Positions 1 to 64,000 of a stretch of DNA of 64,000 nucleotides are shown here, piece after piece. This DNA is from Williamsoniiplasma somnilux (GTDB taxonomy: Bacteria > Bacillota_I > Bacilli_A > Mycoplasmatales > Mycoplasmataceae). Each line of letters opens with the position of its first letter. Position 1 is the first letter of the stretch. The position numbers and the translations under genes were made by a program. Location: the NCBI RefSeq assembly GCF_002804005.1, contig NZ_CP024965.1:62001-126000 (forward strand). The letters are read 5' to 3'. The notes beneath the pieces are model-generated. The model searched no databases and had not been told where the DNA came from. It saw only the letters and a program-made list of their open reading frames with translations.

Positions 1-1604
1 CAATTGATTCAAAATATGGACCCGGTGGAATAACTGTTCAATTACCTAGCAAAAACAATTATTCTTGAAAACCCGAAGAAAAGAATGATGTATATCGTTT
101 TGTTGGTAATGCTAATTCAGAAAATGAATACCGATATAATGGTTATATTGATTTAACTCACAATTGGAAAGGTGTTGTAGATACAACCCAACCAATATCA
201 ACAATCCGCCAACGTATTTATGAACTTTTAAATTCTAAACAAGATGGAAATTGAACACAAATCGAACTTCAATTAGTTATCGATAATGACACAACAATTA
301 ATGACCGTGGGGGAATTGAAGTTACTGAAGTTGCATTTAATTTGCGATCATCTGAACAAATTACTGGTACAAAACAATGAAACTTTCATGGCCTTGGTGA
401 CATTAGTAATGGCCATAAATACCAAGGTGATTTGGTACTTACTCATAACTGAAGCAATACCCAAGATACCACTAAACCAATTACTGGCGAAGAAATTACA
501 GCACAACTTAAAACAATTTTGAATGAAAGAGCAACAGTCGCGTGAACCATTGAAGAATTACAAGCAGAAGTTGATTTAAAAATCGGTTCAAAAGAAATAA
601 CTGTTTCAACACCTTCAACATCCAAAAATTTAACGGTTGATTCATTTGCGGATAGTTATACATTTACAGGTAATGGACACATTAATAATGAATTAATTTA
701 TAATGGTTCAATTACATTAAATCATTACTGAATGGAACCACAGCCTACAATATATATCGATTCAAATGATGAGACACAAGAAACATGAGAATTGGATTTT
801 AACCAAATAGACGCAAAAGAGATCATTCAATTAGGTTTTAATAAAGATGAATTAGCAGATGGTCTGACTATTAAAAATTTTAAAGGCGATAGAGTACCTA
901 AAATTTTACCTAAACCTTTTAGACAATTGAATTCTTTATTTAGCTATAACTCTAATGAAAAAATTTTAGGTATTGAAAATTGAGACACTTCAGATGTTAC
1001 AACATTTAGTTCAATCTTTTATGGAGCAACAAACTTTAATGGTGACATCTCCAATTGAAACACCTCAAATGCAACATCAATGCATGCGATGTTTTCTGGA
1101 GCAACAAATTTTAACGGTGACATCTCCAATTGGGACACATCTAAAGCTGTTGTCACCGCTAACATGTTTAAAGATGCTTCAAAATTTAATCAGAATTTAT
1201 CTCGATGAAACACATCAAACGTCGAAAATATGACAAAAATGTTTGAAGGAGCAAAAAGTTTCAATGGTGACATCTCCACTTGAAACACTTCAAAATTAAA
1301 TTTTATGAGCTACATTTTTAATGATGCGACAATTTTCAACAGCGACATTTCCAAATGAGACACCTCAAATGTAAAAGCTATGCAAAACGCGTTTACAAAT
1401 GCCTCAAATTTTAATCAAAATATCTCCGCTTGAGACACCTCAAATGTTTTAAGCATGAAGGAAATGTTTATGAATGCAACAAGTTTCAATCAAGATCTTT
1501 CAAATTGAGACACCTCAAAAGTAAGCAAAGAAAAACATAAGGACTTTGATACTGGAGCAACATCTTGAATCGATCCGAATTGAAAACCTAAATTTATTAA
1601 TTAG
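1..1604 (+). CDS. BspA/DUF285-repeat surface protein (3' part)
   Basis: The frame is open at the left edge and runs to TAG at 1602-1604 through many TGA codons read as Trp. The visible part starts with three related segments that each end in a Tyr-x-Gly...His-x-Trp pattern (for example YNGYIDLTHNW near 141-172, then near 415-452 and 703-731). Eight exact 25-residue repeats of the WDTSNV...MF..A..FN.DIS type follow. This is the Mycoplasma DUF285 (PF03382), BspA-like leucine-rich repeat, known from Mollicute surface proteins with suspected adhesion or host-contact roles. The signal or lipobox end lies outside the window. Function here is inferred from the repeat family only. The gene ends in a strong hairpin terminator. 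Confidence 0.85.
979..1568 (+). repeat. Eight in-frame 75-bp BspA-type repeats
   Basis: The conserved Trp codon recurs at 981, 1056, 1131, 1206, 1281, 1356, 1431 and 1506, exactly 75 bases apart. Seven are TGA and one (1131) is TGG. The units diverge in sequence but never in length, so the 25-residue solenoid register is kept. A ninth, shorter step ends at Trp 1566. Confidence 0.85.
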
Positions 1605-1612
1605 TTAAAAAT

Positions 1613-1643
1613 AAAAACTCCTGTCAATTAAACGGGAGTTTTT
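1613..1643. terminator. Bidirectional hairpin terminator
   Basis: A nine-base stem (AAAAACTCC/GGAGTTTTT) with T runs on both strands separates the convergent DUF285 gene and the formate/nitrite transporter gene. Confidence 0.8.
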
Positions 1644-1663
1644 ATTTTTAAATAGTTTAATAA

Positions 1664-2773
1664 TTATTTATCATGATCCTTAATTTCATTTTTAACGTCA
1701 TTAATTTTTGTTAAATGTTTAATTCCTGTACGTTCTTCAATGTATTCTTTCAAATGTTTAATTCTAGCTTCTTTCAATAATAAATCATCAAAATCTTTAT
1801 TAAATCAACTCATTACAATTCCGATTATTAAACCACCAAGGAAGTTCCCTAAAACTGCAGGAATAATATTTACAAGAATAAATCATCCTCCACTAGCAGC
1901 ATTAAATGCCTGACCACCTTCTAATAAAATTGGGTTTCCATCAATTGCCATCACAATTAAAACAATTGCTCCATATCAATTAGCAACTGAATGTTGGTAA
2001 CCACCAATTGCAAAATAAAATAGAACACATAAATACATAATCATTGATGCTCCAGCATTTCCTTTTGTTGATTTAGCTCCTTGTGTTGCTAAACAAATCA
2101 AGAAGTTACATAAAATTGCACTTGCAAAAACTAATCCCATTGATTTGAAAACATCTTTAACTAAAATTGCTTCTTTGGCTCCTAATTTATCACCAAGAAT
2201 ATAAAGTTTATGTAAACCAAAGTTTTCATAAACTTTAGACATTAATAAACCATGTCCTGCCGTAAATCCGTTAGATAGGTATAATATTGAAACAAAAATT
2301 GTAATGCCCGCAATGTTTCCTAGATAAACTAATCCACATGCTTTTAAGAAAACAGTTCAACGCTCAATCTTTTTAAACATTGCTCTGTTGTATCACATAT
2401 GAGCTGTTAGGAATCCTCCTCCAAGAAATCCGATCATTAAAATTACACCAGCAAATAATGCTCCAGTTAATAATTTAACAACTGAATCATTTTTAATTGT
2501 ATATGTTGCATAAGAAACAGCAGTATAAGCTAAACCAATTCATATTCCCGCCAAAAGACCGGCAACAAATTGTTTTAAAGTGGTTAATCTTAAACCATCA
2601 GAAATAACTCTAAAGGTATGGATGTAACCATAATTATGATAAGGAAGGTTTTTATTATATAAAGGTGAATAATCTACCTCTTCAAGTTCTTTTATTTCAG
2701 AAATCATTTCTTCTGTTGAAGTATTTTTAGTTACACGTTTAAAAGCAATCGTGTTTTTAGTTTTAAATTTCAT
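1664..2773 (-). CDS. Formate/nitrite transporter (FNT) family channel
   Basis: The 369-residue membrane protein carries FNT hallmarks in its second half: CNFLICLA, then FYFAIGGYQHSVAN with the conserved central His, and a late GNFLGG segment. FNT proteins are pentameric channels for formate, nitrite, lactate or similar monovalent anions. In a fermenting Mollicute export of formate or lactate is the likely role, but the substrate cannot be read from sequence. About 65 polar residues precede the first membrane helix, longer than usual. The start at 2773 follows AAAGGA at a short three-base spacing; an in-frame upstream ATG lies at 2785. It lies downstream of the adenosyltransferase gene on the same strand, across a 190-base gap with a large hairpin. 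Confidence 0.85.
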
Positions 2774-2796
2774 TTGTCCTTTCATCAACAACACAA

Positions 2797-2845
2797 TCAA
2801 TAAATAAAAGTTTTATACTTTTCGCATAAAACTTTTATTTATTGA
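2797..2845. other. 20-bp perfect inverted repeat upstream of the FNT gene
   Basis: TCAATAAATAAAAGTTTTAT (2797-2816) is the exact reverse complement of 2826-2845, with a 9-base loop. It lies between the adenosyltransferase stop and the FNT start on the minus strand. No clean T run follows, so it could be an operator, a processing hairpin or a leaky terminator. Confidence 0.7.
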
Positions 2846-2962
2846 GCGTGAAATTCTTTTGTTTTCATCTACTTGATATAAACTTTTTTCATTATATTAT
2901 CTTTAATTTTCATATTCAAGAAAACCGAAAGATATTTGTTTTTTTAATTTCAAAATAATATT

Positions 2963-3502
2963 TTATCACTCGATTCCTTTACGAGCCATTACACCTTGAT
3001 CGAAATAGTGTTTAATTGGTTTTACTTCACTAACTAAATCGGCTATTGCAATTCAAGCATCAGAAATATAATGTCCTGAAATTGCTAGTTCAGTGTGAGG
3101 GTTTTTAGTTTTAATAATTTCTATTAATTCTTCTTCAGTAATAAATTTATTAATAACACAATCTAATAATTCATCACAAATTAATAAATCAATTGTAGAA
3201 TCTTGCAAATCTGCTTTTAATTCTTCAATTCCTAATAACATTTCTTTTTTAAAAACTTCACGTTCTTGATCATTCATTTCTCAAATAAATTTTTGGCTTG
3301 AAGAATAAAAAGATTTAACTGTAAAATTTGGGTCTTGATGTTTCGTGAAATATGTTAACTCACCAGTGATGCGATTTTTTAAAAAGCGCAAATATTTAAC
3401 TTTTCAATCATTACCCAATGCTCGAATCGCCATTCCGTTTAAAGCCGATGTTTTACCTTTACCAGTTCCGTAATAAATATGAATATAACCTTCTTTTTTC
3501 AT
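2963..3502 (-). CDS. cobA: Cob(I)alamin/corrinoid adenosyltransferase (CobA/BtuR/CobO family)
   Basis: The 179-residue protein begins MKKEGYIHIYYGTGKGKTSA, with the P-loop GTGKGKTS, followed by ALNGMAIRALGNDWKVK and RFLKN...GE, typical of CobA/BtuR. Later come LLICDELLDCVINKF and ELAISGH, the Walker-B-like and C-terminal family blocks. The enzyme transfers the 5'-deoxyadenosyl group of ATP to cob(I)alamin, giving adenosylcobalamin. Two TGA codons are Trp. The start at 3502 has a G-rich Shine-Dalgarno. I see no corrin biosynthesis genes, so the role is cofactor activation after uptake. Its obvious client is the B12-dependent reductase at 33373-35844. The family assignment is firm; the link to NrdJ is inference. 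Confidence 0.88.
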
Positions 3503-3667
3503 TGTTACCCCCGTCATCTTATTTAGATTTTAATCAAAAAATAGATAAAAAACTTTAATGTCTTAACAATAGTTTCAAAAAACTGTAACATTATTGTTTA
3601 TTAACCTAAATACCACTTTAGAAGCAGTGAATATTTGCTATTATTTTATTGTGAGGAAATAAAATAA

Positions 3668-4726
3668 ATGAGTATGATAAAACATAACGAAGAAAATAAC
3701 GAAGAAATCAATATTTTTGGATTAAGTGCTAGTCAGGATTTAGCAAACGAGGTCTGCGAAATTTTAAAAATCAAACCAAAACAAGTGAAAACAATTCGTT
3801 TTATGGATGGAGAAATTTTAGTCGAATCATTAGACAGTGTGCGCGGAAGAGAAATTTATGTAATTCAATCAACAACTCAACCAGTTAATGAAAATTTAAT
3901 GGAATTATTAATTGCAATTGATGCTTTCAAACGTGGATCGGCTTCTAAAATTAATGTTGTGATCCCTTATTTTGGATATGCACGTCAAGATCGTAAAGCA
4001 AAAGGTCGTCAACCAATCACTGCTAAGTTAGTTGCGGATTTAATTACTAAAGCAGGAGCTGATAGAGTAATTACTATTGACATCCATTCGCAACAATCGA
4101 TGGGGTTCTTTGATATTCCAATGGATAACTTTCAAACATCGCAAACTTTAGCTGAAGAAATTATTAAAACTATTATGGAGAAAAAAATTGATTACAAAAA
4201 CTGCATTTTAGTTTCTCCTGATCACGGTGGTTTAACTAGAGTTCATAAAGTAGATTCTTATACAGGTGCTATGACTAATGGAATTGCAGTTATTGCTAAA
4301 AGACGTCCAGAACCAAATAAAGCCGAAGTAGAATTTGTGCTTGGAGATATAAAAGGAAAAACCTGCTTTATTATTGATGACATGATTGATAGTGGAGGAA
4401 CCATCATTAATGCTGCAAAAGCTTTAAAAGAAAATGGAGCTACTGATGTTTACATTTTTGCTTGTCATGGATTATTTAACGGACCAGCAAAACAAAGAAT
4501 GGAAGAAGCAATCAAAAACAATTGAGTTAAACAAGTTGTTGTTACTAACACTATTGAAATTCCTGAAAGCAAAAAATTTGAAGGTCTAAAAATTATTTCA
4601 ATTGCCCACTTACTGGCAGACATGATTGATGCTTCTGTTCATAATTGTTCACTAACTGATGTTTACAATGATTTTAAAGTTAATATTTTAAATCAAGTTG
4701 AAAAATTTTTAAAAGAAAATAAATAA
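3668..4726 (+). CDS. prs: Ribose-phosphate pyrophosphokinase
   Basis: The 352-residue protein makes PRPP from ribose 5-phosphate and ATP, feeding purine and pyrimidine salvage. Seen in it are IRFMDGEI, the GYARQDRKAKGRQPITAK block, VVSPDHGG-type VSPDHGGLTR, and the PRPP-binding loop FIIDDMIDSGGTI. Length and order match the family. One TGA (Trp) lies near residue 286. GAGGAAAT precedes the ATG at 3668. The stop overlaps the pth start by one base (TAATG), so the two are translationally coupled. Confidence 0.96.
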
Positions 4727-5298
4727 TGAAATTAATAGTAGGTTTAGGCAATCCCGGTAAAGAGTATGCAACAACTCGTCATAACGCTGGGTGGATTGCT
4801 ATTGACATGTTATTAGATAAATATGGTTTTACTCAACATAAAGAAGAGCATCAAGCAGACATTTATTTTACACAAATTAATGGTGAAAAAGTTTTGTTAG
4901 CTAAACCATTAACTTTTATGAATAATTCAGGAGTTGCTACAAGAGCACTTATGGAATATTATAAAATCAATAAAAATGATTTAATTATTATTCACGATGA
5001 TAAGGATTTTCCAATTGGTAAAATTCAATTTAAATTTCAAGGATCAGCTGCGGGACATAATGGAATTAAAAGTGAAATTCAATATTTAAATGGAGAAGAT
5101 TTTAAAAGGTTGCGCATTGGAATTGGCGTACCTTTAGAAAATTGAACGATTGTAGATTGGGTTTTATCAAAAATGTCTAAAATTGAAATTGAAAACTTAA
5201 AGCAAGCATTTGCTTTGTCATTAGACTTTATTGATGATTGAACTAAGGGTGAAAGCTTTAATAAAATCATGAGCAAATATAATATTTTATACAAGTAA
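4726..5298 (+). CDS. pth: Peptidyl-tRNA hydrolase
   Basis: The 190-residue protein releases tRNA from peptidyl-tRNAs that drop off ribosomes. It opens with GLGNPGKEYATTRHNAGW, which includes the catalytic His, and has the HDDKDFPIG and GSAAGHNGIKS blocks of Pth. TGA codons at 5143 and later are Trp. It overlaps prs by one base and is followed by a strong terminator, closing a two-gene operon. Confidence 0.96.
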
Positions 5299-5310
5299 AT
5301 TTTTGACCAT

Positions 5311-5342
5311 AAAAAATCACAGTTTAAAATCTGTGATTTTTT
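5311..5342. terminator. Bidirectional terminator between pth and the GNAT gene
   Basis: A 12-base stem (AAAAAATCACAG/CTGTGATTTTTT) with an eight-base loop and T runs in both directions serves the convergent genes. Confidence 0.88.
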
Positions 5343-5354
5343 TCTTAAATAAAA

Positions 5355-5867
5355 TTACAATTTAATTCAAAATCTTTTAAAAATATTCTCATTTTCTTTT
5401 AAAGAGTTTTCATAAACACCACCATTATTTAAAATTACTTTTTCAGAGGCTTGATTATTTTCAAGACAAGTTATCAAAACATCATTAATACCTAGTGCTT
5501 TAATTTTTTTCAAACCTTGTTTAAGCATCTCAGTAGCATAACCTTTATTACGTTGTTGAGGACTTATCGCATAACCGATGTGCCCACCAAAATTAAATAA
5601 ATATTCGTTTAGTTCTAATCTTAAATTTATAAACCCAACAACATCATTATTTTCGTTTATGGCAATGTATTGCTTAAAAGGAGACATTCCATTCTTGGGT
5701 ACCTCAGTGTTAACAAATTTAATTCAATCAGCAATGTTGGGGTATGCCAAAACTTTAGAAGAACCACTTATACCATTTTCGACATTATCTATAAATTTAA
5801 AATCTTCAATCATTTTTGAAATTTGTTCTGTATGTATCTTTAAAGGTTTAATTAATTTAATTTCCAT
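5355..5867 (-). CDS. GNAT-family N-acetyltransferase (RimJ/RimL-like)
   Basis: The 170-residue protein has the GNAT acetyl-CoA site: a motif-A region HIGYAISPQQRNKGYATEM, with the Q/RxxGxA-type loop, followed by LNNGGVYE near the end. Such enzymes acetylate protein N-termini, small amines or antibiotics; the substrate is not evident. AAGGAG sits six bases before the ATG at 5867. It is convergent with pth and separated from the RpiR gene by a short gap on the same strand. Confidence 0.8.
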
Positions 5868-5910
5868 AAAGCTCCTTTTTGAATCTAATTCCACTTAGTT
5901 TTAATAAATT

Positions 5911-6717
5911 CTATCACTCAACTTCTATCTTGTTTGGCATTATTTCATTTTGTTGTTTAATAACAAGAGAGGTTATGAAATTGTTAACAAAAATTTGTTG
6001 TATTTTAGTATTTTTAACAAGGTCCGGTCTATTCGATCTTGGAAATGCAAAAAAATTTATTATATGATCAACTTTGGTTTTTACAAAGAAATTATTAACA
6101 GCTGTTATTATTGCAATTTTGGTTCCTAATTTTTCCGCCATATTTATAAGTCTAAAATATTCCTTTTGACTAAAACGTTCGGAAAAAAATATTAAAACAT
6201 CATCTTTATTTAAAAGTTTTAATCTTGATATTTGACCAAAAATATCGTTGGTACTAAAAGACACTAGTCCTAAACCATTCAAACTAGTGCTCAAATCTTT
6301 TGCTGCTAAGTAACTATTTCCCATGCCTATGCATCAAATTTTTTTAGAGTTAAGAATATCTTTAACAAATTTTAAAGTTTCTTTTGTATCAATTTTTCTT
6401 GCTGTCTCATTTATGGCATAAAAGTCATAATTTTTAATAGTTATAATGTCTTTGGTTTCTTCTTTAACCGAAGAATAAAAATGATTTTCTTCTTTAACAT
6501 AAAAATTTTTTGATATATAGTTTTGAAAATCTCTGTAATTTTCAAAACCTAAACGTCTAACAAATTTACTAACAGTTGAATTAGCTGCATTGATTCGCTT
6601 ACTAAATTCAACAATAGAAAGATTAACAAAAGATTCGGGTTCTTTATTTATCGCCGTAATCAAGTTTTTATCGCCTAATGAAATATTGTCCTCAAATCCA
6701 TCCAACAATGTATACAT
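5911..6717 (-). CDS. MurR/RpiR-family transcriptional regulator
   Basis: The 268-residue protein has an N-terminal RpiR helix-turn-helix domain (about residues 1-77: LSIVEFSKRINAANSTVSKFVRRLGF) and a C-terminal SIS sugar-phosphate-binding domain (from about 125, with GMGNSYLAAKDLS). RpiR proteins sense phosphosugars. It is divergent from the PTS operon that starts at 6835, and the gap between them holds several TTTAGAAA-type repeats, so it most likely regulates that operon and itself. Two TGA codons are Trp, including one just before the stop. Confidence 0.87.
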
Positions 6718-6730
6718 ATTATTTACCCCT

Positions 6731-6796
6731 TTAGAAAATTATTTTCCTTTTTAGAAAAATTTTAGAAAATAATTAACTTATTTAGAAATTATTCTA
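6731..6796. promoter_or_regulatory. Probable RpiR operator cluster
   Basis: The divergent gap holds four copies of a TTAGAAA-like motif. AATTATTTTC (6737-6746) and GAAAATAATT (6765-6774) are inverted copies. GAAAATTATTTTC is a perfect 13-base palindrome, and TAGAAATTATTCTA (6783-6796) is another dyad. The position between an RpiR gene and its presumed target supports an operator role; this is inference. Confidence 0.5.
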
Positions 6797-6834
6797 CACT
6801 AAAATAAGGAACAACGATTCCGAGGAGGTTTTAT

Positions 6835-7281
6835 TTGGAAATTTTTAAGAAAAATTTCGTTAAATTTGTTAATGAAGTAAATGATTGAAAAGATGCAATA
6901 AATTTGGCTTGTACCCCCTTATTGGAGAATAAAATGATTAACAAAAATTTTATTCCTAAATTAATTTCTGAAACCGAGCGTTTAGGACCTTATTACATAA
7001 TGGTGGACGACTTAGCATTAGGTCATATATCACCTGACGGATCAGCAATTAAAAATGGTATTAGCTTACTATATTTAAACAAGCCAGTTGCATTTAAAAA
7101 AGATGGAACGGGTCAAGTAAAATTTTTGTTTATACTTAGTGCAGTTGATGGGAATTCTCATTTAAATATTTTAAGAGAGTTATCTATGACATTTGGAAAC
7201 AATAATTTTTATAAAGAATTTTACAATGTCAAAAAGTATGAAGATATTATAAATTTAACAAACAAGTATTTTAAAAAATAA
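6835..7281 (+). CDS. PTS sugar transporter subunit IIA (ascorbate/mannitol-fructose type)
   Basis: The 148-residue protein has the EIIA type-2 active-site region LALGHISPDGSA, whose His (about residue 64) would accept phosphate from HPr. The start is taken as TTG at 6835 because a strong GAGGAGG lies six bases upstream and the added residues (MEIFKKNFVKFVNEVNDW) match the usual family N-terminus. A later TTG at 6904 has no good ribosome site. IIC and IIB follow in the same order and strand. The sugar is unknown. Confidence 0.85.
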
Positions 7282-7301
7282 AAAGAAAAGGAAAAAACAT
7301 T

Positions 7302-9050
7302 ATGTTAGACACAGTTGCTTTTTCTCTTGCCCAAAGTACCGGCAGAGATTTTACAGACTATTTAATTAATTTCTTTTCAGGTTTCTTTGGAACACCAGCA
7401 ATTTTAATAGGGCTTTTTGCTTTAATCGGTTGCTTCATTCAAAGAAAAAAGATAACAGAAATAATTACATCGGTTTTTAAAACAATTATCGGTTTCTTAA
7501 TTATTGGTGGAGGTGCTGGAATTATTTCAGGATCAATCGGTAAATTCGGAGCTGCATTTACATTATTATTTTCAAGAGATGGCTTTGTTGCGAACAATGA
7601 CGTAATACCGGGATTAATAATTTCAAATGCACAAATACAATGAATTGCCTCAGCAGGTTCATTAATTTTAATTGTTGGAATGTTGCTTAATTTAGTTATG
7701 GCAAGAATTTCTCATTTAAAATTCGTTTACTTAACTGGTCATTCAGCGTGATATTTTTCAACAATGATTGCTTCTATCATGGCTGTTGCTGGCATTGATA
7801 AAGGTGACATGTGATTAGTTGTTATTATTGGGGGTATGCTAGCTTCAATGTGAATGGTAATATCTCCGGCAATATTAAATAGACATATGCAAGTAATTAC
7901 TAAAGGCAATAAATTAGCAATGGCTCATACGGGATCTTTAACTTATGCTTTAAGTGGATACATTGGTGAAGCAGTATATAAAGCAAGAAAAGGAAAAATT
8001 CGTTCAACAGAAGAAGTGAATTTTCCAAAGGGTTTAAATTTCTTAAGAAACACTAATGTTTCAATTGCTTTAACAATGTTAATTTTATTTATGTTTGTTT
8101 ATTTCACAGCTTGAGGAGTAAAAGGTGATCAAGCAATGATTGATGCAGAAATAATTGGTGTCAATGATTCAATTTTTGTTCAAGGATTAATTCAAGCATT
8201 TACATTTGCTGCAGGTGTGGAAGTTTTATTAATCGGAGTTAGAATGTTTATTGCTGAAATAACTCCAGCATTTAAAGGAATTTCAGATAAATTAGTTAAG
8301 GATGCAAAACCAGGAATAGATTGTCCTGTTGTATTTCCATTTGCCCCTAATGCAGTAATTATGGGATTTATAGCTTCAACAATTGGTGGTTTTATAGCGT
8401 TTGGAATGAACATAGGGGTTTCATCTGCTATTGGAAGTGGTGTTAATGCATCTACTTGAGCAGCCATCATCATCCCGTCAATAATTCCTCATTTTTTCAC
8501 AGGTGCAACATCAGGAATTTTTGGAAATGCAAAAGGTGGTATTTTAGGTTGCTGAATAGGAGCATTTGTTAATGGTTTTCTAATTTCTATGGTGCCTTGA
8601 ATATTTATTGGATTAGAAATGATTCAACCAGAAATTTCTCAACAATCAATAGTTTGAGGAGATGCTGATTTTATTTTAGGTATTATTCCATGAGTTATTA
8701 TTAAATATATGGGTGGCCAATATTCATTATTAGGAATTACTTTAGTGGCTTGAATGATGATCCCACTAATAGGTTTATTAATTCATAAGTTAAAAATGAA
8801 AAGAAATGAACAATACAAAAATACTTATTTATCAGTTCAAGAAACAAGAAAAAATTTTGCAATAAAACTAAAACAAGAAAAAATTGTTTATAAAAATTCT
8901 TTAGAAGAAATTAAGAGCAAAAATCTTGATAAAAAAATCATTAAAGAAGAATTTACTAAATTACGAACGGAATATGATAAACAATACAAAAAAAATGACA
9001 GAGAATTAGAAAAACAAATTACTGAAATAAAAAGTTCAAAAGAAATATAA
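7302..9050 (+). CDS. PTS subunit IIC, ascorbate (UlaA/SgaT) family, with C-terminal coiled coil
   Basis: The 582-residue protein is the membrane channel of a UlaA-type PTS: about ten to eleven hydrophobic segments with [17 protein letters not shown] near the start, [16 protein letters not shown] in the middle and [11 protein letters not shown] later. Many TGA codons are Trp. E. coli UlaA is about 465 residues; here residues from about 495 on form a highly charged Lys/Glu-rich extension that looks like a cytoplasmic coiled coil. The gene lies between IIA and IIB. The substrate is not necessarily ascorbate, since no ulaD, ulaE or ulaG homologue is nearby. Confidence 0.88.
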
Positions 9051-9073
9051 AAATTTAGAAAAGGAAAGAAGAT

Positions 9074-9349
9074 ATGAAAATTATAGCAGTTTGTGGCCAA
9101 GGTTTGGGCTCATCATTAGTTATTGAAATGAATATGAAAGATGCGGTAGATGAAATCGGTGCTGATATAGAGATTGGACATACTAATTTGAATTCGTTTG
9201 ATCCAAATGATTCATCTATATCTGCAGTTGTTTGTGGTAAAGATTTAGAAGACGCAATCAATCACTCAAATAAAATCGTTCTAAATAATCTTTTTGATAA
9301 AGATGAATTAAAAGAAAAAATTGAAAACTTTATAAATAATTATGCCTAA
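9074..9349 (+). CDS. PTS sugar transporter subunit IIB
   Basis: The 91-residue protein starts MKIIAVCGQGLGSSL; Cys7 in the CGxGxGSS loop is the phosphorylated residue of lactose/ascorbate-type IIB. It passes phosphate from IIA to the incoming sugar at IIC. It overlaps the following epimerase gene by eight bases, so translation is likely coupled. Confidence 0.9.
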   Translation: MKIIAVCGQGLGSSLVIEMNMKDAVDEIGADIEIGHTNLNSFDPNDSSISAVVCGKDLEDAINHSNKIVLNNLFDKDELKEKIENFINNYA

Positions 9350-9992
9350 AATTACCCCATCAATTTTTACTTGCGACACAGTAAGTATGATTAATGAAAT
9401 AAATGATTTAAAAAAAGCTGGAATTGACTGATTGCATTTTGATATTATGGACGGACATTTTGTTCCGAATTACGGACTCGCCCCTAAACAATTGGATGAT
9501 ATTAAAAAACATTTTCCAGAAATTATAATCGACGCTCATGTAATGGCTAATGATTTAGAAGATAAATTAGTTCAATTAAAAAATGCTGACTATATAACTT
9601 TTCATTTAAATTCAAAACAAAGATTTGGATTTAAAAATTTGATAAAAAAAATTAAAGATATGAATTGTAAAGTTGGTTTAGGCATGGATCTAAACAATTC
9701 CATAGATGACATCAAACCTTATCTCGAAGATATTGACTTAATTACTATAATGACAATAAAACCAGGTTTTACAGGTCAAAAATTTGAAGAATCATCTTGA
9801 AAAACATTAAAAGAAGTTAAACAATTTTGCTCATTAAATTTCCCTAACATAAAAATTCAAGTTGATGGCGGTGTTAGATGGGACAACATTAAAAAATTAA
9901 TTCAAAATGAAATTGATTTAATAGTTGTTGGTTCTTTGTTGTTTAGTGAAAAAGATTATTCAAAAACAATCAAAAAAATTTTCAGCAAATAA
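9342..9992 (+). CDS. Ribulose-phosphate 3-epimerase family protein
   Basis: The 216-residue TIM-barrel protein has the RPE metal and catalytic sites: LHFDIMDGHFVPN, IDAHVM, MTIKPGFTGQKF and IQVDGGV. It would interconvert ribulose 5-phosphate and xylulose 5-phosphate or a close relative. Its place in a PTS operon, followed by a transketolase remnant, suggests that the imported sugar entered the pentose phosphate route. A second housekeeping rpe may exist elsewhere; that cannot be seen here. Confidence 0.88.
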
Positions 9993-10029
9993 ACCGAACA
10001 ATTTAATTACAAATATGAGAAAAAATAAA

Positions 10030-10470
10030 AATAAAAAATTTCAACATTGTTATTAAAATAATTGCAGGAACTAAAAAAATTGAGTTGGGAATTAAAAATA
10101 CAAAAGATAGTTATCCAATTTATAGATGATCCACTACCAAACGTTTTATTTTAATGTGATCTATTTGCTTCACTTGGAAATGAGATTGCAATAAATCACA
10201 TGTCATTTGTAACAAGAAACAGAGAAACTTTATTTACTGATTTTGTTTTTAAACACAATAGTAGATTCGAAGGAGTTACATACTTTTACGAAAGAATTTG
10301 CAAAAATGCTCATGTTGAATGTAAAGACATTCTTATCTTGAATAAAGAAACCTTGATAATTGAGGTTTCGCAACGTACTAACATAAAAGTAATTAAAAAA
10401 ATTGCTAAAAGATTATTCAAAGAAGAAACATATAAAAAATTGTTTTTTTAGATTTACCTAAATCAAGAGA
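10030..10470 (+). pseudogene. Arginine deiminase fragment (arcA pseudogene)
   Basis: The DNA aligns closely with bases about 27835-28270 of the intact arcA, for example through [24 protein letters not shown]. It has no arcA start and lacks the 3' third with the catalytic Cys. It is clearly inactive: an extra base near 10121 shifts the frame and CAA has become TAA near 10151. A reading frame at 10200-10451 is only a surviving piece. Similarity ends abruptly near 10470, where transketolase sequence begins. Confidence 0.9.
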
Positions 10471-10649
10471 ACATTGTCATAGTGGAAACCTCTAGTTCTT
10501 TTGGATGACATAAATTTGCGGGTAAAAAAGTTTTGATAATAGCGGTTGATAAATATGGTAAATCAGAAATTGGTCAAAAACTATTAAATGAATTTGAATT
10601 CAACATTGATAGTATTGTTAATAAAACAAAAGAATATTTAAATATTTAA
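10471..10649 (+). pseudogene. Transketolase C-terminal remnant
   Basis: From 10473 the frame reads IVIVETSSSFGWHKFAGKK, then VDKYGKSEIGQKLLNEFEF and NIDSIVNKTKEYLNI before TAA at 10647-10649. This is the end of a transketolase (known pattern VEagSsxGWhKyxG...iDrFGxSgxxxxLxexFGfT). Only about 58 codons remain, with no start. It follows the epimerase, as expected if a PTS-rpe-tkt operon lost most of tkt. The 5' join is to the arcA fragment. Confidence 0.8.
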
Positions 10650-10656
10650 AATAAAT

Positions 10657-10698
10657 AAAAAATGATTTTCGGTTCTAACAAAACGAAAATCATTTTTT
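10657..10698 (+). terminator. Terminator of the PTS operon
   Basis: A 15-base perfect stem (10657-10671 with 10684-10698) around TTCTAACAAAA-type loop sequence ends in six T. It sits just after the transketolase remnant and was probably the original operon terminator. Confidence 0.88.
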
Positions 10699-10798
10699 AA
10701 ATTAGTAATTCTGATTACTTTATTGTTTTATGTCTAAACATTATTTTAGGATTTAAAATCGTATGATAAAATTTTAGTTAACGAAAGAGGTATCATAT

Positions 10799-12319
10799 AT
10801 GCCAAAAACATTTTATGTAACTACACCCATTTATTACCCAAGCGGTGATCTACATATTGGGCACGCTTACACAACTACACTAGCAGACATTTTAAAAAGA
10901 TATAAAGAGATGCAAGGATATGAAACATTCTTTTTGACAGGCTCAGATGAGCATGGTCAAAAGATTGAAAAAAAAGCTCAAGAAGAAAATCTTACTCCTT
11001 TAGATTATTTAGAACCAAAAGTAAACGCCTTTAAGTACTTGTGAAAAAAACTAAATATAAATTATGATAAGTTTATTCGCACAACAGATGATTATCATGA
11101 AAAAACTGTCCAAAAAATTTTTTCAAAATTGTTACAAGAAGGTTTCGTTTATAAAGGAAATTATGAAGGCTTATATTGTGTTTCTTGTGAAGAGTTTTTA
11201 ACACCTGAACAAATTGATTCAGAAGGGTTATGTATTATTTCTAAAAATAAACCTGAACTTGTTAAAGAAGATACTTATTTTTTAAAAACTTCAATGTTTG
11301 AAGAGTTCGAAACAAAATTATTGCAAAGTGATTTTTTAATTCCTGAATATCGTCGCAATGAAATGTTAAAAAACTTTATTGAACCAGGATTAAAAGATTT
11401 ATCTGTTACTAGAATTTCCTTTAATTGAGGTATTCCAATTTTAGAGGATAATCGTCATGTTATTTATGTGTGATTAGATGCCTTATCAAATTACATTACA
11501 GGTCTAGGTTATTTACAAGAAGATGATTCCTTGTTTAAAAAATTTTGAAGTGAAGACACAGAAATATTACAACTGGCAGGAAAAGAAATTATTAGATTTC
11601 ATTCAATTTATTGACCAATTATTTTGAAAGCTTTAAATTTGAGAATGCCGACTCACTTACTAGGACATGGGTGGATTCTTTCTAAAAATACTAAAATGTC
11701 AAAATCTTTAGGAAATGTTATTAATCCTTTAGATTTAATAGATGAATTCGGTGCAGATGGGTTGAGATTTTATATTGCCAATGAATTGCCAACGGATAAA
11801 GACGGAAATTTCACAATTGAATTATTTAAAGAATCTTTTAATGCTCATTTAGCAAATAATCTTGGGAATTTAATTTCTCGCGTTAATAATATGATTACCA
11901 AATATTTTAATGGACAATTACAAAATATGCAAAATGTTGATTTAGAGTTAATTAATTTAGGTGCACAGGCCATCGACAAGTACACAAAATTAATGGACCA
12001 ATATAAAATCAGTGAAGCCATGAGAGTTGTTTTGGATTTAGGTGCACAGGCCAATAAATACATAGAAGAGAATGCTCCTTGAAATTTAGAAAAAGAAAAT
12101 AAAATTCAAAAGTTAGAAAAAGTTATGGTTACTTTGCAACGTACAATTGGAATTATTTCTTTTTTAGTTAAACCTATTTTGGTTAATACATATGAAGAAA
12201 TGATTGAACAATCAGGATTAACTGGAATTAAATTGAACTTTGAAAATATTAAAACCTTTGAAAATATTAAACCTAAAAAACTTGGAAATAAAAAAGTTTT
12301 ATTCCAAAGAATAAAATAG
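10799..12319 (+). CDS. metG: Methionyl-tRNA synthetase
   Basis: The 506-residue class I synthetase charges tRNA-Met. The HIGH signature appears as GDLHIGHAY and the second signature as [17 protein letters not shown] and [14 protein letters not shown] are family blocks. It has CVSC in the connective peptide and no C-terminal tRNA-binding domain, as in short Firmicute-type enzymes. Several TGA codons are Trp. GAAAGAGG lies eight bases before the ATG. I see no T-box leader. Confidence 0.96.
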
Positions 12320-12459
12320 AAAGTGGATTGTTTTATTGAATATTCTAAATAATATAAAAAAAATAACTAATAATGTCTTAATATTATTAACAATAAAATT
12401 GTTTTTAAAGTAACATGTTTAAATTTTTAAAAACAATTATTTTAATAACATTTTTTCAA

Positions 12460-12493
12460 AAATAACCCCAAAGGTTGTTTTTTTTTTTTTTTT
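12460..12493 (+). terminator. Probable metG terminator with a very long T tract
   Basis: AAATAACC (12460-12467) pairs with GGTTGTTT (12473-12480) around a five-base loop, followed by a run of T up to 12493. The hairpin fits a terminator, but the T tract (16 in a row from 12478) is far longer than the others in this window and may have a second role for the gene downstream. Confidence 0.6.
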
Positions 12494-12538
12494 AATAAAA
12501 TACAAATAGCATGTATTTGCAAAGCATGTATTTGCAAA
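12478..12538 (+). promoter_or_regulatory. 16-T homopolymer and 15-bp tandem duplication upstream of the repeat lipoprotein
   Basis: A run of 16 T (12478-12493) is followed by TAAAAT (12496-12501), a possible -10. TTGTTT (12475-12480) could be its -35 at a 15-base spacing, so tract length would set the spacer. Two exact copies of GCATGTATTTGCAAA lie at 12509-12523 and 12524-12538. Both repeats are visible; the promoter reading is inference. Confidence 0.45.
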
Positions 12539-12573
12539 TTTTTGCCATTTTAAATATATTTATAGGAGATTAA

Positions 12574-14583
12574 ATGAAAAGATTATTAAGTTTATTGGCA
12601 ACATTAGGATTAACAGCAATAGCCGGAGCAACAGTTGTTGCTTGTGGAGATAAAGATGTAAAAGAAGTTGACTCAGCAGCAGTTCAAACTCAAGTTAACG
12701 CAGCACTTAAAAATCCCGTTGCAGATGAAGCAACTGCAATTAAAATTGTTACTGATTTATCAGTTGAAAACGCAACCCTTACAGCAGTAGCAAAAGAAGC
12801 AAACACAAGTTTAACTGTAACAATCAATCCAGCAGAAGGTTATACAGTTAGCGGTGAAGCTTCATTTGAAGTTAGTTACACAATTGAAACACCAGAAGTA
12901 AAAGAAGTTGACTCAGCAGCAGTTCAAACTCAAGTTAAAGCAGCGCTTAAAGATCCCGTTGTAGATGAAGCAGCCGCAATTAAAATTGTTAATGAATTAA
13001 AAGTTGAAAACGCAACCCTTGCAGCAGTAGCAAAAGAAGCAAACACAAGTTTAACTGTAACAATCAATCCAGCAGAAGGTTATACAGTTAGCGGTGAAGC
13101 TTCATTTGAAGTTAGTTACACAATTGAAACACCAGAAGTAAAAGAAGTTGACTCAGCAGCAGTTCAAACTCAAGTTAAAGCAGCGCTTAAAGATCCCGTT
13201 GCAGATGAAGCAACTGCAATTAAAATTGTTACTGATTTATCAGTTGAAAACGCAACCCTTACAGCAGTAGCAAAAGAAGCAAACACAAGTTTAACTGTAA
13301 CAATCAATCCAGCAGAAGGTTTTACAGTTAGCGGTGAAGCTTCATTTGAAGTTAGTTACACAATTGAAACACCAGAAGTAAAAGAAGTTGACTCAACAGC
13401 TGTTCAAACTCAAGTTAACGCAGCACTTAAAAATCCCGTTGTAGATGAAGCAGCCGCAATTAAAATTGTTAATGAATTAAAAGTTGAAAACGCAACCCTT
13501 GCAGCAGTAGCAAAAGAAGCAAACACAAGTTTAACTGTAACAATCAATCCAGCAGAAGGTTATACAGTTAGCGGTGAAGCTTCATTTGAAGTTAGTTACA
13601 CAATTGAAACACCAGAAGTAAAAGAAGTTGACTCAACAGCAGTTCAAACTCAAGTTAACGCAGCACTTAAAAATCCCGTTGTAGATGAAGCAACTGCAAT
13701 TAAAATTGTTACTGATTTATCAGTTGAAAACGCAACCCTTACAGCAGTAGCAAAAGAAGCAAACACAAGTTTAACTGTAACAATCAATCCAACAGAAGGT
13801 TATACAGTTAGCGGTGAAGCTTCATTTGAAGTTAGTTACACAATTGAAACACCAGAAGTAAAAGAAGTTGACTCAACAGCAGTTCAAACTCAAGTTAACG
13901 CAGCACTTAAAAATCCCGTTGCAGATGAAGCAACTGCAATTAAAATTGTTACTGATTTATCAGTTGAAAACGCAACCCTTACAGCAGTAGCAAAAGAAGC
14001 AAACACAAGTTTAACTGTAACAATCAATCCAGCAGAAGGTTATACAGTTAGCGGTGAAGCTTCATTTGAAGTTAGTTACACAATTGAAACACCAGAAGTA
14101 AAAGAAGTTGACTCAGCAGCAGTTCAAACTCAAGTTAAAGCAGCGCTTAAAGATCCCGTTGCAGATGAAGCAACTGCAATTAAAATTGTTACTGATTTAT
14201 CAGTTGAAAACGCAACCCTTACAGCAGTAGCAAAAGAAGCAAACACAAGTTTAACTGTAACAATCAATCCAGCAGAAGGTTATACAGTTAGCGGTGAAGC
14301 TTCATTTGAAGTTAGTTACACAATTGAAACACCAGAAGTAAAAGAAGTTGACTCAGCAGCAGTTCAAACTCAAGTTAAAGCAGCGCTTAAAGATCCCGTT
14401 GTAGATGAAGCAGCCGCAATTAAAATTGTTAATGAATTAAAAGTTGAAAATGCAACCCTTACAGCAGTAGCAAAAGAAGCAAACACAAGTTTAACTGTAA
14501 CAATCACACCAGCAAAAGGTTACACAGTTAGCGGTGAAGCTTCATTTGAAGTTACATATATTTTAGGCGATACAAATAAATAG
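12574..14583 (+). CDS. Surface lipoprotein with eight 80-residue tandem repeats
   Basis: The 669-residue protein starts MKRLLSLLATLGLTAIAG and has a lipobox ending TVVAC, so the Cys near residue 24 should be lipid-modified after signal peptidase II cleavage. The rest is almost wholly eight copies of an 80-residue unit, each with KEVDS, an AVQTQV helix, KIV, ENATL, SLTVTI and YTVSGEASFEVSYTIE. The last part resembles strands in spiralin-like lipoproteins of Spiroplasma and Mesoplasma, but I do not claim homology. The protein is acidic, rich in Ala, Thr, Val and Glu, and has no Trp. AGGAGA lies four bases before the ATG. A role as a major variable surface antigen is likely by analogy. Confidence 0.9.
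   Translation: MKRLLSLLATLGLTAIAGATVVACGDKDVKEVDSAAVQTQVNAALKNPVADEATAIKIVTDLSVENATLTAVAKEANTSLTVTINPAEGYTVSGEASFEVSYTIETPEVKEVDSAAVQTQVKAALKDPVVDEAAAIKIVNELKVENATLAAVAKEANTSLTVTINPAEGYTVSGEASFEVSYTIETPEVKEVDSAAVQTQVKAALKDPVADEATAIKIVTDLSVENATLTAVAKEANTSLTVTINPAEGFTVSGEASFEVSYTIETPEVKEVDSTAVQTQVNAALKNPVVDEAAAIKIVNELKVENATLAAVAKEANTSLTVTINPAEGYTVSGEASFEVSYTIETPEVKEVDSTAVQTQVNAALKNPVVDEATAIKIVTDLSVENATLTAVAKEANTSLTVTINPTEGYTVSGEASFEVSYTIETPEVKEVDSTAVQTQVNAALKNPVADEATAIKIVTDLSVENATLTAVAKEANTSLTVTINPAEGYTVSGEASFEVSYTIETPEVKEVDSAAVQTQVKAALKDPVADEATAIKIVTDLSVENATLTAVAKEANTSLTVTINPAEGYTVSGEASFEVSYTIETPEVKEVDSAAVQTQVKAALKDPVVDEAAAIKIVNELKVENATLTAVAKEANTSLTVTITPAKGYTVSGEASFEVTYILGDTNK
12661..14580 (+). 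repeat. Eight exact 240-bp tandem repeats
   Basis: Units start at 12661, 12901, 13141, 13381, 13621, 13861, 14101 and 14341, all exactly 240 bases. They differ by linked blocks: VNAALKNPV versus VKAALKDPV, and ADEATAIKIVTDLS versus VDEAAAIKIVNELK. The blocks occur in several combinations, as expected from recombination between copies. The last unit has a unique tail (ILGDTNK). Confidence 0.95.
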
Positions 14584-14617
14584 TTAAAAACATTTTAAAT
14601 TTTACAAATTAATTCAT

Positions 14618-14646
14618 AACCCATTCTGACTAAGAATGGGTTTTTA
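14618..14646 (+). terminator. Terminator of the repeat lipoprotein
   Basis: A ten-base stem (AACCCATTCT/AGAATGGGTT) with a five-base loop is followed by T residues. Confidence 0.88.
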
Positions 14647-14677
14647 AAATTTTAAATTATCATTTGGCAATTTATTT

Positions 14678-15178
14678 TTACTTAAATTTAATAACATTTG
14701 TAATTCCTGCGCAACCATTTAAATCCAATTTAACTTTATAACCTAATTTAAGGGCATCATTCAATGTATTGCCAACACATACATCTGTTGCTACACCAAC
14801 AAGATAAATTTGTTCAATATTTTGTTTTTGTAATCATTCGTGTAAACCATTAGAGTTATCTTGTTCATCATAAAATGCTGAGTAGCTTTCAAGGTTTTGA
14901 TTTTCACCCTTAATTATTAATTTATCTAAAATTTTTGCATCATAAAGTAATTCAGCTCCAAGTGAATTTTGAATACAATGAGGACCTCACTGTGCAAATG
15001 AATAATGATCAATTGGATGCCAATCTTTAGAACCAACAATTAATTTGTTTTCTTTCTGAAACTTTTTAATTAATTGCTCGATGTATGAACCAATTTGATC
15101 TGCTCCTTGAACATATAAAGTTCCTTTAGGATTTGCAAAGTCATATTGATAATCAACTATTAGTAAAACTTCTTTCAT
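14678..15178 (-). CDS. pncA: Nicotinamidase/pyrazinamidase (isochorismatase-like hydrolase)
   Basis: The 166-residue protein has the PncA triad region: LLIVDYQYDF (Asp), GSKDWHPIDHYSFA with metal-binding Asp and His residues, and GVATDVCVGNTLNDA with the catalytic Cys. It would deamidate nicotinamide to nicotinate for NAD salvage. AAAGGGG precedes the ATG at 15178. One TGA is Trp. It is a single gene divergent from mnmG. PncA and cysteine-hydrolase relatives are hard to separate, but the DWHP block favours nicotinamidase. Confidence 0.87.
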
Positions 15179-15313
15179 GGAAACCCCTTTTATTTTATTA
15201 TAAATATATTTTTTGTTTATAATTAGTTTGTTAAGAATTGTCAAAGAATTAATAACAAAACACTTATGGAATATGTCAAAGATATTACTATTAAAATTTA
15301 AGAGGAATATACT

Positions 15314-17197
15314 ATGCAAAACAAAAACTATGATGTTTTAGTTGTTGGTGGAGGACATGCTGGAGTTGAAGCTGCTTTAGCTTCTGCTCGTTTAGGTAAA
15401 AAAACAGGATTAATCAATTTGTACAAAGATCGTATTGCAGCAATGCCTTGTAATCCTTCAATTGGAGGACCTGCTAAAGGTATTGTTGTTCGTGAAATTG
15501 ATGCTCTTGGTGGAGAAATGGCTAAAGCAGCAGATGCAACTGCCTTACAAACTAAACTATTAAATTCATCACGTGGGCCAGGTGTTTGAGCTTTACGTGT
15601 TCAGTCAGATAAAGTTAAATATGCTCAATATATGTTAGACAAAATTAATAATCAAGAAAATTTAGATTTGATTGTTGGTGCAGCATCTGATATTTTTGTT
15701 GACGATAATAACAACATAACCGGTTTAGGATTAAGTGATGGAACAATCATTAGTGCTAAGACAATTGTTCTGACTACTGGTACATATTTAAAATCAGAAA
15801 TCTTACAAGGGGTTGAACGTTTTAAATCGGGTCCCAATGATGAAATCACTACAAGTGGAATCTCGAGCGCACTAAAACGTTTTGGAATTGATTTATTAAG
15901 ATTTAAAACCGGAACGCCAGCAAGAATTTTTAAAGATTCAGTTGACTTATCTCAAGCTACTAAAGAGCCAGGAACTGATGCTCAATTAGCTTTTAGTTTT
16001 TCAACTAAAAAATTTACACCAGTAGCAGATCAAGAATTGTGCTATTTAATTCATACAACTGATGAAACCAAAAAAATTATTGAAGATAATTTAATTAAAT
16101 CAGCAATGTATTCAGGAACAGTTGATTCAGTAGGCCCAAGGTATTGTCCTTCGTTTGAAGACAAAATTGTGCGCTTCCCTGATAAGGCAAACCACCAAAT
16201 TTTTATTGAACCTGAATCAAATGAACTAGATACGTGATATATCCAAGGTTTTTCAACTTCCATGCCGATTGACGTTCAAGAACAAATGTTGCGTAGTCTT
16301 CCTGGATTTAAAAACATGAGAGTGAAACACTGATCTTATGCAATTGAATATGATTGCATTGATCCAATGCAATTGAAGCCAAGCTTAGAATTAAAAAAAG
16401 TCCACGGTTTATTTTTGGCAGGACAAATCAATGGAACTAGTGGATATGAAGAAGCTGCCGGTCAAGGATTAATTGCAGGAATTAATGCTGTTAAATATGT
16501 AAATCAAGAGGAACCTTTAATTTTAAGAAGAGATGAAGCTTATCTTGGGGTTTTGATTGATGATTTAATTAACAAAGGTGTTTGAGAACCATATCGTTTA
16601 TTAACAAGTAGAGCAGAACACCGATTATTATTGAGAAATGATAATGCAGAAGAAAGGTTAAAACACTATGGTTATCAAATTGGTTTGGTCAAAAAACAAG
16701 AATGAAATGAATATCAAGAAGCTATCGTTAAAATGAATCAAGTAATTAATGATTTAAATGAAATTAGATTTACTCCCAAATCAGATTTAGCAAAAGTTCT
16801 ATCGAATCATGGCGTAGAAATTAATCGTGGTTATTCAGGAATGGAACTAATTAAAATGCCAATTGTAGATCCTAATGATTTAATTGCGTTTGTGCCAAGC
16901 ATGAAAGAATTGCGCGTTAATGAACTTCAATCAGTAGTTATTAATGCAAGATTTGAAGGCTATGTTAAAAAGGAAAAAGAGTTAGTAGCTAAATTAGCAA
17001 AACTTGAAAAAAAACAAATACCTATTGATATTGATTATTCTAAAGTGGAAAATCTTGCTACTGAAGCTCGCCAAAAATTGTTGAAAATCAGACCGTTAAA
17101 TATTGGTCAAGCATCTAGAATAACTGGTGTCAATCCAGCAGATATTCAAATGTTATTATTTTATTTAAAAGCGAATTATGCTAATGAACAAAAATAG
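15314..17197 (+). CDS. mnmG: tRNA U34 5-carboxymethylaminomethyl modification enzyme, FAD subunit
   Basis: The 627-residue protein (GidA) works with MnmE to modify wobble uridine 34. The FAD Rossmann motif [14 protein letters not shown] is at the N-terminus, followed by [25 protein letters not shown] and [16 protein letters not shown]. The C-terminal helical region ends [20 protein letters not shown]. Length is normal. Its stop lies inside a strong terminator hairpin. Confidence 0.97.
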
Positions 17198-17216
17198 CCA
17201 TTATAGGCTATTTTTT
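17191..17216 (+). terminator. mnmG terminator overlapping the stop codon
   Basis: AAAATAGCC (17191-17199, containing the TAG stop) pairs with GGCTATTTT (17206-17214), followed by T. A TATAAT at 17220-17225, directly after it, is a candidate -10 for the purA transcript. Confidence 0.85.
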
Positions 17217-17245
17217 GTTTATAATTAATTAGTAATTAAATAAAG

Positions 17246-17311
17246 AAAACTTATATAATCCTCCATATTGGGGAGGAGTCTCTACCTAACACCTTATGTT
17301 AGATTATGGGT
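17246..17311 (+). promoter_or_regulatory. Purine riboswitch aptamer, adenine-type, upstream of purA
   Basis: The fold matches the purine class: P1 AACTTATA with TATGGGTT (with G-U pairs), P2 TCCTCC/GGAGGA with loop ATATTGG, the junction GTCTCTACC, P3 CTAACA/TGTTAG, and closing GATTATG. The specificity position 74 is T in GAT-TATG, the adenine-sensing base in the add riboswitch; guanine sensors have C. This suits adenylosuccinate synthetase, whose product leads to AMP. The fold is seen; ligand choice is inference from position 74. Confidence 0.85.
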
Positions 17312-17316
17312 TGTTT

Positions 17317-17366
17317 AACTAGCATTAGTTACGAGTTTTCGTTGTTTTTAAATGCTAGTTTTTTAT
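17317..17366 (+). terminator. Riboswitch-linked attenuator upstream of purA
   Basis: AACTAGCATT (17317-17326) pairs with AATGCTAGTT (17351-17360), followed by TTTTATTT. The 24-base loop includes a small ACGA/TCGT hairpin. Its place between aptamer and purA marks it as the expression platform terminator. Confidence 0.8.
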
Positions 17367-17404
17367 TTCTATAGAACTTATAGTTTTCTTTAAGAAAGGA
17401 AAAT

Positions 17405-18706
17405 ATGAAAAAAGCCTATAAATCATTAGTTGTTGTTGGTACTCAATGAGGGGATGAAGGTAAAGGGAAAATCACTGATTATTTTGCGCAGAAAGCAGAT
17501 ATGGTTGTTAGATTTGCAGGTGGAGATAATGCGGGTCACATGATTGAATTTAATGGTAAGCGCCATAAAGTTACAATTGTGCCTTCGGGAATTTTTAGTC
17601 CAAAAGTTAAAAATGTAATTGGTAATGGAACAGTGGTTAATTTAGAAAAACTTGACACTGAGTTAACTCGCTTAAAAAATGATGGTATTAAAATAGATAA
17701 TCTATTTATTTCTGATCGCGCTCATGTAATTTTTGATTATCATTGTAAAATTGACGAGCTGCAAGAAGAAGCAAGAAAAGAAAATAGAATCGGAACTACA
17801 AAACGTGGAATTGGTCCAACTTATATGTCAAAAGCTTCTCGATATGGAATTAGAATTTGTGATTTTAATCAACCAAACTTTAAGGCAATTTTGGAAGAAA
17901 ATGTTGAACACCATAATGGCTTGATTAGAGATCTTTATAAATCTAATGAAACGTTTTCATTTAATGAAATTTATAGCAAAGTAACAGCCATATATAACAA
18001 ATACAAAAATCAAATAGTTGACTCTGGAGAAATGGTTTCAAACGCCATTCAAGAAGGGCAATATGTTTTATTCGAAGGTGCTCAAGGAGTTCTTCTAGAT
18101 ATTGATCATGGAACATACCCATTTGTAACATCATCAAATTGTACTGCTAATAATGCTTCAACAGGTGTAGGAATACATGCTAAAGAAGTCCAAAAAGTTG
18201 TGGGGGTTGTTAAAGCCTATAACACTCGTGTAGGAACTGGAGGAATGCCAACAGAACTATTTGATGAAACAGGAAATAGAATTCGTGAACGTGGCCGTGA
18301 ATACGGTTCAAATACAGGTAGACCTAGACGTTGTGGTTGACTTGACCTAGTTGCTTTAAAGTATGCAATTAGAGTTGGTGGAATTGATGAATTATTTTTA
18401 ACACTTTTTGATGTTTTAGATCAAGAAAAGGAAATTAAAATTTGTGTTGGTTATAAACTAAATGGAAAAGAAATGAAATCAATGCCAGCATCAGATCAAG
18501 ATTTAAGAAGCATTCAACCAATTTACCAAACTTTGCCTGGTTGAAATGAAGATATTACTAATGTTAAGTCATTTGCTGATTTACCACAAAATGCTAAGAA
18601 TTATTTGACAACAATTGTCGAGTTTACCAACACTCCATTTTTAGGATTTTCAGTAGGTCCAGATAGAACTCAAACAATTTTAATAAAAGAGGAATTTAAT
18701 GATTAA
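17405..18706 (+). CDS. purA: Adenylosuccinate synthetase
   Basis: The 433-residue enzyme converts IMP, Asp and GTP to adenylosuccinate. GTQWGDEGKGK forms the P-loop at the N-terminus; [26 protein letters not shown] and [12 protein letters not shown] are family blocks. TGA codons are Trp. AAGGAAAA precedes the ATG. It overlaps purB by eight bases, so the IMP-to-AMP branch is one operon under an adenine-type riboswitch and attenuator. Confidence 0.97.
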
Positions 18707-20009
18707 TAGATATAGTGTTAGTGATATTTCTAAAATATGATCTGATGAAAATAAATATAAGACATGACTAAATGTAGAAGTTGCTATTTGTGAAGCTTGA
18801 AATAAATTAAATATCGTTCCTAACGATGATTTAATTAGCATTCAATCACGTGCTAGTGTAGATTTGGTGCGCATGAGAGAAATAGAATTAGAAACAAAGC
18901 ATGATGTAGTTGCTTTTACAAGAATGCTTTCAGAAATAATCGGCAAAGAAGCTAAATGAATTCATTTAGGTATTACTTCAACTGATGTTGTTGATACTGC
19001 CCAAAATATTATGATTAAAAAATCTAATCAAATAGTTTTAAATGAGCTTTTAAATTTTCAAAAAACATTAAAACAACTAGCATTAGAAAATGAAAAAACA
19101 TTAATCATGGGCAGAACTCATGGAATGTATGGAGAACCAACTAGTTTAGGTTTGAAATTTGCTTTATGATTTGATGAAATTGCAAACCAAATCGAAAGAT
19201 ATAAACTAGCTTCTCAGCAAATAGAAGTTGCTAAAGTTTCTGGCTCAATGGGAAATTATGCAAATCTTGAATTAGAAATAGAAGAGTATGTGGCACAAAA
19301 ATTTTCTTTAAATTTAAATAATATTTCGACCCAAGTAACTCAAAGAGACCGTCATGCTTTTTTGGTTTCTGTTATTGCTAATATTGCCTCAACATTAGAA
19401 AAAATTGCTACAGAAATAAGATTATTCCAAAGATCAGATGTAAATGAAATTTGCGAAGGTTTTTCAGCTGGCCAAAAAGGTTCATCATCAATGCCTCACA
19501 AAAAAAATCCTATTTCTTCTGAAAACATTTCAGGACTTGCAAGATATATTAGAAGTTATGTTGGCATGACATTCGAAAACAATAACCTTTGACATGAAAG
19601 AGATATTTCACATTCTTCAAATGAGAGAATTATGTTTCCTGACATTTTTAATACATTAGTATACTCAATTCGCAGAATGAATGACACTTTAATTAATTTA
19701 CATATTAATCGCGAAGAGATTCAAAATCACATTAATGAAGCTAACAATATTTATTTTTCACAAAGAGTTTTAACTTTTGTGTTGATGAAAAAACAAACAG
19801 TGTCTAGAGAAGAAATTTATGATCTCATTCAAGAATGCACAGCTCAATGCTTTGCAACTAAAACAGATTTTAAAGAAGTTCTAAAAAACAATAATATTAA
19901 TAAATTTTTAACCAATAAAGAATTAGATGATTTGTTTGATGTTCAATTTTTCTTAAGACAAACTCATAAAATTTTTACAAAAGTTTTTAAAATAAAAAGC
20001 GACAAATAA
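18699..20009 (+). CDS. purB: Adenylosuccinate lyase
   Basis: The 436-residue fumarase-superfamily enzyme splits adenylosuccinate to AMP and fumarate. The signature loop is [29 protein letters not shown] and [14 protein letters not shown] are further family blocks. It starts inside the end of purA (ATGATTAA overlap). The rest of de novo purine synthesis is not visible, so it most likely serves salvage from IMP. Confidence 0.96.
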
Positions 20010-20021
20010 TTGTCGCTTTTT
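19994..20021. terminator. Bidirectional terminator between purB and thiT
   Basis: A 12-base perfect stem (AAAAAGCGACAA/TTGTCGCTTTTT) with loop ATAA overlaps the purB 3' end and serves both convergent genes. Confidence 0.9.
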
Positions 20022-21000
20022 ATCGTATATTTTTTTTGTAAAAAGGTGCAAGGCCTCTAATAATTGAGGGCACCACTAATTGCGCGATTGGGTACGTAAA
20101 GATTCAAACATGAATCGCATTGTAAACAATTGAATAAATTCAACCAGATTCACCTCATGAAGGTCCATATAGTTTAACTCAAATAAAGTATCCTCCAATT
20201 GTTTGCCATAGATAAATTAAACCAAAAGTTAGGATAATCATAATTACAAAATTTAAATAACTTAAATAATTTTTTTCACCAGTTATCTTAAATCTTAATA
20301 AACCACAAATGGCAGGACTCATCATTGGTAAGAAATAATCTAAAATGTAAGACCATGGAGAAATTATCATTGAACCAGGAATGAATAATAGTGACATTAA
20401 AGCACTAACCGCTCCTGTTGCTGCTCCAGCAATCGAAGAATGAATGAAAGAAATCATAATTAACGGCATATATTTTAAAGCAATACCACCACCGTTAGGC
20501 ATGTGAGGTAAAAATTCTTCAAGATATGCTAAAGCAATTGTCAAACCACAAAACACCCCAATTAAAGCGATGTCGTAAGTTTTTCATTTGCGAATTCCGA
20601 TGTTGTTTAATAATAATTTTGTGTGTTCGTTTCTTGTGATTTTATTTTCTTGCATTGATTTATTATTTGTTCAAAAACAAATAAATGCAATGATAGAGAT
20701 GATATTTAATGAAAAAATTGCCAAAAACATAAATTGCATTTTGTAGTCATAAAAATCTTTTGTTTTAGCAATTAGCGTGCTTACCATAAATAAAATATTA
20801 AAAAACGTTCCTAAAGCAGTAAACATAATGAAAAATGTTTTTAAATTGTCAAAATATTCTCCACTTCAGTTGTTGTTAAACAAATTATTGATTTGTTGTT
20901 GCCCACAAATACTAAATATTAGCAAAAAGCTAATAAATAAACTTTGAGCAATCACATAGCCAGTGAGGCACAATATTTTTTCTTTATGATTTTTTCACAT
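20020..21000 (-). CDS. thiT: Thiamine-specific ECF transporter S component with N-terminal membrane extension
   Basis: The last 180 or so of 326 residues look like ThiT: six hydrophobic segments with NGGGIALKYMPLIMISF, the LDYFLPM loop and IYSIVYN near the end. Such S components bind thiamine and work with a shared EcfAT energizing module, which is not in this window. The first 140 residues add about three extra membrane helices (ending before RKWKTYDIALIGVF), not part of usual ThiT (about 180-190 residues). The start at 21000 has GGGAG five bases away. A TPP riboswitch upstream supports the substrate strongly. Confidence 0.88.
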
Positions 21001-21051
21001 AAAAACTCCCTATCTATTTTAGACAGAGAGTACACAAAATCACTAAAAATC

Positions 21052-21130
21052 ACTAATTGAACTTCCTACGCTAGTATTAACTAGATCAGGTTCTAAGAGT
21101 ATTTCTCAAGCTTTCGCTACCTCTGTCAAT
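21052..21130 (-). promoter_or_regulatory. TPP (THI-element) riboswitch upstream of thiT
   Basis: On the minus strand the TPP core reads GAACCTGATC, then TAGTTAATACTAGCGTAGGAAG, matching the conserved THI 3' half in order. A TTGAGAAATAC block stands for the 5' CUGAGA motif, and P1 is AATTGA/TCAATT. It lies in the thiT leader. Its 5' GACAGAG has a perfect complement CTCTGTC downstream (plus-strand 21022-21028), a possible switching arm. Confidence 0.93.
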
Positions 21131-21239
21131 TTTTTATAAAATCATGATTATTTTAGCACTTTTATCTCAAAATGAACACTTTAGAGTGAAAAGACATCTT
21201 TTTATGAAATAATGCTATTTATATTAAGTTATAATAATT

Positions 21240-21263
21240 TTGTTATTTTTTAAAAAATAACAA
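21240..21263. other. 24-bp perfect palindrome touching the first permease's ribosome site
   Basis: TTGTTATTTTTT (21240-21251) is followed at once by its reverse complement AAAAAATAACAA (21252-21263); its last two A belong to AAGGAGG. No loop separates the arms, so it suits a dimeric operator more than an RNA hairpin. Role unknown. Confidence 0.65.
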
Positions 21264-21280
21264 GGAGGAAATAAGCTTTT

Positions 21281-22915
21281 ATGCTTAAACATAAGTCTAG
21301 AAAAATGGAATTTCTAGCTTTATTTATCATGGTAATTGGAACTGTAATCGGTTCTGGAATATATGTAAAAAATAAAGCATTATTAACCGATACACAGAAT
21401 CCAATCATTTCAATTGTTCTATGAGGAATAGTTGGAATTGTTTGTATGATGTCTGTTTATGTTTTTATTGAAATTGCTTCATCAACAAAAAATCATGGAA
21501 ATGGAACAATTGGGAACTGAGCTAAATTATTTATTAATAGAAAAGTAGCATCATTTTTTTCAATTTTATATCTTGTAGCATATGTTCCGGCTGCGCAATC
21601 AATTTTTACAGCAATGTTTGTAACTTATTTTTTTGCAGCAATCGGAAAACCAATTAGTGTTGGTATTCAAGTTTCGGTTTTATTAGTTGTCGGAATCATT
21701 TTATTAATTGGTTTTGCAATCATTAATGCTTATAAAAAACAATGAGCTGATAAAATTCAAATCTATGCAACAGTTTTTAAATTCATACCTTTATTTATTG
21801 CTTTAATTGCTGGTTTTGCAATGGTTTCAACAGATCTTGGAGCAATGTGAAATAATGGAAATTACCCAGGTTCACCAACCGAAGGTACTGAAGCATGATC
21901 AAGTACTAAGTTTGGTGCTGATTTATTTGTTAGAGGTTTTGGTGGTGTGTTATTTGCTTTTGATGGCTTCATTTATGTTGCCAACAAACAAAGAGATATT
22001 AAAGATAAAGAAGTTTTATCTAAATCACTAATTTTTGGAATGGCTTTTATTGCTATTTTCTATGTCTTAATGGCTGTTTCATTATTTTTAGGTTCACAAG
22101 ATGGATCAATCGTAAAATTGTTAGAAAGAGTATTTAGTGGCGGAGTCACTGATAATCAAACGGCAATTAGCGCAGCTAGAATCATTTCAAATATTTGTTT
22201 AATGTTAATTTGTTTACAAGGGATTAATATTTTCACAATGATTGGTACTAGAGGAATGGAATCAGATGCTAATGCAAAACTAGTTTATTCAAAAAATAGA
22301 AATATTGGATACCCTAAAGCAGCTTTTATTCAAGTTATTTTTAGTATTGTTTTATATTCTGTGTTTATTCTAATTGGAGCTTTCACTCTTGAAGGTGGTA
22401 TTGGTTTAAATTATGATTCTTGAACACATTTAAGTTCTGTTACTATCGATTCTAACTGAACAGATGCTCAAAAATATCAAGCATATTTAGGTTTTACTAA
22501 TGATGGATTAACTTTATACGTAGGAATAATGTCATCAACTGCATCAGCGTTTGGATTTTTAATGATCACTGCAACTTTGGGAGCAGGATTAATTAATCGT
22601 TTTACTAAAAAAGTTAAAACCGAACAAGTGAAAGGATTCTTGTGGGTAGGGATTCCTTCAGTTATTTTAATGGCCTTCTTTGTAGGGTGTTCGTTTTTTG
22701 GTTTCTTGGTGCCGTCAGGTGTACTTCATGGAGGTGAATCTTGAATTGGTTCACAGGGAATGTGATTCTTAATTTTGGTTTTTGTTACTTTAATCATTTG
22801 TTTAGGAATTTATTTATTCCAAGAACACAAATTTAAAAATAATCCATTTAAAAATGGATTTATCGGTGAAATTACTGACGAAGAAAGAATTTTGAAGGTT
22901 CGCAATCGGAGATAA
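21281..22915 (+). CDS. APC-family amino acid permease (first of two paralogues)
   Basis: The 544-residue protein has about 12 membrane segments. The first helix carries the APC substrate loop IGTVIGSGIYVK; FAFDGFIYVANKQRDI is the conserved TM6-7 region. APC permeases import or exchange amino acids. The substrate is not clear, but arginine, ornithine or another amino acid would suit the nearby arginine pathway. AAGGAGG precedes the ATG. The next gene is a paralogue in tandem. Many TGA codons are Trp. Confidence 0.88.
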
Positions 22916-22963
22916 TTTATTAAAATTTTAATTTAATATTTTATATCTTGGAGGAAATGCGCT

Positions 22964-24538
22964 ATGCAAAAAACAAGCGGAACTAAAACTAAATCGTTTG
23001 AATTCTTGACATTGTTCACAATGGTTATCGGTACCGTTATCGGTACTGGTATTTACATGAAAAATAACGAATTATTAAATCAAACACAAAACCCAATTGT
23101 AGCAATTATTTTGTGAATTATTGTTGGGTTTATTTGTGTTTTATCTGTAGCAGTGTTTATTGAAATATCTTCATCAACGAAACATGTCGGAAACGGAACA
23201 GTTGCTAACTGAACCAAACTTTTTATTAATAGAAAAACAGCTTCAATGTTTTCTATTTTTTACATGCTTATGTATATTCCTTCAACTCAATCATTTTTTG
23301 TTGGAAGTTTTATTATGTACTTATTTAAAGCAATGGGTGTAGTTGTTGATCCAGCAATGCAATTAACAATTTATTTAGCAGCAGGCTTATTTATTCTTGG
23401 AAGCTTTTCATTTTTACATATTTATGGACCTAAATATGGTCGCGGCATCCAAGTTTTTGGAACCATCTTTAAATTTATTCCTTTGGTGGTTGCTTTTGTT
23501 GCTGGTTTCATCTTAATGGATAAAACACCGGGAGGAACTTCATCAATGTGAAACAACGGTGGAATAAATCATGCTGGTGATTGATCAACAAGTAATTTTA
23601 CCGGAACAGCTTTCATCGGTGGTTTTGGAGCAATTTTATTTTCGTTTGATGGATATATTTATATTGCTAACGCACAAAGAGATGCAACTCATAAAGAAGT
23701 TGTTCCTAAAGCTTTATTTTTTGGAATGATCTTTGTTGCAATTTTCTATACATTAATGGCGATATCATTATTCTTGGGGTCACCAGATGGTTCAATTGTG
23801 CGTTTATTAGAAAAAGTTTTTAGTGGTGGAAAAACTGGTGATGAAATTTCACAAACTGTACAATCAATGTCAAGAATTTTGTCAAATATTATCTTAATGA
23901 TTATTTGTTTCTTGAATATTAATGTCTTTACTTATATTGGTTCAATTGATGTTGAATCAGATGCACAAGTAGGATTGTTATATCAAAAAGATCCGAATAA
24001 AAAAATGTCAAGAGCATACTCAACTTGATTACAAACCAGTATTGTAGCAGCAGTTTATTGCGCTTTGATTATTCTTGGTTTTGCTCTGCCAATTGAGTAT
24101 ATTCAGTGGAATGGTTTTTCAACAATAATTTCTTCTCAAGAAGCTTTACAAGGTGATGTCTTCTACAAACCTTTAACATTAATGGGGGATTTTGCATCAG
24201 CAATCTCAGCAACATCATTCTTGTGTATTACAACAGTAATTTTTGCAGCAATTTGAAATAGAAAAACGAACAAAGTCAAAGTTGATAAGGTAAGATTATT
24301 TTTACCTCTTGCTTGAATCTCCGGAATTATGATTACAATTTTTACAATTTTAGGAGTGTTTTCATTTGTGGTTCCTGCCAATGTTCTTAATGGTGAAAAA
24401 GGTTGAATGGAAACTGATGGATTTATATTTACAGTCTTCTTAATAGTTTCCTTAATTATCAATTACGGAGTTTATAGATTACAAGAAATCTTTTTTAAAA
24501 AACAAGAAAATGAACTTCAAAATACAAAAAAAATCTAA
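22964..24538 (+). CDS. APC-family amino acid permease (second paralogue)
   Basis: The 524-residue protein is clearly related to its upstream neighbour: IGTVIGTGIYMKN, HVGNGTVANWTKLFINRK and FSFDGYIYIANAQRD match its counterparts. The two diverge in the loops and last third, so the duplication is old and specificities may differ. GGAGG lies about nine bases before ATG 22964. The stop lies within a terminator hairpin. Confidence 0.88.
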
Positions 24539-24557
24539 ATTTACTTTAGATTTTTTT
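24529..24557 (+). terminator. Terminator after the second permease
   Basis: An 11-base stem (AAAAATCTAAA/TTTAGATTTTT) overlapping the stop codon is followed by T. Confidence 0.82.
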
Positions 24558-24634
24558 GATTTATGATGACTTTAATTCTAACCTTACGCCTTTAATAAAT
24601 GATAAAATTAATTTAAATGAAAAGAGATTAATTT

Positions 24635-25270
24635 ATGAATTGACCAAACAGATTGACATTATTAAGATTGATATTAGTTCCTGTTGTTATTGTTTTAATT
24701 TTGATAAGTTTCTATACTGAAATTCAAAAAGGAAATCAATGAAAATGAGAACTTACAATTGACGATTATCATTTGCCGATTTTATTTTTGGCGGGAGGCC
24801 TTATCTTCGTCATTGCTAGTTTAACGGATTTCTTAGATGGTTACTTGGCAAGAAAAAATAATCAAGTAACTGATTTTGGTAAATTTTTTGATCCAATAGC
24901 TGACAAATTGTTAGTTAACTCAACACTGATTTTATTTTCAGCGATTGGAACTTTACCTGTATGAATTACTATCATTTTAATTCTTCGAGATATTTTTGTG
25001 GATTTTATTCGTATGATTTTGTCAAAAAAAGGAGTCACATTAGCAGCAGGTTTTTTTGGTAAATTAAAAACAGTTTTCCAAATGTTTGGACTTTCAATTT
25101 TGTTTTTTATTAATTTTAAATTTTTTAACAATGACAATAATAATTTAAGTGGAGAATACGGGTTATTAAATCAATTCATTTTAATTCCTATGTACTTAGC
25201 AACGATTTTTAGTATTTACTCAGGAATTGTTTACTTTTGAAAAGCTAAACCTACTTTATTTGCAAAATAA
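24635..25270 (+). CDS. pgsA: CDP-diacylglycerol-glycerol-3-phosphate 3-phosphatidyltransferase
   Basis: The 211-residue membrane enzyme makes phosphatidylglycerol phosphate. The CDP-alcohol phosphotransferase motif D-G-x2-A-R-x8-G-x3-D-x3-D is complete, beginning DGYLAR and ending DPIAD, near residues 68-90. It starts [12 protein letters not shown], as PgsA usually does. Its product leads to the substrate of the cardiolipin synthase at 62331. It is followed by a strong terminator. Confidence 0.93.
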
Positions 25271-25297
25271 AATAAAAGAGCAAACGCTCTTTTATTT
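25270..25297 (+). terminator. pgsA terminator
   Basis: A 12-base stem (AAATAAAAGAGC/GCTCTTTTATTT) encloses loop AAAC, directly after the pgsA stop. Confidence 0.88.
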
Positions 25298-25311
25298 ATG
25301 AAAGGAAAAAT

Positions 25312-26013
25312 ATGAGTTTCAATAATTGATCAATTTTTAAAAAATGTAAAAACATTGTTTTAACAGAAGACATAAAGAATAAACTACAAAAATATTATGA
25401 TATTTTAATACGCGAGAATACCAAATATAATTTGACAAGAATAATTTCAATTGACGATGTTTATGAAAAGCATTTCTTAGATTCATTATTGTTCACTGAG
25501 GCTTTTAATTTACAAAATCAAAAAATCGCTGATATTGGCAGCGGTCCTGGTTTCCCTGGTGTTGTTATTAAAATATTTTTCCCTAATACAAAAATTTTGT
25601 TAATAGAATCTAATAACAAAAAGGCTAATTTTTTAAGAACATTAATTAAAGAATTAGATTTAAAAGGAATTAATGTTGCCGATCAAAGAGCTGAAGATTT
25701 ATCATTTCAATTGAAAGAAACATTTGATATAGTTATTTCTCGTGCAGTTGCATACTTAGATATCATCTTAGAAATTGGTGTTCAACTTTTAAAAATAGAA
25801 GGCCATTACATTTTGTTAAAAGGTCCTCGAGCAGAACAAGAAATTATAGATCTTAAAAATAAAGATTTAAAAATGGGATTAAAATTAGAGAATAAACAAA
25901 CTTTAGAAGATACTGGTTTTGGCATACGTATCAATTTATTTTACAAAAAATTTCAATCAACAGCATCGATTTACCCGCGTAGTTATGCGCAAATAAAAAA
26001 GGAATCAAAATAA
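25312..26013 (+). CDS. rsmG: 16S rRNA (guanine-527-N7)-methyltransferase
   Basis: The 233-residue SAM-dependent enzyme (GidB) methylates G527 of 16S rRNA. Seen are TRIISIDDVYEKHFLDSL, the SAM loop IADIGSGPGFPGVVIKI and SRAVAYL, all RsmG blocks. AAAGGAAAA lies just before ATG 25312. The stop overlaps the next gene by one base (TAATG). Confidence 0.94.
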
Positions 26014-26213
26014 TGAATTATGAATTACTTGAAATAGGTGATTTTGTTGAATTAAAAAAACAACACCCAAGCAAAACTGAACGTTGAGAATTAATCAAAA
26101 CAGGTTTTAAATATAAATTTAGAAGTAATTTAAAATTTGATTTATTTATAGAATTAGATAGAACAACAATGAACAAACAAATCAAAAAAATAATTAAAAA
26201 GGAGAATTTATAA
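26013..26213 (+). CDS. DUF951-like small protein
   Basis: The 66-residue protein reads MNYELLEIGDFVELKKQHP...WELIKTGFKYKFR. This matches the DUF951 pattern (Y.lGDiVemkKpHPCg...W.iirvGadikikC..C) found in Firmicutes, often beside ychF. The family's Cys residues are absent here: KKQHPSK and KFRSNLKF replace the usual Cys-bearing stretches, so a metal site is not kept. It is tightly coupled to rsmG upstream and ychF downstream. Function is unknown. Confidence 0.75.
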
Positions 26214-26214
26214 A

Positions 26215-27309
26215 ATGGCTTTAAAAGTAGGAATTGTAGGTTTACCCAATGTTGGTAAATCGACACTCTTTAATGCAATCACCAATTCAAAAGTTGAGGC
26301 TGCTAATTATCCATTTGCAACAATTGAACCAAATGTAGGTGTGGTAGAAGTACCTGATGTAAGATTGGATAAATTAATGAATATTTTCCAATCAAAGAAA
26401 AGAGTAGCAACAACAATTGAATTTGTTGATATTGCTGGTTTAATTGCCGGAGCTTCTAAAGGAGAAGGTTTGGGTAATGCTTTTTTAGCTAACATTCGTG
26501 AGACTGATGCAATTTGTGAAGTGGTGAGATGCTTTGATAATAAAGATATTACTCACGTTGAAGGAACTGTTGATCCAATTCGTGATATTGAAATTATTAA
26601 TTTAGAATTAATGTTAGCCGATGAAGCTACTGTTCAAAAGCGTCTTGAACGAATTGCCCCCAAAATTAAATCCGGAGACAAGCTTGCAAAAATTGAAAAT
26701 GAGTTATTACAAAAATTAAAAGTTTGTTTATCAGAAAATAAACTTTTAAATACACTGGATTTAAACGAAGAAGAAGCTAAAATTTTAAAAGGTTTTCAAT
26801 TATTAACTGCTAAACCTTTTATTTATGTCGCTAACGTTAATGATGATGAATTAGCCGATGATAATCAATATGTTAAACAAGTTAAAGAGTACGCTGAAAA
26901 ATTAGGAAATAAAGTTGTTAAAATTTGTGCCAAAATAGAAGAAGAATTATCTGAGGCAACTCAAGATGAAAGAACCTTATTTTTATCAGAATTAGGAGCA
27001 GAACAAACAGGTTTAGAGTCATTGATAAAAGCAGCATATGATACATTAGGATTGCAGACTTTTTTTACTGCAGGTCCTCAAGAGTCTCATTCATGACAAT
27101 TTAAAAAAGGTATGACAGCGCCTCAATGTGCCGGAATTATTCATACAGATTTTGAAAAGGGTTTTATTAAAGCAGATGTATATAATGTTAAAGATTTATT
27201 TGAATTAGGTTCTGAAAAAGCTGTTAAAGATGCCGGTAAAATGAGACTGGAAGGAAAACAATACATCATGCAAGATGGAGATTCTTGTTTCTTTAAATTT
27301 AATAATTAA
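26215..27309 (+). CDS. ychF: Redox-regulated/ribosome-binding ATPase YchF (OLA1)
   Basis: The 364-residue Obg-related protein starts with [14 protein letters not shown] (P-loop), then [19 protein letters not shown], and NVND where GTPases have NKxD, consistent with ATP preference. The C-terminal TGS/DUF933 part has [10 protein letters not shown] and GCA-type contact residues ending [13 protein letters not shown]. It is the last gene of rsmG-DUF951-ychF and ends in a hairpin. TGA near 27094 is Trp. Confidence 0.95.
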
Positions 27310-27310
27310 C

Positions 27311-27334
27311 AAACTACCTACGAGTAGTTTTTTT
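27311..27334 (+). terminator. ychF terminator
   Basis: A seven-base stem (AAACTAC/GTAGTTT) with a six-base loop is followed by T residues. Confidence 0.7.
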
Positions 27335-27406
27335 AAACACTTTTAATGTCGTATAACACTTAAAAAATGTATTTTTAGAAAAAATTTCCACAAATTATAT
27401 TTTTTT

Positions 27407-27435
27407 TTGGAACATTTTACATAAGGGGTTATAAT
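27407..27435 (+). promoter_or_regulatory. Promoter of the arginine dihydrolase operon
   Basis: TTGGAA (27407-27412) and TATAAT (27430-27435) are 17 bases apart, a near-consensus sigma-A promoter. The transcript would begin near 27442, giving a leader of about 55 bases before the arcA ATG at 27496. Confidence 0.75.
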
Positions 27436-27495
27436 GAAAAGGTGGTAAAAATTGTTTACCCCCATATTGACGAAAAGAGGAGAATTTTTTATAGT

Positions 27496-28689
27496 ATGAC
27501 AGCTAAAATAAATGTATTTTCAGAAATTGGAAAACTGAAATCGGTATTAGTTCATAGACCTGGTGATGAAATCGAAAACTTAACTCCAGATTTATTAGAG
27601 AGACTATTATTCGATGATGTACCTTTCAAAAAAGTTGCAGTTGAAGAACATGATAAATTTACAAAAATCATGAAAGATAACGGAATTGAAGTTCTTTATA
27701 TTGAAGAATTAACAGCGCAAACTTTAGATCAAAATCCAAAGTTAAAAGATAAATTTGTAGAGCAATTTATCGAAGAAGCTAATGTTAAACCAGAATTTGT
27801 AAAAAAATATAAAGAATTTTTAACAAAAATGAGCAACTTAGACATGGTTATCAAAATGATTGCAGGAACTAAAAAAATTGAGTTGGGAATTAAAGATACA
27901 AAAGATAGTTATCCATTTGTAGCTGACCCACTACCAAATGTTTTATTCCAACGTGATCCATTTGCTTCAGTTGGAAATGGGGTTACATTAAATCACATGT
28001 GATCTGTAACAAGAAACAGAGAAACTTTATTCCCTGATTTTGTTTTTAAACACAATAGTAGATTTGAAGGAGTTCCATACTTCTATGAAAGAATTTGAAA
28101 AGACGCTCATGTTGAAGGTGGAGACATTCTTGTCTTGAATAAAGAAACTTTGATAATTGGGGTTTCACAACGTACTAACATGAAAGCAATTGAAAAAATT
28201 GCTGAAAGATTATTCAAAGAAGGAACATACAAAAAAATTGTTGTTTTAGATTTACCAAAATCAAGAGCGTACATGCATTTAGATACAGTGTTCACAAACG
28301 TGGATTATGATAAATTTATTACTCATCCACTAATTTTTGATAATATTGATGAATTTAAAATTTACGAACTTACTCCAAAAGGTAAAAGAGAAGTAAAAGA
28401 AAAATTAGTTGATTTCTTATCAGATGTTACCGGAACTAAAGTCCAATTAATCCGTTGTGGTGGAGATGATCCAATTGCAGCAGGAAGAGAACAATGAAAT
28501 GATGGAACTAATGTTTTAACAATTGCTCCAGGTAAGGTTATTGCTTATGAAAGAAATTGAGTAACAATTGACTTATTAAGAAAAGCTGGAGTTGAAGTAT
28601 TAACAACAGCATCATCTGAATTATCACGTGGACGTGGTGGACCAAGATGTATGACAATGCCATTATGAAGAGAAGATTTAAAAAAATAG
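27496..28689 (+). CDS. arcA: Arginine deiminase
   Basis: The 397-residue enzyme hydrolyses arginine to citrulline and ammonia, the first step of the ATP-yielding arginine dihydrolase route. Blocks seen are [28 protein letters not shown], and the catalytic Cys loop [17 protein letters not shown]. The ATG at 27496 is chosen because it gives the usual N-terminus ([15 protein letters not shown]); an upstream in-frame codon at 27442 lies at the predicted transcription start. AGAGGAG lies 12 bases upstream. A decayed fragment of this gene is at 10030-10470. Confidence 0.95.
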
Positions 28690-28709
28690 GAAATGGAGAA
28701 AATTAAAAC

Positions 28710-29705
28710 ATGGCTGTAAATTTAAAAGGAAAAAGTTTTTTAAAATTATTAGATTTTTCACCAAGAGAAATCAGGTACTTGTTAGATCTAGCACGTGACT
28801 TAAAACGCGCTAAATATGCAGGTAATGAAGCTAAAATGATGGAAGGCAAAAATGTTGTTTTACTTTTCCAAAAAGACTCAACAAGAACTCGTTGTGCTTT
28901 TGAAGTTGGAGCATTAGACCAAGGAGCACACGTTACATATTTGGGGCCTTCAGGATCACAATTTGGTAAAAAAGAATCTGTTGCTGATACAGCAAGAGTT
29001 TTAGGAAGAATGTATGATGGAATCGAATTCCGTGGTTACAAACAATCTGATGTTGAAGCATTAGCTAAATATTCAGGAGTTCCTGTTTGAAATGGATTAA
29101 CAGATGAATGACATCCAACCCAAATTTTGGCTGACTTGTTAACTATTGAAGAATGTAAAGGGAAACTAAAAGGTTTAAAATTTGTTTTTGCAGGAGATGC
29201 TAGAAACAACATGGGAAATTCATTGATGGTTGGATGTGCAAAAATGGGAATGCACTTTGCAGCAGCAGCCCCAAAAGAACTTTGACCAGATGCTGAACTA
29301 ATTAGCAAATGTAAAGAACTTGCTAAAGATAGCGGAGGATCGGTTGAAATGATTGATGATATGGCAAAAGCATGCAAAGACGCTGATGTTATTTATACTG
29401 ATGTTTGAGTATCAATGGGAGAAGCTCCAGAAGCATGAGAAAAACGTATTAAAGCGTTAAAACCATTTCAAGTAGATATGAAAGCAATTAAAGTTGCTAA
29501 ATCAGATGTTATTTTCATGCACTGTTTGCCTGCATTTCATGATTTGAATACAGAAGTTGCGCAAGACATTCACAAAAAATTTGGTTTATCAGAAATGGAA
29601 GTAACTAATGAAGTTTTCGAATCAAAGCATTCAATTGTTTTTGAAGAAGCTGAAAATCGTCTCCACACCATTAAAGCAGTGATGGTAGCGACAATTGGAA
29701 AATAG
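28710..29705 (+). CDS. argF: Ornithine carbamoyltransferase (catabolic)
   Basis: The 331-residue enzyme splits citrulline with phosphate to ornithine and carbamoyl phosphate. The carbamoyl phosphate loop is [11 protein letters not shown], with MHCLPAFHD as the ornithine-side signature, and [16 protein letters not shown]. It sits between arcA and arcD in the operon, so the role is catabolic (arcB). A weak hairpin lies just after its stop (29709-29735). Confidence 0.95.
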
Positions 29706-29749
29706 TTTATAATACTATAAGTATTAATTTTTTAAGAAAGGAGATCTTT

Positions 29750-31387
29750 ATGACACAAACTGAACAAAAAAAAGGATTTGGTTTAAAATTGAAAAGCAAA
29801 GATCCTAACAAAAAGAAAAAAGCTTTCAAAATGTGATCTGCATTTTCTATATTGATGTTAATCATAGCTTCTTTAGTTTTAATTTCTTGAATTTTAAAAT
29901 GATCTGGTGTAACAACTGATGTTTTCATTCCTGGTTATTGAGAAAATGGTGAAGAAGGCGGAAATTGAATTGCTGGTCACATTGAAAAAACCCCAATTCT
30001 AGCAATGGGAATAATAGATTTATTTATTGCACCTATGAAAGGGTTTATTGATAAATCATCAGTTATTATTTTTATCATGGTTTTAGGCGCTTTTATAGGA
30101 ATGGTTGTTTCTTCAAAGGCATTAGAAGGATTTTCACAATCAATTATCAATAAATTAAAGGGAAAAGAAATCTGAGCTATTATTCCGCTTATGACATTCT
30201 TTTCAATTGCAGGAACAACAGAAGGTATGGCCGAAGAATCATTAGGTTTCTATATGATTATGGTGCCACTAATGATTGCCGCTGGATTTGATACATTCAC
30301 TGGATTATTAATTGTTTTAGTTGGAGCAGGAGCCGGAGTTTTAGCCTCAACTGTTAACCCGTTTGTTATTTCTATCGCAGTTGATGCTCTAGGTGAATCA
30401 CCATCAGGCGAACAAATGAGTGTTGGTGATGGACTTGTATGACGTTTAATTTCTTGATTTGTTATTACAATTGCTTCAATTGCTTTTGTTATGATGTATG
30501 CGAGAAAAGTTAAAAACAATCCGCAAAAATCTATAACATTCGCTACTCTTGAAGGAGATAAAAAATTCTTTTTATCAAATGCAGCTGAAAAAATAAATAT
30601 GAATTGAAGAAAAAAATCAACACTTGCAATTTTCGGGTTGGTATTCCTTGTTATGATTGCTTACTTGGTAGGTTGAGATTCAATTACTCGAACTAAAGCT
30701 ATGGAAGATTTTGCTATTTGAATTAAAGAAAACATTCCTTACTTAGCTTCAACTATTCCTGGTTTTGGTAACGGAGGACTAGAAATTGTTGCTGGTTTCT
30801 TTTTAATTGGTTCAATAGCCATTGCTATGATTAACACAATTGGGGTAAAACATAACGAAGGCGAAACAGGGGAAGCAATTTTCATAAAAGATTTCATGGC
30901 TGGAGCAGCTGACATTCTAAGTGTTTGCCTAATTATCGCGACTGCTGCTGGAGTTGGTTATTTATTAAGAGAATCACATATGCAAGAATTATTTGTAAAT
31001 GGTTTAGCAACAAGTATTGGAGGAATTGGTTCATCAATTGGTAAAGTAATTTTACTTTATATTGTTTTCCTGCCTTTATCATTCTTAATTCCTTCTAGTT
31101 CAGGATTTGCGGCTGCTATTTTCCCACTATTAACAGGTGTTGTAACAAACACTTCTGGACAGTGAGATGGTGTAACTGCATCAGGTTCAATAACTGCCTT
31201 TTCATTTGCTTCAGGTTTATTAAATATAATTACACCAACCAGTGGTGTTGTTATGGGAGCGATGGCAATTTGTAGAGTTGATTATGGTAAATTCTTAAAA
31301 GGAATTATGCCACTTCTAGGAATTTTATTTGCACTTTCAATTGTCTTATTAGCTGTTGGTGGAGTTATTGGCGGATCAATAGCATAA
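29750..31387 (+). CDS. arcD: YfcC/ArcD-type arginine-ornithine antiporter
   Basis: The 545-residue protein has about 12-13 membrane segments and matches the YfcC/ArcD group of the DUF401/C4-dicarboxylate fold: AGTTEGMAEESLGFY, ASTVNPFVISIA and LPLSFLIPSSSGFAAAIFPL. Such proteins exchange arginine for ornithine. The placement inside arcA-argF-arcD-arcC supports that. A charged 27-residue tail precedes the first helix. AAAGGAG lies eight bases before the ATG. TGA codons are Trp. Confidence 0.88.
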
Positions 31388-31421
31388 ATTTTAATTTCAA
31401 AAATAAGAATAGAGGAAACAT

Positions 31422-32354
31422 ATGTCAAAAATAGTAGTAGCAGTTGGGGGTAATGCTTTAGGTAATAACCCAATTGAACAAAAAGAAATTGTTAAAAATA
31501 CTGCAAAACATTTAGTTGATTTTATTATTAAAGGAAATGATTTAATTATTGTTCATGGTAATGGACCGCAAGTCGGAATGATTAATAACGGTTTTGACTT
31601 AGCGCATAAAAGTGATGATAAATCACCATTAGTAGATTTTCCCGAATGTGGAGCTATGAGTCAAGGTTATATTGGTTATCATTTACAACAAGCACTCATT
31701 AATGATCTTAAAAAACGGAACATCAAAAAATCTGTAGCATCAATAATTACCCAAACATTAGTAGACAAAAATGACAAAGCATTTTCTGATCCATCTAAAC
31801 CGATTGGTTCGTTTATGGATGAAGCAGAAGCTAAAAAATTAGCTAAAGATAATGGGTGAGATGTCAAAGAAGATGCCGGAAGAGGATGACGTAGAGTTAT
31901 TGCTTCACCAAAACCAATTGATATTGTTGAGAAAGATATTATTAATAACTTAGTTAATAATGGTTTTGTCCTAATATCAACTGGTGGGGGAGGAATTCCT
32001 GTTATTGAAAAACAAGGAATTTATAAAGGTGTTGCCGCTGTTATTGATAAAGATTTTGCTGCTGCAAAAGTTGCTGAATTAACCAATGCTGATTCGTTAG
32101 TTATATTAACGGCAGTTGATAGAGTAGCTATCAATTATAATAAATCTGATGAAAAAAGCATTGATTTAATGTCTTTAACACAAGCTAATGAATATATTGT
32201 TCAAAAACAATTTGCTCCAGGTTCAATGTTACCAAAAATTCAAGCAGCAATGATGTTTGTAGAGTCTACAAATGGTAAACCTGCATATATTGGTTCACTT
32301 GATAAAGTCGAAGCAGTATTGAAAGGTGAATCAGGAACCAAAATTGTTAAATAA
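31422..32354 (+). CDS. arcC: Carbamate kinase
   Basis: The 310-residue enzyme makes ATP from carbamoyl phosphate and ADP, completing the route. The N-terminal VAVGGNALGNNP, the VHGNGPQVG block, STGGGGIPV and FAPGSMLPKIQAA are family hallmarks. It is the last gene of the operon and is followed by a strong terminator. Confidence 0.96.
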
Positions 32355-32370
32355 ATAAAAATACCTTTAA

Positions 32371-32396
32371 AAAAGGTGCCTGTTTAGGCACCTTTT
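32371..32396 (+). terminator. Arginine operon terminator
   Basis: A ten-base GC-containing stem (AAAAGGTGCC/GGCACCTTTT) with a six-base loop ends the arc operon. Confidence 0.9.
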
Positions 32397-32442
32397 AATT
32401 TCGTTAAAAGTTATATAATATTTTTATGAAAGGTAATTGCTT

Positions 32443-33129
32443 ATGTCAGAAATAAAAAAAAGTATACAGGTCAGTGGACACAAAGTTAATTATTTTATTC
32501 GCTATGGACAACAAAAGAATATTATTTTAAGAGTTAAGGAAGGTAAGATTTATATTTCAGCTCCTGTACGTGCTTCTCAATGAGAAATCGATGAATTGAT
32601 CTATAAGAATTATCACAAAATCAACAAAGTGCAAAATAATTATGAAGTTCAATCTAAATATGATTTTTTTGCTAGCAAGCCATGAATTAAAATTTTTGAT
32701 CAACAAATCGAAGTTATACTTGTTGAGGAGAATATCCATACTAAAATGGCAAATAATGTGATTTTTATGAAGAACTACTATAACAATGATGAGCAAATTG
32801 CTAAACTTTACACTTTTTTAGCAAAGCAATACAAAAATTGATTTAACAACCGCAGTTCACAATGAGCACAACAAATGGGCTTAGAGTATAAAAATTTATC
32901 AATTAAAGTTATGAATATGAAATGGGGTGTTTGTTATCCGACACACTCAAAAATAATTTTTAATACTAAATTATTACACTTTAAACCAGAAATCATTGAC
33001 TATGTTATTGTTCATGAGTTATCGCATTTACGATTTGCAAATCACTCTCGCGATTTTTGATATTTGGTCGCTCAATATTTGTCAAATTATAAAGAATTAT
33101 CAAATGTTTTAGACAAATCTGGTATTTAA
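32443..33129 (+). CDS. YgjP-like (DUF45/SprT-fold) metallopeptidase
   Basis: The 228-residue protein has the zinc-protease signature VIVHELSHLRFANHSRDFW near residues 186-205 and, before it, MKWGVCYPTHSKIIFN, the W-G-x-C block of YgjP-like DUF45 proteins. The fold is a small minigluzincin. Substrates are unknown; family members are often linked to restriction or DNA-repair loci, but nothing here supports that. It is a single gene between two terminator or riboswitch regions. Confidence 0.85.
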
Positions 33130-33170
33130 GATTTCCTATTAAGTTGAAATTTTTTTTATTTTTTAAAGTT

Positions 33171-33200
33171 TTGCACATTTCCACATTTTACGTTTAAAAT
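33171..33200 (+). promoter_or_regulatory. Candidate promoter of the nrdJ riboswitch transcript
   Basis: TTGCAC (33171-33176) and TAAAAT (33195-33200) are 18 bases apart. The start would fall near 33207, about 20 bases before the aptamer. Confidence 0.55.
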
Positions 33201-33222
33201 TAAATTAGACTCAAATGATTTT

Positions 33223-33336
33223 AGAAGCTTATATAGGATAGTAAAATGGACTATCGACTCCACCCCTAGACCAAAAGTAGGGACTATAAGTTACCATAAT
33301 TATCAAACCGTATTTTGTGCGGTTTATAAGCTTCTT
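33223..33336 (+). promoter_or_regulatory. 2'-deoxyguanosine-type (dG-I) riboswitch upstream of nrdJ
   Basis: From 33228 to 33290 the sequence follows the M. florum dG aptamer almost base for base: CTTATA...P1, GGATAG-TAAAATGG-ACTATC P2, the altered junction GACTCCACC in place of GTTTCTACC, the short P3 CCCTA...TAGGG, and GACTATAAG. C is at position 74. P1 strand AGAAGCTTATA (33223-33233) is perfectly complementary to TATAAGCTTCT (33325-33335), a likely switching arm. A separate stem (AAACCGTA/TGCGGTTT, about 33305-33325) lies between. The M. florum aptamer is known to bind 2'-deoxyguanosine; binding here is inferred. Confidence 0.9.
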
Positions 33337-33372
33337 CAATGAGTAATTAAGATTAAAGGGGCACATATAATT

Positions 33373-35844
33373 ATGTATAATGAAAAAATAATTAGCAATT
33401 TAAATGAAGACATCAAAACTCACTTCAAAAATATTTTTCCAATTGAGAAAAATTATAAATTGCATTTTGAAGGTGTCTCAAGAATGGTTATGTTAGACCG
33501 TTATTCTCAAAAAGACGAAACTTTAAAAACTTTAAAAGTTGGAGACATTGTCTTGACAATAATTAAAGAAGATCCAAACTATCCTTCACGTGGAATTGGG
33601 CGTGTTATTGAAATCAGAAATGATGGTAAATGTTTAATTGATGTTGAAGACCAATATTTAAATAATATTTCAGATGATTTAAAAGCAGATAAAAATGTTC
33701 CAAATTTAATTTTGAAAAATAAACAAACTCTTTCAAAACCAATAGAACTTTATTATGAACAAATTGCTAAACGTGTAGGTTCTCATTTGGGAACAGGTGA
33801 AAGCAATGAGATAATTAATGCTTTTGTTCATGAACTTATGGAATTAAACTTTGTGCCAGCAGGTCGTGTTTTGTATGGAGCTGGTTCAAATAAAGAAGTT
33901 ACTTACTTTAATTGTTACGTAATGCCAATGCCAAAAGATTCACGTGAAGGAATTGCAAAACATCGTGAAGAAGCTGCCGAAATTATGTCAAGAGGAGGAG
34001 GGGTTGGAACCAACGGTTCAACTTTAAGACCAAAAGGATCTCCGGCTCTAAGTGTTGGGGGTTCATCATCAGGAGCTGTTTCTTGATTAAATGACCTTTC
34101 GCAACTAACACACTTGATTGAACAAGGTGGTTCAAGACGTGGAGCGCAAATGATCATGTTAGCCGATTGACACCCTGATGTAATTGAATTTATTATTTCG
34201 AAAATGCAAAATGTTAATTCATTACAGTTCATTAAACAAAACTTTAGATCAGAATTAATTTTAAATGAAGTGAATAAAAAAATTACTTTTAAACCTTTTG
34301 ATGCTAATGAAAGAAATGTTTATGAAAATATTATTCAACATAAACAAAACTTCGATGAGAAATTTATTAAAGACATTGAGAAAAAATTATATTCTGGAGG
34401 AACTTATGAAGTAGTTGATTCAAAATTTTTAACTGGGGCCAATATTTCGATTGCAATTTCTGATAAATTTATGGAAGCAGTTGAAAATAACTTAGAGTGA
34501 GAATTTATGTTTCCAGATAATTTAAATTTCACTCCAGAGCAAAAGAAATTTTATGATGAAAAGTGACATGAAATTGGAAATGTCTTTGAATGAGAAGCGT
34601 TAGGATATCCTGTTAAAAAACATTCTAAAATTTCAGCTCGTGAGTTATATAAATTAATTAATTTTTGTGCAACTTACTCAGCTGAACCAGGCATTTTCTT
34701 CTTGGACAGAGCTAACAAAATGACAAATGCTCAAGGTTATGGACAAAAAGTTGTATGTACAAACCCTTGTGGTGAACAACCATTGGCGCCTTATTCAGTA
34801 TGTAATTTAGGAGCTATCAATCTTTCTAATTTTGTAAACAAATCAACAAAAGAAATTTTGTTTAATAAACTTAAAGAAACTGTTAAGACAGCGGTAAGAA
34901 TGCAAGATAATATTATTGATGCGACTCCATATTTCCTAGAACAAAATAAAAAACAAGCATTAGGAGAAAGAAGAATCGGATTAGGTGTTATGGGATTACA
35001 TGACATGCTGATTTGAGCTGGTGTTAAATACGGAAGTCAAGAAGGCAATAAAATTGTTGATGAAGTATTTAAAACTATTACAGTAACCGCTTATGAAACA
35101 TCAATTGCTTTGGCAAAAGAAAAAGGTGTATTCCCATTCTTGGTTGATCGCCAAAAATTTATTCAATCAGGATTTATGAAATCAATGCCAAAACATATTC
35201 AAGATGGTATTGTAGAGTTTGGTTTAAGAAATTCCCATCTAATTACAGTGGCCCCAACAGGTTCAACGGGAACAATGGTTGGATGCTCAACAGGATTAGA
35301 ACCATACTTCGCATTCACTTACTTTAGAAGTGGAAGATTAGGTAAATTTATGGAAGTAAAAGCACCAATTGTTGAGCAATGATTAAATTACAATCCAGAA
35401 TTCATTAATAAACAATTGCCAAATATGTTTGTTAATGCCATGTCGTTAAGCCCAACAGAGCATGCTGATGTTCAATGTATTATTCAAAGATGAGTTGATT
35501 CATCAATTTCAAAAACTGTTAATGCTCCAAAAGGTTATACAGTTTCTCAAGTTGAAGAAATTTATTCATACCTGTATAAAAACGGAGCAAAAGGTGGAAC
35601 AGTTTATGTTGACGGTTCCCGTGATACTCAAGTCCTTTCTTTAGAAAAAGAAGAAAACTTATTTGAAGAAGAATTTACTAAAAAAGGAGTAGGTTTACAA
35701 GAACACACTATTTCCGAAACTCCAAAAAATATCGGAAGTGAAATTGGTGATACTTGTCCTGTTTGTGAATTAGGAACTCTAATTGATTCAGGTGGTTGTG
35801 TTACTTGCAACAATTGCAATGCCCAAGTTAAATGTGGTTTATAA
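33373..35844 (+). CDS. nrdJ: Adenosylcobalamin-dependent (class II) ribonucleotide reductase
   Basis: The 823-residue enzyme reduces ribonucleotides without oxygen or an NrdF radical subunit. The active-site loop NPCGEQPLAPYSVCNLGAI is near residue 463, with YFNCYVMP near 178 as the partner Cys, VAPTGSTGTM, and LGVMGLHDMLIW. The C-terminus has CPVCELG...GCVTCNNC...KCGL, the zinc/redox tail of class II enzymes. These features and the lack of class I residues separate it from NrdE. AAAGGGG precedes ATG 33373 by about 11 bases. Two genes downstream look like its cofactor uptake. Many TGA codons are Trp. Most Mollicutes are known to use class Ib NrdEFI instead. Confidence 0.94.
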
Positions 35845-35865
35845 AAAAGAAAATTAATAAAAATT

Positions 35866-35897
35866 TAAAAAGACTTCTTTAGAGCGAAGTCTTTTTT
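35866..35897 (+). terminator. Terminator after nrdJ
   Basis: A stem of about 11 bases (AAAAGACTTC/GAAGTCTTTT) with a loop of eight is followed by T. The next gene begins 15 bases on, so some read-through may feed it. Confidence 0.8.
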
Positions 35898-35911
35898 AGA
35901 GAGAGGTTAAA

Positions 35912-36493
35912 ATGATTAATTCAAAACAAAAAAATAATAATGAAAAAACTGAAGCAGATAAATTAACTAATCAAAATTGAAAAATTAAATGATTAACAAT
36001 TTTGTCAGCAACTTTAACAGCTTTAGTTATCGGAACTTTTATTTGGTTATTTGTTTTAAATGACAAATTAAATAGTACTAGAAAAATTATTTCAAGATTA
36101 GATCAAATCAGCTTAGAAATTAATGTTAAAGTAGCGCCAAATAGTGCAGAAGATAACGATTTTATTGAAGATGTTAAACCAGCATTGAGTTATCACTATA
36201 AAGACGAAAAATTGAAAAATTTTTTAGGTTTAACTTTAGGTGATTGACTTCAAAAACAAACAAATATTTTTAAACTTTCTCCACCAAGTCAATATGGTAT
36301 ATATGTTGAAAATATTTTAAATGCCAAAATTGATAAAGGTTGATGAAGTGTTTCTAGTTCAACTGATGAAGAGTGTTTAAAAAATGCTGAACAAGATCAA
36401 AACGGAATTAAATATTCTTCTCCAGTTGGGGTTTCGTATCTTTATTTACAACCAGGATATAATGAATTTACATTTTGAGCAGTTAAATTATAA
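35912..36493 (+). CDS. Membrane-anchored DUF4430-like (transcobalamin-C-like) protein
   Basis: The 193-residue protein has a polar start, one membrane helix (about 28-50: LTILSATLTALVIGTFIWLFV) and an outer domain. The outer part (about 105-193) has GDWLQ, GIYVENILNAKIDKGWW, an internal Cys, GVSYLYLQPG and FTFWAVKL. This recalls the DUF4430/transcobalamin C-terminal fold (glycine-tryptophan block, then a closing strand). It lies between nrdJ and an ECF S component, so a surface B12-capture role is attractive. Family assignment is moderate; function is inference. Confidence 0.6.
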
Positions 36494-36517
36494 TAATTAA
36501 AAAGAAAGCGAGGCGTC

Positions 36518-37111
36518 ATGAGAAAGTCGTTATTAATTACCTTAAAAATAACTTTTATTGGCGTTTATGCCGCTTTAGTTTACGCATTACAAGTAGCGTT
36601 AGCATCAATTCCTAATGTTGAATTAGTGACATTGATGTTATCAATTGCTGGATTATGTATGCATCGCTATATGTCAATGACTATAGCTTTAATTTTTGTT
36701 CTTTTAGAAGCTTTAACTTATGGTTTTGGTGACTGAGTTATTTTGTATATTATTGTATGGCCACTACTTACTTTGAGTTTTTCTCTCTTTAAAAAATATG
36801 CCGAATACGCTTGAGTTTTGGTGATTGCAGTTAACACTATTTTCGGCTTTTTATTTGGAGCTATTGATGCTGGAATTAAATATTTATTGTATGATCAATC
36901 AACGATGATTGCTTATTGAATTAAAGGCTTGGTCTTTGATTTAATTCATGGTGTAGGAAACTTTATGATTGCACTATTATGCTTTAAACCAGTTTATGCT
37001 GTGGTTTCGCGTTATTGTAAAAAATACATTAATGCACCCTTGTTCAAAATTAAAAATTTCGATTTCAAGATTATGGGTTGTGGATTCTGTGTTTCCAAAT
37101 TTTATATTTAA
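36518..37111 (+). CDS. ECF transporter S component (probable cobalamin, CbrT-like)
   Basis: The 197-residue protein has about six hydrophobic segments and the S-component pattern: YALQVALASIPNVELVTLML, FGDWVILYIIVWPLL, then helices around GFLFGAIDAGIKYLL and GLVFDLIHGVGNF. The IPNVELVTL stretch is typical of the vitamin S-component group that includes the cobalamin protein CbrT. Context (nrdJ, DUF4430-like protein) supports B12, not proven by sequence. It would use the shared EcfAT module encoded elsewhere. A strong terminator follows. Confidence 0.72.
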
Positions 37112-37140
37112 AAAAGCGAGTAATATTACTCGCTTTTTTA
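37111..37140 (+). terminator. Terminator of the nrdJ-ECF region
   Basis: A near-perfect dyad (AAAAAGCGAGTAAT/ATTACTCGCTTTTT) directly overlaps the stop of the S-component gene. Confidence 0.9.
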
Positions 37141-37227
37141 AATATAACTAACACTCTTTATATAGGTTTTTTCGCTTTTTTAATTAAATAATGTAGTAAA
37201 ATCACTTTAAAGAGTCAGGGTGATTTT

Positions 37228-37887
37228 ATGAATAAAAAAATGTATTTATTAAATTATATTTTTTTTCTCTTATTTGTTCCTAATTTATTAATGGTTGTTT
37301 GAGCACAAGGTAAAAGTTATGAAAATCATTATTTTATTAATTTTTCATTGGTTTGATTTTTTTGATTAAATTTTATGATTTATTCTGTATATTTATCTTT
37401 TAAAAACAAAATGAATAATCACGGAAAAACTGTACATTTTTTTAATTCAATTCATTTTTTTATTGGTTCAATTCTTTTAATTATTTGTGCAATGTCACTT
37501 TTTGCACCAAGCATGTCACACACCAAAAACGTAGTTTCTCCAGTGTCGAACTTATTTGTGGCCATGCTTATTTGTGGTTTTATATTTTTGGTTTATTTAA
37601 TGGACAAAAACATCAACAACATCTTAATCTTTTATTACAAAAATAGTTTCAAAAAAATTATTAAAAAATTTCATATTTTGACAATTAGCAAAAGTTTTAA
37701 AACTATTTTAAAAAGAATTTTTTTGCAACTATTAATTTCAAAAATTATTTTCATAAACAATTATTTAGTTAATGTCTTTTTGATTTCTAAAAAGAACATT
37801 TTTGAAATTTTAAAATCAGATAAATTTGCGTACAAACCAGCTCTTTCTTTTTTAAGTATTAATTATAAAAAGAAAGGTAAATTATGA
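37228..37887 (+). CDS. Hypothetical membrane protein in an ABC exporter operon
   Basis: The 219-residue protein has about four membrane helices (near 7-25, 38-58, 73-96, 108-128), then a long Lys- and Ile-rich cytoplasmic tail. I recognise no family. It overlaps the ABC ATPase gene by four bases (ATGA), so the products are probably made together and may act in one transporter. Confidence 0.75.
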
Positions 37888-38777
37888 AAGTTATAGAAAT
37901 AAAAAATTTAACAAAAAAATTCAAAACTGGTTACGGGATTTTTGATATTAATATTGAAGTTAAAGCCGGAGAAGTTTATGGTTATTTAGGTCCTAATGGA
38001 TCTGGTAAATCAACAACAATTAGACATATTATGGGTTACCTTAAACCCCAAGCTGGTTCTGCTCATATCTTTGGTAAAGATGCTTGATTAGAATCAAATT
38101 TAATTCAAAATGATTTAGGGTATTTACCGGGAGAAATTGCTTTTCCTGAATATAATTCGGGAATAGATTTTATTAAAATGATTTTTAATTTAAGAGAACA
38201 AACTAATTGAGATTATGTCGAAGAATTAATTAATTATTGAGAGTTTGATCCTAATGTAAAAATTAAAAAAATGTCTAAGGGGATGAAGCAAAAAGTTGGT
38301 CTTGTGATTGCGTTTATGCACAAACCCAAGTTATTGGTTTTAGATGAACCCACCAATGGATTAGACCCATTAATGCAAGAAAAATTTATTAGCTTGATTT
38401 TAAAAGAAAAAGCTGCTGGAACAACAGTTTTAATGAGTTCACATATTTTTGCTGAAATCGAAAAAACTTGTGACAAAGTTGCCATTATTAAATCAGGCAG
38501 AATTATTTCCGATGTAGAAATGAATAAATTGAAATTAAAAAGTGATCGTAAATATGAAATTGAGTTTGTAGACAGCAAAGTCCTCAAGGAATATTTATAT
38601 AAAAATTCAAAAACTAAACATTTATATAAAATTCCGTATGATCAAGTTGATGATTTCTTTGAAAAATTAAAAAAATTTAATATTAAAGATTTTAATGAAA
38701 TTCCGTTTTCTTTAGAGGAGTATTTTTTAGACTTTTACAAAAAAGAAGAAAAACAAGGAGGAATTAAAAATGTTTAA
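37884..38777 (+). CDS. ABC transporter ATP-binding protein
   Basis: The 297-residue ATPase has Walker A GPNGSGKST (about 38-46), a Q-loop region GYLPGEIAF, signature MSKGMKQKV, Walker B LLVLDEPTNGLDP and H-loop SSHIF. The CcmA/NatA-like form is usual for ABC-2 exporters. It sits between two membrane proteins and overlaps both ends (38770-38777 overlaps the permease). Substrate unknown; lipid, drug or peptide export are possible. Confidence 0.92.
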
Positions 38778-39516
38778 TAAAGAAATTATTAAAAGTTCAG
38801 TTAAAGAAAGTTGAATTCTTTGAGTTGCCTTAACTGCTTTATCGTTTGGTTGTTTATTATCGGTAATTATTACAGGACATGCATCAGATAGAATCCCTAG
38901 TATGCAGCAATTTATACAAGTTTCATTCTTTAGTATTTTAGCAACGATGTTTCCGATGATTTTTATAGCTGTTATTGGAAATAAATTAATAACTGGAGAA
39001 GTTGAAAAAGGTCATATGGCTTATTTATTGTCTTCACCACTATCAAGAACACAAATTATAATTAGTAAAATGAATTTCTTTATTTTATCAGTTATTGCTC
39101 ATGTTTTTGTATTGTATATAACTGGGGTTATTGCGTTTTCTATTTATGAAACAGATATAACAATGCTTAACTGAACACTAATTTGTTTAAACTTTTTAGG
39201 TTTATTAATATCATTGTCAGCAATTGCATTCTTTGTTTCTACATATTTTAACAAGTCATCGCTATCACTATCAATAACTGGAGGATTAACATTATTATTT
39301 ATTGTTTTTAACTTTTTGGGAGGCACAGGAGCACAGTTATTCACAAGTTTTGAGTGAATCAAGTACTTGTCATTAATTTCTTTAATGGATGTGCCAAACA
39401 TTAATGCTTCAGATGTTCTTACATGATTGCCACAATCACTTGCTTTATTTGGTTTGAGTGTATGTTTATATATTGGTTCGATATATGTCTTTAAAAACAA
39501 AGATTTACCACTTTAA
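38770..39516 (+). CDS. ABC-2 type transporter permease
   Basis: The 248-residue protein has about six membrane helices and the ABC-2 pattern of a cytoplasmic ...ITGEVEKGHMAYLLSSPLSRTQIIISK stretch after the second helix, as in exporters. It is encoded last in the operon with the upstream ATPase. The substrate is unknown. Confidence 0.88.
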
Positions 39517-39529
39517 AATTAACATAACA

Positions 39530-39557
39530 AAAAAAAGAGCTTATTGCTCTTTTTTTG
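39530..39557. terminator. Bidirectional terminator between the ABC operon and topA
   Basis: AAAAAGAGC pairs with GCTCTTTTT around TTATT and has T runs on both strands. On the minus strand it overlaps the topA stop. Confidence 0.88.
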
Positions 39558-41541
39558 TTTTCTTATTTTTTCTTTCTTCAAAAGCTTTTTTACGATCTTC
39601 TAAAAATTTCTTTCTTGCTTCAGCTCTGGCAGCTTTTTCTTCAGGTGTTGGTTCTAAATATTCTTTTCAGCTACCATCTGGTTGTTCATATTCACGATAT
39701 CCACAACCAGTAGTTGTGAAGTTAGAACAACCACGTCCACGACCGAATTTTGATTTTATAAACACTAGTGTTCCTATTTTACATCTTGGACAAGGCAAAT
39801 CACTAGTTTTTGCTTTTTCATTTTCTACTTTTACTTTTTCGTTTAATTCACTATAAATTTCTTTTAGTCAGTCTTTACCATTGTCTTTACCATTTGCAAT
39901 TTCATCTAGTTTTGTTTCCATTTGTGCTGTGTAACCTAAATCAAATAAATGTGGGAAACCTTGGTATAAGTAATCATTTGCTGTGTAACCTTTATCAGTT
40001 ACTTCAATAGCTTTACCCTTATGATAAATTGTATATTCACGTTCCTTTAAAGTAGATAGAGTAGGGTTATATGTTGAAGGTCTTCCAATTCCTAAATTTT
40101 TTAATTCTTTAATTAAAGAAGCTTGGTTAAACATTTTTGGTGGCATTGTTTTAGCATCTTCATTGATAATTTTGTCTTTACTAATTTCTACTGAAAATTT
40201 ATCATTAAAAGTAAAACCTTTAGGAGCTGAATCAGTAACTTGTTCAATCACTTCTTCATTATCATCCATTTCCACATTTTCATCCAAATTATCTTTTTTA
40301 ATTCCTTGGTAACCTAAATCTTTAACTTCTTGTCAAGATTGTTTGAATTCATAATTATTATTCATTAAAGTTCAACGGTGATTAATTCCACTTGGTCCAC
40401 GCATTAAAGATTTAACAGTATTTCATCATATTAAAGAGTACAAACGTTTTTGAGTTTCATCCTCAATTTGAATTTGCTCTGGAGTTGCTTTTAAATCAGT
40501 CGGTCTAATCGATTCATGAGCATCTTGAGCATTTGCATCTTTTTTAACAATCACGATATCTTTAAATAAATTGTTTTCAAAATTTGTATTAATGTAATTC
40601 TTTGCATCTTTAACAAAAGCTTCTGAGTAACGATTTGAATCTGTACGAATATAAGTTACTAATCCATTTTCATATAGTTTTTGCGCTGCTATTGAAATTT
40701 GGGAAGCGCTTAATCTTAATTTTGAAAAACCATCCTGTAAAAGGCTAGCAGTAGAGTAGGGTTTAAAACTTCTAGTTTCAAATTCATTTCCCTTATATTC
40801 AACACATTGATAATTGGTATCTAATGTATTAATGATTTCTTGAGCTTGAGAGCTGGTTATGTAGCCAGTTTTTTCGGTATTAACAACTTTTTTATCTAAA
40901 CCTTTGTTCAAAGTTAACAAGATATTGTTTTTTTTATCAACAACACTAATTTTTTGATATTTAACTTCTTTAAATTGTTTAATAAGTTTGTCTCTGGTTA
41001 CCAAAATATTTAAAGCTGGTGTTTGTACTCGTCCAGCACTCATTAAACCTGTTGTTTTTTGCAATGATTTAGAAACAAGATAACCAATTATTTTATCTAG
41101 CATTTGTCTTGTGACTTGAGCATTTATTAAATCTTGATCTAAATCTCTTAAATTATTAAATGCATCAATAACAGCTTCTTTTGTTATTTCATTAAACGTT
41201 GCTCTTTTAATTTTGTTAGGGTCCTGTTCAAAAAGATTAGCTAAATGATATGAAATAGCTTCTCCTTCGCGATCTGGATCTGATGCTAAAACAATTAAGT
41301 CAGCAGCCTTACCTGCTTTTTTAATGGCGGTAATATTTTTAGACTTAGTTCTATCTAAAGCAAAATCTGGAGTCATAGTTTCAAGATCAATACCCAAACC
41401 TCAAGTTCCTTTATCCGCAATTCTATTAATGTGTCCACCACTTGCTAATACTGTATATTCGTTTTCAGGAAAAGCTTCTTCTAAGAAGTGTTGGATCTTG
41501 ACAATTTTTGATGGTGATTCTAAAAGTACTAATATTTTCAT
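39541..41541 (-). CDS. topA: DNA topoisomerase I
   Basis: The 666-residue type IA enzyme relaxes negative supercoils. Toprim motifs are LLESPSKI and SDPDREGEA; the active Tyr is in VTYIRTDSNR; SAGRVQTPAL and DAHESIRPTD are further blocks. One C-terminal zinc finger (CPRCKIGTL...CSN..TTGCGYRE) is present. The tail is rich in Glu, Arg and Lys. AAAGAGG lies six bases before ATG 41541. It is divergent from gltX. Confidence 0.95.
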
Positions 41542-41716
41542 CTATTGACCTCTTTCTATTTATTGTTTATAACACCTTTAATTTTAAAAAAAATACAAAT
41601 TTTTATTTTTAAAAGCAAATTTAACAAGTTTTAATAGTCATTGTATACACTCATTTTAATATCATACCTAAATATTAATTATCTTTTTAAGACAAAAAAG
41701 GTAAGATATATTATGA

Positions 41717-43177
<1,461 letters not shown>

Positions 43178-43178
43178 G

Positions 43179-43202
43179 TAAAAGAAAAATCCTTTTCTTT
43201 TA
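43179..43202 (+). terminator. Probable gltX terminator
   Basis: A ten-base perfect stem (TAAAAGAAAA/TTTTCTTTTA) with loop ATCC lies directly after the stop. It is A+T only in the stem except for one pair, so strength is uncertain. Confidence 0.6.
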
Positions 43203-43236
43203 AATATAATATACAAGTAAAGAGGTAACGTTATTT

Positions 43237-44448
43237 ATGTACGAAAAAGTAATTAGAGATAGTGTTCACGGAGATATTATTTTTGACAATCCAATTTATT
43301 TAGAAATTATTGATACACCTGAATTTCAAAGACTAAGAAGAATTTTACAACTTGGTGGTTCAACCATTGCATACCCTAGTGCAACTCATACAAGATTTTC
43401 TCATTCCATTGGTGTCTATCATATTGTTGGCATTTTCGTTGATTCGATTGAGTTTACAAAACATGTTAGTGAAAAAGACAAAGTTTTGGTTAAACTAGCT
43501 GGTTTAATGCACGATCTTGGTCATGGCCCTTTTTCTCATACTTTTGAAAAAATCACTACACAATCACATGAACAATACACGATTGATATCATTTCTAACA
43601 AACACGGAAATATTTATCCAATACTTAAAAAATATGACATTAATCCAAAAAATGTTTGTGATATTATTCGTGGTACATATAAAAATAAAATTATTAATTT
43701 ATTAGTTTCATCTCAACTTGATGCTGATAGACTTGATTACTTAATGCGCGACTCATACAATTGTGGTGTTGATTATGCTGCCTTGGATATTAACTGAATA
43801 GTTAGACATATTAAGATAATTGAGAATAAAATTGTTTTTCCTTACAAATCTATTAACGCAATTGAATCTTATTTATTGGGTAGATATCATATGTATCAAC
43901 AAGTTTACAATCATAAAATGTCGATTCTTTTTGATGCAATGTTTGTTTCTTGATTTAAAAGAATTGAAGAATTATATAATTCTGGATTTGAATTTAAGAA
44001 TAAAAATTTAATTTTAAATTTACAACCGATTCTTGATAAAGGAATTATAAAAGTTCAAAACTATTTAATGTATGATGATTACAAAATGGCAGAAATGTTT
44101 AAAATTTGTGTAGATGAATCAGATTTGGTTTTAGCAGATTTTTCTAATCGTTTGATTAATCGTAAATATTTTGCAATCTATAAAGAAAGCGAAATAAGGA
44201 TTAAAGAAGTTAAAGAAGCGATAGCAAAGAAAAATTTAAATGAAAAATATTATCTATTAAAAACTCATTCTAAAAAATTAACAGTTTATGTTGATGGAAT
44301 GATTGATGGTAAAGATGAGACCATTTGAATAGAAGAAAAAGGGATTGTAAAACCGTTATCAAAATTATCAATGTTTGCCAACTCTATGAAAACAATTAAC
44401 AAAACTAATGTTGAAGAAAATTATTTATTTCCCAAAGATTTAGTGTAA
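43237..44448 (+). CDS. HD-domain phosphohydrolase (YwfO/dGTPase-like)
   Basis: The 403-residue protein begins VIRDSVHGDIIF and has the HD metal ligands: ATHTRFSHSIGVYH, LMHDLGHGPFSHTFE, SSQLDADRLDYLMRDS. This is the YwfO/SAMHD1-like branch, whose known members hydrolyse dNTPs. Such a dNTPase would fit a genome that tunes deoxynucleotides by a dG riboswitch, but the substrate is untested here. TGA codons are Trp. Confidence 0.87.
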
Positions 44449-44481
44449 TATCTATTTGTTGTAAAAAAAGGAGAATTATTG

Positions 44482-44904
44482 ATGGCAAAATTGTCCAATA
44501 TTAATGCAGCTTATGAATTTTTAAAAGCTAAAAAAAATAAAGCAAAATTTGAAGATATTTCTAAAGCTGTTTTGAAACAAAACAAAATAGAATCAAACCA
44601 AAAGGATACTGCATTAGCAAGTCTTTATAGCAGCTTAGTCTTAGATAATAGATTTTCTTTAACTCCAGATGGTTCTTGAGCGTTAAAGGGAAATCTAAAA
44701 TTCGAAGATGTTAAAAAACAATATGCAAATTTAATTTTTGAACCAGTTAAGAAAAAGGTTGAAGTTGAAGAAATCGAAGAATCTGAAGAAGAGATCACTG
44801 ACATAATTGAAGAAGACCTTGAAAATGATGATGAAGAAATCGAAGAAGACGAAGAAGACGAAGAAATTGAAGAAATAAGTGATAAATTTTCAGATGACAA
44901 CTAA
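44482..44904 (+). CDS. rpoE: RNA polymerase delta subunit
   Basis: The 140-residue protein has the HARE-HTH-type N-terminal domain (AYEFLKAKKNKAKFEDISKAV, then LDNRF...DGSWAL) and a very acidic tail rich in Glu and Asp from about residue 92, as in Firmicute delta. It increases polymerase recycling and promoter specificity. The ATG at 44482 follows AAAGGAGA. pyrG follows directly, the same order as in Bacillus. Confidence 0.92.
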
Positions 44905-44961
44905 TTAGCCGTTTAAAACGTTTGTTTTAACGACTATTTTTATTTTAGAAAAGAGGGAACG

Positions 44962-46563
44962 ATGGCAAAGTATGTTTTTGTTACAGGTGGAGTTGTATCT
45001 GGTCTAGGTAAAGGAATTACTGGATCTTCACTTGGGAGATTATTAAAAAATTCAGGATTAAATGTTTTTATGCAAAAATTTGATCCTTATTTAAATGTGG
45101 ATCCAGGAACAATGTCTCCGTATCAACATGGTGAAGTTTATGTAACTGATGATGGAGGAGAAACTGATTTAGATTTAGGTCATTATGAAAGATTTATTGA
45201 TGTCAATCTTTCTAAAAAATCTTCAACTTCTTCAGGAAGAATTTATTTAGACGTTTTAGAAGCAGAACGTCGTGGAGATTGAGGCGGCAAAACTGTCCAA
45301 GTTATTCCGCATATTACAGATCATATTAAAAATAAAGTTTATATGGCTGGTGAAGATAAAAAAATAGATGTTGTAATTACTGAAATTGGTGGAACTGTTG
45401 GAGATATTGAATCTTTACCTTTTTTTGAAGCACTAAGACAAATCAGAATGGAAAAAGGGAAAGAAAATGTACTTTTCTTACACGTTGGATTAGTTCCTTA
45501 TATTGAAGCTTCAAAAGAATATAAAACCAAACCTATTCAACATTCAGTAAAAGAGATGCTAAGTTTAGGAATTCAACCAGATATTATTGTGACTCGAAGT
45601 GACAAACCAACTGGTGATGAAATCAAGAGAAAAATTTCGGCATTTTGTAATGTCCCTCACCAAAACGTTATCGATGCAATAGATACTGATTCAATTTATA
45701 AAGTACCTGTGGCTATGCAAAAACAAGATCTTCATAAAATTGTCATCGAACAACTTAAATTAAAAAAAGCAAAACCAGTTGAAATGAGTGAATGAAATAA
45801 ATTTATTCAAAATATCAACGATTCAAAAGTTGATTTTGAAGTAACATTTGTTGGTAAATATACCGAAATGCCTGATGCCTATCTTTCGGTTGTTGAATCT
45901 TTGAAAATTGCGGGATATCAAGCTAAACGTAAATTAAAAATTAATTGAGTTGATGCATCACTTGTTAATGACAAAAACTACAAAACAATTTTAAAAAATG
46001 CTAAAGGAATTTTGGTTCCTGGTGGTTTTGGAGAGCGTGGTGTTGAAGGTATGATGTTGGCTGCCAAATATGCTAGAGAAAACGATGTACCTTATTTAGG
46101 TATTTGTTTAGGAATGCAAATCGCAACTATTGAATTAGCAAGAAACATTTTAGGATTGAAAACAGCAAATTCCACAGAGTTTGATAAAAATACTAAAGAT
46201 CCAATTATTGATTTTATTAAAGGAATTGATAAAAATAATATTGGTGGTACTTTAAGATTAGGGAAAATGAAAACAACATTAAAACCTAAAACATTAGCAT
46301 CTAAGTTATATGGGGATAAAGAAATTTGAGAGCGTCACAGACACCGCTATGAATTTAATAACATTTATCGTGAGCGTATGGAAAAAGAAGCTGGAGTTGT
46401 TTTTTCAGGAATTTATGTTGAAAAGAATCTTGTTGAAATTATTGAACTGCCAAAAAATAAATTTTTTATCGCAGCTCAATATCATCCAGAATTTACTTCA
46501 AGACCAAACAAGCCTAATCCTTTATTTAAAGGATTTGTTGAAGCGGTTATAAAAAATAAATAA
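44962..46563 (+). CDS. pyrG: CTP synthase
   Basis: The 533-residue enzyme aminates UTP to CTP. The N-terminal synthase has [35 protein letters not shown] and the amidotransferase half has GICLGMQ (catalytic Cys) and [10 protein letters not shown] (His). It lies downstream of rpoE. A hairpin-like CGTTTAAAAC/GTTTTAACG segment in the gap might be an attenuator but is weak. Confidence 0.97.
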
Positions 46564-46566
46564 TTT

Positions 46567-46593
46567 AAAAAGAGCATATTTTATGCTCTTTTT
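46567..46593 (+). terminator. pyrG terminator
   Basis: A 12-base stem (AAAAAGAGCATA/TATGCTCTTTTT) with a three-base loop follows the stop. Confidence 0.9.
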
Positions 46594-46623
46594 GTATAAT
46601 TGATTTATCGAAACGGGGGTCAA

Positions 46624-47328
46624 ATGAAAACAATAATTCAAATCAAAGATTTAAAAAAATCTTTTGGTAAAAAAGAAGTTCTTAAAGGAATTAATTTAGA
46701 AATTAAAGAAGGTGAAAGAATTGCTATCTTGGGTGGTAATGGTGCTGGTAAAACAACACTTGTTGAAATCATCGCCCAAACTTCTAAACAAACATCAGGT
46801 GATATTCAAATTGACATTCCTGGAAATTTGAAAAAAGAAATTGGTATTCAATTTCAAAATGGTGAATGACCTGCAGGGATTAGTGCTAATGACATGATTC
46901 AATTCTATAAAGCAATGTTTCCTAACTTCACCGATGAATGAGAAAAAAAATTAAATTCTGTTTTTGAAATTGATGAATTTAGAAAAAGACATTTAAATCG
47001 TTTATCTGGTGGACAAAAACAAAGATTTAATGCTATGATTTCAGTTTTAAATAACCCTAAAATTGTGATTCTTGACGAATTAACAACTGGTTTAGATATG
47101 TTATTGCAATTTAAAATTATTGAATTTTATAAAACTAATACCGCAAACACAAATCAAACATTGATATTAGTTTCACATAGTCCTGAAGAAGTAGAGTTAT
47201 TATGTGAAAGAATGATTATCATCCACAAAGGTCTTGTCGGATTTGATCAACCTGTTAAAGAAGTGGTTAATAAATATGGTTCAGTCAGAAAAGCGATGGA
47301 CTTATATTTTGCAGGAGGTTTAATTTAA
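46624..47328 (+). CDS. ABC transporter ATP-binding protein
   Basis: The 234-residue ATPase has Walker A GGNGAGKTT, Q-loop IGIQFQNGEW, signature LSGGQKQR, Walker B IVILDELTTGLD (Glu then Leu where DEP is usual) and H-loop SHSPEE. The ATG at 46624 is chosen because GGGGGT lies just upstream. Its stop overlaps the permease start (TAATG). Substrate unknown. Confidence 0.92.
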
Positions 47329-48128
47329 TGAAAACAGATTTCAAATTAAAACAAAACACTCGTGCTTTCAACAATGTTTTTCTATTAGTGTTTAAATCTT
47401 TCGTTAGAAATCCACGTGGACCATTGTTCATGTATGTGGTACCAACATTCTTTATGATTTTATTTTATTTTGTTTTGGATTTTGCCCCAGATTCTAGCGG
47501 GATTAACCAAGCAAAAATTTTACTACCTTATTCCGTATTACCAGCTCTAACGATTTTAACCTCATTAACTCCAGCGATTATTGAATGAAAAAATTCTGTA
47601 CTTTTAAAAAGGGTTGAAATAACCGGTATTTCTAAAAGTTTATTTTTACTAGCTTTATGGTTTGTTTATTTCATTATTGGGCTTTCGGGAGTCATAGTTG
47701 AAATGCTAGTAGCATTAATCATTGGTCAAAAAGATTTTTTAGACGTTTTATCTAGTTTAGATTGAGGACTATTTATTGTCGGGATTGTTTTAACAATTTT
47801 TACATCAATTGCAATTTCTTCATTTATTGGAGGAATTATGTCAAGCGATGGGGCAGCGCAAGGTGTTATTATGATGCTTTATTTCTTTTCGATTTTTATG
47901 TCGGGAATCATGTTACCTCCAGCAATCATTGAAGGGCAAGTTGTTACAAGAATAATATCATTTATTCTTCCACATAAATATGCTGTTTATCCATTGCTAT
48001 ATGCACAAAATTCTGTTGGATTGCAATCATTCCACGAGGTTTGAGTGCCAATTCTTATCTCGATTGGAATTATAATTAGTTTCTTTGTTGTTACATCATT
48101 TACATTCAAATGATCATCGAAAAAATAG
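47328..48128 (+). CDS. ABC-2 type transporter permease
   Basis: The 266-residue protein has about six membrane helices and an ABC-2 layout: a cytoplasmic start (NNVFLLVFKSFVRNPRG), then helices, EWKNSVLLKRVEITGISKS between helices 2 and 3, and IFMSGIMLPP late. It pairs with the preceding ATPase in a two-gene exporter. A strong hairpin follows. Confidence 0.88.
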
Positions 48129-48160
48129 TTCTCCCTTTACGGCGAACTATTTTGCTTTTT
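48122..48160 (+). terminator. Terminator of the second ABC exporter
   Basis: A ten-base stem (AAAATAGTTC/GAACTATTTT) with a 12-base loop overlaps the stop and is followed by GCTTTTTG. Confidence 0.8.
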
Positions 48161-48196
48161 GAGATATAATTTAAAAGTATTATTAGGGGAGAAAAT

Positions 48197-49090
48197 ATGA
48201 CTAGAATTTATCACAACAAATTAGTTAATGCTAAAGCGATGATTCAAGAAGCATACAAAAACAAATATGCAATTGGGCATTTTAACATTAATAACTTAGA
48301 ATGAACTAAATCAATCTTAGAAGCAGCTCAAGCTTCAAAAACACCAGTTATTTTAGGGACATCAGAAGGTGCAATTAAATACATGGGTGGTGTTAAAGTG
48401 GTTGTAGGAATGGTTAACGGATTATTAGATTCATTAAACATTACTGTACCCGTAGCATTACACTTAGACCATGGACAATCAGTTGAAGTTGCTAAAGAAT
48501 GCATTTTAGCAGGATACTCATCAATTATGTTTGATGGTTCACATTTACCATATGAAGAAAACTTAGCAAAAACTAAAGAAGTTGTTGCTTTTGCTGCTCA
48601 ACATGAAGTTTCAGTTGAAGCTGAAATTGGTTCAGTTGGTGGAGAAGAAGACGGAGTAGTTGGAGCAGGTGAATTGGGTGATCCTAAAGAAGCTGCTGAA
48701 TTTGCAGATTTAGGAATCGACATGTTAGCTGCAGGAATCGGTAACATTCATGGAAAATACCCAGAATGATGAAAATCATTATCATTTGAAACTTTAGAAG
48801 TATTACAAAACGCTGCTAAAATGCCGATGGTATTACACGGTGGATCAGGAATTCCTAAAGAACAAGTTATGAAAGCTATTTCATTAGGAATTTCAAAAAT
48901 TAATGTTAACACTGAATTACAATTAGCTTTCCGTGATGCAACAAGAGCATACGTTGAAGCTAAAAAAGATTTAGATGATGTTAAAAAAGGCTTTGATCCT
49001 CGTAAATTATTGGCTCCAGGAACTCAAGCATTGAAAGATACATTCTTAGAATTAACTTCATGATTTGGTTGTCAAGGTAAAGCAAATTAA
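48197..49090 (+). CDS. fba: Class II fructose-bisphosphate aldolase
   Basis: The 297-residue zinc aldolase cleaves fructose 1,6-bisphosphate. The metal and substrate blocks are ALHLDHGQS, SIMFDGSHLPYEEN, EIGSVGGEEDGV, GNIHGKYPE and VLHGGSGIP. The ATG follows AGGGGAG. It is a single gene ended by a GC-rich hairpin, showing active glycolysis. Confidence 0.96.
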
Positions 49091-49101
49091 TATTTAATTT
49101 A

Positions 49102-49123
49102 AAAAACCGCTTTGCGGTTTTTT
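49102..49123 (+). terminator. fba terminator
   Basis: AAAAACCGC pairs with GCGGTTTTT around TTT, followed by T. Confidence 0.9.
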
Positions 49124-49143
49124 TATTTTTTGAGCATCTTGTA

Positions 49144-49172
49144 TTGTTCCTTAAATAGTTTAAAATTATGAT
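49144..49172 (+). promoter_or_regulatory. Promoter of the guaA riboswitch transcript
   Basis: TTGTTC (49144-49149) and TATGAT (49167-49172) are 17 bases apart. The transcript would start near 49179, just before the aptamer. Confidence 0.65.
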
Positions 49173-49185
49173 AATTAAATAAAAA

Positions 49186-49300
49186 ACTTGTATAAACCAG
49201 CATATTGGGCTGGCGTCTCTACACTAACACCCATGTTAGTTCTATAAGTGAAAATGCTTTTAAAAAGTTTTTTTGCTATAGTTTTAATTATATACAAGTT
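49186..49300 (+). promoter_or_regulatory. Purine riboswitch, guanine-type, upstream of guaA
   Basis: The aptamer (49186-49249) has P1 ACTTGTA/TATAAGT, P2 CCAGC/GCTGG with loop ATATTGG, junction GTCTCTAC, P3 ACTAAC/GTTAGT, then T-C-TAT. The specificity base is C at 49242, the guanine-sensing state. P1 strand AACTTGTATA (49185-49194) has a perfect complement TATACAAGTT at 49291-49300, next to the GAGAAAGG ribosome site. This matches control of GMP synthesis; ligand is inferred. Confidence 0.85.
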
Positions 49301-49313
49301 GAGAAAGGTCTCA

Positions 49314-50861
49314 ATGAAACAAACACAAATCGTCATTTTAGATTTTGGGAGTCAATACACCCAACTTTTAGCTCGTCGAATTAGAGAAATGAACGTTTTA
49401 GCAGAAGTGATTGGGTTTCATCACACTAAAGCAGAATTACAAGCAAAATACCCGAATTTAAAAGGGATTATTCTATCGGGAGGACCAGCCTCTGTTTACG
49501 AAGAAGAAAATTATACAATTGACCCTAATCTTTTGGATGGACAAATTCCTGTTTTAGGAATTTGTTATGGATTACAATTAATAACTCATTTACATAACGG
49601 TAAAGTTGAACCAGCTGCCAAACAAGAATTTGGAAAGGCTCAATTATTTTTAGATGTCCCTTCAAATAAACTATTTAAAAATGTTCCTGATGGTAAATTA
49701 GTTTGAATGAGTCACGCTGATCATATCAGTGTCTTGCCTAAAAATTATATTCAAACAGCTCACTCAGATAATTCAGTAGCAGCAATAAAGCATAATGAAT
49801 TTGAAATTTACGGAATTCAATTTCATGCTGAAACTACTCACAGTGAATTTGGTGAACAAATGATTAAAAACTTTGTTTTTGATATTGTTCAAGCACAAAA
49901 AGATTGATACATTAACAAATTTATTGATAGTGCCATTGCTGAAATTAAAAATAAAGTAGGTAATGACAAAGTGATTTTAGGATTGTCAGGAGGAGTAGAT
50001 TCTTCTGTTGCAGCAACGCTAATTTCTAAAGCGATTGGTAAACAATTGATTTGTATTTTTGTTGACACAGGTTTGTTAAGACAAAATGAAGGTTTACAAG
50101 TTATGGAAACTTATACAAAAAATTTTGATATGAAGATCAAAATGGTTGATGCTTCTGCTAAGTTTTATAAAGCATTAAAAGGTATTGAAGAACCAGAAAC
50201 AAAACGTAAACTAATTGGAAAATTATTTATTGATGTCTTTACAGAAGAGGCTCGCAAATTATCCGGTGATGCCAAGTGATTGGCGCAAGGAACAATTTAT
50301 CCTGATGTTATTGAATCTTCAAAAGAAGGACATGTATCCAAAACTATTAAATCACACCACAATGTTGGGGGATTACCGGAGGATCTTGGCTTCGAACTTT
50401 TAGAACCACTTAGGGATTTATTTAAAGACGAAGTTAGAAATGTTGGGCGTGAATTGGGAATTCCTTCATTGATGATTGATCGCCATCCTTTCCCAGGGCC
50501 AGGTCTTGGAATTAGAGTTATTGGTGAAGTTACAAAAGAAAAATGTGATATTTTACGTAAAGCTGATGCTATTTTTATCAATGCCTTAAGAGAAAATAAC
50601 TTATATAATAAAGTATCACAAGCACATGTTGTTTTACTCCCGATTAAAACAGTGGGGGTTATGGGTGATAATCGTACTTATGAATTTGTGGTTGGATTAA
50701 GAGCTGTTAATACTATTGATTTTATGACAGCAACATCATCACATTTACCATGAGAATTTTTGGATTCAGTAGTCAATAAAATTATTAATGAAGTAAAAGG
50801 TGTTAACCGAGTTGTTTATGATATAACTTCTAAACCACCAGGAACAATAGAATGGGAGTAG
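49314..50861 (+). CDS. guaA: GMP synthase (glutamine-hydrolysing)
   Basis: The 515-residue enzyme turns XMP into GMP. The amidotransferase half has [17 protein letters not shown] (catalytic Cys) and [11 protein letters not shown]; the synthetase half has [11 protein letters not shown] and [11 protein letters not shown]. The ATG at 49314 is the true start: it follows GAGAAAGG and gives the standard N-terminus, while earlier in-frame codons lie in the riboswitch. guaB follows within a few bases, so both IMP-to-GMP steps share this leader. Confidence 0.96.
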
Positions 50862-50866
50862 TAAAT

Positions 50867-52012
50867 ATGAATAGTGATAATTTGAACGGAAAATTAATTG
50901 GTGATGGTTTAACTTTTGATGATGTTTTATTAGTGCCAGCTAAAAGTGAAATTTTACCAAATGAAGTTAATTTAAAAACGAAATTAACTAATACTATCAA
51001 TTTGAATATTCCTTTAATTAGTGCAGCTATGGATACTGTTACAGAATCAAAAATGGCAATTGCATTAGCAACAATTGGTGGAGTTGGAGTCATTCATAAG
51101 AACCTATCAATTGATTCACAGATTAAAGAAGTTAAAAAAGTTAAGTTAGCCAAAATTAAAAAAGTTTTAGATTTTGAACCAGTTTTAGATAATCAAGGTA
51201 GACTACTTGTTGGTGCAGCTGTTTCAACTAGCGCCGATACTATTCACAGAGTTGAAAAATTGGTTGAGGCTGAAGTGGATTTTATTGTTTTAGATTCTGC
51301 TCATGGTCATTCAAAAGGTATTATTGAAACAATTAAAAAAATTAGAGAACAATTCTCAACATTACAAATTGTTGCAGGGAATATTGCAACTGAAGCAGCA
51401 GCTAAAGATTTAGTAAAAGCAGGTGCCAACTGTTTAAAAGTTGGAATTGGACCTGGTTCAATTTGTACCACACGAGTTGTTGCAGGTATTGGAGTTCCTC
51501 AAATAACTGCTATTTCTAATGTTTATCGTTATTGCGAGCAAAATAAGATTCCTTTTATTGCAGATGGAGGAATTAAATATTCTGGAGATATCGTTAAAGC
51601 AATCGGAGCAGGAGCAAACGTTGTTATGTTAGGTTCAATTTTTGCAGGAACTGATGAAACTCCAGGAGATGTGATTGCTTTAAATGGTCAAGAGTTTAAA
51701 CGCTATGTAGGAATGGGATCAATGGCCGCAATGGAACGAGGCAGTGCTGATCGTTATTTTCAAAAGGGTAATAAAAAATTAGTTCCTGAAGGAATTGAAT
51801 CGATTGTTCCCGCTAAAGGACCTGTTAGTGAAATTGTTTTTCAATTACTTGGAGGACTAAGATCAGGAATGGGTTATACTGGATGTGCTGATATTGAAAC
51901 TTTAAGAAAAGAAGGTAAATTTATCAAAATAACAGCAGCAGGATTAATTGAATCTCATCCTCATGATGTCAAAATTGATAAATCAGCTCCAAACTACAAA
52001 ATTAACGACTAA
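50867..52012 (+). CDS. guaB: IMP dehydrogenase lacking CBS domains
   Basis: The 381-residue enzyme oxidises IMP to [36 protein letters not shown], the loop [15 protein letters not shown] with the catalytic Cys, and [12 protein letters not shown] are present. The usual pair of CBS domains (about 120 residues) after KNLSIDSQ is missing: only a short linker leads to LLVGAAVS. So it is a catalytic-core form with likely no CBS nucleotide control. ATG 50867 follows GGGAG; it lies directly after guaA. Confidence 0.95.
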
Positions 52013-52112
52013 ATAATGTGTAATATTTAGTAAAATAAATTAGGTTTTACTATACAATTAATATTGTACTGACAAAGTATCTAAATAAAACATAGTAAAG
52101 GAGATCAAGTCT

Positions 52113-52394
52113 ATGCCAAAAAAAGATATTCATCCAAAATACTTCAACGAAGCTAAATTTGTATGTACAACATGTGGTAATGAATTCGCTTGTGGAACTG
52201 TAAAAGGGGAAGAAGTTAGAATTGATGTTTGCTCAAATTGTCACCATTTTTATACTGGGAATCAACAATTTGCAAACAATCAAGGTCGTGTTGAACAATT
52301 TAAATCTAAATTCGCAAGAAAAGATGAAATCAAAGCTAACGTTGAAAAAGCATCAGCTGAACAAAAAGCAGCAAATGCTAAAAACAAAAAATAG
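52113..52394 (+). CDS. rpmE: 50S ribosomal protein L31
   Basis: The 93-residue protein has the zinc form motifs CTTCGNEF and CSNCHHFYTGNQ, with a basic, Ala- and Lys-rich tail longer than usual. AAAGGAGAT precedes the ATG. It stands alone and ends with a hairpin. Confidence 0.94.
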   Translation: MPKKDIHPKYFNEAKFVCTTCGNEFACGTVKGEEVRIDVCSNCHHFYTGNQQFANNQGRVEQFKSKFARKDEIKANVEKASAEQKAANAKNKK

Positions 52395-52411
52395 TTCAAC
52401 TTACTTAATTT

Positions 52412-52437
52412 AAAAGGACTTAGGTCCTTTTTCTTTT
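52412..52437 (+). terminator. rpmE terminator
   Basis: AAAAGGAC pairs with GTCCTTTT around TTAG, followed by T-rich sequence. Confidence 0.88.
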
Positions 52438-52483
52438 TGTTAAAAATGCTTTAAAATATATATTAAAGACTAGGAGAGTTTTT

Positions 52484-54361
52484 ATGAGTTATAAACTAAA
52501 TAAAATTACTTTCATGAATAAAAAAGCTCCTTTAAAATCAATTGATTTAAAAGCACCTAATTCTAAATTTACAGACATTTTTGTTTCTGATAAAATTCAA
52601 AATAGATTTGTTAAAAGAGTTTTACAAGGTAAAGAAAAAATTGCCAAGGGTAGATATCAAATTGATAATCAAGAATTAATTGGCTATGGTTTTGCGAAAA
52701 CTAAAATACAATTTATTGGCCAGGATAAATGGGTAGACCGTTTGATACCCCCAAAATGAATTTTGTATGGGAGTCTTTTTTTTGATTTAAAATTTGTGCG
52801 ACAAGCACGGGTAAAAACAAATGATAAAAAATATGATTATTTATCATTTAAAGATTCTGAAAATGATTTAGATGACATGAAGATTAGAAGAAAAATTGAT
52901 TTAGTTATTTCTAAATTCATCAATGATACTACTAAAGCTGAAGTTCAATTGCTTGAAGACTATTTTTCAAAAATTAGTGTAATCAATAACGAAAAAGCCA
53001 CTAAGATTTTTTCTGATTATTACGTACAAATTAAGGTTCTCGCAAATGAAAATGCCTCATTAAGAGAAGAGTTAGCAAATTCAGAATTGTTATTAACTTT
53101 TTATCAATCCTTATGAGATAAAATTTATTCTTTTGATGAATTGCGTAATTCTTGCACTTGTGAATTTAATGTCAAAGCTTCTTCGAATAAATTAATGAAA
53201 AAAAAATTAACAAAATTTAAATATAGCCAAACTCATTTTATGGTTAAAAAACAATTGAAGTTTATAAATATTAGGATTAGTGAATTGCGCATTTTAATTT
53301 ATAAACTTAAAAAAACCAAGAGAAGGGTTTCTAAACAGTTAAGTCTTGAAATTACAAAATATCATACTTTTAATCAAATTGATAAACAAAAACAATTAGA
53401 AATCACAAATGAATTAAATAATTGAAAAAATTTTAATGGTGACTTAAGACAAGAGTTTGAAATTAAACAAAAAGAAATCTTTTTTGATTTATTAAGTCAT
53501 GAAAATATTATGGTTGGTAAAAAAATTATTTATTTAATTCATGAATATCACACAAAAGTTTTATCAAGCACCGAAGAAATGGGTAAACAAAACGAATTCA
53601 AAATTTTAAAACGTCATTATAAAAAGCAAATTGAATCAATATTTGAGCAAGCTCATGATTGAATCAATGAAATCATTAATAAACTAGACATTAAATTTGA
53701 TTGATATTTGAAAAATGGATTTAAAATTTCGTCTCTAAATGAAATTTATTTAAAAATTATTCAAGCAATTAATTTAAAAAAAGATAATATCATCTTAACT
53801 AAAAATATTGCCTTGTTTTCTAAGAACGATTTAAATAGTTTGAACAAAACTTTTAAAAAAATTATTGAACATTATCCTGAATTAACATTCATTGGCTTAT
53901 CTGACAATTTTTATGAAATTTCAGATTTTTCAAAAGAAATATATACTCCTGATAAAAAAGGTAATTTAATAAGTGTGAGTCCTTCAAAGTTATACGATTT
54001 AAATTCAGGGGTTATTAGAAATAAATGATTTACAAACTATAACATATTTGCCTATAAAAAAGTTGATAACGGAATTGAAATTGAAAAGAAATTTTGAAGT
54101 CTTAACGAACATACATTTGAAGATGCAGGAACAATTTTTATCAATCCTTTCGAAATTAAAACAAAAGAAAACCCTAACGTTAAAGAACAGTTACCTTTAA
54201 TTGTTAAAATTAAGTTGACAAATAAATTTGTTGATAAAAATATGCACCTTGGAATTACCGAGCACGGAAATCGAATTTATTTTTATTCAAAAAGTAAATT
54301 CGATGTCAATAATGAATATGTTATTTATTTACAAAATACTTCAATAACACAAAAATTTTAA
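52484..54361 (+). CDS. Degenerate OppF-like ABC protein without catalytic motifs
   Basis: The 625-residue protein has no clear match, but its order follows an oligopeptide ABC ATPase. The Q-loop region reads TKIQFIGQDKW...LIPP (about 74-90), like IQMIFQDPY...LNP. Near 416 SSLNEIYLKIIQAINLKKDNIILTKN takes the place of the SGGQ signature and Walker B. LTFIGLSDNFYEIS (about 465-478) sits where the H-loop would be. Walker A, signature, DE and H-loop His are all lost. A long Lys-rich coiled-coil insert fills about residues 115-400, as in Mollicute OppF. It is first in a run with nrnA-like and tdk. A non-catalytic partner or structural role is possible. Confidence 0.6.
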
Positions 54362-54369
54362 GGAGATTT

Positions 54370-55308
54370 ATGGATAAAAAAATTGAAAAAAAATTAGTAG
54401 AAAAAATTAATGAATATAAAAATATTATTGTTGCCAAACATATATTGCCAGATTGAGATGCTCAAGGATCTGCGATGGGTATGGCTCACATTATTAAAGA
54501 AAATTTTAAAGGTAAAAAGATAGTTGTTGTGGGCGATCGATTAAATGATGATAAAGATTTTTGAATTGACTCAAAAGATTTAACTGATAAATTTATTAAA
54601 AGCGCTTTAGTAATCACTGTCGATACAGGTACATCATCAAGAATAGATTTCGAAAAATTTAGTTTAGCTAAAGAAATTTTTAAAGTTGATCACCATATCC
54701 CTGTAGATAATTACGGAAATGAAAACTTAGTTGATGTTTCTGCAATTGCTTGTGCACAAGTAGTAACTTTGTGGGCAAAAGATATGAAATTAAAAGTCAA
54801 TCGTAAAGCTGCAACAAATTTGTATAAAGGTTTATTGACTGATTCTAATCGTTTTTTATTTCCCGCAACAAATGTTCACACATTTGAAGCAGCGATTGAA
54901 CTAATTAACTCTGGAATTGATTTAGAAGAAATTCATAATTATCTTTATGTTGGAAATTTAAATCTTAGAAAGTGAACTAATTATGCATTTTCAAAAGTTG
55001 AAATATCAAAAAAAGGTGTAGCAATTATAGTAATTGAAGAAAAAGATTATAAACCATATAAATTAACTTACGACGAAGTTAAATTGGCGCTATCTACAAT
55101 GGCGGGAATTGATGAGATTAAAATTTGATCAACTGTAATCGTTTGAAAAGGGGTTAACAAAGTTTCATTACGATCGCGTAAATATGATGTTAATACTGTT
55201 GCTGTTAAATATAACGGTGGAGGTCATAAATTAGCATCAGGTGCTGAACTTGATAAAATATCAGATTATAAAAATTTAGTTAAAGATCTTGATAAATTAA
55301 TCAAGTAA
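54370..55308 (+). CDS. DHH/DHHA1 phosphoesterase (NrnA-like)
   Basis: The 312-residue protein has the DHH metal motifs: LPDWDAQGSAMG, VITVDTG, VDHHIP, and the DHHA1 loop GGGHKLASGAEL. Relatives are oligoribonuclease/pAp phosphatase NrnA and c-di-nucleotide hydrolases. The substrate cannot be told from sequence. AAGGAGAT lies just before the ATG. It lies in a run of closely spaced genes with tdk next. Confidence 0.88.
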
Positions 55309-55324
55309 AAAAATAAGGGGTTAA

Positions 55325-55939
55325 ATGATAAATATTTTTACAAATAATAATGAAAAAAAATTAGGTTGAATTGAGTTGATTACAGGTTGTATGTTTGCCG
55401 GTAAAACGGAAGAGTTTATTCGTAGATTGAGAAGACATGGTTATGCTAAACATAATGTAATTGCTTTTAAGCCAAGTATTGATTCAAGATACAATATTAA
55501 TTCTATTTCATCGCATTCTGGTTCAATGCTTCCTTCTTTTCCGATTCAATCAACAGAAGAAATTAAGATAATTTTTGAACGTGAAAATAAAAAACGTAAA
55601 ATAGATGTTGTGGGAATTGATGAAGTACAGTTTCTAGACGAAAAAATTGTTGATTATATCAATGAATTAGCCGATAATGGTATTATTGTTATTGTGACAG
55701 GTTTGGATAAAGATTTTAAATCTCAACCATTCCAAAACGTTGATCGCTTATTGCCAATGGCTGAATATGTTGATAAATTAACTGCAATATGCCATAGTTG
55801 TGGTAATTTAGCTAACAGAACACAAAGAATTGTTGATGGAATTCCAGCTAAATGAAATGACCCATTAATTTTAGTGTCAGCTGCTGAAAGCTATGAGGCA
55901 AGATGTCGAAATTGTTATATTAGTCCGCCAAAAGAATAA
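55325..55939 (+). CDS. tdk: Thymidine kinase
   Basis: The 204-residue type II kinase has the P-loop GCMFAGKTEEFIRRL, IDEVQFLD, GLDKDF and two zinc pairs (CHSCG and CRNC). It supplies dTMP from thymidine, consistent with salvage. AAGGGG precedes the ATG. One TGA is Trp. Confidence 0.94.
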
Positions 55940-55975
55940 TTTGAATTTCAAAAAAAAGAGAGGTATTAACTTATT

Positions 55976-57067
55976 ATGAATCCAAAAACTTTAGAAGCTT
56001 TAGAAACAATGGAAAAACGCTTGAATCAAATTGATTCAGATTTACAAAAAGAAGATGTTGCATCCAATATCAAAAAGCTAACAGATTTAAATAAAGAACG
56101 TGCCTCACTAGAAGATATAGTTAATAAATTTATTGAATATAAACAAATTTTATCTTCAATCGCAGAAGCTAAAACCATTTTGACAACTGAAAAAGATAAA
56201 GAAATGATTGATTTAGCTAAATTTGAACTTGAAGATTGCGAAAGTAAATTATCCCCATTAGCAACTTTAATTGAAGAAATGTTAATTCCAAAAGATCCGA
56301 ACGATGACAAAAACGTAATTATTGAAATTAGAGGTGCAGCCGGTGGCGATGAAGCTAACATTTTTGCAGGTGATTTATATAAAATGTATAAATTATATGC
56401 TGAAAAGGAAAACTGAAAAATCAATATAATGGAAGCCTCTCTTTCAGAAGCTGGTGGTTATTCACAAATAGTTTTTATGGTTAAAGGTGATAAAGTTTAT
56501 TCAAAACTTAAATTTGAATCAGGTGCCCACCGTGTTCAACGTGTTCCTAAAACTGAAGCCAAAGGAAGAATTCAAACTTCAACAGCAACAGTTGCTGTTT
56601 TACCAGAAATGAGTGATGTTGAAGTTGATATTAAAGCATCAGATTTAAGAATTGATACTTATCGTGCATCAGGAGCTGGTGGACAACATGTTAATACTAC
56701 CGACTCAGCAGTTCGTATCACCCATATTCCTTCAGGGGTTGTGGCCGCTTCTCAAGATGGTCGTTCACAATACGATAATAAAGATATTGCGATGGCAATG
56801 TTAAGAGCCAAAGTGTATGAAGCTGCCGTTGAAAAACAGCAAGCAGAAGCTGGTGCTGCACGAAAATCTGCTGTCGGGACAGGATCTCGTTCAGAAAAAA
56901 TTCGCACATACAATTATCCTCAAAATCGCGTAACCGATCATAGAATTGGTCTAACTTTAAACAAGTTGGACCAAGTAATGGAAGGTAATATCGATGAATT
57001 TGTCGTTGCTTTAATGAATGAAGAACAAAGACTTAAAGTTGCAGCTCAATTAGAGGAAAATATTTAA
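55976..57067 (+). CDS. prfA: Peptide chain release factor 1
   Basis: The 363-residue factor reads UAA and UAG. The catalytic loop [18 protein letters not shown] and [15 protein letters not shown] are typical. Because UGA is Trp here, RF1 alone should be enough; no prfB is seen in the window. prmC, which methylates the GGQ Gln, follows one base after the stop. Confidence 0.96.
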
Positions 57068-57068
57068 C

Positions 57069-57899
57069 ATGATTTTATTAGATGCTTTTAGAATTTTGAC
57101 TAATTTAAACATCAGCCTCCCAAAGGCTGATGTTTATCATGTTTTAGAGAAAATTACTAAAAGAGATCGTCAATGACTTATTAATAATTTTGATAAGCCG
57201 TTTAACCAAAAAGAAAATTTGGAGATGATAATTGAAGAATTACAAAGCGGTAAGCCGTTAGCTTATATTTTGAAGGAAAAATATTTTTTTGGATTTAAAT
57301 TTTATGTCGATAGCAGAGTTCTCATTCCTAGACCTGAAACAGAATTGTTGGTTTCAGAAGGATTGAAATTTTTAGAAGAAAATCCGCAAGCAGTTGTTAG
57401 TGATGTCTGTTGTGGTTCTGGTAATATCGGAATTTCAATTAGCAAAATAAAAAATATTTCAATAAATTTAATTGATATTTCTCGTGAAGCTTTAGAAGTT
57501 GCTCAAATTAATAGTTTAAAAACTAAAGTTAATATTTTTCAAGGAGATTATATTTGAGCTTTAATTGAACAAAATATTAAATCAGATTTGATTTTGGTCA
57601 ATCCACCTTATATCAATAAAAATGATTTAGAAGTTAAGGAGTCTGTATTTAAGTATGAGCCAAACCTTGCTTTGTATGCTGAAAATAATGGTTTAATTTT
57701 TTATAAACATCTCTTTGTAAACTACAAAAAATTAATTAATAATCTTTCTAAATTTAAAATAGTTATGGAATTTGGATGAAATCAAAAAGAAGAATTAGAA
57801 CTTATGGCCCATAAATTTTTAGATTTAGAAACCACAAGTTTTAATTTTTTGAAAGATTATTCAAATAATTGAAGATGTATAATTATAGAAAATAGATAA
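57069..57899 (+). CDS. prmC: Release factor glutamine methyltransferase
   Basis: The 276-residue enzyme methylates the Gln of the RF1 GGQ loop. YFFGFKFYVDSRVLIPRPETE, the SAM site DVCCGSGNIGISIS and the catalytic LVNPPYI are complete. It is directly downstream of prfA, the usual order. Several TGA codons are Trp. Confidence 0.94.
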
Positions 57900-57912
57900 A
57901 GAAAGGAGTAAA

Positions 57913-59340
57913 ATGAATAAATTAAAATTTAACTTTAATTTTAAAAATAATCTTAATTGAAAAATTAAAGATGCAAATCTTGAAATTCAAAGAAAAAACT
58001 GAGCTTTATATAAGGTTTCGTTTTTTTCTGCGCTAATTTTTTTAGTAGTTTTATCTCCTTTTTATGTTTTTATTTACATAACTCAAAATAATATAAACTT
58101 AGATTTTTATCTTCAAAATATTAACATTTTAAGTGAACATTTAAATGTTCCTAATAACTTCCAAATCATCGGTTTACTTTGAATGTCGGTTGGATTTATC
58201 GTTTTAAGTTTAATCTTAATATTATTTTTAAAGCCGTTTGTAACTATGAAAAACAGAACTGAAAATATGCGTTTAATTTATGTAATGACTTTAACTGGTT
58301 CATTTACACTTTCTTTGCTTTTGGGTGCATTGAGTCAATATAATTATTCGCAATTTGAAGAATTTTTTAAATACGAAGCACTAACAACCGCTGATACTAA
58401 AGTAGAATGAATTAAATTTATTTCTAGTTATTTTACTAAAAACTGAAACGATAAAATTGATATATATAATTGACAATCTAATACAATTGTTTGATGATCT
58501 ATGTTTATGCAATTAATGGTTGTTTTTGGAATTACTATTACTGTACAAAATAAAATTTTCTCTAAAAAAGATAACCAAGGAATTGAAAGATACATTACAT
58601 ACACTTTGCGCTCAAAAAATATTTCAGCTAATAAAACTTTAAAAAGTTTTTTAAGGATTTTTAGAGTTAGCGAAAAAACAATGTCCGGATGACTTATTAT
58701 AGTTGCAATCTTTGCGATTTTGCCACAATTAATTTTTACTATTTTGTTAACAGTTCCAACAACTAACATAAACTCGGTTTTAAATTGAACTTATAAAATT
58801 AATTATTTACTTCAAGATTATTCTACTAGTCCAGCAATTAATGAAGCTTATAATAATTTAATGAATGGAACGAATAATGGGTCATTTTTTATCGTAAATT
58901 CACTACCGATAATCATGACGGGTGTAACTATTTCCTCAACTTTCTTTTTTGTTTCAGCTTTGATTAGAGGTAATAATTCTTCTGATTCTATATTTGCTGC
59001 TCAATACTTTGTATTGTTTTTGGGATTAATAACTTTAACTTCGTTCAGTGCTTACACTAAAATTGAAATAAATAAAATTGCTGAACTCTGAAATAGCGAC
59101 AATACAGCATCATCTTGGTCTAACTATTTAAATGTTATCCAAGAAGGTATCAAAGATGATTGAAAAAGTATAATCACGTTATATCCTTTAAATGGAATTC
59201 AAGGTAAATTTAAATTAGAATGATTGTCAACTAACTCAACAATTGCAGAAACAATTATTGAATTATCATTTATTATCGCTACTTTTGCTATTGTGGGTTA
59301 TGAATCTTTTAAAATAAAAAATAATAAATTAATCAATTAA
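57913..59340 (+). CDS. Hypothetical multi-pass membrane protein
   Basis: The 475-residue protein has about eight hydrophobic segments (near 38-57, 88-110, 124-146, 194-215, 256-282, 328-350, 358-378, 448-466) separated by Asn-rich loops. I recognise no domain. AAAGGAG precedes the ATG. It lies between prmC and a TsaC-like gene with almost no gaps, so it is probably in that operon. Confidence 0.8.
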
Positions 59341-59361
59341 ATGAAAAGGTGATTCTCAATA

Positions 59362-59865
59362 ATGTTAAAAAATAAAGCTATAAAATCAGCTATTGAAAAA
59401 TTGAAAAAGAACAAAATTGTTATTTTACCAAGTGACACAATTTATGGGCTTTCAGCTCTTTTTAATCTTGAAAATGAAAAGCGAATTAATGTTGTTAAAC
59501 AAGCCCCACTGGATAAAAAAAACATCGTTTTGTTTAGTTCGATAAAACAAGCACAACAATATGGCTTATATTTAACAGACGAAATTATAAATATCTTAAA
59601 AAGCACTAATCCAACAACAGTTATTCTTTTAGATCAAAAAGAAACTATAGCTATTAGAATTGTCAAACGTAAAGATATTGCAAAAATCATAAAAAAGGTA
59701 GGACCAATATTTTCTTCTTCAGTCAATTTACATAGTCAACATCAAATTGGTGATCAAAAAAAATTGAGTGAATTTGTTTTCGATATAGAACTTTTTTGAG
59801 ATGGAGAGCTAAACTCCCAGCCTTCTAAAATTTATAACTCCTTAACAAAAGAGTGAATAAGATAA
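59362..59865 (+). CDS. TsaC/YrdC/Sua5-family threonylcarbamoyl-AMP synthase-like protein
   Basis: The 167-residue protein has the YrdC core: VILPSDTIYGLSALF, TTVILLDQ, IAIRIVK and GPIFSSSVNLHSQ. It would make threonylcarbamoyl-adenylate for the t6A37 tRNA modification. Start 59362 follows AAGGTGA; an in-frame ATG at 59341 has no ribosome site. The next start is three bases after its stop. Confidence 0.86.
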
Positions 59866-59867
59866 TT

Positions 59868-60578
59868 ATGAATAACTCAAAACTTGGTGACATAACAAAT
59901 TTAATTAGTTATGATGAAGAAACTTATTCATATAAATTCGAAAAACCGTTAACCACTTTAGCAGAACATCAAAAAGTTTTATTAAAAAATAAAATTGGAA
60001 AAAACAATGAAATTTTACTACCGACAATTAATGAAATTTGTACAAATATTTATCCATTCATTGAAAAAAGAAGTAACGAATTAATTAACACATTAATTTC
60101 GAGAAATAAAAGAATTAAAAGATTAATTTTTAATGCCATTGAAAAACGTAAAGATATTGAATTAAATTTTGAACCATTAGATGAAAAAGATAAATTTATA
60201 ATAAATTTAGCAAAATCAATTGTTCATGATTTGAACAAATTTATCTACAAATACGAAATTGGCAATCTTTATGCTAATAAAACTTTTTTGAACAATGATA
60301 TCAATTCATTTTACATTGGCACTGTTGATTTAATTGCACAATCTAAAAATAATATTTACATTGCAACTTTTAAAATAAGTCGAAGTGGCTTTAATCAAAA
60401 ATATTTGGCAGAACTAGCCTTGCAAAAAGAATTGGTTGAATCCAATTTAAATTATAAAATTGCTGATTCTTTTATATTTAATCCTCGTGAAGAACGTGTA
60501 ATCATTAAAGCTCATAATATTTCTAAAGGAGAATTTTATAAAATGAAAGATTTTATAAAATTCTGGGCAAATAATTAA
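59868..60578 (+). CDS. PD-(D/E)XK-like protein, possibly degenerate
   Basis: The 236-residue protein is mostly charged, with a mid-part rich in Lys, Ile and Asn. Near residues 145-185 it reads GTVDLIAQSKNNIYIATFKISRSGF...KYLAELALQKEL, the layout of RecB/PDDEXK nucleases (Asp in GxxD, a Lys two strands on, then an AxQLAL helix). The second acidic residue of D/E-x-K is replaced (ATFKIS), so activity is doubtful. Assignment is weak. Confidence 0.55.
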   Translation: MNNSKLGDITNLISYDEETYSYKFEKPLTTLAEHQKVLLKNKIGKNNEILLPTINEICTNIYPFIEKRSNELINTLISRNKRIKRLIFNAIEKRKDIELNFEPLDEKDKFIINLAKSIVHDLNKFIYKYEIGNLYANKTFLNNDINSFYIGTVDLIAQSKNNIYIATFKISRSGFNQKYLAELALQKELVESNLNYKIADSFIFNPREERVIIKAHNISKGEFYKMKDFIKFWANN

Positions 60579-60647
60579 TTTGCTTTTTTAAGCATCTTTA
60601 AGTTAAAATCATTATTGTAAAGAGTTTTTTAAAAGAAGGAGGTATTC

Positions 60648-61553
60648 ATGAGTGCCTACGAATTAATTTTTGATTACAGAGATAATAAACACCATAATAA
60701 TGATTTTTTAAATTTGATTAAAAAATCTGGAAAATCTTGTTTAGAAGATTGAATGACAAAGGGTCATTGAGATGAAAATTATGTACCTTTTGCATTGATT
60801 AATAATAAGGGCGAAATTGTAGCTAATATTGGTGCTATTAAATTTTCTTTATTTATTGAAGGTGTCAGATATAATGCCGTTCAATTGGGACAAGTAATTA
60901 TTAAAGATAGTCATAAAGATCAAAACCTTGAAGAAGAACTTATTGCTCTAATTGTTTCTAAATATGAAAATATAGTTGATGTTATTTTTTCTTATGATCC
61001 AGAAATTTCTCCTTATCTTATTAAAAATCATGGTTTTATGGACGCTCACGAATACAAATACTTTAAAGATTGAGATCCCAATTTAGAACCATCGGGAAAT
61101 ATTATAAAAAAAATTGATACAGATGGTTCAAAAGAATTAGCCTATATTCAAACCGAAATTAAACATTCAACCAGAATGAGCAAAAAAATTGCAACTAGTG
61201 GTGATTCGCAAATTAAGTTATTTAATATTTTAAAATATTTTAGAAAAAACGTTTATTATATACCTTCTTTTGAAGCTATAGCAGTATTTTCTTTTACTGA
61301 TGGATTATTTCAATTAGCTGGTGTATATTCTAAAAATAATATTGAAATTGATGAACTATTAAGAGTTATTGTTCCATTAGGAATTAATAAAATTGAATTT
61401 GGATTTATTCCTTATGTTAGTGATTTACAAAAACAACCATTGAAATACAATACAGGTCATATGCCTAAAATTCATAGATTAGCTATAAATGCTATTTCTG
61501 CACCAATTGATTTTGAATCGGTTTTATTTCCAATGTTGTCAAGAATAAAATAA
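60648..61553 (+). CDS. GNAT-like acetyltransferase of unknown substrate
   Basis: The 301-residue protein starts with an N-acetyltransferase-like fold: VPFALINNKGEIVANIGAIKF, QLGQVIIKDSHK, then DVIFSYDPEISPYLIKNHGF, which matches the GNAT layout where the CoA loop is less clear. The C-terminal half (from about 175) is a second, unknown domain. This resembles two-domain Eis-like or DUF4081-type proteins only in outline. AAGGAGG precedes the ATG. A hairpin overlaps its stop. Confidence 0.6.
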
Positions 61554-61572
61554 GCTTTTTGCTTATTTTTTG
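61547..61572 (+). terminator. Terminator after the GNAT-like gene
   Basis: AAAATAAGC pairs with GCTTATTTT around five T, followed by more T. Confidence 0.75.
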
Positions 61573-61608
61573 CTATTTTAGGAAAAAAAGAGAAAGGGTT
61601 ATTTAAAG

Positions 61609-62331
61609 ATGAAAACAATTTTGCAAAAATTTAATTTAATTTATTTTAAAACTAATTACGTCAAAAAACGTCGTCGTGCTTATAAAACTTTTTTAGGAAG
61701 TTATATGCTTGAAACAAAGCAATTTAATTACGCTTCAGAAGTTGATAAGAAAAATATTCTTTTAAAAAATTTTAATTTTTTAATTCGTTTAAACGGTCAA
61801 AAAGAGGATGAATACATTGATCACATGAATGTCATTCGCTTATTATCGAGCGAACTTTTTTACTTATCAACGAATAATATTGATGCTGAAGTTGCGATTC
61901 AATTAGATGAAACTGTCGCAGATATTTTAAATAATTTAAATTTAATTTCTGTTTCAGAAAATTTAGAAGCTGAGATTATTAGAGATTTAAAATTTACCCC
62001 CGAAGAACGTCTTCAATATTTCGACTATAACAAAGTTTATTCGAATATTGCCACAACTTTTTCAGCTCCTTTTATTCAAAGTTCTCATTTTTATAGTTAC
62101 TATGTTTATGGATATTATTTATCAATGTTTTTAAATTTACATTATTTTGCAAATAAAGAATTGGTTCTTGAAAAAAATTCTTTATTTTTAGCAAAATTAA
62201 AAATTCAAAACAAAATGATTGATGCCATCAGAACTATTACTCCAGAAGAATTTAATACATTTATTTTAAGAACAAACACTTGAATTAGTAAAATCAATTT
62301 CAAAAAACTTAATAAGGGGGTATCAAAATAA
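61609..62331 (+). CDS. Hypothetical protein coupled to cls
   Basis: The 240-residue protein is not recognised. It has a basic start (VKKRRRAYK), mainly helical make-up, two aromatic clusters (SHFYSYYVYGYYLSMFLNLHYF near 165-186 might dip into the membrane), and no signal. Its stop overlaps the cls start (TAATG), so the two are translated together, and it may assist lipid synthesis. Confidence 0.75.
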
Positions 62332-63872
62332 TGAGAAGACAAGTTGCATCATTTGGTTCATTATTATTCATGTTTTCTTTTTATGTGATAGCTGTCTCGT
62401 TGTTAGCATATTTTTTATCAACTCAGTTTTTATGAATTTTATTAGGCGTTGAAATTTTATCAATATTTTTTGCTTTTTACGTAATGATTAATAAAAAAAG
62501 AAGAATGGAAACTCGAATTAGATGATCAATCTTTATTGTGTTTTTTCCAATTCTTGGTATTGGTTCATATGTATATTTCGGACGTATGTACCATTATGAC
62601 ACGGTGAAAGATTATAAGTATAAAAATTTTAGTGATTTTGGTAATAAAACCAAAGATCAAATGTTCGATCATGTTTTACCGGTAATGAATGAAGATATTC
62701 CTGAATATAAACGAGCATTTATGATGGGGTTAAACGAGCAATCTGATTTAATTTATAAAAACACTTCTGTGTCTTTTTTACCAAACGGAACTGATGCTTG
62801 AGTTTCTATTTTTAATGATATTAGTTCAGCTAAAAATTATATATTAATTAATTTGTACATAATCGAAGACGGAGAACTTTGTAGAAATTTTGTTCAAGCT
62901 TTAAAAAATAAAATCGAAGAAGGAGTTAGAGTTTACATAATTTATGATTTTGCTGGGTCATATGCAAAATTTGATTTAAAAGTTCAAAAGGAATTAAAAA
63001 TGATGGGTGCACACTTAGTTCCTTTTTCTCCAATTGTTATGCCTTTTGTAGATTGAAAGGCTAACTATAGAGACCACAGAAAAGATTTTTCAATAGATGG
63101 AAGAATTGGTTATACTGGAGGAATTAATTTATCTGACGAATATATTAACATGAGCAAAAAATACGGTTATTGAAATGATAGTATGGTTAGGGTTGTCGGG
63201 GAAGCTGTTCAGGGTATAGAAAAAATATTTGCATCAGATTGAAAATTTATTAAAAAAGGTAAGGAAAAAATCACTGATTGAGAACCAGAAGTAGGGAAAT
63301 TACATCCTAAAAAAAATAATAACAAAGATTTAATCCAAATTGTTTCTTCTGGTCCAAATCATGCCTCACCTTTGCATTTAGATCTTTTACTAAACTTGAT
63401 AGGTTCTGCTCAAAAGCGTATATGATTATCTACACCATACTTTGTTCCACCAATAGAATTAATTAAGGCCATATCTTCTGCTGCCAAATCTGGTATTGAT
63501 GTTAGGTTGGTGTTGCCTGGAATGAGTGATAAATTCATGTTGTTGGATGTATCTAAAAAATGAACAGATGAACTTTATGAATCTGGTGTTAAAGTTTATT
63601 CGATGAATAATATTTTTAATCACACTAAAGCATTTTTGTTCGACGACGAGATTTGTTTCACAGGAACAACTAATATGGATTTTAGAGCTTTATTTACAGA
63701 CCAACAAACAATGTTATTGGTCAAGTCCAAAGAGTTTAATTCTCAGTTAGAAAATCGTTTTATAGATGATTTCAAAACATCTTTCTTATATAATTTCAAA
63801 CCTTCAAGAGAACATAAATGATTTACAAGACTTATTGTTAATATATACAACATTATTTCACCGTTGTTATAA
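62331..63872 (+). CDS. cls: Cardiolipin synthase (PLD family)
   Basis: The 513-residue membrane enzyme joins two phosphatidylglycerols. Two N-terminal membrane helices and an FPILGIGSYVYFG pattern are followed by two HKD sites: DHRKDFSIDG with GGINLSDEY, and NHTKAFLFDDEICFTGTTNMDFRAL. The order fits Cls. PgsA at 24635 makes the precursor pathway product. Many TGA codons are Trp. Confidence 0.94.
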
Positions 63873-63888
63873 TAATTAGGAGGTATTT

Positions 63889-64000
63889 ATGGAAACAAGC
63901 ACAATTGAAAAGGATTTAGCAAAATCTGGATGAAGCATTTTAAAAAAAGATCCGTTTATTAAAGACAATATTCTTCCACAACTTTATTTATATTTAAATG
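63889..64000 (+). CDS. Start of an unidentified gene (cut by window end)
   Basis: AGGAGG lies six bases before ATG 63889. The first 37 residues read METSTIEKDLAKSGWSILKK and on to QLYLYLN. It follows cls by 16 bases on the same strand, so it is probably in its operon. Too little is visible to name it. Confidence 0.7.

Follow-up and report, generated by a model that had tools for sequence, protein, structure and literature searches.

The leader of nrdJ in Williamsoniiplasma somnilux probably carries a 2'-deoxyguanosine-type riboswitch with the purine three-way-junction fold, which would act as a translational OFF switch. Four things, judged from sequence, give good support for a dG-type riboswitch before a class II ribonucleotide reductase: the covariance score, the pair of bases C51 and C74, the association with genes within and between genomes, and a ribosome site that looks switchable. 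What the RNA binds, which way it acts in vivo and the physiological signal, a surplus of deoxynucleotides, are inferred. The window, that is, the whole stretch of 64,000 nucleotides that was analysed, covers 62001-126000 of a single-contig genome of 868,413 bases (G000) and has a GC content of 29.1%; coordinates refer to it unless given as genome positions.

The aptamer in the nrdJ leader

33227-33291 (+): dG-type purine-fold aptamer with a three-way junction (RF01510, 52.1 bits; missed by RF00167; covariation)
33227-33233/33285-33291 (+): P1 of the aptamer
33237-33242/33250-33255 (+): P2 of the aptamer
33264-33268/33278-33282 (+): P3 of the aptamer
33256-33264 (+): junction J2/3, GACTCCACC, 9 nt (alignment of 19 C51 aptamers)
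33234, 33261, 33262 and 33284 (+): equivalents of pocket positions U22, C51, A52 and C74 (alignment)

With cmscan, the Rfam 2dG-I model (RF01510) gives this element 52.1 bits, a narrow 1 bit over its gathering score of 51; the E-values, 4e-8 for the 64-kb window and 1.3e-10 for the whole genome, indicate that the match is not chance. The Purine model (RF00167) matches three other places in the same genome and does not list this one even at E<=10. The first-pass annotation had proposed a comparison of just these two models, and the outcome that it named as a refutation, the score of an ordinary guanine sensor, was not obtained. The fold itself is supported by the alignment of 19 C51 aptamers: 91% of cells are paired and two-sided changes occur in 13 of 21 pairs, a covariation reached by none of 500 shuffles and with no slid version comparable. 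The covarying pairs include U22-A52 against C22-G52.

A dG-type aptamer with the junction GACTCCACC is thus where the first-pass annotation had put it. The further claim, that the leader is nearly the same as the Mesoplasma florum aptamer, holds for the fold, C51 and C74 and fails for positions 22 and 52, the pocket being U22-C51-A52-C74 as against C-C-G-C. In the M. florum group the leaders of nrdF reach 81-89 bits and have GACCCCGCC in the junction and C22-G52. P3, which had been called unlike that of guanine sensors, does not discriminate: it has five pairs and a 9-nt loop, unlike M. florum, whose L3 has 4 nt. The junction-proximal pair of P1 is A-U, and J3/1 is AC only. Both C51 and C74, the counterparts of C58 and C80 in 2'-dG-I, are present, at 33261 and 33284. 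Because U22-A52 replaces the C-G of the M. florum type, the aptamer is best called a variant of 2'-dG-I and not a typical member; its bases combine the 2'-dG-II first shell with a scaffold like that of 2'-dG-I.

Pocket bases and downstream genes

One way to ask what such a pocket might bind is to set its bases against the genes that it precedes. Every RF01510 match in the 60 genomes of the family, 113 in all, was retrieved together with its downstream genes, and the bases at the positions equivalent to U22, U51, A52 and C74 in the guanine riboswitch were read; genes were named from sequence motifs, except NrdJ and NrnA. Position 51 is C in all 14 leaders of nrdF (11 of 11), nrdJ (the present one) and nrnA (2 of 2). 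It is U in every leader of guaA (12 of 12), hpt (5 of 5), NCS2 permease (16 of 16) and purA (1 of 1), with C51 in none of these 34. Fisher's test gives p = 2e-12 for the association with gene type, the leaders coming from related genomes and kinship being uncorrected. The same contrast of C51 with U51 is seen inside single genomes: G000, where nrdJ has C51 and guaA has U51, and likewise G010, G055 and G056. Lipoprotein genes have leaders of both kinds.

Positions 22 and 52 behave otherwise. They covary without exception (63 U-A, 45 C-G), and in the M. florum group C-G is found on nrdF and guaA alike, the guaA aptamers having U51; C-G at 22/52 therefore marks lineage and not ligand. The U22/A52 form of the nrdJ aptamer is common to relatives outside the M. 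florum group, and with C51 it stands before nrdF in G053, G055 and G056, before nrnA and before nrdJ. In the search of related nrd leaders for the same element, also proposed at first pass, every nrdF aptamer (11 of 11) carries C51, and among 60 genomes only this one has the aptamer on nrdJ.

Several other aptamers bear on how the models read this family. The guaA leader at 49186-49249 (+), with U51 and C74, scores 51.2 bits in RF01510 and 53 bits in RF00167, and is most likely, from its bases, a guanine aptamer. RF01510 is over-inclusive in this family, and since a U51 leader scores nearly the same as that of nrdJ, the score alone leaves the ligand unfixed. Two near-identical purine aptamers, 17231-17326 (+) and L006 1501-1595 (genome 513666-513760, -), form a natural specificity pair: positions 73-74 are AU in the purA leader (adenine type) and CC in that of an NCS2-type permease gene (guanine type). 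The best 2dG-I match of the genome (L001 1501-1563, genome 25060-25122; 86.5 bits) has M. florum-like C22/G52 and lies before a lipoprotein gene, directly after a transporter permease-like gene. Four genomes, G001, G002, G052 and G054, have no nrdF and no match to a reductase large subunit, yet have C51 aptamers, mostly on lipoprotein genes; this suggests that deoxynucleoside uptake is under dG control there. The nrnA aptamers, before a DHH oligoribonuclease/PAP phosphatase gene, come from two genera (L004 1501-1564, genome 193805-193868; L018 1501-1564, in G052).

What the pocket may sense

The choice of nucleoside over nucleobase depends critically on C58/C51; the first shell consists of C31/C58/C80 in 2'-dG-I and of U22/C51/C74 in 2'-dG-II (PMC8872408). 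The combination U22/C51/A52/C74 on a 2dG-I-like scaffold equals none of the characterised pockets, which leaves some room for a sensor of the broader G-nucleoside pool, taking guanosine and 2'-dG alike, or of another G-nucleoside derivative. 2'-dG-III makes little distinction between guanosine and 2'-dG (PMC9295807), and the U22/A52 C51 form precedes nrnA as well as reductase genes. We consider this rather unlikely: the same form lies before nrdF in three genomes, and for a reductase feedback by a deoxynucleoside is what one would naturally expect; moreover 2'-dG-II, with the same first shell, is a 2'-dG sensor (PMC8872408).

A second perspective supposes that the element is an ordinary guanine sensor, caught by the 2dG-I model through scaffold bases common to the lineage. 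U22, A52, C74 and the 9-nt J2/3 are all guanine-like; positions 22, 49 and 52 match guanine aptamers and not M. florum; and RF01510 matches the U51 guaA leader too. A guanine riboswitch is recognised by U51 together with an RF00167 score above cut-off, however, and here position 51 is C, a base never seen there in the 34 guanine- and adenine-type leaders; RF00167 scores the guaA leader and not that of nrdJ; and the gene downstream is a reductase, as it is for all 11 C51 leaders of nrdF. A guanine sensor is a slightly poorer candidate than the broader nucleoside sensor, and we think it improbable. A dG-type sensor is the reading kept below.

A candidate translational switch

33223-33233 (+): 5' strand of P1 with its extension, AGAAGCUUAUA, common to P1 (the part 33227-33233) and to the alternative ligand-free helix
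33306-33324 (+): small hairpin between the aptamer and the switching element, stacking on the alternative helix (fold)
33325-33335 (+): UAUAAGCUUCU, pairs instead with the 5' strand of P1 in the ON state (folding)
33331-33336 (+): CUUCUU anti-Shine-Dalgarno, free only once P1 forms, the OFF state (folding)
33355-33361 (+): Shine-Dalgarno AAAGGGG of nrdJ (sequence; folds)

In silico, helices that exclude each other leave the Shine-Dalgarno either open or covered, depending on whether P1 forms. The alternative helix of AGAAGCUUAUA with UAUAAGCUUCU has 11 bp, matched by none of 500 shuffles with Watson-Crick pairs only and by 3 of 500 with G-U allowed. Under constrained folding, the mean probability that the Shine-Dalgarno is unpaired is 0.94 without P1 and 0.16 with P1 forced, and among 500 dinucleotide-shuffled spacers none reached this contrast of 0.78. 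The ligand-free fold is better than the P1 fold by 3.5 kcal/mol, ligand energy excluded, an advantage that suits a switch. The AUG nucleotides of nrdJ are predicted to be paired in both states. Scanning the leader found no intrinsic terminator; the same scan found a clear one in the nrdF leader of G010 (putatively M. florum L1). As inferred from these folds, the likeliest mode is OFF control of translation.

The scheme would run as follows: without ligand, the P1 5' strand would pair with 33325-33335, leaving P1 open and the ribosome-binding site accessible, and NrdJ would be made; 2'-dG, as a proxy of the dGTP pool, would fill the C51/C74 pocket, and P1 would close; CUUCUU, thus released, would pair with the Shine-Dalgarno, and the class II reductase would no longer be translated.

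Could the element instead be a decayed or non-switching copy of the nrnA-leader aptamer, with nrdJ constitutive? It lies before nrdJ in one of four genomes of the genus and is near-identical to the nrnA aptamer of the same genome; compensatory changes separate the two in P2 and P3 (C-G to U-A, G-C to A-U), no pocket base has been lost, and shuffles fall far short of the platform contrast, so that decay seems very improbable. The nrnA leader has the same arrangement in weaker form, with a Shine-Dalgarno contrast of 0.31, reached by 6 of 400 shuffles.

NrdJ and its cofactor supply

33373-35844 (+): nrdJ, adenosylcobalamin-dependent class II ribonucleotide reductase, 823 aa, intact, TGA = Trp (NF005991, PF02867)
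35866-35897 (+): terminator-like hairpin 3' of nrdJ, an 11-bp stem with a T-run, -11.6 kcal/mol
36518-37111 (+): B12-linked membrane protein, probable component of a cobalamin transporter (homology and gene context only)
2963-3517 (-): CobA-type ATP:corrinoid adenosyltransferase, which makes the cofactor of NrdJ (PF02572, E 5e-48)

The earlier identification of the regulated gene as a class II, adenosylcobalamin enzyme is borne out by family scores of 1259 bits in NF005991 (cut-off 854) and 387 bits in PF02867; the best solved relatives, 1XJK/1XJE, are B12-dependent ribonucleotide reductase. The cysteine motifs FNCY/F, NPCGE and SVCNL align in 27 of 27 relatives, and C-terminal cysteine motifs are present. 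In a tree of these 27 relatives NrdJ groups with three sisters of the genus at a support of 100/100; horizontal gain within the genus, which we considered, finds no support in it.

The membrane protein at 36518-37111 shares 38-54% identity with proteins that relatives encode next to nrdJ or under a cobalamin riboswitch. Its homologue is fused with CobA in one ORF in G048-G050; such fusion ORFs lie just downstream of nrdJ at L042, L044 and L045 (about 3980-5085). CobA scores 131 bits in PRK05986, under the curated cut-off of 185, and its presence tracks nrdJ closely across the 60 genomes; a PduO-type adenosyltransferase is absent in all 60, CobA being found instead.

Reductase control in the genus and family

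The pairing of aptamer and nrdJ occurs in one genome only, one of the four genus members with nrdJ. At permissive thresholds no such aptamer was found on nrdJ in the three genus sisters, and a scan of genome contigs yielded only distant relatives. At 20 nrdJ loci, searched with 1.5 kb flanks, no 2dG, purine or other riboswitch was found except a cobalamin riboswitch in G006. The earlier observation that the nrdJ leader lacks a cobalamin riboswitch extends to the whole of this genome. The window does hold a TPP riboswitch, at 21045-21134 (-), with 64.7 bits.

The genome also has a class I reductase, nrdF/nrdE, at 593-596 kb (nrdF at genome 594834-595631, -), with no recognisable aptamer on nrdF. 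It had been proposed that end-product control was kept although the reductase class had changed. The dG-type element does stand on a class II gene; since the class I genes remain and have no recognisable aptamer, dG control was not simply kept across a change of class.

Relatives are arranged otherwise. Comparing the positions of nrdF with those of riboswitch matches places a cobalamin riboswitch just upstream of nrdF in the sisters G058 and G059, and also in G006, G016, G019, G027, G033, G046 and G051; these species carry both nrdJ and nrdF, nrdJ being a pseudogene in G046. G034, G039, G040 and G041, which are without nrdJ, have weak cobalamin-like matches upstream of nrdF. Neither G000 nor G057 has a cobalamin riboswitch there, so the problem of having two reductases is handled differently within one genus.

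Relation to known riboswitches

With the 2'-dG-I riboswitch of the M. florum nrdF leader the present one shares the fold, the C51 (C58) and C74 (C80) contacts, the GG/CC kissing-loop bases, the control of a ribonucleotide reductase and the presumed OFF direction. It differs in U22-A52 for the C-G pair, in a longer L3, in a class II in place of a class I enzyme and, as modelled, in masking of the ribosome site in place of a terminator. The 2'-dG-II riboswitches of Bacteroidetes share the first-shell U22, C51 and C74; they have a G-C junction-proximal P1 pair and a 2-nt insertion in J3/1 (PMC8872408), whereas this aptamer has neither, and the genes differ. The guanine riboswitch shares the three-way junction, U22, A52 and C74, and is unlike it in having U51 for C51 and in being found by RF00167.

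A B12 riboswitch on a class I operon is known in Streptomyces (nrdABS; PMC4991794). There, as in the sisters' nrdF, one of two reductases is under riboswitch control; the signal is a cofactor acting on the B12-independent enzyme, whereas here a product-type signal would act on the B12-dependent enzyme.

The fold and the C51 pocket are already known. The 2'-dG-I literature that we found concerns one organism and one class I reductase; a search mainly of open-access papers turned up no dG-type aptamer in front of a class II reductase gene or of nrnA, nor one coupled to a translational platform. The nrdJ case would extend the type to a B12-dependent enzyme, to another variant of the pocket and to translational control.

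Implications

The nrdF aptamers of M. florum, those of G055/G056, and the nrdJ and nrnA aptamers form a natural series in which positions 22/52 vary and 51 stays C, so that each base's share in nucleoside selectivity is directly measurable. A broader supposition, which we offer tentatively, is that the U22-C51-A52-C74 aptamers (genera g1, g2, g11 and g12) make up a separate G-deoxynucleoside subclass with its own selectivity, coordinating deoxynucleotide supply through class I or class II reductase, NrnA and lipoproteins of possible nucleoside uptake; reductase control in this lineage would also have shifted between B12 sensing at the class I gene and dG sensing at the class II gene. Close relatives, at any rate, manage two reductases by a cofactor signal or by a product-type signal. 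In this insect-associated mollicute, the modelled switch probably stops the translation of NrdJ when its product is plentiful.
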